A stretch of DNA of 42,448 nucleotides from a virus. Within the stretch, counting starts at the first letter, position 1; each line of letters starts with the position of its first letter. Positions 1-42,448 of the stretch are shown piece by piece. The stretch is from positions 1 through 42,448 of the IMG/VR virus record IMGVR_UViG_3300010885_036301; one strand, written 5' to 3'. The notes beneath the pieces were generated by a model, which saw only the letters and a program-made list of their open reading frames with translations, searched no databases and was not told the DNA's origin. A program made the translations under genes and the position numbers.

Positions 1-268
1 CGTTGATCAGGTCAAAGCGTATATCGTATGGCTTTTTACCGGGGAACTCTTTGCGTGAATAATATTCCACAAGTTCTGCCATCTTTTCGCCGATAGTAGT
101 ATTCTCATAATTACAAACCTGAATAAAATTATGAAATACTTCGCCTTCAACTTTGGAATAAATAGGACGGATAATCGTCTTTTTTCCGTAGTCTTTATCC
201 GGGCCATCTAATAGCTCGGCAATTGCGTTATCAATAAGATTCATACCCTTTGTTAATTCTGGGTTCAA
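1..268 (-). CDS. Hypothetical protein, C-terminus cut by window edge
   Basis: An open reading frame runs off the left edge, with 89 codons visible. I chose the TTG at 268 because GGAG lies 7 nt upstream and the TTG overlaps the TGA stop of the preceding gene (TTGA), a coupling style used elsewhere in this genome. An ATG eight codons later (MNLIDNAIAE) is the alternative. The visible part is mixed charge (EYYSRKEFPGKKPYDIRFDL) with no motif I recognise. It is the last visible gene of the left minus-strand operon. Function unknown. Confidence 0.7.
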   Translation of the reverse strand, partial: MNPELTKGMNLIDNAIAELLDGPDKDYGKKTIIRPIYSKVEGEVFHNFIQVCNYENTTIGEKMAELVEYYSRKEFPGKKPYDIRFDLIN

Positions 269-639
269 TTTGGTACTCCATTAAATGCGATTTGTATTGC
301 AGTCCAAGAATGGTCTATAAGTTCATCTCTATAATGCCTCCAATTTTCTGGATCAAGTTCCCTGAAAAAACTTTGAATAGAAAGTTCAGTTTCTTCTTGG
401 TTTAAATAAGTATTCCAAAAATACATTTGATCTTTACTCATAAAACAACCGTAACCATTATCTACTTTATGAAAGTCTAAAACAGGGAACCAAAGCTTAC
501 CTTCAAAATAAAGCTCAGTTCCGCCCAATTTATTGTCGCCATCTTCGTACTTTAAAACTGGATACTTTTTTACGGTTTCAAACTTAAGGTCGAACCTACC
601 GTTAGGTTTCTCGACAACAATAAGATTAGATTTAGTCAT
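265..639 (-). CDS. Hypothetical small early protein, 124 aa
   Basis: The start is the ATG at 639 (MTKSNLIVVEKPNG). AAGGAG lies 10 nt upstream, inside the last codons of the preceding gene, whereas an in-frame ATG at 660 has no ribosome site. The protein is acidic and rich in aromatic residues (YFEGKLWFPVLDFHKVDNGYG), with no signal peptide or membrane segment. I do not recognise the family. It is translationally linked to the gene upstream (4-nt gap) and overlaps the next gene's start. Context suggests an early phage accessory protein, but this is position only. Confidence 0.75.
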   Translation of the reverse strand: MTKSNLIVVEKPNGRFDLKFETVKKYPVLKYEDGDNKLGGTELYFEGKLWFPVLDFHKVDNGYGCFMSKDQMYFWNTYLNQEETELSIQSFFRELDPENWRHYRDELIDHSWTAIQIAFNGVPN

Positions 640-643
640 AATA

Positions 644-877
644 TTAATACTCCTTGTCATCTTCCATTAAAGCGTCTGATATTTGATCTATCATTTCTGG
701 CAAATAATATTCAACAAAATCAGTTATTTCTAATAGAACACCTGCATGATTTTCCCAGACAATATTTATTATCTCATAATAAGCTCCCCAGCTTGGGTCT
801 GTCATTCCGCCGTGTTGTGCTGGCTCAAAATTTGCATTAATCCAAAGACTTTTACCTTTAAAACTAATTTTACGCAT
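644..877 (-). CDS. Hypothetical small early protein, 77 aa
   Basis: ATG at 877 follows AAGGGG. The upstream gene's TAA stop lies inside this gene's first codons (AATGCGTAA), an 8-nt overlap suggesting coupled translation. The protein starts MRKISFKGKSLWINA and is acidic at the C-terminus (ALMEDDKEY). Its first 13 nucleotides are identical to those of the gene starting at 1619, which has the same overlap geometry. No recognised domain. Confidence 0.75.
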   Translation of the reverse strand: MRKISFKGKSLWINANFEPAQHGGMTDPSWGAYYEIINIVWENHAGVLLEITDFVEYYLPEMIDQISDALMEDDKEY

Positions 878-1208
878 TTTTTATTCCCCTTGTTTTAAGC
901 ATGAACATATGGTAAAAAACAAGCCTTTCTTCTGAAGTAAAAGTTTCGTCAAAATGAAAGGTATGTTCTGTTTCAGTTAGTGTTTTATAATCTACGCTAG
1001 AATATCCGGTAGAATACCAACCGTATTCGTCGTACTCAGAACTGCTGAAATAATATGCGCCTTCTATTATGATACGATCTACCGCATCTTCTAGGTTATG
1101 AAATCTGTTAAAACTTAACAGAAATCCTTCGTCAGAAACATCGCCATTTTCTGAGCTTTCTGGTGTAACTGAATTATAGTACACCTTAATAGTCGAATTA
1201 CTTGTCAT
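870..1208 (-). CDS. Hypothetical small early protein, 112 aa
   Basis: ATG at 1208 is preceded by AAGGAG at good spacing. The protein is acidic, Ser/Tyr-rich in the middle (YYFSSSEYDEYGWYSTGYSS) and ends in a more basic tail. There is no membrane segment or known motif. It is the first gene after a paired-hairpin junction (1209-1286), so its mRNA segment may have its own processed or re-initiated 5' end. Function unknown. Confidence 0.75.
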   Translation of the reverse strand: MTSNSTIKVYYNSVTPESSENGDVSDEGFLLSFNRFHNLEDAVDRIIIEGAYYFSSSEYDEYGWYSTGYSSVDYKTLTETEHTFHFDETFTSEERLVFYHMFMLKTRGIKNA

Positions 1209-1286
1209 AATTCGCTCCTTATAAATAAACTAAAATCTGAGTCAACGACTCAAGGAAAAAGCTCCAGATAAAACTGGAGCTTACCT
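1209..1286 (-). promoter_or_regulatory. Paired-hairpin gene junction E
   Basis: Read on the minus strand, the gap holds hairpin 1 at 1259-1282 (9-bp stem AAGCTCCAG, 6-nt loop, followed by T5). Hairpin 2 follows at 1238-1252: TGAGTC, loop GTT, GACTCA. Then comes a T-rich stretch and the AAGGAG of the next gene. Hairpin 1 is terminator-like. Hairpin 2 sits a short distance upstream of the ribosome site. Four other junctions share this order with different stem sequences. Confidence 0.65.
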
Positions 1287-1619
1287 TTAGGCGTTGATTC
1301 TAATCCAATTTCCGTCCCATTCTTTTCCGTTTAAATACCAGACAAAATCTTTTTGAACAATTGACACGCCCGGAATAGCGTTAAGTCTATCCTTTGTTGT
1401 TGCAGTCTTATAACCAGCATTACTTATCTCAAAAAATCTTCCTTTTCTTGTATCGTAATTCATGGCTATTAATTTACCAAACAAATAAAGCTTTGCTATT
1501 TTAGGATAAAAATCTTGACCACTTGTTAATTCACGAAATATTCCAACTTTCATGTTGTCTTTATTGAACTCAGAATAACACAAGAAATGATCAATAGATT
1601 CACGAGTAATTTTACGCAT
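1287..1619 (-). CDS. Hypothetical early protein, 110 aa
   Basis: The longest frame starts at 1700, but the ATG at 1619 (MRKITRESIDHFLCYSEF) has AAAGGA 8 nt upstream and overlaps the upstream stop in an AATGCGTAA arrangement, so it is preferred. The product is basic to neutral with a central FREL/KLYLFGKLIAMNYDTRKGRFFEI stretch that looks like beta strands. It is followed by the terminator-like hairpin of junction E. No recognised family. Confidence 0.75.
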   Translation of the reverse strand: MRKITRESIDHFLCYSEFNKDNMKVGIFRELTSGQDFYPKIAKLYLFGKLIAMNYDTRKGRFFEISNAGYKTATTKDRLNAIPGVSIVQKDFVWYLNGKEWDGNWIRINA

Positions 1620-1815
1620 TGTCAGTATCCTTTTTTCTTGCGTCAAGAAATGATTCAGAAAGATGCAGATATATTTCTGTTTGATGACCAGTGCCATCAA
1701 TAATGGTAAAAAGTTTGTAGGATTTTTCTACAATTTTTCCTTCAATTCTCATATCAAAAGTCTCGTTTTTTTCATAAACGGAAATAACGTCATGAATAGT
1801 AACGCTTTGGCTCAT
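1612..1815 (-). CDS. Hypothetical small early protein, 67 aa
   Basis: The ATG at 1815 (MSQSVTIHDVISVYEKN) has GGAGG about 9 nt upstream, whereas the longer frame to 1845 has no ribosome site. The sequence reads like a small beta-rich fold (TFDMRIEGKIVEKSYKLFTIIDGTG), perhaps OB-like, but that is only an impression. Its stop overlaps the next gene by 8 nt, and its start is one nucleotide from the upstream stop, so the run is co-translated. Confidence 0.7.
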   Translation of the reverse strand: MSQSVTIHDVISVYEKNETFDMRIEGKIVEKSYKLFTIIDGTGHQTEIYLHLSESFLDARKKDTDNA

Positions 1816-1816
1816 A

Positions 1817-2083
1817 TTAAATAACCTCCAAAATAAACTCTGCAAAACCGGGGAAAAGCAATTCGATTTGAAGTTGACCTAATTCGCACTTTATGGAATT
1901 AGTCCATTGTTTGTTCATATACTTAACCGCAACATCGTCTTTATATACTGTGACAGTAGTAACTCCATTTCTTGTGTAAACATCTCCCACCATAATTTTT
2001 CCTTTGTACACCTCCCAATATTGTGGCGTAAAATTACCTGACGTATTTTTAAACTCTAAACCTGAAAACACAATGCTATCCAT
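1817..2083 (-). CDS. Hypothetical small early protein, 88 aa
   Basis: ATG at 2083 (MDSIVFSGLEFKNTSG) is preceded by AGGAGG six nt upstream. The longer frame to 2134 would run through hairpin junction D and lacks a ribosome site. The protein alternates hydrophobic and polar residues (YWEVYKGKIMVGDVYTRNGVTTVTVYKDD), suggesting a beta sandwich or barrel. No known motif. Confidence 0.75.
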   Translation of the reverse strand: MDSIVFSGLEFKNTSGNFTPQYWEVYKGKIMVGDVYTRNGVTTVTVYKDDVAVKYMNKQWTNSIKCELGQLQIELLFPGFAEFILEVI

Positions 2084-2158
2084 AAAAAACCTCCTAAAAT
2101 ATAAACTGGACTGACAGTCCATAAAGTGCCACAATTATTTATGGCACTAAATCGCTTG
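2084..2158 (-). promoter_or_regulatory. Paired-hairpin gene junction D
   Basis: On the minus strand, hairpin 1 spans 2125-2148 (7-bp stem AGTGCCA, 10-nt loop). Hairpin 2 spans 2107-2121 (TGGACT, loop GTC, AGTCCA). A T-rich stretch and AGGAGG of the next gene follow. The order and spacing match junctions A, B, C and E, but the loop of hairpin 2 is GTC instead of GTT. Confidence 0.6.
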
Positions 2159-2467
2159 TCAGTTATTTTGGTATTGACGCTTACTTTCGTCTGGATAAGC
2201 GCACTCAATTTCCATGTAACAATTGTCACAACTGAGTTCCATATCTTCCCAATTAATGTTTGATGCTAAAAGTTCCCATCCTGTATGCCCTGAAGGTTCC
2301 AGTGAATCTAGGTATATTTGTCGGCGGTTTTCTTTGACGCAATTTGAGCATAAACATCCGCCGTCTTGCATAACGCCATAAATAGGGTAACCGCCCGGCC
2401 AAACATATCCGTTTTCAATTTGATGTATATGTTTCTTCAAAATTATCTTACCAATTTTGCTTATCAT
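2159..2467 (-). CDS. Small protein with two CxxC pairs, putative zinc binder
   Basis: The 102-residue product has a CSNC pair after GGCL (about residues 40-43) and a CDNC pair near residues 80-83, plus nearby extra Cys residues (GGCLC, IECAY). Two CxxC knuckles separated by about 36 residues can hold one zinc ion, as in small phage zinc-ribbon proteins. The metal is inferred from cysteine spacing. The N-terminus is basic (MISKIGKIILKKHIHQ). ATG at 2467 sits one base past the TAA of the upstream gene, with only a weak GGTGG site, so it is probably translated by re-initiation. Confidence 0.7.
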   Translation of the reverse strand: MISKIGKIILKKHIHQIENGYVWPGGYPIYGVMQDGGCLCSNCVKENRRQIYLDSLEPSGHTGWELLASNINWEDMELSCDNCYMEIECAYPDESKRQYQNN

Positions 2468-2468
2468 T

Positions 2469-2780
2469 TTAGGCCACCACTTTCTTGAATAAACCTACGA
2501 TAGATTCATTCTGATAAACTACACCGTTCGAATCTACGGTAAATTCGTGGAAGTAATCGTTACGATAGATAATTCCCTCTTCTTTAAGCGTCCTGATAAT
2601 AACGGAAGTCGGAAGCATTTTTCCTATCGGATATTCTATGACAATATCAGACTCAGTTAATCCGCTAGAATCGTAGTGAAAGAATTGCCATTCATTTTGA
2701 TCGGCAAGTTCAGAAGAAAACTTAAACCCATTATCTTGGTCACGACCAAGACTAATAATAAAGCTCGAAACAGATGTCAT
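2469..2780 (-). CDS. Hypothetical early protein, 103 aa
   Basis: ATG at 2780 (MTSVSSFIISLGRDQDNGF) has AGGAGG 8 nt upstream. A GTG three codons earlier lies in the ribosome site itself and is rejected. The protein is soluble and mixed charge, with a C-terminal YRNDYFHEFTVDSNGVVYQN stretch and a basic end (GLFKKVVA). It lies directly after junction C and is joined to the CxxC protein by a one-base gap. Not recognised. Confidence 0.75.
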   Translation of the reverse strand: MTSVSSFIISLGRDQDNGFKFSSELADQNEWQFFHYDSSGLTESDIVIEYPIGKMLPTSVIIRTLKEEGIIYRNDYFHEFTVDSNGVVYQNESIVGLFKKVVA

Positions 2781-2867
2781 TTTGGACACCTCCTACTAAA
2801 TCTAAAAACTAGGCTTAACAAGCCAATCTGGCTCAGGATAATTCCTGAGCCAACTTTGCGGGTTAAA
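2781..2867 (-). promoter_or_regulatory. Paired-hairpin gene junction C
   Basis: On the minus strand, hairpin 1 at 2829-2852 has a perfect 10-bp stem (TGGCTCAGGA) with a 4-nt loop. Hairpin 2 at 2812-2824 is GGCTT, loop GTT, AAGCC. It is followed by TAGTTTTTAG and the AGGAGG of the next gene. The same TAGTTTTTAG follows hairpin 2 in junctions A and B although the stems differ, so stem pairing is kept while sequence changes. Confidence 0.7.
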
Positions 2868-3089
2868 CTAAAGCTTACCCGAATCCCTAAAGATGTCGGT
2901 AAGAATTACCAGAGAAGAATCGTGCATTAACCGTCCACGATTTCCGTCGCAAAAAGAATCGAACTGATCTAGCCAGTATTCTTTGTTTGAAATAACAAGC
3001 TCGCCCCTTGCCACAAGTTTCTGAGCAAAAACAAGCCAGAAATCGTAGTAGTCGCCAGTGTCCAAGAAATTGATTTTGGGATTCTTCAT
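2868..3089 (-). CDS. Hypothetical small early protein, 73 aa
   Basis: ATG at 3089 (MKNPKINFLDTGDYYDFW) has AAGGAG 7 nt upstream. The acidic, aromatic-rich N-terminal half (DTGDYYDFWLVFAQ) is followed by SFCDGNRGRLMHDSSLVILTDIF. No family recognised. It lies 14 nt after the gene ending at 3104 with no hairpin between, so these two are likely translated from the same processed segment. Confidence 0.75.
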   Translation of the reverse strand: MKNPKINFLDTGDYYDFWLVFAQKLVARGELVISNKEYWLDQFDSFCDGNRGRLMHDSSLVILTDIFRDSGKL

Positions 3090-3103
3090 AATAATACTCC
3101 TTA

Positions 3104-3298
3104 TTAAACGTTTACAATCGAGTCTTCAGAATTGGAACAATCAATGTAGCCGATTTTCTTGAGGTAATTTACCTCACGGTCACAAGCCTGTTTGTTGGGA
3201 TAAGCCACAATGGAAAGATTGTTCTTATATCCCATTCTTTCTTTCAGGATAACCCATTCGCCATTACTTACGAAATAATCAAAACGCAAAAGTTTCAT
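3104..3298 (-). CDS. Small paralogous early protein, copy 1 (64 aa)
   Basis: ATG at 3298 follows AAGGAG. The product shares about half its residues with the adjacent 62-residue protein at 3393-3581. Shared blocks include W.I.KERMGYK, L.I..Y.NKQ, DREV.YL.K.GY.D. This is a tandem duplication. The pattern W-x-hydrophobic, ER.GYK and a C-terminal GY with charged helix suggests a small alpha/beta fold. I do not know its function. The 86 bp upstream of both copies are identical. Confidence 0.8.
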   Translation of the reverse strand: MKLLRFDYFVSNGEWVILKERMGYKNNLSIVAYPNKQACDREVNYLKKIGYIDCSNSEDSIVNV

Positions 3299-3306
3299 TT
3301 GAAACT

Positions 3307-3392
3307 CTCCTTATATAAAAGCTAAAAACTAGGTCAAACTGACCGATAAGGAACACGACTATTTCTAGTCGTGCGCCCTACTGTAAGTCTGA
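3307..3392 (-). repeat. 86-bp direct repeat, copy B (paired-hairpin junction)
   Basis: Identical base for base to 3590-3675. On the minus strand it holds hairpin 1 at 3354-3373 (CACGACTA, loop GAAA, TAGTCGTG) and hairpin 2 at 3332-3344 (GGTCA, loop GTT, TGACC). TAGTTTTTAG and the AAGGAG of the downstream gene follow. The repeat ends at the ribosome site, so it duplicates a leader rather than coding sequence. Confidence 0.9.
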
Positions 3393-3581
3393 CTACGGCA
3401 ATGAAGGACAGTAATTACCAGCATCGACATAGCCCATTTTCAAGAGGTATTTTACTTCTCTGTCAACGTCTTGTTTATTGTAGTAATTCTTGATGCACAA
3501 TCTGTCCTTGTATCCCATGCGTTCTTTTACGATAGTCCATGTATTAGTCCATTCACAGACTTCGAACATTAAAGTTTTCAT
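3393..3581 (-). CDS. Small paralogous early protein, copy 2 (62 aa)
   Basis: Paralogue of the 3104-3298 product, with the shared core KERMGYK, NKQ, DREV and GY.D. ATG at 3581 has AAGG upstream, within the second copy of the 86-bp repeat. It is the first protein gene downstream of the consensus promoter at 4392-4420, after about 800 nt of leader. The C-terminus differs from copy 1 (AGNYCPSLP). Function unknown. Being first in the operon suggests immediate early expression. Confidence 0.8.
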   Translation of the reverse strand: MKTLMFEVCEWTNTWTIVKERMGYKDRLCIKNYYNKQDVDREVKYLLKMGYVDAGNYCPSLP

Positions 3582-3589
3582 TTTGAAAA

Positions 3590-3675
3590 CTCCTTATATA
3601 AAAGCTAAAAACTAGGTCAAACTGACCGATAAGGAACACGACTATTTCTAGTCGTGCGCCCTACTGTAAGTCTGA
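3590..3675 (-). repeat. 86-bp direct repeat, copy A (paired-hairpin junction)
   Basis: Identical to 3307-3392 at an offset of 283 nt. Hairpin 1 is at 3637-3656 and hairpin 2 at 3615-3627. It sits between the long non-coding leader and the first small gene. A further two-part hairpin abuts it at 3679-3713 (CCATAT and AGTGC paired with GCACT and ATATGG). Confidence 0.9.
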
Positions 3676-4391
3676 TCGCCATATTCCAGTGCAAAACACG
3701 CACTACGATATGGCTAGCTAATTAATTTATTTCCAAAACTAGAGGCGGGAGAGAAGAGCTACGGCGTAACCTACGCCATTTCGGTTAGTCATGCTTCACT
3801 GCATTATTTCGGTCAAGTCCTGCGTTGCTTTTGTGGTTTAATATGATTAGCATTTAGTGATCTATCATTACCCATAATCCCTATCTGGAACTTAACACCT
3901 CGATTTAAACGTGTAGCACGAATGCTATGCTGATACTAATTTCCAGCGCACGAATAAAGCTAATTATTAAGCCTGTTTTCAGAATCGTAGACATATTGGG
4001 TTGTAGACCGTCAAGTCTAGAATAGATTTTAAGCTATTTTAGACTCCCCTGTTTTCTAGTGTATTATACCCGCCCACGTTATCAGCGATTTACGGCGTAA
4101 GTCGTGCTACTAAACATACTCCATTGACTCTTGCAATTATTAAGCCCTGTCACGGCGTAATAAAAGCTCACAAGTATTACGTTGTTTGCTACGGTATAAG
4201 TTATGTCAAAGAACTGCGCCGAACAATAAACCAGAAACTACTAGTATTTCGTACCATAAAACCTGCCGTATCGGGCAACGCCCGAATTTAGCCGTATTTT
4301 TACGCCAAAATTACGTTTATTATCTGGATATAACTGTTGCGCTCACTTTTTGAAGAATAAGATAATTTATCTTTTTATTCATCATAATATC
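3676..4391 (-). ncRNA. Long non-coding leader, candidate structured RNA
   Basis: About 720 nt lie downstream of a consensus minus-strand promoter and contain no open frame with a ribosome site. Several hairpins are visible: 4271-4285 (TCGGGC, loop GTT on the minus strand, GCCCGA); 4014-4045 (AGTCTA plus ATAG arms with an internal loop); 3763-3777 (GGCGTA, loop GGT, TACGCC); and 3679-3713. ACGGCGTAA occurs on the plus strand at 3761, 4092 and 4152, and AATTATTAAGCC at 3962 and 4135. Base composition is less AT-rich than the neighbouring regulatory DNA. It may be a large phage RNA of the GOLLD/ROOL kind, an untranslated leader, or remnant DNA. The RNA assignment is inference. Confidence 0.4.
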
Positions 4392-4420
4392 ATTATATCA
4401 CAGATAATAAGATTTGTCAA
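4392..4420 (-). promoter_or_regulatory. Consensus sigma70-type promoter for the left operon
   Basis: On the minus strand, TTGACA (4415-4420) is followed by 17 nt and TATAAT (4392-4397), matching both hexamers and the ideal spacing. It reads leftward into the non-coding leader and the small-gene operon. It is divergent from the plus-strand promoter at 4536-4564. Confidence 0.9.
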
Positions 4421-4516
4421 CCCCTAATCGGAAGTATTAATTCATACACTTAAAAATGCGCTATCTATTACGGATAAGATGTCTTATTTTATCTTGTTTG
4501 ATTTTGTTTTCCCGGA

Positions 4517-4535
4517 TGACTCAACAGATGAGTCA
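4517..4535. promoter_or_regulatory. Inverted TGACTCA pair touching the replication promoter
   Basis: TGACTCA (4517-4523) and TGAGTCA (4529-4535) form a 7-bp inverted repeat with a 5-nt spacer. It ends directly at the -35 box of the plus promoter. The same heptamer occurs eight times just downstream of the gene this promoter serves. Position and symmetry suggest an operator or initiator-binding site. Confidence 0.55.
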
Positions 4536-4564
4536 TTGACAGGGGTTAAAAACAATGGTACGAT
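4536..4564 (+). promoter_or_regulatory. Sigma70-type promoter for the replication protein gene
   Basis: TTGACA (4536-4541), 17-nt spacer, TACGAT (4559-4564). The ATG of the replication gene lies about 26 nt further on behind AAGGGG. The -35 box abuts an inverted heptamer pair, so the promoter may be controlled by a protein binding there. Confidence 0.8.
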
Positions 4565-4589
4565 GTAAGCTTGCAAAAAGGGGTGGGGA

Positions 4590-6914
4590 ATGCAGTTATC
4601 AACTAATGGTGCTTATCAGGACAAATTGAATTTGAATTTCAATCCTGTTTCATTCAATAACGAATTGGAATTACTTTCAATTGTTAAAAAGGACTGGATG
4701 CCGAGCGTAGTTTCTGGAGGTAGAAACTTAGAGGATTTTGTACTGTCACAATTTCTGTTTGGAGATGTGGATAACGATTCAGAGGATGATTCTGAATCAG
4801 TTTCTATCGAACAATTTGCCGATATTTTTAAGGATCAAGAATATTGGATAGTTACTAGCCGAAATCACCAGAAAGAAAAATCAAAGAAAAAAACGGCTAA
4901 AGGGATAAGCAGGGAGTGGACATCAAAAGCTCAGGATAGATATCACGTTTTATTTTCGCTTGAAAATGACTGTTGGGATTCCGACTGGCTTTCTAGGGAA
5001 TTAGATAGGCTATGCGATAAGCATAAGTTTTTTGATAATTCGGCAAAGGGTGCAACACGGTTTTATTTTGGATCAGAAGATACGCAAGTTATTTACCACA
5101 AAGGATTGAAGTGGCGTTATAGCCCAGAACCTGCTCCAACGGTTCAGGACAATACTATAGTCGATACAGGGGCGGATAAAAACCCGGAACTTGAAGCTAC
5201 ATTAAATGCCCGAATTTTAGAGCTATTGGTTAGTGGTTATCATTCAGGCGAATTTTCAGCCTATGCCGATTGGACAAATTGTGGCATAGCAATGAAGGCG
5301 TGTGGATTTGACATAGAAGATTGGAAGAAAATTACCAATAACGATGTGTCGGAAAGAACTGTTATTTCTAAATGGAATGGATTTAAAGGCACGAAATCAG
5401 GCAAGGGTACACTTGTATACTATGCCCGAAAGATTGATGCAAGCTTTTTGACAAAAGGTAGCCTTAAAGGTACGGTGCGCCCTGCCCCTAGAATCGCTCC
5501 AAGTTTTGGGACAGGAAATACGCCCCCTCCCCCTGCAAACCCCACCACAGGCTCAGGATCAAATGGTAGCCCAGATTCCGGCCCACCGGACAGGACAACA
5601 CCCATGCCAATGAATATGTGGAAAGATGTGTCATCAACTTGGCGCAAGACCCCCGCCTCCCCAACAGGCGAATGGATTACGGTAGCAAATGGAACAATTT
5701 CTAACTTTAAAATTATGCTAGATTATTACCGTATTTCTATTCGTGAAAATATTATGAGAAAGATACAGGAAATTACTGTACCGGGTTATCAGGGTGAGGG
5801 TAAGGTTCAAAATGCAGGGTACGGAGAAGTCGTAGCACTTTGCAAGTTAAATAAGATTGATTGTATAAGCCAATTAGATGTGTATTTTGCCAGCCTAGCT
5901 TTCCAGAACAAATATCATCCTGCAAAAGAATGGCTAGAAGATGGCGATGAAAAATGGGACGGAAAAGACAGATTTGATTTCGTTTCTAATACAGTTATTC
6001 TAAACGAAATGGAAAGAAGTACATTTAACCTTTATTTAAGGAAATGGTTGATCAGTTGTATTGGTGCTATTTATTCGCCTGAATATAGAGGTCGAGGTGT
6101 TCTGACATTTCAGGGTGAGCAATATCAGGGTAAAAGTACTTTCTTTAAAATGCTTATGCCAGATATTGGAAAGAAATGGTTTAAAGAAGGTCTAAATCTT
6201 GACCCTAGAAACAAGGATGCAGTAGAAATCGCAATTTCCCACTGGATTTGTGAGATGGGAGAATTAGAGGGTGTTTTTAAACGGTCTGATCTGTCAGCTT
6301 TAAAGGCATTTCTTACAATGGAAACCGACACTATAAGAATGAGCTACGAAAAGAGGGCTGAAACATACCCTAGAAGAACGGTTTATTGTGCGACTGTAAA
6401 TGATCAGGTTTTTTTAGTGGATCAAACTGGCTCAAGCCGATTCTGGGTAGTTCCGGTTAAAAGGATAGAGTTGGAATTGCTGAAAGGGTTGGACGTAAAA
6501 CAATTCTGGCTTCAGGTGCGTGAATGGTACGCTAAGGGTGAGCAGTGGTGGATGAGCGATGAAGAAGACCGAAAGTTACAGTTAAATAATGAGAACTTTT
6601 CTGAGTCAGATGAAATGGCAAGTTATCTCGAAGCCAATTATGATACTAAATTAGTGGGTGCGGAAAGATCATATTTAAGGTTTTTAAATCTGGCTGAGAT
6701 TGGCGAAGAGATTGGATTTAAAACTATGAACAAGGCCAGTCTAAATAAACTGGCAAGATCACTCAGGGATTTAGGCTTTCAGTATTACCGCACGACCAAC
6801 AAGAAAGGTTACATGATGCCTCCCCTGCTAACCCCCGGCCAAAAAGATGCAATATCCATGGTTGGCGCAAATAAATCAAATGAATTAGAAGATGAGGATG
6901 GCATACCTTTTTAG
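4590..6914 (+). CDS. PrimPol-type primase / P-loop ATPase replication protein
   Basis: A 774-residue multi-domain protein. The N-terminus resembles archaeo-eukaryotic primase-polymerases: a GDVDND acidic motif (residues 58-63), an S-x-x-H motif at 90-93 (SRNH), and DRYHVLF at 116-122. A PriCT-like helical segment (SGYHSGEFSAYADW) follows, then a Pro/Gly-rich linker near 300-345. The C-terminal half has a Walker A (GEQYQGKST, 509-517), an acidic HWICEMGEL motif (551-559) and RRTVYCATVND...GSSRFWVVPV, as in the VirE/DUF5906 ATPases often fused to phage primases. It probably primes and unwinds DNA at the phage origin. The C-terminus EDEDGIPF resembles the SSB tail. Start supported by AAGGGG. The domain assignment is from motifs only. 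Confidence 0.85.
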   Translation: MQLSTNGAYQDKLNLNFNPVSFNNELELLSIVKKDWMPSVVSGGRNLEDFVLSQFLFGDVDNDSEDDSESVSIEQFADIFKDQEYWIVTSRNHQKEKSKKKTAKGISREWTSKAQDRYHVLFSLENDCWDSDWLSRELDRLCDKHKFFDNSAKGATRFYFGSEDTQVIYHKGLKWRYSPEPAPTVQDNTIVDTGADKNPELEATLNARILELLVSGYHSGEFSAYADWTNCGIAMKACGFDIEDWKKITNNDVSERTVISKWNGFKGTKSGKGTLVYYARKIDASFLTKGSLKGTVRPAPRIAPSFGTGNTPPPPANPTTGSGSNGSPDSGPPDRTTPMPMNMWKDVSSTWRKTPASPTGEWITVANGTISNFKIMLDYYRISIRENIMRKIQEITVPGYQGEGKVQNAGYGEVVALCKLNKIDCISQLDVYFASLAFQNKYHPAKEWLEDGDEKWDGKDRFDFVSNTVILNEMERSTFNLYLRKWLISCIGAIYSPEYRGRGVLTFQGEQYQGKSTFFKMLMPDIGKKWFKEGLNLDPRNKDAVEIAISHWICEMGELEGVFKRSDLSALKAFLTMETDTIRMSYEKRAETYPRRTVYCATVNDQVFLVDQTGSSRFWVVPVKRIELELLKGLDVKQFWLQVREWYAKGEQWWMSDEEDRKLQLNNENFSESDEMASYLEANYDTKLVGAERSYLRFLNLAEIGEEIGFKTMNKASLNKLARSLRDLGFQYYRTTNKKGYMMPPLLTPGQKDAISMVGANKSNELEDEDGIPF

Positions 6915-6916
6915 GA

Positions 6917-7268
6917 TGACTCATGACTCATGACTCTAGGGTTGAGTCATAGCCCAAAAAATGACTCATCTATTGAAAAATGCTATGGCAAGTAAGTTTT
7001 GATAATATTTTTTCTAGATTTTAAGTGGTAAGTTAGTTGTTATTGCGGACTATGTTATGACTGATCTTTTTGAGTCATTTTTTAGTTGAGTCATTGAGTG
7101 GGGTCATAAGATAAGTGTTGGCGTTGTAAGTAGTTATATAAAAATGACTCTTATGACTCTTCTATTTATTAAAGTTTAGAGTGTAATAGTAATATAGAAA
7201 GTAGTAAAATATGAAATATTATGGGATGTAAAGGATAGAAATCGAGGGTCATTTGAGTCATTGAGTCA
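6917..7268. repeat. TGACTCA/TGAGTCA heptamer cluster in a non-coding stretch
   Basis: The 530 bp between the replication gene and the next small gene carry exact heptamers at 6917, 6924, 6943, 6962, 7071, 7087, 7254 and 7262, plus one-mismatch copies at 6931, 7145 and 7154. Both orientations occur, and the first three abut head to tail. Two more sit in the promoter of the replication gene. I see no other gene here. Iterated sites beside a replication gene suggest initiator binding (iterons) or a multi-site operator. Confidence 0.7.
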
Positions 7269-7443
7269 TGCCCTAATTGCCCACCCATTTATTGGATTGG
7301 GAAATGATTTTTGCGATAGGGTATTGACAAGCTTGGTAGGCGGGTTTATTATTTTGGTAGAAATAGAAGCAGGGTTTGTGGTAGTTATCCCCCCTTTCTA
7401 CCCCCTGTTTTCTGTTTCTACTTTTGCCGGGGAGGATATTGTA

Positions 7444-7608
7444 ATGCCAGAGCAAGCTACTAGCCGAAGTCAAGCTGGAAAAGTTCTTGGAAGTGCCAAG
7501 TCGGAAAGTAAGTCAAGAGCTTCCCGACAGAATGGTCTTAAAGGTGGCCGACCAACTGGATCAGCTTCTCATTCTAGGAATAGGACTGTTAAGAAAGAGG
7601 CCGAATAG
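7444..7608 (+). CDS. Small basic protein with an NGxxGGRP motif, 54 aa
   Basis: The frame is open from further upstream, but ATG at 7444 has GGGGAGG at proper spacing, and the upstream extension crosses the heptamer cluster. The product is MPEQATSRSQAGKVLGSAKS followed by a basic helix and ASRQNGLKGGRPTG, ending RTVKKEAE. From memory, very short proteins with ASRENGKKGGRP-like endings are widespread in phages and mobile elements. GGRP resembles the core of an AT-hook, which binds the minor groove of AT-rich DNA. It is flanked by repeats on both sides, so a role in binding them is attractive but unproven. Confidence 0.65.
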   Translation: MPEQATSRSQAGKVLGSAKSESKSRASRQNGLKGGRPTGSASHSRNRTVKKEAE

Positions 7609-7867
7609 CCCCGGCCTATGATTTTAAAGATCAATCTAACGTTGGGTTTGAATAGGTTTCAATTGATACTGTAGTATGTTTGGTTATGTTAGGTTTGAAT
7701 GATAGGTTATGGAATACCCCGGCACCTATGCTTTTAGATTGAATCTAACGTTGGGTTTGGATTTGTTTTAATTGCAAGACCATGTGTTGCTGGTGTAGTT
7801 GGTGTAATATATAGCACACAAATAACCCCCCGGTATAGGGTTTAAAGGTCTATCTAACGTTGGGTTA
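7609..7867. repeat. Three copies of a ~109-bp non-coding repeat
   Basis: A core of CCCCGG, CTATG, a TTTTA tract and then ATCTAACGTTGGGTT occurs three times. The last block begins at 7634, 7743 and 7852, exactly 109 nt apart, and the CCCCGG blocks start at 7609, 7717 and 7828. About 45-55 nt are conserved per unit and the rest has diverged. Copy 2 has a perfect inverted repeat TTAGATT-G-AATCTAA before the core. No reading frame spans them. They may be protein-binding sites or a structured RNA. Confidence 0.75.
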
Positions 7868-8049
7868 TTATAGATATATATTTTAATGTTTGTTTTATTG
7901 GGCCAAAAAATCCATGAGTAAGTCGGCTATTTGATACAGGTCAGACTTATATATGTTTGTTAATCTAATTTGTGTACTAATATATGTATATGGTTTTTAA
8001 GATAAAAATAAATAGCAATAATTGGTGCAGATTATATTGATGGGATGGG

Positions 8050-8078
8050 GCGGAACCGGCGAGCCGATTTTTTTCCGC
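8050..8078 (+). terminator. Possible terminator-like hairpin
   Basis: GCGGAA (8050-8055) pairs with TTCCGC (8073-8078), and inside it CGGC-GA-GCCG is followed by T7. The T tract lies inside the outer stem, so two alternative foldings compete. It lies between the 109-bp repeats and the AT-rich inverted repeats. The 180 bp before it (7868-8049) show no gene or other clear feature. Confidence 0.3.
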
Positions 8079-8100
8079 TAATATATATCGACCATATTCC

Positions 8101-8403
8101 CCATAGCATTTACGCTAAAACTTACGCCAAAAAATAACTTTATTTTTTCGCTACAAACTGGCGCAAAAATTATACCAAAAATTGCCGTAAATATTGGCGC
8201 AACATTTACGCTAAAAAATAGCGTAAAAATTAGCCCAACAAATAGCGCAATTTTTATCTTAATTATACAGCTAATTTTTAGCGCAAATAAATAAATTAAT
8301 ATTTATCGTAAAAGTTACGATAAAAAAATATCGTAAAAATTAGCGCATTTTTTATCGAATAAATTAGCGCATTTTTTAACGATAAAAAAATAGCGTAAAA
8401 AAG
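8101..8403. other. AT-rich inverted-repeat field, candidate replication origin
   Basis: About 300 bp with almost no coding potential are filled with variants of TTTACGCTA/TAGCGTAAA. Examples are a perfect 9-bp inverted repeat at 8205-8227, a perfect 10-bp inverted repeat at 8302-8324 (TTTATCGTAA, loop AAG, TTACGATAAA), and an 18-nt direct repeat (AAATTAGCGC plus ATTTTTTA) at 8337 and 8361. AT-richness, iteration and proximity to the primase gene suit an origin. TTTTTACGCCAAAA-like words also occur near 4300. The function is inferred. Confidence 0.5.
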
Positions 8404-8453
8404 TTGGCACGGTTCTTGCTGCGTGCAAGAAGTGTGCCAAAACACTGTTTTGG
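8404..8453 (+). promoter_or_regulatory. Sigma54-type -24/-12 promoter inside a palindrome, plus adjacent operator-like palindrome
   Basis: Positions 8404-8420 (TTGGCACGGTTCTTGCT) match the published sigma54 consensus YTGGCACGrNNNTTGCW at every defined position, with the correct GG to GC spacing. The element is the left arm of a 37-bp imperfect palindrome (8404-8440) with 7-bp outer and 7-bp inner arms. A second palindrome, CCAAAACA-C-TGTTTTGG, spans 8437-8453, where the transcript would start. No T tract follows, so a terminator is unlikely. Sigma54 use would need host RpoN and an enhancer-binding activator. The palindromic context leaves a chance match possible. Confidence 0.5.
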
Positions 8454-8519
8454 GGCAAAAATTATTTATGTTTATTTTTGTCCGCTAGGGTAAATCCACT
8501 ATACACGCCCCCCCCTATC

Positions 8520-8528
8520 TGGTATAAT
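8520..8528 (+). promoter_or_regulatory. Extended -10 promoter element
   Basis: TGGTATAAT is a full TGn extended -10 with a consensus TATAAT. No convincing -35 hexamer lies 17 nt upstream, as expected for extended -10 promoters. A transcript would start near 8535 and lead into the gene at 8613, giving it a second possible promoter besides the sigma54-like element. Confidence 0.6.
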
Positions 8529-8612
8529 TACCGCAGGCCACCGCAGGGAGTGGGAGTTCGAAACGGCAGGCCCTAGTCGCCTGACCGATTTAAGATTTAG
8601 GAGGCGTCAAAA

Positions 8613-8876
8613 ATGGCGTCCGTTAAGAATGGCAGAAACTCTGCCAAATCCGTTTCCAGTGTTCAGGCCAAGGCTTTGGCCCGAGTTGAGCTTGCCGTGT
8701 TGTTGGATAGCAAAGACCTAGTGGCTCAGGTGGCAAAAGCCATCGCCGGAACCGTAGGCGAAAACGAACCTACCCTTTGCGCCAAGTACGCCATCGAACA
8801 AGCGCTCGCTGGCCTCGGCTATCTTCCCGACTCGTGGGCCCCGGTAATTACCGCCCGAGACCGATCGGCCAAGTAA
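8613..8876 (+). CDS. GC-rich hypothetical protein, 87 aa
   Basis: ATG follows TTAGGAGGCGTC, one of the best ribosome sites in the window. The N-terminus is basic and Ser/Lys-rich (MASVKNGRNSAKSVSSVQAK), followed by an Ala/Leu-rich helical segment (LARVELAVLLDSKDLVAQVA) and GTVGENEPTLCAKYAIEQALAGLGYLPDSW. I do not recognise it. Base use is clearly more GC-rich than in surrounding genes, with many third-position G/C codons. It stands alone between its own promoters and a strong hairpin. This suggests recent transfer or selection for high expression. Confidence 0.75.
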   Translation: MASVKNGRNSAKSVSSVQAKALARVELAVLLDSKDLVAQVAKAIAGTVGENEPTLCAKYAIEQALAGLGYLPDSWAPVITARDRSAK

Positions 8877-8884
8877 TAGCCTAA

Positions 8885-8923
8885 AAGATACCCCCGGAGA
8901 CCGAACAGTCTCTGGGGTATCTT
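8885..8923 (+). terminator. Strong hairpin terminator after the GC-rich gene
   Basis: AAGATACCCC (from 8885) pairs with GGGGTATCTT (ending 8923), and the inner GAGAC/GTCTC adds five more pairs around a six-base loop. The stem is long and GC-rich but is followed by a G run, not T. That G run then pairs with C6 across TTA (8926-8943). It probably blocks transcription or protects the 3' end, although it is not a textbook intrinsic terminator. Confidence 0.6.
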
Positions 8924-8943
8924 GGGGGGGGGTTACCCCCCGC

Positions 8944-9191
8944 TCCACACTATTACTACACACCGTCTGCCCAATTTAATATTTTTAACCTAATTTAATC
9001 CTTCTAAATCCGTATCAAACTTATTTACCTTATTTTAAATCCGTCTATATAGACCCACCCCCAAAAAAATTTCACCTTACATCGTCTGTCATCCGCTATA
9101 TTAGACACGCAATATTAAGCGTACAATAATTGACACAATGCGATTTAAAGATAATCGTATAGAGTAAATTTAAGTAGGCGGAAAATCTAAA
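8944..9191. other. Non-coding leader region before the packaging genes
   Basis: About 250 bp are strikingly poor in G on the plus strand up to about 9110 and hold no supported gene. AAATCCGT recurs at about 9006 and 9046. The right part holds the promoter described at 9130-9157 and the ribosome site of the next gene. I see no hairpin or longer repeat. Confidence 0.5.
9130..9157 (+). promoter_or_regulatory. Probable promoter for the packaging/late genes
   Basis: TTGACA (9130-9135) is a perfect -35. The best -10 is TAATCG after 16 nt (9152-9157), which is weak, and ATAATC at 15 nt is the alternative. The gene start is 35 nt further on. A weak -10 beside a perfect -35 could mean activator-dependent late expression. 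Confidence 0.45.
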
Positions 9192-9848
9192 ATGACAAAA
9201 GTTCTATCGACTAAAATTAATTCACAATCTAAAAATCATTTTATGGACGCATCTCAATTCATTGATGTAAATATGAATCACGGATTAATCCTTAAAAAAG
9301 ATCAGGGATTCCAATACCTTAAAGTTGAGGATAAAGCATTTCTTTTGTGTCACCTGTATGAAACTGAATTGACAAAACCGGAAGCTTACTGCAAATCAGT
9401 TTGGGACAAAAACTTTAATGATTTGACTGATATTGAAAAAAAGAGAGCAAACGTAGAAGCCAATACAAGGTGGAAGTGGATAGAGCAAAAAATGGGCGGT
9501 TTCCGAAACATTATTTCTATGATGGGAATTGATGTGGTTCTTATTGTAAGGGAAGCCAAACGTTTATTGAAAGCAGATAAGATGGCTTTGGATAAGCAGG
9601 GGAATGAACATTATAGTATGGATGGGCCGACCCAGATGAAGGCACTGGAGTTTATAGCCAAACTTAGTGGTAATTATTCTGAGGACGCTGAAGGCAACCA
9701 AAAGACTGCCATAAATATTAATTTCAATACTTCGGGCAACGCCAAACCTGCTAGACCCAAGGATATTGAGGATGATAATATGGTCGTGTTTCGTGGCGAC
9801 AAAAACAAACTTGATATGGATTTTGATATTTATCCAGAAGGTAAATAA
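9192..9848 (+). CDS. Putative terminase small subunit
   Basis: A 218-residue protein at the usual position just upstream of the large terminase. Residues about 50-110 read like the helix-turn-helix DNA-recognition segment of small terminases (AFLLCHLYETELTKPEAYCKSVW, then RANVEANTRWKWIEQKMGG). The C-terminal part is acidic and polar (PKDIEDDNMVVFRGDKNK), as expected for a tail contacting the large subunit. It would bind the packaging site and regulate the motor. Start ATG at 9192 has a GGCGGA site. Assignment rests on position and the helical pattern, since sequence motifs in this family are weak. Confidence 0.65.
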   Translation: MTKVLSTKINSQSKNHFMDASQFIDVNMNHGLILKKDQGFQYLKVEDKAFLLCHLYETELTKPEAYCKSVWDKNFNDLTDIEKKRANVEANTRWKWIEQKMGGFRNIISMMGIDVVLIVREAKRLLKADKMALDKQGNEHYSMDGPTQMKALEFIAKLSGNYSEDAEGNQKTAININFNTSGNAKPARPKDIEDDNMVVFRGDKNKLDMDFDIYPEGK

Positions 9849-9849
9849 A

Positions 9850-10353
9850 ATGATTAAGTTTATGGGTAGGCATAAGAAAAAAATGCCGGAACATATGAAG
9901 TTGCCAAGAGGGCCAAAAGAAAGGATTGAAAAAAAGATAGATCAGGATACGGTTCATGTTGTAGTAGATGATTCAGAGTACTATCTTGAAATTGGAAAAC
10001 CATATTATAGTAATGGTCGAGAATTCAAGATATTGTATTTGTATCTTGGAAGATCAAAGACGATTTATGCTAGATTACAAGTTCTTGGGATAAATGACGT
10101 ATGGAGAGAGATGTCGGTAAAGCCCGATGAGATTTATTCGTTTCTTTCCAGTATGTCGGCGGGGGTGTCTAGGGGGAGTCGGTTCTCTAAATTAAATGGA
10201 TTGAAATATATAATCAAAGTTACCGGAAAAAACCCCATTGATCTTAAAGAGGAAGATTTAGTATATCCTAAATTTGTCAACATGGATTCAATTGAGTTTA
10301 AAGAAAATTACGAAGTATCTTTGGCTTATAGGGCTACAGGAAATATAGTATGA
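9850..10353 (+). CDS. Hypothetical protein between terminase subunits, 167 aa
   Basis: ATG at 9850 (MIKFMGRHKKKMPEHMKLPRG) has AAGG upstream. An in-frame ATG at 9766 lies inside the preceding gene and is rejected. The N-terminal 35 residues are strongly basic, followed by a beta-rich part (YYLEIGKPYYSNGREFKILYLYLGR) and SFLSSMSAGVSRGSRFSKLNG. It overlaps the large terminase by four bases (ATGA), so co-translation is likely. It could be a packaging accessory factor or DNA-binding protein, but I recognise no family. Confidence 0.7.
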   Translation: MIKFMGRHKKKMPEHMKLPRGPKERIEKKIDQDTVHVVVDDSEYYLEIGKPYYSNGREFKILYLYLGRSKTIYARLQVLGINDVWREMSVKPDEIYSFLSSMSAGVSRGSRFSKLNGLKYIIKVTGKNPIDLKEEDLVYPKFVNMDSIEFKENYEVSLAYRATGNIV

Positions 10354-11678
10354 CAGATGACGAAAGCGTTATTTCACCTTTCAGGCATCAAAGACAATTT
10401 TGCACCTCGCCGTTTATCTATAGGGATATAGAAGATTTCTTTTTAATTGGAGGGTACGGTTGTGGAAAAAGTTTCAGCATCGTCTTACTTATTCTCAATA
10501 TCGTGGACGAATATGATGGTCATGAAATATCTGTCGGACTTGGAAGCGTTACAATCAGTTTGTTCCGAAAGACGATCTGGGTTGATCTTGAAAGAATCCT
10601 CAAGATGTCAGGTAGCGAATATTCCTACGACAAGCAACAAAACACAATTAGAATTGGAACTATAATTTTTCAGATCATTCCCACCGAAAATCCGGGCGAC
10701 ATCTATGCGTATAACTTTTCTATTTTTATTTGTGATGAGATAGATGAGTTGCCACAAGACAAATCCGTTTCGGCTTTCACTGCAATACATGAACGTACAC
10801 GAGTTATATTGCCCGATGGCAGGATTCCCTTCGCTTGCTTTGCTACAACGGCTCAGGGGTACAAGGGGTGCTACCAGATCACGCAGGACTTGAGCAAGTC
10901 ACAATCAGACCATATTGTGATAAAGGGCCACACCAAAGATAATACCAGTCTTTCGCCTAAGTATGTTAAGAAACTTTATTCTCTTTATAATGAGAATGAG
11001 CGCAAAGCTTATCTAGAAGGGGAATTCATCAACCTTTCCACTGGTCGTGTGTACGGAGATTATGACCAGAGTACGAATATGATTCCCAGATTTGAAGTTT
11101 CCCCAGAAGAAACTGTTTTTGTTGGTCAAGACTTGAACATTGGCTTCAGTCGTGGCGTAGCATTTATAAAAAGAAACAAGAATCTGTACGTTGTACGCAC
11201 TTTTAATTTTAAAAGCCTAGCAAGCGCACCATCAGAACTCCGAAAAGCCTTTCCTCTTAACAGGATCGAATGGCATCCCGATGCAAATGCAGAAGAAATT
11301 ATGACTGCCTATTCACGAGAAATAAAAGATCATGGTATAATACTGAAACTAAGCAATCAGAATCCATCAATTATTGAAAGAACATTTATTGCAAACAAGA
11401 TGTTTAAAATTGGCCGTTTGTTCTTGATGGATACTAAGGACGAAAACGGAGGTAGCAATGAAGATTTGGATATGGCACTCAAAGTACGTCAATTTGATGA
11501 AACTGGTAAACCCTCTAAGGGAAGAGGAGAAAAAGCACCTGACCACGTTTGCGATGGTTTTGAGTATGCTCTTTTTAGGATTGTTTGTAGCGACATTGAT
11601 TACATCGACATCTACGATATTGCCAAAAAACTAAATCAAGCTCAGAAAATAAGAATAAACACTGGAATCGCGGCTTAA
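10350..11678 (+). CDS. terL: Terminase large subunit
   Basis: A 442-residue packaging motor. The ATPase domain shows Walker A GGYGCGKS (34-41), Walker B IFICDE with D129/E130, and a CFATT coupling motif near 163. The RNase-H-like nuclease domain shows D261 (VGQDLNIGF), D311 (EWHPDANAEE) and D402 (DHVCDGFEYA), suitable for metal-binding acidic residues. Length is typical. It cuts concatemeric DNA and drives it through the portal. The ATG overlaps the previous gene by 4 nt, and the portal gene follows after a short gap. Confidence 0.95.
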   Translation: MTDDESVISPFRHQRQFCTSPFIYRDIEDFFLIGGYGCGKSFSIVLLILNIVDEYDGHEISVGLGSVTISLFRKTIWVDLERILKMSGSEYSYDKQQNTIRIGTIIFQIIPTENPGDIYAYNFSIFICDEIDELPQDKSVSAFTAIHERTRVILPDGRIPFACFATTAQGYKGCYQITQDLSKSQSDHIVIKGHTKDNTSLSPKYVKKLYSLYNENERKAYLEGEFINLSTGRVYGDYDQSTNMIPRFEVSPEETVFVGQDLNIGFSRGVAFIKRNKNLYVVRTFNFKSLASAPSELRKAFPLNRIEWHPDANAEEIMTAYSREIKDHGIILKLSNQNPSIIERTFIANKMFKIGRLFLMDTKDENGGSNEDLDMALKVRQFDETGKPSKGRGEKAPDHVCDGFEYALFRIVCSDIDYIDIYDIAKKLNQAQKIRINTGIAA

Positions 11679-11712
11679 ATAGAATGAGTTTTAAAACACA
11701 CAGGAGTCTGGC

Positions 11713-13494
11713 ATGAATTACAGGGAAGTTTTGGAGTCAATCAAGAAGACCACAAACGACCGTGATCTGATAAGGGTATATGAATTGATTGCCCGAGACT
11801 CAAACGGATCGGAGGTAGCTCATACCGCAGATTCGTCCTCCGCCGTGCCAGCCCTTTCTCACACAATGGAAACTATCACGCAAATTCGTGATGCGATGTA
11901 CCGTTCAGTCCAGAGCAACCGTGAGCATGGAACTTTTATCGAAGTTGATGAGTGGGTTCAGAAGATGGTTAAATCTGTTCCCAAACTACTTAACTCTGGC
12001 CCCAAGTTTACCCGAGACAACGAAGGTAAAGTTGTGGCCGATTCTTTTTACAACTCAGTTACAGGCGTTGGCACATCGTCTGATCCGGGTTTTTATAATA
12101 CTGCAAGTATTCCTGTTGCTATTTCTCCTCAACAGGCTACGGCATATTACGCTTCTGGAGGTCTTCCAAAGGTAATTATTGAAAAAAAGGTAGAAGGGCC
12201 ATTTATTAACGGCTATTCTTTTAAAGGAAACTTTACCAAAAGGCAATTAGACGCATTTCACGAGCATTATGACAAGCTTGGTTTCTTGGAATCTTGCAAA
12301 AACGGCATTCGTGATTCACTTTTGTACGGCGGTTCAGCTATTGTTCCCCATTTTACTTGGGATAACAACAAAATGAACTATTCCAAGGACATTTCTCAAA
12401 TGGGAAACCTTGGAAAGAAAGAAATTGATCGTTTTTGGACGGCAGACAGGTGGAATTTGGTACTTGTCCCCGAAACTGACATTGAAGCAAGAGATTATTT
12501 CTATCCCAATTACTTTTATTGCCCTATTGCCGGGGTGGAGATCAGAACGGAGCGCATGGCTCTCGTCAGGATCAATGAATTGCCCTTTTGGGGTGCGATG
12601 GTACAGGCGGGATGGGGTGTATCTGAGCTTGAAGGCTGGATGAAGCCTGTTCTTTCTTATTCTATTATGATGGATGCGGTTCCTGTTATGGGTCAGCAGA
12701 TTAGCGTGGTCTATAACCACATCCCTGCCGATCCTATCATCTTTCAGAACGGCCCGGAAGAGTTTGAGGCTTGGTCACAACTACAAAACCAAAAAATGGC
12801 ATTGTGGAACGTTACAAATCCGCAAACGTTTAATAGCTATGGAGAGCTGAAGACACTTGAACGCCATTATCAAGGCTATAATGAGCTTGTAATGTTGCTC
12901 CGTGATGACATTGGAGCCAAATCTAAACTACCTGAATCTACCATTTTTCATACACAGGCTAAGGGATTTTCGGATAATACTGAAGACGTTACATTAAAGC
13001 AGTCGGAAGCATTTAAGCATATTTCAAACATATTTGTTAAACAGGTTCAACCATTGATTTATCTTATGGGATTGGATTTTTTTGGCAAAGGAATGGAAGA
13101 GAAAGTTAAGACTTTGGAACTTTCGCTTGATTCAAACACTATTCTTACTAACGATCAAAAAGCAACGCTTGGAAATAACTTTTTTTCTATGATACAAATT
13201 GGTGCTGGAGCAGGAATGCCAGTAGATACTGCCGCAAAAGTTGCTCGTAAATTTATCTCAGGAATTGAGATTGATGATGATGTGATTAAATTGTTTGAAG
13301 AAGCTCAACAGAATATTGAAAAAGACAAAGAAGAAGAAGCAAAAGCCCAAAAATCTCAAGGAATGTTTGGAAGCTTTGGTAAAAAGGCAACTCAAACAGG
13401 AAACAAAACTCCACCTAAATCAAGTTTGACCCCCGGTAGCAAGAATGATCAAAAAGCTCAAAATAGAATAGCTTCAGGAAAAGGTAAAAAATAA
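11713..13494 (+). CDS. Portal protein (DUF1073-like)
   Basis: A 593-residue protein directly after the large terminase, with AGGAG before the ATG. The stretch GIRDSLLYGGSAIVPHF and the later ESTIFHTQAKGFSDN followed by Q-rich helices (KHISNIFVKQVQPLIYLMG) match what I recall of the DUF1073 portal family: a wing with the YGG.A motif, then crown-side helices. The C-terminus is Lys/Gln-rich and disordered-looking (KEEEAKAQKSQGMFGSFG). It forms the dodecameric ring at the capsid vertex through which DNA enters and to which the connectors attach. Confidence 0.85.
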   Translation: MNYREVLESIKKTTNDRDLIRVYELIARDSNGSEVAHTADSSSAVPALSHTMETITQIRDAMYRSVQSNREHGTFIEVDEWVQKMVKSVPKLLNSGPKFTRDNEGKVVADSFYNSVTGVGTSSDPGFYNTASIPVAISPQQATAYYASGGLPKVIIEKKVEGPFINGYSFKGNFTKRQLDAFHEHYDKLGFLESCKNGIRDSLLYGGSAIVPHFTWDNNKMNYSKDISQMGNLGKKEIDRFWTADRWNLVLVPETDIEARDYFYPNYFYCPIAGVEIRTERMALVRINELPFWGAMVQAGWGVSELEGWMKPVLSYSIMMDAVPVMGQQISVVYNHIPADPIIFQNGPEEFEAWSQLQNQKMALWNVTNPQTFNSYGELKTLERHYQGYNELVMLLRDDIGAKSKLPESTIFHTQAKGFSDNTEDVTLKQSEAFKHISNIFVKQVQPLIYLMGLDFFGKGMEEKVKTLELSLDSNTILTNDQKATLGNNFFSMIQIGAGAGMPVDTAAKVARKFISGIEIDDDVIKLFEEAQQNIEKDKEEEAKAQKSQGMFGSFGKKATQTGNKTPPKSSLTPGSKNDQKAQNRIASGKGKK

Positions 13495-13511
13495 ATTACT
13501 ATTTTAAAGCG

Positions 13512-13540
13512 TTGACAAAGATTTCTGTTAATAATAGAAT
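13512..13540 (+). promoter_or_regulatory. Sigma70-type promoter before the capsid genes
   Basis: TTGACA (13512-13517), 17-nt spacer, TAGAAT (13535-13540) in the portal-protease gap. It would give separate, probably stronger, transcription of protease/scaffold, decoration and major capsid genes, which end at the intrinsic terminator at 16824. That fits the high dosage these proteins need. Confidence 0.8.
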
Positions 13541-13579
13541 TGATATTGAACAATTGTTTTAAGTGGAGAAAGCGGATTT

Positions 13580-14758
13580 ATGAAAATCGGTAAAGGCATT
13601 GTAATTGATGACGCTCCCACCAAATTACACAAAAATGTTTCTATTGCTTGTTCTGGTATTTACCAATATCACGTTAAAGAGCTTCCCGGAATGGGAGTTG
13701 GTCAAGTACCGGATATTCATAGAAACAAAAGAATCTTTAATGTATACCGTCCCGCTGGAGTACTTAAAGATGCAGTATCTCTTTTTGTAAGGCTTCCTTT
13801 GACAAGAGAACATCCAGAAGATTTTGTCGATCCAGATAATTTTAGAGACGTTGTGATTGGTTGGACTGGAGATTCTTCTGATGTTGAGCTTTTGGAAGAG
13901 GCTGGAAAATTTACAATTAAGTCTACTTTAAACATTCTGGACAAAGAAGGTATTTCAGCTTACAATTCTGGCATAAAAGAGGTTTCGCCCGGATATGTCG
14001 CTTCTTTTCAATGGAAAGATGGCAAGACTGATGATGGTGTTGAATACCAAATTGAAATGACCAAAATTGATGAGGTTAATCATTTGGCTTTGGTTGATAA
14101 TGGGCGTGGTGGAAAAGACGCTTCAATTTTAGATAGTAAAGGAGTTCATGAAATGGATGAAAAATCTATTCTTAACATGATCAAGAATCTTTTCCGTAAA
14201 GAAAGGACTCTTGATTCGATTCCCAAGAATGGTGAAAACTTGACTGACGATCAGATCAAGTATGTGAACAAGGAAATGGTTCGCCTTCTTCATCATCGTG
14301 CCAGCGGTAAATCTATGGATAATTTTATGCCAGAAGGTTTTTCCAAAGATGACGATGATATGGCTAAAGATTATGAGATGGTGGCTGGCGATGAAGAAAT
14401 GGCTTCTGATGCACTTCCTGAAGCCGAAGTCAAAGCCCATGAAAAAATTGCCCAAGGTCTTAAAGAAGATATTAAGGCTAATAAGGAAGAGGCAAAAGAC
14501 GGTGAAGAGGCAATGAAGACTGAAGACCCTGATAAAGAAGAGGAATCCACTGAGGATGCTCCGACTGAACAGGCTTCCGTTACTGCTCCTGAACCTGATT
14601 CTAAAAAAGTTACTGGCGGAGAGCCTGAAGGTTCGATCCCCAAACTTACTTCAGATAGCGTTATGACCGTAAAGCTTGGAAGCAAAGATTTTTTCACTGG
14701 CAAAAATCCCTTTGATGAACTTGATTCTATTTTCAGCAATAAAAAGGAGAAGAAATAA
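13580..14758 (+). CDS. Prohead protease fused to scaffold (DUF2213-like)
   Basis: A 392-residue protein. The N-terminal ~180 residues resemble DUF2213 prohead proteases: VRLPLTREHPEDFVDPDN, IKEVSPGYVASF and EVNHLALVDNGRGG. His in the first, Ser in the second and His in the third motif are the likely catalytic residues. From about residue 192 the protein becomes acidic and helical with long Glu/Asp/Lys runs, then ends FFTGKNPFDELDSIFSNKK, a typical scaffold with a capsid-binding tail. It should organise prohead assembly and then cleave scaffold. An internal ribosome site splits off the scaffold alone. Confidence 0.85.
   Translation: MKIGKGIVIDDAPTKLHKNVSIACSGIYQYHVKELPGMGVGQVPDIHRNKRIFNVYRPAGVLKDAVSLFVRLPLTREHPEDFVDPDNFRDVVIGWTGDSSDVELLEEAGKFTIKSTLNILDKEGISAYNSGIKEVSPGYVASFQWKDGKTDDGVEYQIEMTKIDEVNHLALVDNGRGGKDASILDSKGVHEMDEKSILNMIKNLFRKERTLDSIPKNGENLTDDQIKYVNKEMVRLLHHRASGKSMDNFMPEGFSKDDDDMAKDYEMVAGDEEMASDALPEAEVKAHEKIAQGLKEDIKANKEEAKDGEEAMKTEDPDKEEESTEDAPTEQASVTAPEPDSKKVTGGEPEGSIPKLTSDSVMTVKLGSKDFFTGKNPFDELDSIFSNKKEKK
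14153..14758 (+). CDS. Nested in-frame scaffold protein (internal start)
   Basis: Inside the protease-scaffold gene, AAAGGAG (14138-14144) stands 8 nt before an in-frame ATG at 14153. That ATG starts MDEKSILNMIKNLFRKER exactly where the protease domain ends. The product would be 201 residues of acidic scaffold. Lambda C/Nu3 and related phages make extra scaffold in the same nested way. The ribosome site is as good as those of free-standing genes here. Expression is inferred. Confidence 0.6.
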   Translation: MDEKSILNMIKNLFRKERTLDSIPKNGENLTDDQIKYVNKEMVRLLHHRASGKSMDNFMPEGFSKDDDDMAKDYEMVAGDEEMASDALPEAEVKAHEKIAQGLKEDIKANKEEAKDGEEAMKTEDPDKEEESTEDAPTEQASVTAPEPDSKKVTGGEPEGSIPKLTSDSVMTVKLGSKDFFTGKNPFDELDSIFSNKKEKK

Positions 14759-15342
14759 TGGCTCAATTTTCTACCACTCAGTTTCCGCAGACTGCCGTTG
14801 CATACAAAGGCAACGTTTCTATTAACGGATATCCTGCTGGCCCCAAAGATTCTTACATGACTATTGGTGGCGTTTACGACTCTGGAGATGCGTACAATAC
14901 TGTTTCAACGATTCCTTTCGGAACCGTTGCTTCGGCTAAACCGTCTACTCCTGACTTGTTTGTTATTGGTCTTCCCACTGGAGCCTACATTCTTCGTGGC
15001 GTTGCAATTTTTGATCAGTCTATTTCGTACAACGAATCGTTTAAGCCTGACTCTTACGCTTTGGGACTTTCCGCTACCGTAATGGTTCGTGGTTTATTTC
15101 GACTTAGTTCTTGGGGTACTACTGGTGCCAGTACGGTTCAGCCTTATCCGGGTTGCGTTCCTCAGTACTCGCTTACCACTGGTGCGATTGAATTTCTTGC
15201 ATCTGGAACTACTACTGCTTCCAATGGTTTCCGTCTGTTCGTTGGGCCGATGGGAAATCAGTGCTTGAACGTTGTGGACGTTGATCCGCTTCTTGGCTCG
15301 ACTACTAACGGTGGCGCACTGCTTTATCTGTCGATCTACTAA
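14758..15342 (+). CDS. Putative capsid decoration/cement protein
   Basis: A 194-residue Gly/Ser/Thr-rich, beta-like protein (VSINGYPAGPKDSYMTIGG, GAIEFLASGTTTASNGFRLF) lying between scaffold and major capsid genes, where decoration proteins usually sit. The ATG at 14758 overlaps the upstream stop (TAATG) with AAGGAG in front. No signal peptide or membrane segment. It probably binds and stabilises the expanded head. The family is not recognised by motif, so the role comes from position and composition. Confidence 0.55.
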   Translation: MAQFSTTQFPQTAVAYKGNVSINGYPAGPKDSYMTIGGVYDSGDAYNTVSTIPFGTVASAKPSTPDLFVIGLPTGAYILRGVAIFDQSISYNESFKPDSYALGLSATVMVRGLFRLSSWGTTGASTVQPYPGCVPQYSLTTGAIEFLASGTTTASNGFRLFVGPMGNQCLNVVDVDPLLGSTTNGGALLYLSIY

Positions 15343-15364
15343 ATCAGGAAAAAAGGAGAAATAA

Positions 15365-16819
15365 ATGGCACTTCGTATTGACACTTCGGCTTCTACCAAA
15401 GAACTTACCGACAAATTTAACCAAGCTCTTTCAACGCCTCAAATGGCTTCTCAGATGAAGGGGAATGGATTTAATCTTATTCAGGATTCGGTCGAATTTA
15501 ATGTCGGCCCGAGTCGGGCGCACGATTCCAACGACCACGTTTTTGAAATCCCCGATCACGCCCCTGCATTTCCAATGCACGTTGATCCTTCCAACTTTGG
15601 ATCGGATGTTGGTCGAACTGTAGTTGATTCTATTGTTACTAAAAACCCCGAGTCTGCTCGTGTTGGTTGGAAGTACAATCGCCAGAGCGGTAAATTTGAC
15701 CGTATTTTTGATGCTTCAATTAGCGGTAAATTTGTTGGCGACAGTCGTAAGTATCTTGCTGATTCAAACACAAATGACGCAGCAATTAACTTAATTCAGT
15801 CTCAGCTTTTTGCTCCTGCAAATATGTCTTGGATTACTCGCCCATTTTATCAGGTTTTGAGTTATTCTAAGGCCATGGAAGCGGTTCAGATTGAAACTGG
15901 TAACAATCCTTTTGCTTCTGTAATGAACCTTCCTCTTATCGCTTTTGGTGGCGGTTTTGCTACCATGACTGGTGCTGGTGCGCTTAATAACGTTGATACG
16001 TTTGACGTTGACGCTCAGTCTTCGGCCATGTCCAGCACGGTTCTTAACTTTGAGGCAACTTATCGCTTGACCGTCGAAGAAAAGGCTCGTCAGGAATATG
16101 GTGATACTTCTCCTTACGGCAACTTTGCGGTTTCTGCTAAGATTAAGTACGCTTCGTGGGTTATGGATACTTTCCGTGACTACCTTATCTGGTACGGAAA
16201 TACTTCTACCAACACGACTGGTATTCTTAACGTAAATAGCGTTACTGCTTGGGGTTCTGCTGGTTATGGCAATCAGTCTGTGAACTATATTAAAACGAAC
16301 AATACCACTAACCCCGGCTTCACTGCTTATAACGGAATGGCTCAGGCTTTGGTTGCTTTCCTTACTGGAAACTTGAATAAGGTAGATCGTGTTAAGGTTT
16401 TCGTTTCGCCAATGACTTACAACAACCTTGGATATATGCCTTTTAGCTCGACTTATAATCCGTCTTCTGCCTTGAAGATTCTGGTTGATAACTTCTTGGC
16501 GGGTGCTGGTTACACTGACCAAACTCCTGCTATTGAAATCATCCCGGAACCCATGCTTTCGCCCTCGACCGTTTGGAACTCAAACGCTTTTGACTATATG
16601 GTCATTTTGGCAAATGATATTCCCGGCGGATTGAATGACGAACGCCAACCCACCCTTCTTGCTGGTATTCCTCTCCAGAAGTATATGTTCCCCACCGTTC
16701 CGGGTACTTATCAGACTCAGTACAAGATTCTGTCCCGCTACGCTGGTATTTTTGCGCCCTACACTCCGATTGTTGCAGTTTACTCTGGCTTCGGTCAGTT
16801 GAGCGGGGCTTCTAACTAA
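15365..16819 (+). CDS. Major capsid protein (DUF2184-like)
   Basis: A 484-residue protein behind AAAGGAG, last gene before an intrinsic terminator, in the canonical capsid position. From about residue 140 it shows a pattern I recall from DUF2184 capsid proteins: SWITRPFYQVLSYSKAMEAV, ETGNNPFASVMN, LNFEATYRLTVEEKARQEYG and a Gly/Asn-rich A-domain-like part. The first ~110 residues may be a delta domain removed by the upstream protease; this is inferred. Its codons are richer in G/C endings than those of the tail genes, in line with high expression. Confidence 0.88.
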   Translation: MALRIDTSASTKELTDKFNQALSTPQMASQMKGNGFNLIQDSVEFNVGPSRAHDSNDHVFEIPDHAPAFPMHVDPSNFGSDVGRTVVDSIVTKNPESARVGWKYNRQSGKFDRIFDASISGKFVGDSRKYLADSNTNDAAINLIQSQLFAPANMSWITRPFYQVLSYSKAMEAVQIETGNNPFASVMNLPLIAFGGGFATMTGAGALNNVDTFDVDAQSSAMSSTVLNFEATYRLTVEEKARQEYGDTSPYGNFAVSAKIKYASWVMDTFRDYLIWYGNTSTNTTGILNVNSVTAWGSAGYGNQSVNYIKTNNTTNPGFTAYNGMAQALVAFLTGNLNKVDRVKVFVSPMTYNNLGYMPFSSTYNPSSALKILVDNFLAGAGYTDQTPAIEIIPEPMLSPSTVWNSNAFDYMVILANDIPGGLNDERQPTLLAGIPLQKYMFPTVPGTYQTQYKILSRYAGIFAPYTPIVAVYSGFGQLSGASN

Positions 16820-16823
16820 ACCC

Positions 16824-16864
16824 AGAATCCGGGCGGGTCAAACTGCCCGGATTCTTTATTTTTT
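16824..16864 (+). terminator. Intrinsic terminator after the major capsid gene
   Basis: AGAATCCGGGC (16824-16834) pairs perfectly with GCCCGGATTCT (16845-16855) around a 10-nt loop, followed by TTATTTTTTT. It is a textbook rho-independent terminator and separates the capsid transcription unit from the neck and tail genes. Confidence 0.95.
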
Positions 16865-16902
16865 AAATTACAATTGGATTTCATATTGGATTTGGAGGTT
16901 CT

Positions 16903-17298
16903 ATGAAAGTTATTCGGTCTATGGAAAATTACGATCACAAATTTATCATTCGTGAGCGTGATGCTGAAGGTAATGAAATTAACCTTGTAAAAAGTGAAAT
17001 TGTTTTGATGGGCAGAATGCACCAGCCAAAAAATATTACAATTGTTGATGATGATAACGATTTTGAAGAACTAAAAAAGTATCCTCAAGTATCTGAGCTT
17101 TTAAAAAGAAACGTTTTACAAATTCTAGACAATGTTCCTCAGAACTATTATGACGCAAACGAGCTTATGGCTATTAATAATGGAAAACTTCGTGACAAGA
17201 TTCAAGAAGTTGAAGAAAAAGAAAATTTAATTTCTGAAAAAGATGCAGAAATTGAAAAGCTTAAACAACAATTAAAAGACAACGGAATTAAGATTTAA
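16903..17298 (+). CDS. Hypothetical structural-region protein with C-terminal coiled coil, 131 aa
   Basis: ATG at 16903 has GGAGG close upstream. The N-terminal half looks globular and beta-rich (YDHKFIIRERDAEGNEINLV). The last ~45 residues are a heptad-like charged helix (GKLRDKIQEVEEKENLISEK, then EIEKLKQQLKDNG). It stands between the capsid terminator and the head-tail connector gene. The position and coiled coil could suit a head-completion or assembly factor, but I recognise no family. Confidence 0.65.
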   Translation: MKVIRSMENYDHKFIIRERDAEGNEINLVKSEIVLMGRMHQPKNITIVDDDNDFEELKKYPQVSELLKRNVLQILDNVPQNYYDANELMAINNGKLRDKIQEVEEKENLISEKDAEIEKLKQQLKDNGIKI

Positions 17299-17311
17299 TA
17301 AGGAGTTGGGG

Positions 17312-17764
17312 ATGTATGTAACGCCGTCAAATTTTATGTACCGTTCCAACTTCCCCACTCTGCTAGACTCTGCCATTCAAAATGCTATTACATTCATTGA
17401 GGCATCTTGGTCTGGCATTTATTCTCTGTGGGGGACTACTACTCAAACAAAACAAATTGCCAAACAGACTATGTTGGAAAATTTGATGGTAGCTTGGTAT
17501 CTTGCCGACATGAATCCTAAATCTGTAACTGGTGTCATTACAAATGGTGGGCTTCCTTTAAACTCAAAATCAATTGGAGGAATAAAGGGAGTATCTCTTA
17601 CATTTCGTCAATTTGATGTTCAGCCCGGAATGGAAATGTTAACTACAAATACGTTTGGGTCACAAGCTTTGACTTTAATGATGGGCGCACCAGAACGTTT
17701 TGGATTCTATGGAAAGTTTGGCCCCGGAATACCTCGTGGAGCATCTGGTGGATTAGGGTTTTAA
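17312..17764 (+). CDS. Head-tail connector (DUF4054-like)
   Basis: The start is ATG 17312 (MYVTPSNFMYRSNFPTLL) after AAGGAG; a TTG two codons earlier lies too close to the ribosome site. The 150-residue product follows the DUF4054 pattern: SNFPTLLDSAIQNAITFIEA, a Trp in the first helical region, a helix with AWYLADMN, and ISxxGxxxGVSLTF-like SIGGIKGVSLTF. DUF4054 proteins occupy the gp6-like adaptor position under the portal. It occurs here with DUF2213- and DUF1073-type genes, as usual. It probably joins portal to neck. Confidence 0.7.
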   Translation: MYVTPSNFMYRSNFPTLLDSAIQNAITFIEASWSGIYSLWGTTTQTKQIAKQTMLENLMVAWYLADMNPKSVTGVITNGGLPLNSKSIGGIKGVSLTFRQFDVQPGMEMLTTNTFGSQALTLMMGAPERFGFYGKFGPGIPRGASGGLGF

Positions 17765-17765
17765 T

Positions 17766-18338
17766 ATGCCCATGACATGGAACAGTGAACAAATAACAAA
17801 GTATAGACGTTACACAAAGTCAGGTGGTCACACTCGTGGCTGGAAGTTTACTATTGGATTTACTGATCCAGAGCAGGAGCAAAAAGCTTATGACTTAATT
17901 GCGGGAAGCGCAATACAAAAAACCATTTACACTTATGGTAAACCAGTTACTATTAACGGTTTTCCAGCAAGACCTTTTATTGCAGACGCTTATGATAAAA
18001 ATAATTCTTTAATTATAAGCGAACTTAACAAATTTATTTCAACTGCAACAAACATTGAAACTACAAGATGGCAAATGACTTTAGCTAGAAGAGAATTTGG
18101 ATACAACGTAGTATCAATGGTAAAGAATTTTATTATTTCTAATCCATATGTTCCAGAAAAGTCAAATTCTAAAGAAGTTATAAAAGTAAAAGGCGAAAAT
18201 CGTCCTCTTATTTATACTATGGAAATGATTGATAGTATGATTCCATCTTTCAATGGCAATCATAATCATTCAATTGAAGAAAATATTTCGGAACCAGAAC
18301 AAGAATTAGAATATGACGATGGGGAGATTCCATTTTGA
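17766..18338 (+). CDS. Putative tail-completion/morphogenesis protein with SSB-like C-terminus
   Basis: A 190-residue protein in the neck gene block. NGFPARPFIADAYDKNN followed by an amphipathic helix (LIISELNKFIS) resembles the PARPF motif of Mu gpG-type tail-completion proteins. That resemblance is modest. The last residues, ELEYDDGEIPF, closely copy the acidic DDDIPF tip by which bacterial SSB recruits partners, which is unexpected in a neck protein. The GGGGAG serving as ribosome site of the next gene lies within these final codons, so part of the tail may be constrained by that. Confidence 0.5.
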   Translation: MPMTWNSEQITKYRRYTKSGGHTRGWKFTIGFTDPEQEQKAYDLIAGSAIQKTIYTYGKPVTINGFPARPFIADAYDKNNSLIISELNKFISTATNIETTRWQMTLARREFGYNVVSMVKNFIISNPYVPEKSNSKEVIKVKGENRPLIYTMEMIDSMIPSFNGNHNHSIEENISEPEQELEYDDGEIPF

Positions 18339-18790
18339 TTGCAACATCATCTTTGTATGGCGAGTCTCTTCTCTCTTTTACTGAACAATTTCAAACATTT
18401 GAATATTTTGATATGGTTCCTAATATAAATGATAATTATACAGTAATTCCAACATCGGGATTTAATGGAACAAACGCTAATTCATATGTTACAATAAATG
18501 GAACCGCACCAACAGGAACTTATCTTGCAATTTTTCAAAACAGTCAAACTGAAGTAAAAGACAATAATGGAAATCTTGTTACAAAAAATTGTCTATATAT
18601 GTGGTGTGAGGAGGATTTAAAGCTGGGAGCATTTGTGTTTGTTTTTAATCAAACTTTCAGAATTGTTCCAAGCAACGATTGGGGCTATTACGGTGGATTT
18701 ACTCAATATGAGATTGATCGTCTTGTGGGTTCTAATGGTGGAACACAAATTGATTCTGGATTTAGTGATGGGGCGGTTAACTTTAAATGA
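18335..18790 (+). CDS. Hypothetical neck/tail protein, 151 aa
   Basis: Starts with TTG at 18335, overlapping the previous TGA (TTGA), with GGGGAG 8 nt upstream. The product is beta-rich and Asn/Tyr-rich (YTVIPTSGFNGTNANSYVTI) with no membrane segment. Its place between a gpG-like protein and a neck-terminator-like protein suggests a head-tail joining role. No recognised motif. It overlaps the next gene by 4 nt (ATGA). Confidence 0.65.
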   Translation: MIATSSLYGESLLSFTEQFQTFEYFDMVPNINDNYTVIPTSGFNGTNANSYVTINGTAPTGTYLAIFQNSQTEVKDNNGNLVTKNCLYMWCEEDLKLGAFVFVFNQTFRIVPSNDWGYYGGFTQYEIDRLVGSNGGTQIDSGFSDGAVNFK

Positions 18791-19338
18791 TGTTTAATCA
18801 AAGCTATGTCAGGTCACTTCTTTCCTTGGCTTTCAATATAGACCAAAAATATATTGTACCTAAGCAGGGCAATTGGTTTAACCCGCAAGATGTTGTTGGA
18901 AGAAATTTCTCAATTGACACTTGGTGCGCTTTTTTAATAAAAGATTCAAAACCAAGAACTCAACCCTATTATTCTGCCAGCACTGATGTCACACCTATCA
19001 ATTCTTCTGTAGTTCAAATGATTTCAAATGTTGATGTTCAACTTGTTGGACTGTACGCTGAATATGGCGCACAATCTATGGCGCATTGGGCCAAGCGTAG
19101 CGACATTCAAGCGTTTATGTTGCCATCTGGAATGTCAATACTTCCAGATGGACTTGGATCATATACTGTTACAAACTTCGCTCAAGAGGGGCTTAATTCT
19201 GTACTTGCATATAATGCAAGATTCAGAGTATTATGGCTTAGTGAGATTGATACGCCACAATTGTCTATTTCTGTTATTAATTTGCCTAGTGGTTATCTTC
19301 AAGTAATGTCATCTGGAAACGTAAACATCATCGTATAA
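18787..19338 (+). CDS. Putative neck/tail terminator protein (gp12-like)
   Basis: A 183-residue protein just before the sheath gene. The segment VQLVGLYAEYGAQSMAHWAK and SDIQAFML resembles the core of the phage neck-terminator gp12-like family (a hydrophobic strand, then YG..A...A helix), followed by a beta-rich C-terminus. Such proteins cap the tube and sheath at the head end. Assignment comes from position and this pattern. The ATG overlaps the previous stop, and the second Met directly follows the first. Confidence 0.5.
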   Translation: MMFNQSYVRSLLSLAFNIDQKYIVPKQGNWFNPQDVVGRNFSIDTWCAFLIKDSKPRTQPYYSASTDVTPINSSVVQMISNVDVQLVGLYAEYGAQSMAHWAKRSDIQAFMLPSGMSILPDGLGSYTVTNFAQEGLNSVLAYNARFRVLWLSEIDTPQLSISVINLPSGYLQVMSSGNVNIIV

Positions 19339-19348
19339 GGAGAATAAA

Positions 19349-20482
19349 ATGGCTAACGATTTTCAAGGTTCATTAGCTCAAACCGGAATTTCATTTAACA
19401 CGACTATCACCTACTCTAGCGTAACTGGTGACAACTTCTACAAAGTCGGTCTTTTTATTGAATCTGTAACTGATGCGGTTGCCAACCTTGGTTCCGCTTA
19501 TCGAACACTGAATACTCCAACCACTGTTACCGCTTCAAACTATACCACAATTGTAACCGCCAACTCAGTTCTATATAACTGGCTTGTTAATTATTTTGGA
19601 TTGAACGCTTCTGGTACGGTGTACATTTGTGTGTACAACGGAACCACTCACGACATTGCCACTGCTTACACTGCAATGTCTACTTTGGCTTATTTCAAAA
19701 TGGTTTTCTTTGGATCAACTGAGTCATTGGCTTACAAAAATGATGTGGTCTCCCTTGCTGGTCAGTGCTATGGAAATTCCAGCTTGAGCCAACTTATTGT
19801 TGGAAGCTCGGATACCAACCTAGCAATTCTTGCCTCGGGCGGATCGAACGTAATTAGTGACATGATTATTGCTTCTGGCTACGATGCAATGGTTTCTTAT
19901 TCTGCCGTTACTTCTTACAACCCAATGTTGAGCGCAATTGGATACGCTATTTCGTATCTTAATAGCACTGGAACCCCTGTTGGAAATAACCTTGACTTTA
20001 CTTCTACTGGAAGCATTCTTCCTTCCACTGGTACAGTTAACACAAATATTTCTTCTGTTCAGGTTTCTAACCTTCAAAATAGAAAAGTTGGATATTTTGA
20101 AACGGTTGGAGATGGAACCGGATCGGTATTCTTAAATAATCGTTTGACTCTTACTGGAAGGATTGCTTCTGCCGATTGGCTTGTTAGGTATACCAACTAT
20201 GTATGCTCTGTCACATCTGCTCAAATGATTACTAAAGCTAATGGTAAATCGTTTAAAAACAATGATTTCTACCAGCAGATTTTGGCTATGATAAACGGAG
20301 TAATTTCTCCTTTTCAGACAAGACTTGGAAGACTTACTAATTTTACTATGACTGCACCAGCTTTTTCTAATCTTCCAGTTACTGGCGGAACCGTATTTAC
20401 TATTCCGAATGCTTGGTCTGCAACGTATAACGACAGAATCGACACTATCACCGTTGGTGGTAGTCTTTATACAGCTCTATAA
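19349..20482 (+). CDS. Tail sheath protein (DUF3383-like)
   Basis: A 377-residue protein behind AAGGAG. A strand/helix pattern with SVLYNWLVNYFGLNASGTVYICVYNG, a mid-protein surface domain and a C-terminal part (WLVRYTNYVCSVTSAQMITK, then FYQQILAMINGVISPFQTRLG) fits the small sheath proteins of DUF3383-type myoviruses. It is followed immediately by a tube-sized gene. The sheath contracts to drive the tube through the host envelope, which makes this a contractile-tailed phage. Confidence 0.8.
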   Translation: MANDFQGSLAQTGISFNTTITYSSVTGDNFYKVGLFIESVTDAVANLGSAYRTLNTPTTVTASNYTTIVTANSVLYNWLVNYFGLNASGTVYICVYNGTTHDIATAYTAMSTLAYFKMVFFGSTESLAYKNDVVSLAGQCYGNSSLSQLIVGSSDTNLAILASGGSNVISDMIIASGYDAMVSYSAVTSYNPMLSAIGYAISYLNSTGTPVGNNLDFTSTGSILPSTGTVNTNISSVQVSNLQNRKVGYFETVGDGTGSVFLNNRLTLTGRIASADWLVRYTNYVCSVTSAQMITKANGKSFKNNDFYQQILAMINGVISPFQTRLGRLTNFTMTAPAFSNLPVTGGTVFTIPNAWSATYNDRIDTITVGGSLYTAL

Positions 20483-20495
20483 AAAGGATAAATAA

Positions 20496-21017
20496 ATGGC
20501 AGGAACCCCTTTAACCGCTGGTAATCATACCTCATACATTCAAAACGTAGGTTCAGTATCTATTGTTATTACTCCTATGGTTGGTACTGAAACTCTTGGA
20601 ATTGCTGGTGCAACAACTTTTACTGCAAAAGGCTTAAAGCTTGATGACGTTTTTGTAAATTCTTCTCAACTTGTTGACAGTTCAAAAAGAGTTGTTTTTG
20701 TTGATGGAAGTACAGGAGCTTTGGTAAACAAAGTTACCGCAGGAACTATTACTCTTAGGTCTTCGGTTGTTGGAACTACTATTGATTCTGGAGATTTAAT
20801 TACTTTGGCCGGGCTTATACAGAAAACTCCTCCAACCAGCGGGGTTAAAATTTCTGTTTCATATAGCGCATCTAATGGAACGGTTCCTTCTGTTGTAACT
20901 TGGGTTTTTACTATGTGTACTTTAGTAAGAATGACCCCAATAACACTTGCAGGTAATGACGTTCCTAGTTATGACGTTATGTTTTCTTATGACGATTACT
21001 CAAGAAGCGATGTTTAA
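20496..21017 (+). CDS. Tail tube protein
   Basis: A 173-residue protein directly after the sheath gene with AAAGGA before the ATG. It is beta-rich with few charges (SVSIVITPMVGTETLGIAGA, GTITLRSSVVGTTIDSGDL, then VTWVFTMCTLVRMTPITLAG), as expected for a tube subunit with a beta-sandwich core. The order sheath, tube, chaperone, tape measure is canonical. Family motifs are weak, so position carries most of the weight. Confidence 0.75.
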   Translation: MAGTPLTAGNHTSYIQNVGSVSIVITPMVGTETLGIAGATTFTAKGLKLDDVFVNSSQLVDSSKRVVFVDGSTGALVNKVTAGTITLRSSVVGTTIDSGDLITLAGLIQKTPPTSGVKISVSYSASNGTVPSVVTWVFTMCTLVRMTPITLAGNDVPSYDVMFSYDDYSRSDV

Positions 21018-21062
21018 CAATTAAATTAGATTTATTGGATTTATTGGATTTTGGAGGAATAA

Positions 21063-21476
21063 ATGAAACAAGAATTTTACGGTCAACAATTTGTTACCGA
21101 TGTTTTTGAGTCTTTTGATAAGGATGGTATTAAGCCAGTTAAATATGTTTTTAACATAAAAAAAACTAGCGAAACTCAGTCTGGCGAAGATTTCTCCAAA
21201 GTTCCAGTAAAAATTCAAATTGATTTTGCAAGTGATTTTACTAACGAAGAACTGCAAGACAAAGTTGCTAGGTATTCTATTATTAATAGGATTGTCGAAG
21301 TTTTCATTCAAGACGAAACTGGAAAAACAAATTTGATTGGACAGTTTCGTCTTGATGTTCTTGAAACTCCTTGGGATTTTATTGAAGTGATTGCAGAAAA
21401 TCCTTTCGCACTTAAAACATTGATCGAGGTTTGTTCTGCAAATGTTTTAAAAAAATTGTTTCCGTTGCAAAAATAA
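21063..21476 (+). CDS. Tail assembly chaperone, short form (gpG-like)
   Basis: A 137-residue protein between tube and tape measure, the position of lambda gpG and its relatives. It has an acidic central part (DFTNEELQDKVARYSIINRI) and ends ANVLKKLFPLQK. Near the 3' end the frame carries a -1 slippery sequence leading into a second frame, so this is the unshifted product. These chaperones coat the tape measure protein during tail assembly and are absent from the virion. ATG at 21063 has GGAGG upstream. Confidence 0.85.
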   Translation: MKQEFYGQQFVTDVFESFDKDGIKPVKYVFNIKKTSETQSGEDFSKVPVKIQIDFASDFTNEELQDKVARYSIINRIVEVFIQDETGKTNLIGQFRLDVLETPWDFIEVIAENPFALKTLIEVCSANVLKKLFPLQK

Positions 21477-21709
21477 AAAGCCTTGACAACGGAAAACAAA
21501 AGAAGGAACCAATTGAAAGTACTCCTCAAGTCAATTTTTTTGGTATTGTTATAGAAAAAAAAGAATCAATGATTGACAAGGTTTTAGGTGGTTATTTGAA
21601 ATACTCCTATTATCTTTTTTTGAAACAGTTTTCAAGAGAGCCGTACGATATTGAGGATTTTTTTGATGGAATAAATTTTGTTTATTTCTATAACAACGGA
21701 GACAAGTAA
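21063..21709 (+). CDS. Tail assembly chaperone, -1 frameshift fusion (gpGT-like)
   Basis: Shifting back one base at 21455 joins residues 1-131 of the short form to 84 residues from the -1 frame (IVSVAKIKSLDNGKQKKEPI onward, ending FYNNGDK), giving 215 residues. The extension has no good start of its own, and its stop overlaps the tape measure start (TAATG). Shift geometry and position match the G/GT system of lambda and many myoviruses. Usually a few percent of ribosomes shift; the rate here is unknown. Confidence 0.8.
21446..21455 (+). promoter_or_regulatory. -1 ribosomal frameshift site
   Basis: In the zero frame the codons read GTT TTA AAA AAA TTG. This supplies two overlapping X XXY YYZ heptamers, T TTA AAA (21446-21452) and A AAA AAA (21449-21455), the latter being among the most slippery in bacteria. 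The zero frame ends 21 nt later at 21476. I see no strong hairpin directly downstream, so shifting may rely on the A tract. Confidence 0.85.
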
Positions 21710-23982
21710 TGTCAGATATAAATCCTAAAATTGGTCTGACTGTAGATGAGTCTGGATTTAATAAAGCCAATGAATTACTTGTCAAGTTGCAGAAAAACAT
21801 AGATTCTGCCGTCAAGAAAATTCAAAAGCTTGATAACGTAAAGTTACAGATTAACGCTACTCTTAGCGAACAATCAATAAAATCCATAAAAGAATCTATT
21901 ACTAAAGCAATTAATGAAGCCTCATCTAAAATATCGGTATCCGTTAAAACTGACACACCTAAAAAAACAACTGTTTCAAAAGAAGCTGAAAAAACAATTA
22001 AATCAGCTACAAAATCATCTGTAAAAAAATCTGAAAAAAATAAAAAACAAGAAGATTATACCGGAAACTTTGGCCGGGTCTACATGGGAATAGACCCTAC
22101 TACTGGAGAAGGTGTTTATGAATCTATTTACAAAGGCGCAAAAAGCGATACTTCTGCCATAAAGAAAAAGAAAAAAGACGAATTTGACGAATCTGAAAGA
22201 ATTAGGATAATGAATACTAATGTTGATTTAGCTCGTCAAACTGGTGCCAATGAAAAAAAAGAAAAACAAAGAATGGCAAAAGAAGCTGAAGCCTCTGAAA
22301 AAGAAAGAATTAGAATTATGCTCATTAATGCAAGCCTAGCCTCACAAACCTCTGAAAATGAACAAAGAGAAAAAAAGAGGATGGCTAAAGAATCTCAAGA
22401 TTATCACGACAAAAATATGAAACGGCAAAAAGCGGTTGTTGATATTGCTGGAGACACTGTTAATGCTTTTAAATTTTTAACAAGGACTTTGTTTACCGTT
22501 GTTGGAGGTCTTGTCGGAATAGGTTTAGCAATAAATAAAAATGCACAACAACAGTCAAACGCATTAAATCAAGCATCTTCTTTTAACATGAGTGGATCAG
22601 ATTATTATAATTTACAGAAGACTTCTCAAAGATATACAGGAAATAGCGAAGCTTTCAATCCTTTAATGAGCAATCTTAGGAAGTTTCAAACTGATCCATT
22701 TTTGACTGGCGATATAAATAGCTCTATGGCTATTAAATTTATGACTGGCTTGGGAATGAATATTTCTGGAAAGAATGGTGGTTTATTAAAAGGTGACATT
22801 AATACAACCGTAACTTCTATTGTTGATCAAGTACTTAAAAACCTTAATTCAAAAGAATATACTCAAAGCGACCAAAAAATGAAGGGTATGGCAGAGTTTG
22901 TAAAAGAACTCGGAGGAGACGATCTTTGGAACGCAATTAAAAACTTACAAGCATTAGGTCAAACAAGTTTAAAAAATGCGGTTAGAGAAGTTTCTTCAAA
23001 TCTTATTCCTGTAGATCAACCTAAAGTTCAAAAATTTAATCTTGAAACTTTAAAAACTTTTACTTTGTTTCAAAATCAAATGGATACTTTTGTTCAAAAT
23101 TTTTCAACCGCTTTACTTCCAGCTTTAATTGAATTTAATACAATGATTTCAAATAATAAATCAGAAATTTCAAATGGTCTTAAAAGTTTTGCTAACTCTC
23201 TTGTCGGATTGATAATGAGTTTGACAGGAACTTTTACTGGAAATGAAACCCTTATGAAAAAGGGAAATGCACTACTTGTGTGGGGACAAAACTATCAAAG
23301 ATACGCTGATCAAGGTTTAATTAACAAAGATTATTCAGATAAAATGTATGGAACAGGTATGCAAAAGGGAATATCTGAAAACGAAAAGAATTATCTTAAT
23401 CTTAATCCATTCGCACCACTTTCTGAAAAAGCAGAAGTAGCATCTAGTGGTATGCAAGCTTTATTAGATCGTTTTCAAAAAAACGTAAAACCAGTTGGCT
23501 CGGGTTTTACTGAACAACAAAGAAAGAAAGAATTAGATGCTATACAAAGAATAGTAACTGAAAATTCAGGAGATTTGTCACAAACGGCTCAGGAACTTGC
23601 AAAAAGAGTTACTGGTGAAGCGATGTTTCCGGGTCAGGAATCTGGTAAAGGTAATTATAATTTTAATAGAGACTTTGTTGAACAAGAATTGAGAGAAAGG
23701 GCGCAAAGCGGTAAACAGGGGACTGGATTTGGCCCAAATAAATTATACTCAAATAAGCCGGGAGAGCTTGGTGTTCAAATAGGCTACGACCCTGCCAACC
23801 CTTGGGGAAATTCTGGTGGCGGAGGCACAAGCATTGTTCAAAACATCAATGTTTATGGTAATATAGCTTCTGATGTTCCGCAAAAGCTAAAAGATGCTAT
23901 TAGAGATTCTATACAAAGAGATAACTACAAGCGTCAGACAATATCGCCATCAAATAGTCCAATGAAGATGTCTTATGTGTAG
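21709..23982 (+). CDS. Tape measure protein
   Basis: A 757-residue protein starting in the TAATG overlap. Residues ~1-240 are Lys/Glu/Ser-rich coiled coil, including two similar ERIRIM..N..LA.QT.ENE-type segments. A hydrophobic segment lies near 252-274 (TLFTVVGGLVGIGLAI), then long helices, then a Gly-rich C-terminus (NSGGGGTSIVQNINVYGN). This is the normal plan of tape measures, which fix tail length and help DNA pass the membrane. At about 0.15 nm per residue it implies a tail of roughly 110 nm; that estimate uses the general rule and is not measured. Confidence 0.85.
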   Translation: MSDINPKIGLTVDESGFNKANELLVKLQKNIDSAVKKIQKLDNVKLQINATLSEQSIKSIKESITKAINEASSKISVSVKTDTPKKTTVSKEAEKTIKSATKSSVKKSEKNKKQEDYTGNFGRVYMGIDPTTGEGVYESIYKGAKSDTSAIKKKKKDEFDESERIRIMNTNVDLARQTGANEKKEKQRMAKEAEASEKERIRIMLINASLASQTSENEQREKKRMAKESQDYHDKNMKRQKAVVDIAGDTVNAFKFLTRTLFTVVGGLVGIGLAINKNAQQQSNALNQASSFNMSGSDYYNLQKTSQRYTGNSEAFNPLMSNLRKFQTDPFLTGDINSSMAIKFMTGLGMNISGKNGGLLKGDINTTVTSIVDQVLKNLNSKEYTQSDQKMKGMAEFVKELGGDDLWNAIKNLQALGQTSLKNAVREVSSNLIPVDQPKVQKFNLETLKTFTLFQNQMDTFVQNFSTALLPALIEFNTMISNNKSEISNGLKSFANSLVGLIMSLTGTFTGNETLMKKGNALLVWGQNYQRYADQGLINKDYSDKMYGTGMQKGISENEKNYLNLNPFAPLSEKAEVASSGMQALLDRFQKNVKPVGSGFTEQQRKKELDAIQRIVTENSGDLSQTAQELAKRVTGEAMFPGQESGKGNYNFNRDFVEQELRERAQSGKQGTGFGPNKLYSNKPGELGVQIGYDPANPWGNSGGGGTSIVQNINVYGNIASDVPQKLKDAIRDSIQRDNYKRQTISPSNSPMKMSYV

Positions 23983-23991
23983 GATAAAAAT

Positions 23992-25230
23992 ATGTCATTA
24001 AATACAAGGCCCCAAGTACAATCTACTACTTCATCTATTAACTCAATTACTATTGAACTTTCTTCTGAAATAAAATATTTAAATATGCCTTCAGTTGCAG
24101 GAGTATTAATAGAAACTGAATCTTGTGAAGAAAATCTTCAATCTAAGATTTCTCAAAACGTAATAGTAGATTTTCAAAATGGTCTTGCGGTTGTTAATGA
24201 TAACATTGCACCTGTACCAAGAACTTGGTCAATTGATGGATATATAGGATATCATCAAATTGCATCAATATATGCCGAGTCTGTATACAAAGATGGAAAG
24301 TTTTCTTTTTCTCCATATGATAACACAACGCCAACTCCGTCAAATGAATCTTTTAATTTAGCTGATACAGAAAAAATAATACAAGTATTAAAAACTCAAA
24401 GAGATTCTTTGTATTCATCTTGGAGAAATAAAAAACTTGTTTGGTTTATAGATCAATATAAAAACTTTATTCCAGTTGGGATTGAATCTTTGACTTTTTA
24501 TTCTGACCCTACTTTTTTTAATAAGATTCATATAAAAATGTCTTTAAGAGAAATAATTACATATAATCAAATTACAAGAGAATATACTAAAAATAGCTTT
24601 GGATTAGGTTATCAACAAAATTCTCTTGGAAAGGTTACAACAAAAACTGTAGTAACAAGCGTTGCAATTCTTCCAGACCCAAGTACTCCAACAACTCAAA
24701 ATTATACAACGCCTCAAATTATATCTCAAGTTCAGCCAGCGGGGCAACCTTCATTTTTTACAAATGCTTTGACTTTTATTGGTGGAAAAGCTTACATTTG
24801 GCTTAAAGAAACTGTAGGCCCACTTCTTTTAAAGTATGTTACAGATTATATAACAACAACACTAGCTCCAAAAGCAACTACATATTTAGCCGATACTGTA
24901 AATGGAATTGCTAAAAATTTTGGTTCAACTTCAAACATAATATCTCCAGATCAAGTCGCTTCTATATCATCCGTTTCATTGGGATATCTTAATGATTCTC
25001 TTTCTTCATCTTACATAAACCCTGTAAATGTTTGCGGATTATCTATTCCAACTGGATTTAGTTCAAATGGATCAGCAATTACTGTTTCTGGTGTTGTTAA
25101 TTCTATCGGTACGAATATATCAAATATTGCAAATTCAGTTAGTACAACAGTTTCAAGTTGGGTAACTCCTCCTTCTAGCTTTAAAGGATTTGCCGATCCA
25201 AGTGGAGTGAATTATAATGTCACTGTTTAG
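23992..25230 (+). CDS. Baseplate hub/tail-tip connector protein, 412 aa
   Basis: Directly follows the tape measure. The N-terminal ~200 residues form a beta-rich domain of the distal-tail kind (VLIETESCEENLQSKISQNV, VPRTWSIDGYIGYHQIA, then LVWFIDQYKNFIPVGIESLT). The C-terminal half is Ser/Thr/Ile-rich with possible helices (GKAYIWLKETVGPLLLKYVT) and a Ser/Val/Asn-rich end. The place and WSI.G pattern suggest the protein that attaches tube end to baseplate. No LysM motif is visible. It overlaps the next gene by 14 nt. Confidence 0.6.
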   Translation: MSLNTRPQVQSTTSSINSITIELSSEIKYLNMPSVAGVLIETESCEENLQSKISQNVIVDFQNGLAVVNDNIAPVPRTWSIDGYIGYHQIASIYAESVYKDGKFSFSPYDNTTPTPSNESFNLADTEKIIQVLKTQRDSLYSSWRNKKLVWFIDQYKNFIPVGIESLTFYSDPTFFNKIHIKMSLREIITYNQITREYTKNSFGLGYQQNSLGKVTTKTVVTSVAILPDPSTPTTQNYTTPQIISQVQPAGQPSFFTNALTFIGGKAYIWLKETVGPLLLKYVTDYITTTLAPKATTYLADTVNGIAKNFGSTSNIISPDQVASISSVSLGYLNDSLSSSYINPVNVCGLSIPTGFSSNGSAITVSGVVNSIGTNISNIANSVSTTVSSWVTPPSSFKGFADPSGVNYNVTV

Positions 25231-25549
25231 ACCAAATAAAGCGTTTGCCATACCAATCCCAACAATACCATTAGACATGAGATATGTAGCTTTTTCATTC
25301 TCTTGTCCTTATGGTTCTTTTCAAATAACACTGCAATATATTGATACAAATCCTGAAGGCGTTTCAGTTGATAACTGGTTATTCTCTTGTACAGATTCTA
25401 CAAATACTGTTATTACTGGATACCTTACTCCAAACTGTATTCATAATTCAAAATCGGCTTCTTACGGAATAACATTTATATCAAATCTTCCATCAATTGG
25501 AAGAGATGGTATATCAAAAACTTCAATGTACTTAATGGTCTGGATATGA
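25217..25549 (+). CDS. Small baseplate protein, 110 aa
   Basis: A beta-rich protein: IPTIPLDMRYVAFSFSCPYG, FQITLQYIDTNPEGVSVDNW, ending SKTSMYLMVWI. Short proteins of this design (I-P-I/L-D at the N-terminus, then strands) lie between the tape-measure-proximal and hub genes in related myoviruses and are thought to be baseplate plugs. The assignment is by position and pattern. It overlaps both neighbours, so all three are co-translated. Confidence 0.5.
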   Translation: MSLFRPNKAFAIPIPTIPLDMRYVAFSFSCPYGSFQITLQYIDTNPEGVSVDNWLFSCTDSTNTVITGYLTPNCIHNSKSASYGITFISNLPSIGRDGISKTSMYLMVWI

Positions 25550-26541
25550 AGTTTATAACTCCAAATGGTTCTTTTTATGAAAAAATTATTGATATATCAT
25601 TTTTTGAAAAAAGTGATAGCACAAGACCTTCATACACAATAAAAAGTTCTGAAAATAATTTCAAACCAAGAATTGATATATCCGGTACAATGCTTACAAA
25701 TTCTTTAACAACTAATATTGAACTAAGAATATTAAACGGTCATATTTCTTTTAATAACAAAAGTTTTCAAAGAGTTGAAATAACCGCAGGGTATTCTTAT
25801 GAAAATACTGGAGTTGTAAGCGGAAATATTACTCATGCTTATGTTGAAAGCCCCGGCCCAGATGGAATAACTGTTTTCTTTATTCTTCTGGGAGAACAAA
25901 TATTTAAAAATTATAGATACATAGACAATACTCTTGATGAAAATGGTAAACCATATGGTGGTAATTTTTATTATAGAAATGACAATCGTAATGCAACATA
26001 TGCTGATATTTTATCATTTTTTGCTGAAAAAATTCAAGGTCTTTCTTATATAGAAAAAATAATTGTTCCAGACGATATAGGAAAAAGAAATTGGCATACA
26101 CCAATTCAAATGATTGGAACAGTTGTAGAAATGTTTCAGCAACTAATAAATGTTCGTTTAGGTTTATCTTATTCAATTAATGGAAATATAGTAAATATAT
26201 TTGATCAAACCGTAGGATCAAATGGTACTCAAGGTTACAAAATAAACAGATTTTCTTCTGCTCCAATAGTTAATGTTCAAGATCATATAAACTTTCAATC
26301 TCCTTGGATACCGGGATTGAGGCCGGGGGACTACATTGCAATTGAACCCGGATTTATGAAAACAACTTTCGGAGGTTGGGCATCAACTCAAGGCCAAGCC
26401 GATGTTCCTTTAATATATATAATATTCAAAATAGACTTTGATTTTTCTACAACAGAAAATACAAATGTAATGATTGTAGATTGTCTTGCTCCTTCTACAA
26501 ATATTACTTACGAAAGTGACAATGAAAATGGGAATGGCTAA
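25546..26541 (+). CDS. Baseplate hub protein (gp27/gpP-like)
   Basis: A 331-residue protein overlapping the previous gene by 4 nt (ATGA). The first 120 residues look like a beta domain that defines a measured field (RIDISGTMLTNSLTTNIELR, RVEITAGYSYENTGVVSGNI). A helix-rich insert with ATYADILSFFAEKIQGLSYI follows, then a second beta domain with GLRPGDYIAIEPGF. This pattern and position before the spike gene match hub proteins of the T4 gp27/Mu gpP type, which bind tube and spike. Confidence 0.65.
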   Translation: MKFITPNGSFYEKIIDISFFEKSDSTRPSYTIKSSENNFKPRIDISGTMLTNSLTTNIELRILNGHISFNNKSFQRVEITAGYSYENTGVVSGNITHAYVESPGPDGITVFFILLGEQIFKNYRYIDNTLDENGKPYGGNFYYRNDNRNATYADILSFFAEKIQGLSYIEKIIVPDDIGKRNWHTPIQMIGTVVEMFQQLINVRLGLSYSINGNIVNIFDQTVGSNGTQGYKINRFSSAPIVNVQDHINFQSPWIPGLRPGDYIAIEPGFMKTTFGGWASTQGQADVPLIYIIFKIDFDFSTTENTNVMIVDCLAPSTNITYESDNENGNG

Positions 26542-26543
26542 AA

Positions 26544-27257
26544 ATGTTTGACCATCAAAGTATGATGTTTGTAACCGATAGAATGGTTACAGATTCAATA
26601 ATAGACAACAAATTTTTTGCCGATTATGGAAAAATAAGCTCAATTGATTCAGATGGAAAACATTGCGATGTTGCTCATGCCATCCTTGAAACTTATGATG
26701 GTGTAGCGTCAGATACTGCATTGATAACAAGAGGAATAGAAATTCTCTATTTGTCCGGTTCATCAATTTCCATAGATACCACTCCTGTCGTTGGTGATCC
26801 AGTATTGCTAATTGGATTAAGAAAATTTATTTATTCTACAGATGTAGCTTCTGACCCCACCCTGCTAAACCCATCTAATCAGTATGGCTACTGCTCTTAC
26901 GATCAGTCTACAATGAAGGCTATTCCATTATCAGCGGTCAATTCGTCCGCTGGCTTGACAATTAGAGCTAAGAATTCTAAACTTAGGATTAGAAATAGTA
27001 CTGTTTCTCTGTATAAGACTTTAAACGATTTGACCTCTGCTTTAAATAGTTTGACCTCTGCTTTGAATAGTTTTGCAACATCTGAATCTGCATTGTATGG
27101 TACTATTTCAGCTATTACGGCACCAATACCGGGAACTACTTTTGCACCATTTATTGCTCCATCTGGGCCTATTCCTAATTTAATTACAAATGTAGCGCAA
27201 GTTTCTTCAAGTATAACTTCTGTTACCAATGAAATTTCATCTTTACTGGAGGACTGA
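26544..27257 (+). CDS. Baseplate spike protein (gpV/gp138-like)
   Basis: A 237-residue protein. The N-terminal OB-like domain reads ADYGKISSIDSDGKHCDVAH and PVVGDPVLLIGLRKF, the usual pattern of phage spike proteins in the Gp138/gpV class. The mid-part (LTIRAKNSKLRIRNSTVSLY) looks like the beta-helical shaft. The C-terminal part is low-complexity, with a short internal repeat (LTSALNSLTSALNS). Three subunits would form the membrane-piercing tip. No His-x-His iron site is visible. Next gene starts directly at its stop. Confidence 0.7.
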   Translation: MFDHQSMMFVTDRMVTDSIIDNKFFADYGKISSIDSDGKHCDVAHAILETYDGVASDTALITRGIEILYLSGSSISIDTTPVVGDPVLLIGLRKFIYSTDVASDPTLLNPSNQYGYCSYDQSTMKAIPLSAVNSSAGLTIRAKNSKLRIRNSTVSLYKTLNDLTSALNSLTSALNSFATSESALYGTISAITAPIPGTTFAPFIAPSGPIPNLITNVAQVSSSITSVTNEISSLLED

Positions 27258-27581
27258 ATGGACGCACTTTTGACAAACACTCAAAACGTAGTCGGAGCGT
27301 ATCCATATTGGGATTTTCAGGTTGTAAATGGATCAGTTCCTATTATTTACGATGCAGAAGCAGAATTGCAAGAAGCAATAGTTTGCGCTTATACTCAAAA
27401 AGGTTTAATAAAACAATTACCAAATGTCGGAGTAAATTGGACTAAGGCATTAGTTGGAACAAATACTATTCTTGATGTTGATGCAGAAATAATAAAAAAT
27501 CTTTATGATTCAAAATTAAGATATAAACCAATATACGATCAAAATACTATAAATTTAAAAGTAACAATCGTTCCAATGTAA
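27258..27581 (+). CDS. Baseplate wedge protein (gp25/gpW-like)
   Basis: A 107-residue protein beginning immediately after the spike stop (TGAATGG) with GGAGG upstream. The order DAEAELQEAIVCAYTQKGLIKQLPN, VGTNTILDVDAEIIKNLYDS and IYDQNTINLKVTIVP follows gp25-like proteins: a helix, a turn and a last beta hairpin that starts the sheath. Length and location between spike and gpJ are as expected. Confidence 0.75.
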   Translation: MDALLTNTQNVVGAYPYWDFQVVNGSVPIIYDAEAELQEAIVCAYTQKGLIKQLPNVGVNWTKALVGTNTILDVDAEIIKNLYDSKLRYKPIYDQNTINLKVTIVPM

Positions 27582-27589
27582 GGTAAGAA

Positions 27590-28792
27590 ATGAGCTTCAC
27601 ACTTAACGGAAATACATTCATACCAAGAAGTCCTTACGAGCATTCTCTGGCTCAACTTAATTCTTTGAATTCTAAATTGTTGAATCAAGGATTGCCAGAA
27701 TTAACTCCTAACAATGGAAACGCATTGTGGTGGACTTTGTTGGCTCAAGGGGACTTCAACGCAGAGTTCGATCAATTAATTGCTCAAGCTTCAAATAGTT
27801 TAAATGTTTCTTCTTGTGATGACGTTCAGCTTTTAAATATGTTGCCAATTGCTGGTACAAGTTTAATGCCAGCTACCTTTACTACCGTAATGTTTACTGC
27901 CGTAGCCAATAGTGGAACTTGTACGATTCCAATAAATACTCAAATTCCCTATGGGGCTTACAACTTTATTACTTCTTCTGGAGTATCAATTCCAGCATCT
28001 GGTACGGCAAATGTTTATGCAATGCTAGACACTTCTGGGCCAATTCCCCTTCAAAGTGGAGTAATAAATCTTACTACGCTATCAGGCATTGCCAATCTTA
28101 AATCAATCACTAATAACGTAGATGCAATAGCTGGCTTGAACCAAGAGACTGTAGCTCAAGCAAGAAACAGAATCATTACCGGAAAGACTGTTGGAGTCGG
28201 TATTGATGGGGCCACCTACGCATTAAGGGCTTTGAATGGGGTGGGGCAAGCCAAGATATTCATGAACATCCTGTCCTCTGGATACCTTCCTGTGACAGGA
28301 ATTTCGGGTGGAATTCCTCCTAGAATGGCTTATATTGTTGTTCAAGGATACCATCCTCTTATTGCTCAAACTTATTTAAGTTATATGAATTTGCCTACTT
28401 CTGGAGTTGGATTAGTTCCTTCCATTACCCAATATTACACAACCCTTGCTGGTCAGCAATTTCCTGTAAAATATGATTACGCTGGTAGCCAACAAATTTT
28501 TGTAAAAGTAACAATAGATTCAAGTAAAAATGTTACTAATGGTTATATAGACACTCTAAGGTCTACTATTACTCTTCTAAACGGTTCATTTGAAATAGGT
28601 CAAAGAATATCTTCTGAAATTATAGCAAGTCAAGTAAGCAGTTTTTCTTCAGCGACTATTCTTGGAACGGCGGTTTGCTTAACTTCTGGCGGAACCTATG
28701 GAAATTATGTTGATGTTAACGCATTCAATATTCCATTAATAAACACAAGCGGTATTTTGATATACAATGAACTAGGAACAAGATTGGCATGA
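27590..28792 (+). CDS. Baseplate wedge protein J-like
   Basis: A 400-residue protein. Typical features of the baseplate J family are the early LTPNNGNALWWTLLAQGDFN helices, the middle ATFTTVMFTAVANSGTCTIPI beta domain, and GLNQETVAQARNRIITGKT, close to the E(T)xxxxRxRI motif conserved in gpJ. It ends with alternating strands. It forms the wedges around the spike. It overlaps the next gene by four bases (ATGA). Confidence 0.88.
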   Translation: MSFTLNGNTFIPRSPYEHSLAQLNSLNSKLLNQGLPELTPNNGNALWWTLLAQGDFNAEFDQLIAQASNSLNVSSCDDVQLLNMLPIAGTSLMPATFTTVMFTAVANSGTCTIPINTQIPYGAYNFITSSGVSIPASGTANVYAMLDTSGPIPLQSGVINLTTLSGIANLKSITNNVDAIAGLNQETVAQARNRIITGKTVGVGIDGATYALRALNGVGQAKIFMNILSSGYLPVTGISGGIPPRMAYIVVQGYHPLIAQTYLSYMNLPTSGVGLVPSITQYYTTLAGQQFPVKYDYAGSQQIFVKVTIDSSKNVTNGYIDTLRSTITLLNGSFEIGQRISSEIIASQVSSFSSATILGTAVCLTSGGTYGNYVDVNAFNIPLINTSGILIYNELGTRLA

Positions 28793-29508
28793 TTTCATAT
28801 CAATATGGATATCTTAATCCACAATTAGAATCTGGCCCATATGCAAAAGCATACATGGAGTCTATTCAAAATGAATTAGGATTTCCAGAAACTCAATCTG
28901 ACAACTCTTTTGCTCATTACGCAATGGTTCAATATATGTACAATTTGTCACTGGATACCGCTAACTCTTCTGCCCTTGCTCCAATTGGATCAGAACTTCT
29001 TGATAGCATTGGAAAAATAATTGGATATCCTTGGCCTTCAGTATTTAATGCAGATTTTGGAAACAATTTTCAATTTATTCAAGCAGTAAATTTTCCCGGT
29101 TCCGGTATTACAGGATTTTCTGGAACTGATGTTTACGGAAATGTTAGCCCACTCAATGGATTGTTTACCACTGCAAACCCATCTGCTGGTGGAAATTATT
29201 TAAATGTACCTGCCTATGTTTCTATTTTAAAATTTGTTGCTAAAATAAAATGGTCTGGAATAAGCATAATATCAATAGATCAATTGTTAAAAGATTTTTT
29301 AACTTCTCTTGGATATGTTGTTACAACAGGATCATATACTATTTACATTGGCAATCCTAATGGCGGTTCTACAATAGTAGACACTTCAGATATTTTTATT
29401 AGGCTTAGTATGTCTAAATCAAATATAGGGGTAGGATACTTGTATTCATTGCAATATATGTTTAACAAAGTATGCACTGCTCCACAAATTCAAATTGGTA
29501 TTTATTAA
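28789..29508 (+). CDS. Baseplate/tail protein I-like (DUF2612-like)
   Basis: A 239-residue protein next to gpJ. It contains SALAPIGSELLDSIGKIIGY, close to the G..LD.IG..(V/I)G motif of DUF2612-type and gpI-type proteins, which link baseplate wedges to tail fibres. The C-terminal half has mixed helix and strand (VSILKFVAKIKWSGISIISI, then TIYIGNPNGGST). Gene order J, I, fibre is the Mu/P2 order. Confidence 0.7.
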   Translation: MISYQYGYLNPQLESGPYAKAYMESIQNELGFPETQSDNSFAHYAMVQYMYNLSLDTANSSALAPIGSELLDSIGKIIGYPWPSVFNADFGNNFQFIQAVNFPGSGITGFSGTDVYGNVSPLNGLFTTANPSAGGNYLNVPAYVSILKFVAKIKWSGISIISIDQLLKDFLTSLGYVVTTGSYTIYIGNPNGGSTIVDTSDIFIRLSMSKSNIGVGYLYSLQYMFNKVCTAPQIQIGIY

Positions 29509-29520
29509 CGGAGAGATAAA

Positions 29521-30828
29521 ATGAATCCAGTTCCGGGAACATATGGAAATATCAATACTTTTGGAAGCAGTTCTTCTCAGATTGCTCCGCTAACCGCTCA
29601 ATACACTGGCGGTTATTTGCCGGGACAAGGATTCCCGGCAGAACATGAAAACTATTTAATGTACAATCTTTCAAATAGTATAAACATTATAGTTCCTGAC
29701 TTGTTGAACGTACATACAGAATTGAATAACTTTCTTACATCTCAAGGAATTACTCCAAATTCTTCATTAACAAATCAACTTCAAACCGCAATTGCTTCTT
29801 CTTCTGTAACTAACTCAGTAAATATTAGCATAACAAACGACACTTCTTCTTCTTCTACTATGTACCCTCTTTGGGTAACTGCAAACACTGGCAACCTCCC
29901 TGCAAAAGTAACAAGCACAAAGCTTACTTATGTGCCTAGTACAGGAAACTTGTCAACTACCACTTTTACTGGCGCACTGTCAGGAAACGCTACAACTTCT
30001 ACAACCGCTACCAATACTACAATAACTGAAGATGTAGCAACTTCAAGTGCCGTATATCCTACTTGGGTTACCGCAAACACAGGAAACTTGCCTCAAAAAA
30101 CTACCAGTACAAAACTTACTTTTGTTCCTAGTACTGGTGTTTTAAGTTCAACTGGATTTTCTGGGTCAGGGGCTTCTTTAACATCTCTTACCGGAGCGAA
30201 TGTAACAGGAACAGTTCCTAGTGCTACAACCGCTACTAACGCTACCAATACTGCTATAACTGAAGATACCTCAACTTCAAGTGCCGTATATCCTACTTGG
30301 GTTACGGCAAATACTGGAAACTTGCCTCAAAAAACTACCAGTACAAAGCTCTCTTACGTTCCTAGTACTGGCGTTTTAAGCGCAACTGGATTTTCTGGAT
30401 CAGGGGCTTCTTTAACATCTCTTACCGGGGCGAATGTAACAGGAACAGTTCCTAGTGCTACCAGTGCTACTACCGCTACTACTGCTACCAACTCAACTCA
30501 GCTTGGTGGAAATGACTCGACGGCATTCTTCCCTTTTATTACAAGCACATCTCAAACAAGATCAGGAAGCGGATTAAATGGTGCCATTAACACAATAAAC
30601 GTTGGTCAATTAATGACATATACAACTTCATGGACTGCGACTACGTCTACCTTTTCAACAAGTCTTCCGGCGGGCAGTGTTTTTGCATTTACAGCTACTG
30701 GCTCGTCTTCAGGTAGCGTTACCAGTACCCTTTCAGGAGTTCAAACTGGTGGATTTGTATTCCAGTCATCAACAGGAGGTGCGTCATCAACATCCAGTGT
30801 TGTTTGGAAAATTGTAAGGTTGGCATAA
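29521..30828 (+). CDS. Repetitive tail fibre protein
   Basis: A 435-residue protein, nearly free of charged residues and very rich in Ser, Thr, Gly and Ala, after the I-like gene. The N-terminal ~100 residues probably attach to the baseplate. Two consecutive 78-residue units (YPTWVTANTGNLPQK, STKL, FSGSGASLTSLTGANVTG) and one diverged unit before them form the shaft. The last ~110 residues (FPFITSTSQTRSGSGLNG onward) are unique and may be the receptor-binding tip. GSGASLTSL-type repeats are common in phage fibres. I see no separate chaperone gene downstream. Confidence 0.8.
   Translation: MNPVPGTYGNINTFGSSSSQIAPLTAQYTGGYLPGQGFPAEHENYLMYNLSNSINIIVPDLLNVHTELNNFLTSQGITPNSSLTNQLQTAIASSSVTNSVNISITNDTSSSSTMYPLWVTANTGNLPAKVTSTKLTYVPSTGNLSTTTFTGALSGNATTSTTATNTTITEDVATSSAVYPTWVTANTGNLPQKTTSTKLTFVPSTGVLSSTGFSGSGASLTSLTGANVTGTVPSATTATNATNTAITEDTSTSSAVYPTWVTANTGNLPQKTTSTKLSYVPSTGVLSATGFSGSGASLTSLTGANVTGTVPSATSATTATTATNSTQLGGNDSTAFFPFITSTSQTRSGSGLNGAINTINVGQLMTYTTSWTATTSTFSTSLPAGSVFAFTATGSSSGSVTSTLSGVQTGGFVFQSSTGGASSTSSVVWKIVRLA
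30022..30489 (+). repeat. 78-codon tandem repeat within the fibre gene
   Basis: Two units with a 234-nt period start at ATAACTGAAGAT (about 30022 and 30256). Long stretches match at nucleotide level, for example CTTCAAGTGCCGTATATCCT at 30041 and 30275. A more diverged unit precedes at about 29830, 192 nt earlier. Close nucleotide identity implies recent duplication or gene conversion, a way to change fibre length. Confidence 0.85.
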
Positions 30829-30901
30829 ATAAACAAACTATTTTTTTTAGCCGTCTTATATTAATAGTTAGATAATTGCAAATTAATTAAAGGAAAATAA
30901 A

Positions 30902-31276
30902 GTGGCAACTGATCAGCAATCTTTTACCATAGACAACATTCTCACTTCAGTTGTAGCACTTGGTGCCATTTATGCCATTATAGATAGCAAGCTTGGAAAG
31001 AAAAAATATGTTGACGAAAAAATAAAAGAAAAAGAAGCGCAAGCAAGGTTAAATGGAATAAATGATGAGAGGATTGAAAATATGCAAAAGTCTATTGATC
31101 AAGCCCACGAAAAAATTAGAAATGTAATTGATGAATTTAACGGCGTAAATACAACGGTAGCAAGAATAAAAGATTCAATAGAAGAGCAGACTAGAGTTCT
31201 TAGAAAGATAGAAACATATATAGACAGAAGTTCAATTGAAATTGCCACGATTCAAGAAAGAATCAAGGATATATAA
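30902..31276 (+). CDS. Membrane-anchored coiled-coil protein, possible lysis factor
   Basis: Starts with GTG at 30902 behind AAAGGA. A hydrophobic segment (ILTSVVALGAIYAIID, about residues 13-28) is followed by a basic turn (SKLGKKKY) and ~95 residues of heptad-like helix (ENMQKSIDQAHEKIRNVIDE, then EEQTRVLRKIETYID). A single N-terminal anchor plus coiled coil beside endolysin and holin suggests an XhlA-like or spanin-like accessory lysis protein. It could instead be a structural protein, since it follows the fibre gene. Confidence 0.6.
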   Translation: MATDQQSFTIDNILTSVVALGAIYAIIDSKLGKKKYVDEKIKEKEAQARLNGINDERIENMQKSIDQAHEKIRNVIDEFNGVNTTVARIKDSIEEQTRVLRKIETYIDRSSIEIATIQERIKDI

Positions 31277-31302
31277 TAAACAAGTACAATTAAGGAGTTG
31301 TT

Positions 31303-31740
31303 ATGCCAACTACAAATGATGTTAAAAAACTTAAACCAAATACTATGCTAAAAGCTCAATTAGCAATTGACAAGCTTAATAGAGATGGTGTAAGGTTTGC
31401 AATTTCTGAAACCTATAGGGAACAAGCGGTTCAAGACGCTTACTATGCTCAGGGACGGCAATCACTTGATGTAATAAATACTTTGAGAAAAAAAGCTGGA
31501 TTAAAAGACATATCAGCAAAAGAGGGCATGAACATCATTACTCATGCTAAGATTAGCAAGCATACGGCAGGAAACGCTTTGGACGTTTATCCTACAAATG
31601 AAACAGGATCAATAATCTGGAACGCAACAAGAGACAAATTTATTCCTATTGCCGAAGTTTTTAAATCATTTGGTTTTGAATGGGGTGGCGATTGGGGCGA
31701 GTTTATTGATCTACCTCATTTTGAATACAACAAGGGGTAA
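31303..31740 (+). CDS. Endolysin, M15-type peptidase
   Basis: A 145-residue single-domain enzyme with the signature of zinc D-Ala-D-Ala/L-Ala-D-Glu peptidases: SETYRE (35-40, R39), SKHTAGNALDV with H87 and D94 as zinc ligands, a Trp/Gly-rich EWGGDWGEF segment and DLPHFE with H139. All three ligands and the usual spacing are present, so it is probably active. It cleaves the peptide part of peptidoglycan at the end of infection. There is no signal peptide, so it needs the holin encoded just downstream. AAGGAG precedes the ATG. Confidence 0.92.
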   Translation: MPTTNDVKKLKPNTMLKAQLAIDKLNRDGVRFAISETYREQAVQDAYYAQGRQSLDVINTLRKKAGLKDISAKEGMNIITHAKISKHTAGNALDVYPTNETGSIIWNATRDKFIPIAEVFKSFGFEWGGDWGEFIDLPHFEYNKG

Positions 31741-31743
31741 ATT

Positions 31744-32232
31744 ATGGATTGGCTTAAACTATTTGGAAACGAAGGTGGAGTAGGCTCCATTGTAAAAAGT
31801 GTTGGAGACACGGTTGCTCAATTTGTTGACACTCCAGACAAAAAATCTGCTCTTGAAATTGCCCTTAAATCTGCCGATCTTGACGTAAGGAAACTTCAAT
31901 TTGAAGCCGAATCTGCATACCTAGCAGACAGGCAAGGGGCTAGAGAGCTTTACGCCAAAAACGACAATATACAAAAAGTTTATGCCATGACTTTTCTTTT
32001 GGGTTATATGGCATTAACAGTAGCAATACTTTGGTTTATTGTAAGTTGGATTGGTAAGGATCAAATTTCAATTCCCGATTGGGCGGTAGCTTTGATATCT
32101 TCTATTTATGGAGCAATGTCTACAAAAATTGGAACTATAACTGATTTCTTCTTTGGTTCCAGTCAAAGTAGTCATAACAAAGACGATCAAGTACAAACGG
32201 CAATGAGCAAAGTTCCCAAAGCCGATTCTTAA
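31744..32232 (+). CDS. Holin (GTA-type)
   Basis: A 162-residue protein directly after the endolysin. A soluble N-terminal part contains AESAYLADRQGARELYAKND, close to the A..DR..AR......D motif that precedes the membrane part in GTA-type holins. Two clear membrane segments follow (YAMTFLLGYMALTVAILWFI about 80-100, and WAVALISSIYGAMSTKIGTI about 113-132). The tail is polar. It should form the lesions that release the endolysin. The family normally shows up to three segments; I see two. Confidence 0.8.
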   Translation: MDWLKLFGNEGGVGSIVKSVGDTVAQFVDTPDKKSALEIALKSADLDVRKLQFEAESAYLADRQGARELYAKNDNIQKVYAMTFLLGYMALTVAILWFIVSWIGKDQISIPDWAVALISSIYGAMSTKIGTITDFFFGSSQSSHNKDDQVQTAMSKVPKADS

Positions 32233-32248
32233 TTAACAGGATAAAAAA

Positions 32249-32392
32249 ATGAATACAACTGAAAATACAACTGAAAAAAAGTCTAAGATTGTTATAACCG
32301 CTGACGAATGGGACGATCTTGCAGACAACTTGACCGTAACTTCTGTCAAGTTGTGCAAGGTCAATGATCCAGATTGCGAAGCTTGCCAGTAG
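32249..32392 (+). CDS. Small acidic protein with C-terminal cysteines, 47 aa
   Basis: ATG at 32249 has AGGA upstream, 16 nt after the holin stop. The product starts MNTTENTTEKKSKIVITADE and ends KLCKVNDPDCEACQ, with three cysteines that could bind metal or form a disulfide. It is the last plus-strand gene, and its TAG is two bases from the stop of the convergent minus-strand gene. Function unknown. Confidence 0.65.
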   Translation: MNTTENTTEKKSKIVITADEWDDLADNLTVTSVKLCKVNDPDCEACQ

Positions 32393-32394
32393 AT

Positions 32395-32664
32395 TTATTT
32401 TTGTTTATTGCCCGACCATTTTCTAATTTCTTCATACTTATTTACATAAGTTGCAACTACATTTCCATCTGGATAAGCAGTTGAAACCAATCCACCAGAT
32501 TCTTCTTTTTCTTGTTGAACAATAAATCTAATTTCTTCTATAGCATCTATAATTCTAAAACCAGCAATCGAATGAATGTGTTTTTTGTTAATCATTTCCA
32601 TTGTTTCGCCAATGGCATAATCAATAGATTTAATTAAATTGATTTTAGCATCATTACTTATCAC
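32395..32664 (-). CDS. Hypothetical protein, 89 aa (GTG start)
   Basis: The start is GTG at 32664 with AGGAG 8 nt upstream. The ATG six bases nearer the ribosome site belongs to the tail of the preceding micro-ORF and meets a stop at once in its own frame. The protein is helical (INLIKSIDYAIGETMEMINK, FRIIDAIEEIRFIVQQEKEE) and ends in a charged tail. It overlaps the upstream micro-ORF by 11 nt. It ends tail to tail with the lysis operon, with no visible terminator. Confidence 0.7.
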   Translation of the reverse strand: MISNDAKINLIKSIDYAIGETMEMINKKHIHSIAGFRIIDAIEEIRFIVQQEKEESGGLVSTAYPDGNVVATYVNKYEEIRKWSGNKQK

Positions 32665-32728
32665 GCATTTTTCTCCTGTTGTTTTTAATCCATCTATCTC
32701 TTAGCCACATCTTAATAAATCTAATCAT
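32654..32728 (-). CDS. Basic micro-protein, 24 aa
   Basis: ATG at 32728 follows AGAGG. It reads MIRFIKMWLRDRWIKNNRRK and ends MRDK. It is strongly basic and amphipathic, possibly RNA-binding or membrane-active. Its end overlaps the start of the next gene, whose ribosome site lies inside it, so it may act as a coupling leader. Short length keeps confidence moderate. Confidence 0.45.
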   Translation of the reverse strand: MIRFIKMWLRDRWIKNNRRKMRDK

Positions 32729-32748
32729 TAAAATAAACCTCTTTTTTT

Positions 32749-32844
32749 CTAATGTCTAAATAAGAAAACAATTTGAATTGCCAAATTAGCACCAGCGCAA
32801 ATAAGAATTCCAATATTAATGGCAGTATTTAAATCCCATTTCAT
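32749..32844 (-). CDS. Single-span membrane micro-protein, 31 aa
   Basis: ATG at 32844 has AAGGAT upstream. The product is MKWDLNTAINIGILICAGAN followed by LAIQIVFLFRH: a short N-terminus, about 21 hydrophobic residues and a basic end. It looks like a small inner-membrane peptide, as seen among phage lysis-timing or superinfection factors. No homologue comes to mind, and the role is unknown. Confidence 0.5.
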   Translation of the reverse strand: MKWDLNTAINIGILICAGANLAIQIVFLFRH

Positions 32845-32853
32845 TAATTATCC

Positions 32854-33114
32854 TTATTCTTCTAACATTGCGCTTGGGTCTAAACCAAGAGCATGGCATA
32901 TTTTATCCATTGTATATAATGTTACTTTAGATTTACCCCTAAGTATATCACCCAAATGACTTTCTGCAACACCGCTGATTTGTACTAAATAAACAATAGT
33001 CATTCTTTTTTCTTGAAGAACGTTTCTTAAATTTGTAATAAAAATGTTTTCCAAATTTGATTTGTTAAGTGTTTGCGAAAATCTTAATTTAGAATTTGAT
33101 TTTCTGTATGTCAC
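32854..33114 (-). CDS. XRE-family HTH regulator
   Basis: An 86-residue protein starting with GTG at 33114, overlapping the previous TGA (GTGA) and preceded by AGAGG. After a basic N-terminus, residues 25-82 form a Cro/C1-type domain: NLRNVLQEKRMTIVYLVQIS, then GVAESHLGDILRGKSKVTL as recognition region, and MDKICHALGLDPSAML. It is likely a DNA-binding repressor or modulator of phage or host promoters. The inverted repeats near 4.5 and 8.4 kb are possible but untested targets. Confidence 0.85.
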   Translation of the reverse strand: MTYRKSNSKLRFSQTLNKSNLENIFITNLRNVLQEKRMTIVYLVQISGVAESHLGDILRGKSKVTLYTMDKICHALGLDPSAMLEE

Positions 33115-33260
33115 CTTTCAAACCTCTTTATTAGTTTGCATACCGCACATTTTTCCTCGTAGTGCGGTTGGTCTGACGGCAAAAATGACCTATGCTCCCG
33201 ATTCAGTGCCTCCACTAAAAGGCGCACTGTTTCTTTTTCGATGGCTTCGTGGTCACTCAT
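33111..33260 (-). CDS. Small protein with CxxC, 49 aa
   Basis: ATG at 33260 has AAAGGAG upstream. The product is MSDHEAIEKETVRLLVEALN, then REHRSFLPSDQPHYEEKCAV and CKLIKRFER. The CAVC pair plus His residues could bind zinc. It overlaps the genes on both sides (8 nt upstream, 4 nt downstream). It is part of a GC-richer block. Function unknown. Confidence 0.65.
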   Translation of the reverse strand: MSDHEAIEKETVRLLVEALNREHRSFLPSDQPHYEEKCAVCKLIKRFER

Positions 33261-33471
33261 GGGGTTGCTCCTTTTGGTCAGGTAGTGTAATCGTAGGATT
33301 GTTCACCACTGCAAACCCAATTTCAAATTGTCGGCAGATTTCCTTGTGTCTCTTGTCAAACTGCTCCTTCGGTGCGTAGTAGGTTCCTTCGTGTTCAGCC
33401 CACTGGATGTAGGCTTGAACTTGATGAAACTCTCCATCTGAGAGCATGACAGTATGCGTCTTTTTACCCAT
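33253..33471 (-). CDS. Hypothetical protein, 72 aa
   Basis: ATG at 33471 (MGKKTHTVMLSDGEFHQVQA) is chosen over a GTG three codons earlier, which lies in the GAGGTGGGG ribosome site. The sequence is charged and helical (FDKRHKEICRQFEIG). It overlaps its upstream neighbour by 8 nt and the downstream gene by 8 nt. G+C content is higher than in the flanking phage genes. No recognised family. Confidence 0.65.
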   Translation of the reverse strand: MGKKTHTVMLSDGEFHQVQAYIQWAEHEGTYYAPKEQFDKRHKEICRQFEIGFAVVNNPTITLPDQKEQPHE

Positions 33472-33838
33472 TGACCCCACCTCGGCCCTTGGTCAGGAGG
33501 GCGTGGACTACCTTGGCTATGTATCGAGCCTCGACGTTGGTTAGCAATGCCGTGTTGTCTTGGTACATGGCCTCTGCCAATTGGTCAATGGTAGGAACCA
33601 AAACCAACGAGGCGGGGGTTAGGTTGGCAAGATACTCGGCGTTCTCTTCGACCGTGTAGAACCCCTCAAAGTCTGCGTGGTTCATGGCATCCATCATCTG
33701 TTGCTCCGTGTACCCGATCACCGGGGCGAGGTCGGCTCGGATGTATTCAACGGCAGTTCCATACTTTTCGGCATAGTATGGAGAGCATCGTTTACCGTCC
33801 TCGGTGTCAATAAAAATCCGTTCTGGCAGGTCACTCAT
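33464..33838 (-). CDS. Hypothetical protein of phage/plasmid type, 124 aa
   Basis: ATG at 33838 has AAGGAG upstream. The N-terminus MSDLPERIFIDTEDGKRCSP, then VEYIRADLAP, recalls a recurring module (ERIW-D...G......YIRADL) in phage hypothetical proteins that present quality or query data; its function is unknown. The rest is helical (YTEQQMMDAMNHADFEGFY, TIDQLAEAMYQDNTALL). Codons are clearly GC-richer than in the neighbouring replication genes, suggesting acquisition from another source. Confidence 0.7.
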   Translation of the reverse strand: MSDLPERIFIDTEDGKRCSPYYAEKYGTAVEYIRADLAPVIGYTEQQMMDAMNHADFEGFYTVEENAEYLANLTPASLVLVPTIDQLAEAMYQDNTALLTNVEARYIAKVVHALLTKGRGGVNG

Positions 33839-33862
33839 AATTGCTCCTTTCTTTCAGCACTA

Positions 33863-34906
33863 TCATTCCTTTCTCCTTACATGAATACCAAATAAAGACA
33901 ATCCAAAAAATATTGGTGTAAATATAACCATCATTGCTGACGGTATTCCTGTTATGAGTAATTCAAATTCATTCTTAACATCTTGGTTTCCACTTGATAC
34001 CATGCCAAGTGCGCTTGAATTGGATTCAGTTTTCTTCTCCAGTGTCGCTAGTCTTGCCGTCCGGTCAGCATTCCATTCTTGTATCCTCTTGGTCTGCCCT
34101 TCTAGATCAGCACGGTTTGCCCTGACCCTAGCTTCAGCGGTCGCCTTGCCGGGGTCGCCGGGGGGCAACGCCTTCCACTCTGCCAATCTCTGATCCAGTA
34201 GTAATTGAGTGCGTATCATGGCTTCGTTCTCCAGTTTTATATTTGTATCCAAGGTGGCAATGATTGGATCATCTGTAGCTGGCTTGGCTTCAGTAACAGA
34301 TAATTCTTGTTTGATATTAATTTGATGAAAAGAGGCAATTGAAGCATAAACCTCGTAGGACATTGAGGCGGTTCCACCGACAATGAATAAAAGACCGATC
34401 AACATTTGAAACCAATTCATTGGCTTCTTAATTGCAGAACTAAAATAAAGCATTGCAACAATAGGCAATATAGCAGAAGCACCTTGAAAAATAATAGCAT
34501 TAAGATAACCTTGCCATCCAGCAGTTGAATTAATGTCAAGAATTACCATAAATCCACGAACCATACAAGCGCAAGCAATAACAAATGACAATCCACGAAG
34601 TATCCATACTCCCGCCCCCTGCCTAGCCAAAACTTCGTGAAAATCTTTTGCCTTTTCAATCTCAGAAGATTCTGTTTTCTTGTTCCATTCTTCCTGAGTC
34701 ACAACAGGAATCGTATGAATTGGGGGCGGATTGGCAGGGTTGGCGGGTCTACGCACATTCGGTCGCAAGTACGTTTCCCTGTACTCATTGATCAGAGACT
34801 GAGCTTCCTGTGGCGTAATTTTCAAATCATCAGAAAGAGACATGGGGTGCGGTAGCTTCCCTGTCTTTCTATACAAATCAATTCTTGCCTTTGCTTCTTC
34901 TGTCAT
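33863..34906 (-). CDS. Multi-span membrane protein with coiled coil, 347 aa
   Basis: The N-terminal ~95 residues are soluble and Pro-rich (RRPANPANPPPIHTIPVV). Three membrane segments follow at about 98-125, 133-158 and 163-190. A ~115-residue charged helical region comes next (ATLDTNIKLENEAMIRTQLL, then EARVRANRADLEGQTKRIQE), and a fourth membrane segment lies near 312-340, ending HVRRKE. This two-part membrane design with a coiled coil between resembles other phage transmembrane proteins of unknown role, including candidates for superinfection exclusion. Its start lacks a strong ribosome site and overlaps the upstream gene by 29 nt. Confidence 0.65.
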   Translation of the reverse strand: MTEEAKARIDLYRKTGKLPHPMSLSDDLKITPQEAQSLINEYRETYLRPNVRRPANPANPPPIHTIPVVTQEEWNKKTESSEIEKAKDFHEVLARQGAGVWILRGLSFVIACACMVRGFMVILDINSTAGWQGYLNAIIFQGASAILPIVAMLYFSSAIKKPMNWFQMLIGLLFIVGGTASMSYEVYASIASFHQINIKQELSVTEAKPATDDPIIATLDTNIKLENEAMIRTQLLLDQRLAEWKALPPGDPGKATAEARVRANRADLEGQTKRIQEWNADRTARLATLEKKTESNSSALGMVSSGNQDVKNEFELLITGIPSAMMVIFTPIFFGLSLFGIHVRRKE

Positions 34907-35261
34907 TTGATTTCTTCTTTGGTAAAAATTTAGATTCTTTTTCTTGAAGTTGTTTAGCTTCTGTCTTAAACAGTTCGATTGACTTATTTATTTTGGCAAT
35001 GTGTTCTGGTATTTTTTCTTGAGCTTTCTTGGTCTCCCAAGACAAACTAAATTTCTCAGCGCATACTGGCCCACACAAAACTTCTGTATTCATAAAATGA
35101 TAAATAACGTTATAACCATGTAACCTTATATTGATTGCACTATCTCTTATCCTAAACCCAACCCTAGCTTTTTCTTGTTGCAATTTTGATTTGCATACTA
35201 AGCAAAGTAATCCATTCTCAATAGCTTCAGGTATCTTAAATGAAAGATTAAGACCAGACAA
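34878..35261 (-). CDS. Small protein with CxxC zinc-knuckle pattern, 127 aa
   Basis: TTG start at 35261 behind GGAAATAATAA, overlapping the nuclease gene by 14 nt. CLVC near residue 20 and CGPVC near 63-67 form a likely split zinc site, followed by a charged helical tail (HIAKINKSIELFKTEAKQLQ) and a very basic end (PKKKSNDRRSKGKN). It could bind nucleic acid. Being coupled to a VRR-NUC-type nuclease, it may assist in DNA processing. No family recognised. Confidence 0.6.
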   Translation of the reverse strand: MSGLNLSFKIPEAIENGLLCLVCKSKLQQEKARVGFRIRDSAINIRLHGYNVIYHFMNTEVLCGPVCAEKFSLSWETKKAQEKIPEHIAKINKSIELFKTEAKQLQEKESKFLPKKKSNDRRSKGKN

Positions 35262-35673
35262 TTATTATTTCCAAATGTTGTATTAAAGATTTAACGTCAT
35301 AAATGTTTCCACCCATTGCTACTGAGCATTTGCAATTAAAGAATTGATTTACAGACATTTCGCTTCTAAGTGGAACTATGTAATAAGAAACTATTTGCTC
35401 AAACGATTTAAAGATAAGAAATACTGGCACACCAGTTTGATTTATCTGATCAATATAGAATGGCTTTTGATTGGGCTGAAACTTTGTTTTGATTGCTTTC
35501 TTTTCATCGCCAGACTCAAGAACCTTCAGTTCAATCATGGCACCGTAGTGAGGAGCTTTAAAGCACAACAGGTCAGGCAAGCCGGGGATGGAGCCGGGAT
35601 GGTACGCCGACCAACCATTAACTCTCAATTCTTTTACAAGTTCTTTTTGAAATTGAAATTCTAAATCACGCAA
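35248..35673 (-). CDS. VRR-NUC-like nuclease
   Basis: A 141-residue PD-(D/E)xK-type nuclease: GLPDLLCF with D34, MIELKV with E48 and K50, and FQPNQKPF with Q69, the order expected for VRR-NUC and Holliday-junction resolvase-like enzymes. Stand-alone phage VRR-NUCs are of similar size and are thought to cut flaps or junctions during replication and recombination. TTG start at 35673 has AGGAG 7 nt upstream and no nearby ATG. All catalytic residues are present. Confidence 0.8.
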   Translation of the reverse strand: MRDLEFQFQKELVKELRVNGWSAYHPGSIPGLPDLLCFKAPHYGAMIELKVLESGDEKKAIKTKFQPNQKPFYIDQINQTGVPVFLIFKSFEQIVSYYIVPLRSEMSVNQFFNCKCSVAMGGNIYDVKSLIQHLEIIIVWS

Positions 35674-35675
35674 AT

Positions 35676-36038
35676 TTAAACTCCTAGAGATTCATTCCAT
35701 ATTTCTTTGAAATCTTCGGGCGTAAGCCTCTCTCTGCAAATCTCTACAAAACGCTTCTCGGTATCTTTGTTTTTAAAGAATAATGATTCTTTCAAATCAC
35801 GAACAAAGTAAATCAACGCATCTTTATATTTCAGTTTTTTTACAATATGTGAAGGGGCTTCACCCTTGTCAACAATTTTTAATGCGTCTGAAAATGGAGC
35901 AATTACTTCTGAGATGACATTAATTTCTTCGTTAACATTTTTAATAAGCAGTTCTTGTTGATCGTAATTCATTTTTGAAACAATTTCAACATTGTAAAAA
36001 TCGTCTCTAAACTTGAATCCTTTTTCAAGAGTCTTCAT
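35676..36038 (-). CDS. Hypothetical protein, 120 aa
   Basis: ATG at 36038 (MKTLEKGFKFRDDFYNVEIV) has AAGGA close upstream. The longer frame to 36068 runs into the 5' stem-loop and is rejected. The protein is charged and helical (EEINVISEVIAPFSDALKIV, RFVEICRERLTPEDFKEIW). It is the first gene of a unit with its own promoter (36098-36127), ahead of the nuclease. No family recognised. Confidence 0.7.
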   Translation of the reverse strand: MKTLEKGFKFRDDFYNVEIVSKMNYDQQELLIKNVNEEINVISEVIAPFSDALKIVDKGEAPSHIVKKLKYKDALIYFVRDLKESLFFKNKDTEKRFVEICRERLTPEDFKEIWNESLGV

Positions 36039-36060
36039 TTTAATTCCTTTGGTAAATAGT

Positions 36061-36089
36061 GGGGCCAAGATGGGTTAAATCTTGGCCCC
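36061..36089 (-). promoter_or_regulatory. 5' stem-loop at the start of the nuclease-unit mRNA
   Basis: GGGGCCAAGAT pairs perfectly over 11 bp with ATCTTGGCCCC around a 7-nt loop. Its first base lies where transcription from the promoter at 36098-36127 should begin. A stem at the extreme 5' end would shield the mRNA from 5'-dependent decay. It might also act as a terminator for upstream reading, though no T tract follows. Confidence 0.65.
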
Positions 36090-36097
36090 TTAGCGCA

Positions 36098-36127
36098 ATT
36101 CTAATATTGAATCTTAAATATTGTCAA
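36098..36127 (-). promoter_or_regulatory. Sigma70-type promoter for the nuclease unit
   Basis: On the minus strand, TTGACA (36122-36127), 18-nt spacer, TAGAAT (36098-36103). Transcription would start at about 36090, just at the first base of the stem-loop, and run through genes 35676 to 32395. Confidence 0.8.
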
Positions 36128-36130
36128 GAC

Positions 36131-36322
36131 TTACTTGACGTAAGAGGCAATCTTGTTATTAAGAAACTCAACAACACTTTCAGCATTGTGCTGATCTTTG
36201 TAAAAACCAATCAAATCTTTAACTTCTTCGATGGTCTCAAGAGTCAAAGGCACCTTAAAAGGCTTAAATTCAGAAGCCTTTTTCGCTCGTGCAGTCTTCT
36301 TTCGTTCAATAAGTGTAGCCAT
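36131..36322 (-). CDS. Small basic protein, 63 aa
   Basis: ATG at 36322 has AGGAG upstream. The N-terminus is very basic (MATLIERKKTARAKKASEFK), followed by an acidic helical half (LETIEEVKDLIGFYKDQHNA). It may bind nucleic acid or a protein partner. It follows the putative ssDNA-binding protein gene and is the last gene of that unit. A GTT-loop hairpin lies in its leader (36359-36373). Function unknown. Confidence 0.7.
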   Translation of the reverse strand: MATLIERKKTARAKKASEFKPFKVPLTLETIEEVKDLIGFYKDQHNAESVVEFLNNKIASYVK

Positions 36323-36358
36323 AATAAAATCTCCTATTTTAAGGAAAAAAATCTTTTA

Positions 36359-36373
36359 CAAGTCAACGACCTG
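36359..36373 (-). promoter_or_regulatory. GTT-loop hairpin in the leader of the small basic gene
   Basis: On the minus strand CAGGTC, loop GTT, GACTTG form six pairs including one G-U. A T-rich stretch and AGGAG follow, as after hairpin 2 of the left-operon junctions. The stem sequence is unrelated to those, but loop and placement agree. Confidence 0.45.
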
Positions 36374-36379
36374 TTTTAA

Positions 36380-37210
36380 TCAGAGAGGATTGTCTTCTTC
36401 AACATCAACATCGTGATAGCTAGAAGCACCAGCAGTATCAATAGTTTCTTCATTGGTTTGCTGGAAGAACTTAAAGCTTTCGATGACGTATCCAGCCATA
36501 TCGGAAGGCACCAGTTCACTGCGAGTAGCATTGACCTTTGAACCGCTTCCAATGTTCCAATAAGTAGATTGATTTTTAGGATTGGTATCAAGTGAAAGTC
36601 CCAATTCCCAAATAAAATTCCACTTCTTAGCCTTGACTCCGGGGGCAACGAAAGCAGTATCAATCATACTGTTCCATTTTATGCACTGCTTAACAGAACC
36701 CATTCCAAGAGAAAACCTGAGAACTCCCAGTTCTAAGTGGTCTGGCAGGATGACCATGTAGTTCACGAATTCCTGAATCATATTGTTTGACTCAACAGTC
36801 CGAGTACCGTCACCCTCGACATAGACCAGCTTTTTCTCAGCTTCCATCCTGCGGTATTCTTTTTCAGGAATAGTTCTAACGTAATCCTTCTTTTGCTTGT
36901 TTCCAGAATACTCCACAAAAGTTCGAAAGTATTTCAGAACAACAATACGAATCTTCTCTCCCAAAATGGTATTAGTAAGAGTGTCGTAGAACATACCCGC
37001 TTGCATACCCGGAATAAATTTAGCGTGTCCCTTTGTGGCGACTTGGGAATTTGTCTGTGCAATCTTGAGCCATCCGTAGGTCAAGTCACGACGATCAAAA
37101 TCATTGTCGCCAAGGTTTCCTGTAGAACTGTAGATAGTAAGATCAATTTTGTTTGTATCAACAACTTGAATCTTTTTATCATCAATAACAATAGTGTCTT
37201 TTTCGGCCAT
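36380..37210 (-). CDS. Putative ssDNA-binding/recombination protein, acidic tail
   Basis: A 276-residue protein. LTYGWLKIAQTNSQVATKGH, FIPGMQAGMFYDTLTNTILG and a central beta-rich part (IRIVVLKYFRTFVEYSGNK) look like a single-domain nucleic-acid-binding protein. The last residues are acidic and end EEDNPL, recalling the acidic tips of phage and bacterial single-strand binding proteins. Neighbours (SNF2-like helicase, nuclease) support a replication or recombination role. I recall similar phage proteins without firm function, so this remains a hypothesis. A short gap separates it from the gene upstream. Confidence 0.5.
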   Translation of the reverse strand: MAEKDTIVIDDKKIQVVDTNKIDLTIYSSTGNLGDNDFDRRDLTYGWLKIAQTNSQVATKGHAKFIPGMQAGMFYDTLTNTILGEKIRIVVLKYFRTFVEYSGNKQKKDYVRTIPEKEYRRMEAEKKLVYVEGDGTRTVESNNMIQEFVNYMVILPDHLELGVLRFSLGMGSVKQCIKWNSMIDTAFVAPGVKAKKWNFIWELGLSLDTNPKNQSTYWNIGSGSKVNATRSELVPSDMAGYVIESFKFFQQTNEETIDTAGASSYHDVDVEEDNPL

Positions 37211-37220
37211 TTGTGTTTCC

Positions 37221-37877
37221 TTATTTCTTGATTGTAACTTTTAAAACATTTTGAGTCTGAATGTCAGCAACGTTTTTATCGGGCCAATGTTTACCCCCTT
37301 CAATTATTTTTTTGATTGAAGCTTTCTGAGTCATTCCATTAATAGATTCCTCTTTCTCAGCAACAACCCTATTTTCAATCAACCAATTATCAAAAGCTTT
37401 AATCTGTTCACGTTCAACTGACTTGTCAAATTTGAACACCGTTTTGATAATGTGATCATAATCAACTTCTTTTAGATAATCAAAAAAAGCATTTTTGTCA
37501 AGCACCTTGATTGAGTACTCTGCTTCTTTCCTATAAACATCTCCATTTGGAAATGCAATCTTATTTGCGCCTTGCTGAAACATGATATCAAGAATTCTGT
37601 TTTCAATTGCTTTGCGTTTTGCTTTAGCTTTTTTCAAAAACATTTCTATAACAGGAATTGGCAATTCAGAAATGTATTCATTTCTATCTGTTATGTATTG
37701 TGAATGCGCCTCTTCGGAATAGTATTGACCTAATTGTTTTTTGCCAACTTTCCCGATATAATTAAATTGAGAAATTAAATCTGGTACAGAAGTATTTGAA
37801 TCTATAATTACCATGACATCATTTGTGTCATCGTATTCATTCTCGTTTTCTTCCGAATCGTAATATTCATCACTCAT
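37221..37877 (-). CDS. Phage protein of replication/recombination cluster, 218 aa
   Basis: ATG at 37877 follows AGGGGG. The N-terminal 25 residues are acidic (DEYYDSEENENEYDDTNDV). A helical part then contains RKAIENRILDIMFQQGANKI, FPNGDVYRKEAEYSIKVLDK and AFFDYLKEVDYDHIIKTVFK, and the C-terminus reads INGMTQKASIKKIIEGGKHW. From memory this layout (small beta hairpin, D-K-x-x-F-x-x-Y-L helix, xTxKAxxK...G end) recurs in phage proteins near single-strand annealing genes. The molecular role is unknown to me. Confidence 0.5.
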   Translation of the reverse strand: MSDEYYDSEENENEYDDTNDVMVIIDSNTSVPDLISQFNYIGKVGKKQLGQYYSEEAHSQYITDRNEYISELPIPVIEMFLKKAKAKRKAIENRILDIMFQQGANKIAFPNGDVYRKEAEYSIKVLDKNAFFDYLKEVDYDHIIKTVFKFDKSVEREQIKAFDNWLIENRVVAEKEESINGMTQKASIKKIIEGGKHWPDKNVADIQTQNVLKVTIKK

Positions 37878-37898
37878 GGATTCCCCCTGATTGAGATC

Positions 37899-37928
37899 AT
37901 AGTATCATGAAACGCATCATTGTGTCAA
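37899..37928 (-). promoter_or_regulatory. Sigma70-type promoter for the ssDNA-binding unit
   Basis: On the minus strand, TTGACA (37923-37928), 18-nt spacer, TACTAT (37899-37904). It overlaps the end of the helicase gene and lies about 20 nt before the ATG at 37877. Confidence 0.7.
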
Positions 37929-39494
37929 CTATATGGCACCAGAAAATTCATCATCTGTCATTGATTCAAATGTCGCTTGTATATTTTTTTTATCATTTGC
38001 TAATTGCAAACAACGAAGATCAATTGTGTTATCAGCTAATAAATGCTTTACAACTACTGCTCGTTTTTGACCGCTTCTATCAAGTCGGTAAACTACCTGT
38101 TCCCAATCTTCAGGATCAATTGGAATGTCATAAACATACATCATACTAAAACTAGATTGAAGTCCGTCTATACCTCTGGCAATGCTTGCACTATTTGCAA
38201 CGATAAATCTAACAGTTCCCCTTTTCGCCATTTCAATAAGTTCGTCCCTGTCTTCGTCCGAAGTGTCTCCAAAGTAGCTACGAGTAATTCCGATTTTGTT
38301 AAGAGCCTCTGTAAGTAATCTAATATTAGCTCTGTAAGAAGTAATGATAATGCAATTCTCTTCATGGTCTTCAATATCGTCCAAAAGAGCTTCAATTTTG
38401 CTAGGCGAAGTCGTAATCTGTTCGAACTCACTAAAACTACCTCCGGTCATTTGTCTGAATTTATGAAACAAGCTACCTTTACTTTTCATGGTGACTATTT
38501 CACCATTTTCTTTGATGTATTCTAAATCTCTTTTTATCTTTTTATACGCTTTTGATTCTTCAGAATTAAGGTCAAACAAGATGTTTTCATGGACAACTTC
38601 AGGCAAGCCTTCTGGTCGCTCGGCATAAAAAACAAATGGCTTTATTTGATTGTAAACGTCTTCTAGCCTAAGTTCAGACCTTTTTAAGGCAATGGTAATA
38701 TTGTCAATTTCGGCTTCAAGTTTTGCTTTGAATGCAAGTTGTTTGTCGCTTAGAATTGATTTTCGATTTATGCTATCAAGCTTGACCTGCATATCATTAA
38801 CGTCAGTCCAAGTCATGGTCTTGGGATAGCCACCCTTCCCATCTGCAAACTTAACAAACATCTTGACCGCATATTTGTATTCAAAAACAGAATAAGTTCT
38901 CTCTTTCCAAAAAAACTCTTTAAGCAATTCCATTTGCGCCCATATGTCTGTTACTGCTTTTGGAGTAGGAGTTCCATTAAGAATAATTCTATATTTCGCA
39001 TTGTGGCAAATGGTAAGAACACGTTTAGTTCTTTCAGATTTAGGATTCTTAAACTTTCCAGACTCGTCAAATATTAGAAATACTTTTCTTGTATCAAAAA
39101 GAAACTTAATAGTATTCATAAATTTTTCGTTGTATCTTTGAAAAGATTCTACTGACATCATGTATATTGGAAACTTATCGTATTTTAAATAAGCTTTTAA
39201 TTCATCCATGTACCATTTTGTTCCAGCTTTTACTGAATCCCAAACAATCCATTTAGGATCAAGATCGGAATGCTCGGGTATCTGATCTTTCCAAGTTTTG
39301 AATACATTTTTAGGACAAACAATAACCATTGAATCTATATGATTTTCATTTTTTAGCTTTTCTACTATAGCTAATGTAGTTAAGGTTTTTCCTCTTCCCG
39401 GCTTATAAAGAAGCCCAGAGAAACCATGAGTCATCATGTTCGCATAAGCGAGTTCTATGTGATTTGCTTGGTAATCTCTGGGCAAAGTTTTCAT
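37929..39494 (-). CDS. SNF2-like DEAD/DEAH-box helicase
   Basis: A 521-residue superfamily 2 enzyme. Motifs in order: Q-like LPRDYQ (4-9), Walker A KPGRGKT (31-37), VIVCPKNVFKTWKDQ (motif Ia region), DESGKFKN with D143/E144 (motif II), LNGTP (172-176, motif III), then ITSYRANIRLL, FIVANSASIARGIDG (motif V) and QVVYRLDRSGQ (motif VI). Short phage helicases of this type occur in replication or recombination modules. ATPase and helicase motifs are intact. The gene overlaps the HTH-like gene upstream by 4 nt. Confidence 0.9.
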   Translation of the reverse strand: MKTLPRDYQANHIELAYANMMTHGFSGLLYKPGRGKTLTTLAIVEKLKNENHIDSMVIVCPKNVFKTWKDQIPEHSDLDPKWIVWDSVKAGTKWYMDELKAYLKYDKFPIYMMSVESFQRYNEKFMNTIKFLFDTRKVFLIFDESGKFKNPKSERTKRVLTICHNAKYRIILNGTPTPKAVTDIWAQMELLKEFFWKERTYSVFEYKYAVKMFVKFADGKGGYPKTMTWTDVNDMQVKLDSINRKSILSDKQLAFKAKLEAEIDNITIALKRSELRLEDVYNQIKPFVFYAERPEGLPEVVHENILFDLNSEESKAYKKIKRDLEYIKENGEIVTMKSKGSLFHKFRQMTGGSFSEFEQITTSPSKIEALLDDIEDHEENCIIITSYRANIRLLTEALNKIGITRSYFGDTSDEDRDELIEMAKRGTVRFIVANSASIARGIDGLQSSFSMMYVYDIPIDPEDWEQVVYRLDRSGQKRAVVVKHLLADNTIDLRCLQLANDKKNIQATFESMTDDEFSGAI

Positions 39495-39769
39495 TCATTA
39501 TCCTTGGGAATTAATTCTTCAATAATGTCCAAATTGTCATAACAATTTGGGTAAATTTCTGTAACAGGCTTTCCCAATACTTTTTCTAATTTTCTTTCTG
39601 TTTTGAAGGATGGTTCACGTTTTCCGTTACACAAATCCCTACAAGTCAAATCGGCAATGTTTAGAATTCTAGCCAACAAAGGAATGTTTATTCCCTTTTG
39701 CAAAGCAAATTCTTTAATATTATTTGTATAAGTTCCTTTTTCTGCGGGAATAGAAGGATAATTATTCAC
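39491..39769 (-). CDS. HTH-like protein, 92 aa
   Basis: I chose GTG at 39769 (MNNYPSIPAEKGTYTNNIKE) because AGGAGG is 6 nt upstream; a GTG twelve codons earlier has no site. Residues 17-75 follow the XRE pattern: IKEFALQKGINIPLLARIL, NIADLTCRDLCNGKREPSF as turn and recognition helix, KTERKLEKVLGKPVTEIYP. It overlaps the glycosyltransferase end and the helicase start, so it is translationally coupled in the operon. It may regulate the right-arm promoters. Confidence 0.7.
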   Translation of the reverse strand: MNNYPSIPAEKGTYTNNIKEFALQKGINIPLLARILNIADLTCRDLCNGKREPSFKTERKLEKVLGKPVTEIYPNCYDNLDIIEELIPKDNE

Positions 39770-41021
39770 TGCAAGCCTCCTCAAAAATTGATCTCCACTT
39801 TCCACCTATTGACTCGTCATCCCAATCTTTAACCCATTCCAGAGCAAGCTTTGCTTTTCTTTTCGATTGTTCATTATTTTGCGTCATAAAAAATAATTGG
39901 GTTGACATTTCTTTTACATCTGTCAATGGTCGAATAATATTGTTATCTGGATTTCCAAGACAAAAAGTGTTTCCATTATTTCCAGAAGGAATTAGAGTGC
40001 CACGGATTCCATATTCAGATTCGCTTTTACCAACGATTTCAGTTATTGAGGTGTTGTCGGGGAACATGACAGGCGTACCGCAAGCCATTGATTCGGTCAA
40101 GGACAAGCCCCAACCCTCTCCAAGCGTGGTGCTGATACATACGTCAGCAGTCGAGTAGATGACAGACACTTGATCTTCTGGAACCCCAACAAGGGGGTCG
40201 TACCGGGAGGGGTCTGGACAAGCCCAATCAACTCCCCAAACTAATCCATATTGAGATGCAAAATCTAGAATGTTTCCGCCAATGTCGGCAGGATTTGATA
40301 AAAGAAACAAATAAGATTTAGGATGTTTTTTGTGAAACATGGAGAAAGCACTAAACGTTCTGCTTAAATCTTTTCTAGGTTGATTCCTATTTACATTTAT
40401 CACAATAAACTTATCTGATACTTCTTTACCCCAAAAATTTTCCCGCATCGCTTCCCTTGCTTGACCAAGAGGTTTGAAAATAGATTTATCAGTTCCATGA
40501 TAAATTACATCCATATTTTTTAGTCTTGGCAACTGACGAGCGCAAAGAGACCTTCCCCACTCTGTATAACAAACAGGATAATCTGATAACGCAACAGATT
40601 TTGTAATCCAGTCTGGAAAAGGGTTTGCGTCAATTGGAAAGTAATAAATAATCTTAAATTTTTTTATAAGCATATTTCTTAATTCAATAATCTTTTCCAT
40701 CAAATTTTTCATGACGAAAGTATCTTGCAGGATGAAGAGAATGTCTACTTTTCCAGTAGCGAGAAAGCGCATGAGCTTTCCTGTACCATATGGATCAAAC
40801 TGTTTTCCAGCTTCAAAAGGCGGGTACACATCGTATAGGAGAGGTTTTTCTTTATAAATATCCGGTTTGTATGGGTCGCCAAAATACGATATTCCCAAAA
40901 CATCAATAGAATACTTTTCTTCATCATATATTTGGCGAATAATATTTTTAACAACTTTGCCAAATCCTGTAATACCGTGCGGATTGTCTCCCCAAAATAA
41001 AACTTTTTTTGGTTCACTCAT
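39762..41021 (-). CDS. Glycosyltransferase, GT4-like
   Basis: A 419-residue GT-B fold protein. The N-terminal domain begins VLFWGDNPHGITGFGKVVKN. The C-terminal domain has VINVNRNQPRKDLSRTFSAF and STTLGEGWGLSLTESMACGT, the E-x7-E-type donor-binding signature (EGWGLSLTE) of retaining GT4 enzymes. It should transfer a sugar from a nucleotide donor. Next to a nucleotide-sugar dehydratase it may modify phage DNA, a virion protein or the host surface. ATG at 41021 overlaps the stop of the gene before (ATGA). Confidence 0.85.
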   Translation of the reverse strand: MSEPKKVLFWGDNPHGITGFGKVVKNIIRQIYDEEKYSIDVLGISYFGDPYKPDIYKEKPLLYDVYPPFEAGKQFDPYGTGKLMRFLATGKVDILFILQDTFVMKNLMEKIIELRNMLIKKFKIIYYFPIDANPFPDWITKSVALSDYPVCYTEWGRSLCARQLPRLKNMDVIYHGTDKSIFKPLGQAREAMRENFWGKEVSDKFIVINVNRNQPRKDLSRTFSAFSMFHKKHPKSYLFLLSNPADIGGNILDFASQYGLVWGVDWACPDPSRYDPLVGVPEDQVSVIYSTADVCISTTLGEGWGLSLTESMACGTPVMFPDNTSITEIVGKSESEYGIRGTLIPSGNNGNTFCLGNPDNNIIRPLTDVKEMSTQLFFMTQNNEQSKRKAKLALEWVKDWDDESIGGKWRSIFEEACSE

Positions 41022-41287
41022 TCATCTTGCTCTTGAAGAAATGGAGAAATATCTGGCTTTGAAGGAGTTCCGTTTAAAGGTTTAGAATCTGTAGCAAGGA
41101 TGAGATTGGTATTGAACTGAGCAACATGAGTTTGTTTAATTACATCCAGAATAGAAATAACTTCAAAAACTGAAATATTTTTTGGGTCTTGGTGAATGTT
41201 AATTCCTTGAGGGGTAAGTACTACTTTAAGTTCGTAGCTTCTAATAGAATCATTAACATTCTTTTGAATCGTTTTGGCGTTAGGCAT
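41018..41287 (-). CDS. Hypothetical protein between sugar genes, 89 aa
   Basis: ATG at 41287 (MPNAKTIQKNVNDSIRSYEL) has AAGGAG 6 nt upstream; the longer frame to 41314 lies in the previous gene. The product is mixed beta/alpha (LKVVLTPQGINIHQDPKNIS, VFEVISILDVIKQTHVAQFN) with a disordered end. It overlaps both neighbours by 4-8 nt. It could be an accessory factor of sugar modification or an unrelated small gene. No family recognised. Confidence 0.65.
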   Translation of the reverse strand: MPNAKTIQKNVNDSIRSYELKVVLTPQGINIHQDPKNISVFEVISILDVIKQTHVAQFNTNLILATDSKPLNGTPSKPDISPFLQEQDE

Positions 41288-42293
41288 TTTTTTCTCCTTG
41301 AAATTTGTCAACATAGAATTTTACAGTACGTTTAAATTGATGTCTAAATGAATCTTTATGTTGTGCAATTACTTGATTTATCAAATCAGGATTTGTTGAA
41401 ATAAGTTTTTTTGATTTAGACCAATATTTTTTATCGTTTCCGGGTCTATCTTTTATTGTTTGTATATTAGAATCAATGTTGTGTTCTTTAATAAGAAATT
41501 CTTTGATCATTTCGATTATTGTAGTATTTGGAATACAATATGATCCATCAAGATTTATGTTGTAGTGATTATTAATTTTTCCATTTGAAATAATTTGTTG
41601 AATAGCAAATGAATGGAATCCTACTGATACCCATTGCCTGTGGTGCTTTCCTGCGTGTAAGAGCATTGGTCTTCCTTCCACGGCATTCTTGATATTAAGA
41701 GGGATGAATTTTTCTTCATTTTGGAATTCCCCAAATGTATTGCAACCGTGAGAGATAGTGTATGGTATTCCGTAAGTATTCCCATAAGCCTCAACAATAT
41801 GATCAGAAGACGCTTTCGAGGCTGAATAAGGATTGCCCGGATTGTACCTCTTGGATTCCGTAATAGAAACACCAGAAATTGAACCGTAGACTTCATCCGT
41901 GGAGACATGGTGAAAAAGGACATTTTTTTTATTGCTCCAAAATAACTTTGCACTTTCTAATAAATTTTGAGTTCCATTAATATTTGTCAATATAAATTTG
42001 CTTGGGTTTCCAATGCTATTTGTTACATGACTTTCTGCCGCAAAATGAACTATAAGATCAATATTGTTATGTTCTATTACCCATTTAATTGCTTCTTCAT
42101 TAATATCTAAATTATAGAAGAAAACAAATTCTGATTGAAACTGTTCAATCAAATTAGTGTTAGAAGCATAAGTACAAGAATCAACAATAGTTATTGTTTC
42201 AAATGATTTTAATGCAATACAATCTTTTACATATTGGCTACCGATAAATCCAAGTCCTCCGGTAACAAGAACATTTTTAAATTTTCTATTCAT
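41280..42293 (-). CDS. NAD-dependent dTDP-glucose 4,6-dehydratase-like enzyme
   Basis: A 337-residue extended short-chain dehydrogenase. TGGLGFIG (11-18) binds NAD. VHFAAESHV, HHVSTDEVYGS and YSASKASSDH (the YxxxK catalytic pair) are all close to RmlB. The later EKFIPLNIKNAVEGRPMLLH and KDRPGNDKKYWSKSKKL segments also follow RmlB, including the RPGxD..Y motif. It should convert a dTDP- or related NDP-hexose to the 4-keto-6-deoxy form. The IGG near the C-terminal strand is replaced by INLDG. GAGG precedes the ATG, and a consensus-like promoter lies 22 nt further upstream. Confidence 0.88.
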   Translation of the reverse strand: MNRKFKNVLVTGGLGFIGSQYVKDCIALKSFETITIVDSCTYASNTNLIEQFQSEFVFFYNLDINEEAIKWVIEHNNIDLIVHFAAESHVTNSIGNPSKFILTNINGTQNLLESAKLFWSNKKNVLFHHVSTDEVYGSISGVSITESKRYNPGNPYSASKASSDHIVEAYGNTYGIPYTISHGCNTFGEFQNEEKFIPLNIKNAVEGRPMLLHAGKHHRQWVSVGFHSFAIQQIISNGKINNHYNINLDGSYCIPNTTIIEMIKEFLIKEHNIDSNIQTIKDRPGNDKKYWSKSKKLISTNPDLINQVIAQHKDSFRHQFKRTVKFYVDKFQGEKNA

Positions 42294-42314
42294 TTTTACC
42301 TCTACTATCCATAT

Positions 42315-42343
42315 AGTCTAACACGTTATGGTTTACTTGTCAA
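42315..42343 (-). promoter_or_regulatory. Sigma70-type promoter for the sugar/helicase operon
   Basis: On the minus strand, TTGACA (42338-42343), 17-nt spacer, TAGACT (42315-42320). It lies across the end of the preceding gene and immediately upstream of the dehydratase, so it can drive dehydratase, glycosyltransferase, HTH and helicase genes. Confidence 0.85.
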
Positions 42344-42448
42344 CACAAGCGGAAACAAAGGAAGCTTTCTGTCTCGCTCAGACATGACTATAAAGCTAGG
42401 GTGTTTATCTATTGTATTTAAATTTACTAATCCATAATGAGAATATCC
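42326..42448 (-). CDS. C-terminal end of a hypothetical protein, cut by window edge
   Basis: Forty codons are open from the right edge to TAA at 42326: GYSHYGLVNLNTIDKHPSFI, VMSERDRKLPLFPLVLTSKP. No start is visible. The coding sequence extends through the -35 box of the next operon's promoter. Too little is seen to name a family. Confidence 0.55.
   Translation of the reverse strand, partial: GYSHYGLVNLNTIDKHPSFIVMSERDRKLPLFPLVLTSKP

Follow-up and report, generated by a model that had tools for sequence, protein, structure and literature searches.

The window, an orphan metagenome contig that makes up a complete linear IMG/VR record (42,448 bases), carries in a 1.0-kb gap between genes a perfect sigma54-type -24/-12 element, and the same motif, with the same strict spacing, recurs in many unrelated phages. 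Judging from its sequence, this element is probably a binding site for host sigma54 (RpoN) and its RNA polymerase holoenzyme, rather than for a phage protein. As to its use, we tentatively place first a host-dependent, activator-gated promoter, favoured narrowly over a trap, in which the polymerase would be held on the DNA in silence.

The element and its gap

The gap extends from a small conserved gene to the gene of an 87-amino-acid protein, with a VapE-like primase upstream, and terminase and portal genes downstream. The features used below are listed here, L002 and L003 being the two close relatives of the window:

4590 to 6914, plus strand: VapE-like primase/helicase gene, upstream of the noncoding region
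7444 to 7608, plus strand: small conserved gene, the synteny anchor, 69% identical to L002 877-1047
8107 to 8409, unstranded: AT-rich repeats, TAGCGYAAAAATTAGCGC-like, in a register of about 12 bp, not conserved in L002
8322 to 8420, plus strand: block upstream of the + element, aligned with L002 1407-1506 (67.6% identity, E 2e-5), that stops at the element
8404 to 8420, plus strand: sigma54-type -24/-12 element, perfect consensus, with the C at -12 at 8419 and a predicted +1 near 8431
8424 to 8440, minus strand: second -24/-12 element by sequence match, the right arm of the palindrome
8404 to 8440, unstranded: 37-bp imperfect palindrome made, by sequence, of the two facing -24/-12 elements
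8437 to 8453, unstranded: second palindrome, CCAAAAC-ACT-GTTTTGG, overlapping the first
8500 to 8528, plus strand: sigma70-like promoter TATACA-17-TGGTATAAT, downstream of the palindrome and in the same direction, a consensus match of a kind found no more often than in shuffles
8613 to 8876, plus strand: 87-aa ORF of no known family, with an AGGAGG Shine-Dalgarno, the first gene downstream of the + element
8885 to 8923, plus strand: strong hairpin that follows the 87-aa gene, with about -25 kcal/mol and no clear T tract
9192 to 9848, plus strand: conserved gene directly before the packaging genes, terS-like by position, present in L002 and L003
10350 to 11678, plus strand: terminase large subunit (terL)

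The original prediction had announced a perfect match on the plus strand and a near match on the other strand of the palindrome, and both are confirmed, far above chance. The plus-strand sequence, TTGGCACGGTTCTTGCT, has 0 mismatches with YTGGCACGRNNNTTGCW, and its GG and GC lie exactly 10 bases apart, as a sigma54 promoter requires; the minus-strand sequence, TTGGCACACTTCTTGCA, has 2 mismatches with the strict pattern and an intact GG-N10-GC. The strict pattern occurs once in the window where 0.0025 occurrences are expected, and the relaxed pattern twice, where 0.045 are expected. With a sigma54 matrix that is approximate, being built from the published consensus rather than from a curated set, the two sites score 22.1 and 20.2 bits, and the runner-up place, within a leftward ORF, 17.2.

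In the 37-mer, 16 positions pair, including one G-G mismatch and one G-T, and the RNA fold is a strong hairpin (z = -3.4). It is not an intrinsic terminator: the palindrome is followed by AACACTG, without a T tract. A telomere-resolvase site was also rejected, because L002 carries the half-element without the palindrome. A search of the window for RNA families returned none. The AT-rich repeats are, by their sequence, candidate sites for an activator or a replication protein.

Other repeats surround the small gene. A 42-nt repeat (core ATCTAACGTTGGGTT) is present three times at 7623-7882, with a spacing of exactly 109 bp, and the core AACGTTGGGTT recurs near L002 1083; TGACTCA/GAGTCAT repeats are scattered between the primase and the small gene, at 6953-7266 in the window and at 547-840 in L002. 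At 33464-42293, a leftward module contains an SNF2-type helicase, a Gam-like protein, a glycosyltransferase and a nucleotide-sugar epimerase.

Conservation in the relatives

The viral collection contains only two close relatives of the window, L002, whose terL is 70% identical to that of the window, and L003; a portal scan returned only the same pair, and a VapE scan no further relative. The conservation of the element within the gap is read from L002, the sole relative that covers the region. A third relative, L008 (terL 44% identity), has no good site in the covered part of its record. A terL scan of genome contigs for the host of the window gave no match, and TJE1, considered as a lead to the host, turned out to be only distantly related and to have no sites.

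In the syntenic gap, L002 carries three sites, TTGGCACGGTTTATGCT, TTGGCACGGTTTATGCA and TTGGCATGGTAATTGCT, where 0.0125 are expected; they have the same direction, are 57-64 bp apart, have unrelated flanks, and form no palindrome. The alignable block of about 100 bp terminates exactly at the + site of the window, which is the first of the three sites of L002: positions 8404-8420 of the window are orthologous to positions 1490-1506 of L002. Since the - arm, at 8424-8440, has no counterpart in L002, we infer that what has been conserved is the half-element in its rightward reading, the palindrome being a local variant.

These comparisons separate the parts of the original prediction. The sigma54 identity is well supported: the retention of GG-N10-GC in relatives, which had been proposed as a check, is observed three times in L002, where the palindrome is lost. 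The suggestion that the element fires in both directions is not supported for the window/L002 family, because orthologues exist for the + site alone. It had also been suggested that the element might fire towards the packaging genes; it probably does not serve them, because a strong hairpin follows the 87-aa gene and the terS-like gene lies behind a leader of its own.

Sites in unrelated phages

Sigma54 elements had been called rare in phages, which is true per contig but misleading, since 93 viral contig stretches hold tandem pairs of sites. These pairs have the spacer N10, and a pattern with the spacer N11, one base longer, has 0 matches; the facing-pair pattern is found in 12 viral stretches. 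In whole records, the sites are present and the reversed control pattern is absent. Many array loci have 3-13 sites each, with variable spacers and flanks; the spacing is 25-29 bp for tandem sites, and 19-22 bp for facing ones. The palindrome layout of the window is also found in L010, L027, SYP and PaP1. One of the arrays, with 7 sites, belongs to an element with an integrase and a primase beside pheT in a Methylococcaceae genome bin (L131).

When the loci are grouped by shared proteins, they form 18 groups without a common protein at E<1e-6, the biggest of which, built by single linkage, has 84 loci. Because the sites occur in 18 phage groups that share no protein, the simplest binder is a common host factor. 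Neither a sigma54 DNA-binding domain nor, over the cut-off, a Sigma54_activat domain was found in 50 array-phage records, and neither RpoN nor a Sigma54_activat domain was found to be encoded by the window. The triple-array pattern has 9 matches in genomes, of which five resemble repetitive coding DNA and one has TGCG for TGCW; rpoN is present in 4 of the 4 genomes with array-like matches, against 2 of the 5 with coding-repeat-like matches.

The collection scan patterns already contain the consensus; the variation profile is thus restricted to copies that fail the search pattern. In these degenerate array copies, G3, G4, C5, A6, T14, G15 and C16 vary in 2-14% of cases, and positions 1, 7, 8 and 9 in 28-62% (about 28% in shuffled sequences); position 13 also varies, and the main changes are C7>T and G8>A. 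For sigma54 of E. coli, positions 3, 4, 14, 15 and 16 are reported to be important, and positions 1, 8, 9, 10 and 12 unimportant (PMC4591121). As a comparison of sequence profiles, the tolerance of the phage copies fits this reported binding profile. The phage elements share with the bacterial -24/-12 promoters of the E. coli and Salmonella regulons the GG-N10-GC core, the form TTGGCAYR...TTGCW and the tolerated variants (PMC4591121, PMC3844500). Unlike these promoters, they lie on phage DNA and are clustered or palindromic, and no activator gene lies nearby.

Cultured phages have such sites as well. With a 30-base consensus query, phages of Vibrio, Pseudomonas and Cronobacter show sites between genes; matches in Mycobacterium and Synechococcus phages are single, fall within coding DNA, and were discounted as chance occurrences. 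The first 13 kb of SYP, a phage of Pseudomonas plecoglossicida, contain 10 sites with at most 1 mismatch, all 10 of them intergenic although 68% of this DNA is coding, and four of the sites make two palindromes of the window type. The palindromic form is present in the cultured Pseudomonas phages SYP, PaP1 and C11, and the DNA flanking one SYP palindrome is similar in 145 Pseudomonas records. The motif check covered part of these records: in four aligned phages and PaP1, TGGCA, TTGCAATTGCA and TGCCA are retained, with spacers that differ and a TTGACA hexamer behind; Kassivere and PN09 have an altered palindrome or none. Beside the palindrome, L144-L147 have an intergenic GC-rich block (GCGGGCAACGCAGG...GAGCACCGGAGACAAACAGGGAGGGAG); it is highly conserved among Pseudomonas phages, and possibly acts as an RNA or as a control element. 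In Vibrio, the phages VPT02 and pVp-1 and their relatives have two conserved sites that face each other rather than gene starts.

Promoter, parked polymerase or origin

As a promoter, the element would work as follows. The holoenzyme would sit on the + site as a closed complex, and an active host enhancer-binding protein would start transcription near 8431, running rightward into the 87-aa gene, for which a separate sigma70 promoter seems to be present as well. The facing - site would compete for that stretch of DNA, and the palindrome would accommodate a single holoenzyme, whichever way it points. In the window, the + site does face the 87-aa gene, which has a good Shine-Dalgarno. Promoter use is suggested by one large phage family, the terL family: of its 237 sites, 195 are directed away from the late operon (195:42), toward the phrog_1392 gene side. 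Where the flanking ORFs run in the same direction, 38 sites are directed at the start of a gene and 50 at the end of one, which shows no promoter-like bias overall, with the proviso that these ORF calls are mechanical and many sites fall within spurious ORFs. In the G016/L027 phage, nearly all sites are oriented against the surrounding rightward genes, which, like the facing sites of the Vibrio phages, counts against promoter use.

The absence of an overall gene-start bias also counts in favour of a rival that we consider somewhat less likely: a trap, or parked polymerase, in which a silent closed holoenzyme is held on perfect-consensus sites without sigma54-driven transcription, depleting the host, or blocking or regulating origin DNA and sigma70 promoters in the vicinity. 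It draws support from clusters that reach 13 sites, both tandem and facing, and from the failure to find phage activators in the array-phage records. Given the size of a polymerase footprint, the tandem and facing spacings look too tight for one polymerase per site, and are more easily explained by competition for one polymerase than by promoters that act independently. Moreover, a sigma70-type TTGACA promoter begins about 10 bp past the palindrome in SYP, and TTGACA is close behind the palindrome in phiPMW, C11, SPA01 and PaP1. A trap or roadblock is a serious rival because the sigma54 holoenzyme can repress sigma70 promoters, reportedly overlapping ones, with a C at -12 in all such motifs (PMC4551910). 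The phage sites likewise match the consensus, lie beside sigma70-type promoters, and keep the C at -12; however, this repression was reported for chromosomal genes, unlike the phage arrays. Against the trap, the orientation of the arrays is uniform in the terL family, and the window and L002 hold merely 2-3 sites, which is few for this purpose.

A more general proposal is plausible, though less likely than not: that many phages whose hosts bear RpoN have clusters of perfect sigma54 sites and no activator, and capture the host sigma54 polymerase with them, be it as a trap, as a silent roadblock placed in early or origin regions, or as an array promoter that responds to host stress activators. 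In the open-access literature, we found nothing on sigma54 arrays in phages, nor a description of such capture as a general strategy. Phage transcription is usually described in terms of sigma70, phage sigma factors or phage polymerases; the arrays suggest that phages often recruit or trap RpoN, a host regulator rarely considered in phage biology. If this is true, conserved sigma54 elements in many unrelated phages tie infection to the nitrogen or envelope-stress status of the host, or expose host sigma54 as a target of sequestration. The cultured Pseudomonas and Vibrio examples make the idea directly testable. Genetics with rpoN will need controls for glutamine, RpoS and the flagellum, because the effects of host rpoN on phages can be indirect, via glutamine and RpoS (PMC8744999) or via the flagellum (PMC11877940).

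It is improbable that the sites are replication-origin elements, to which an initiator would bind, or at which sigma54 polymerase would open or prime the origin DNA. Like origin iterons and DnaA-box origins, they are iterated in large noncoding gaps that, in the window and in L131, adjoin a primase gene, the gap of the window being rich in repeats and the L131 array sitting behind its primase. In four Vibrio T5-like phages, two facing sites flank a DnaA-box-rich gap of about 250 bp with repeated TGTGGATAA boxes. Around the arrays, DnaA boxes are enriched 18-fold, but the enrichment drops to 2-fold when ORFs of at least 80 aa are masked (5 near, 9 far); they occur in a minority of cases, and no DnaA box lies near the window element. 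Unlike phage-specific initiators, for which one motif across unrelated phages is unexpected, the sites have a common motif with a sigma54 profile.

Finally, an operator of a phage or host DNA-binding protein that merely resembles a sigma54 promoter would agree with the palindromic, iterated layout and the strong hairpin, but is quite unlikely in view of the strict 10-base spacing, the sigma54-specific tolerance profile and the recurrence of the motif in unrelated phage groups without one common regulator gene.

Two observations are added on the DNA close to the sites. In the Vibrio T5-like records L133, L134, L135 and L139, the conserved noncoding block, rich in DnaA boxes and origin-like, has the two facing sigma54-type sites at its edges. 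Hairpins follow 29 of 442 sites, against 11 in shuffles, and in three unrelated phages (L002 at 1611, L141 at 11810 and L144 at 1562) a sigma54-type site is followed by a ACGCGTGC-CACGCG hairpin.
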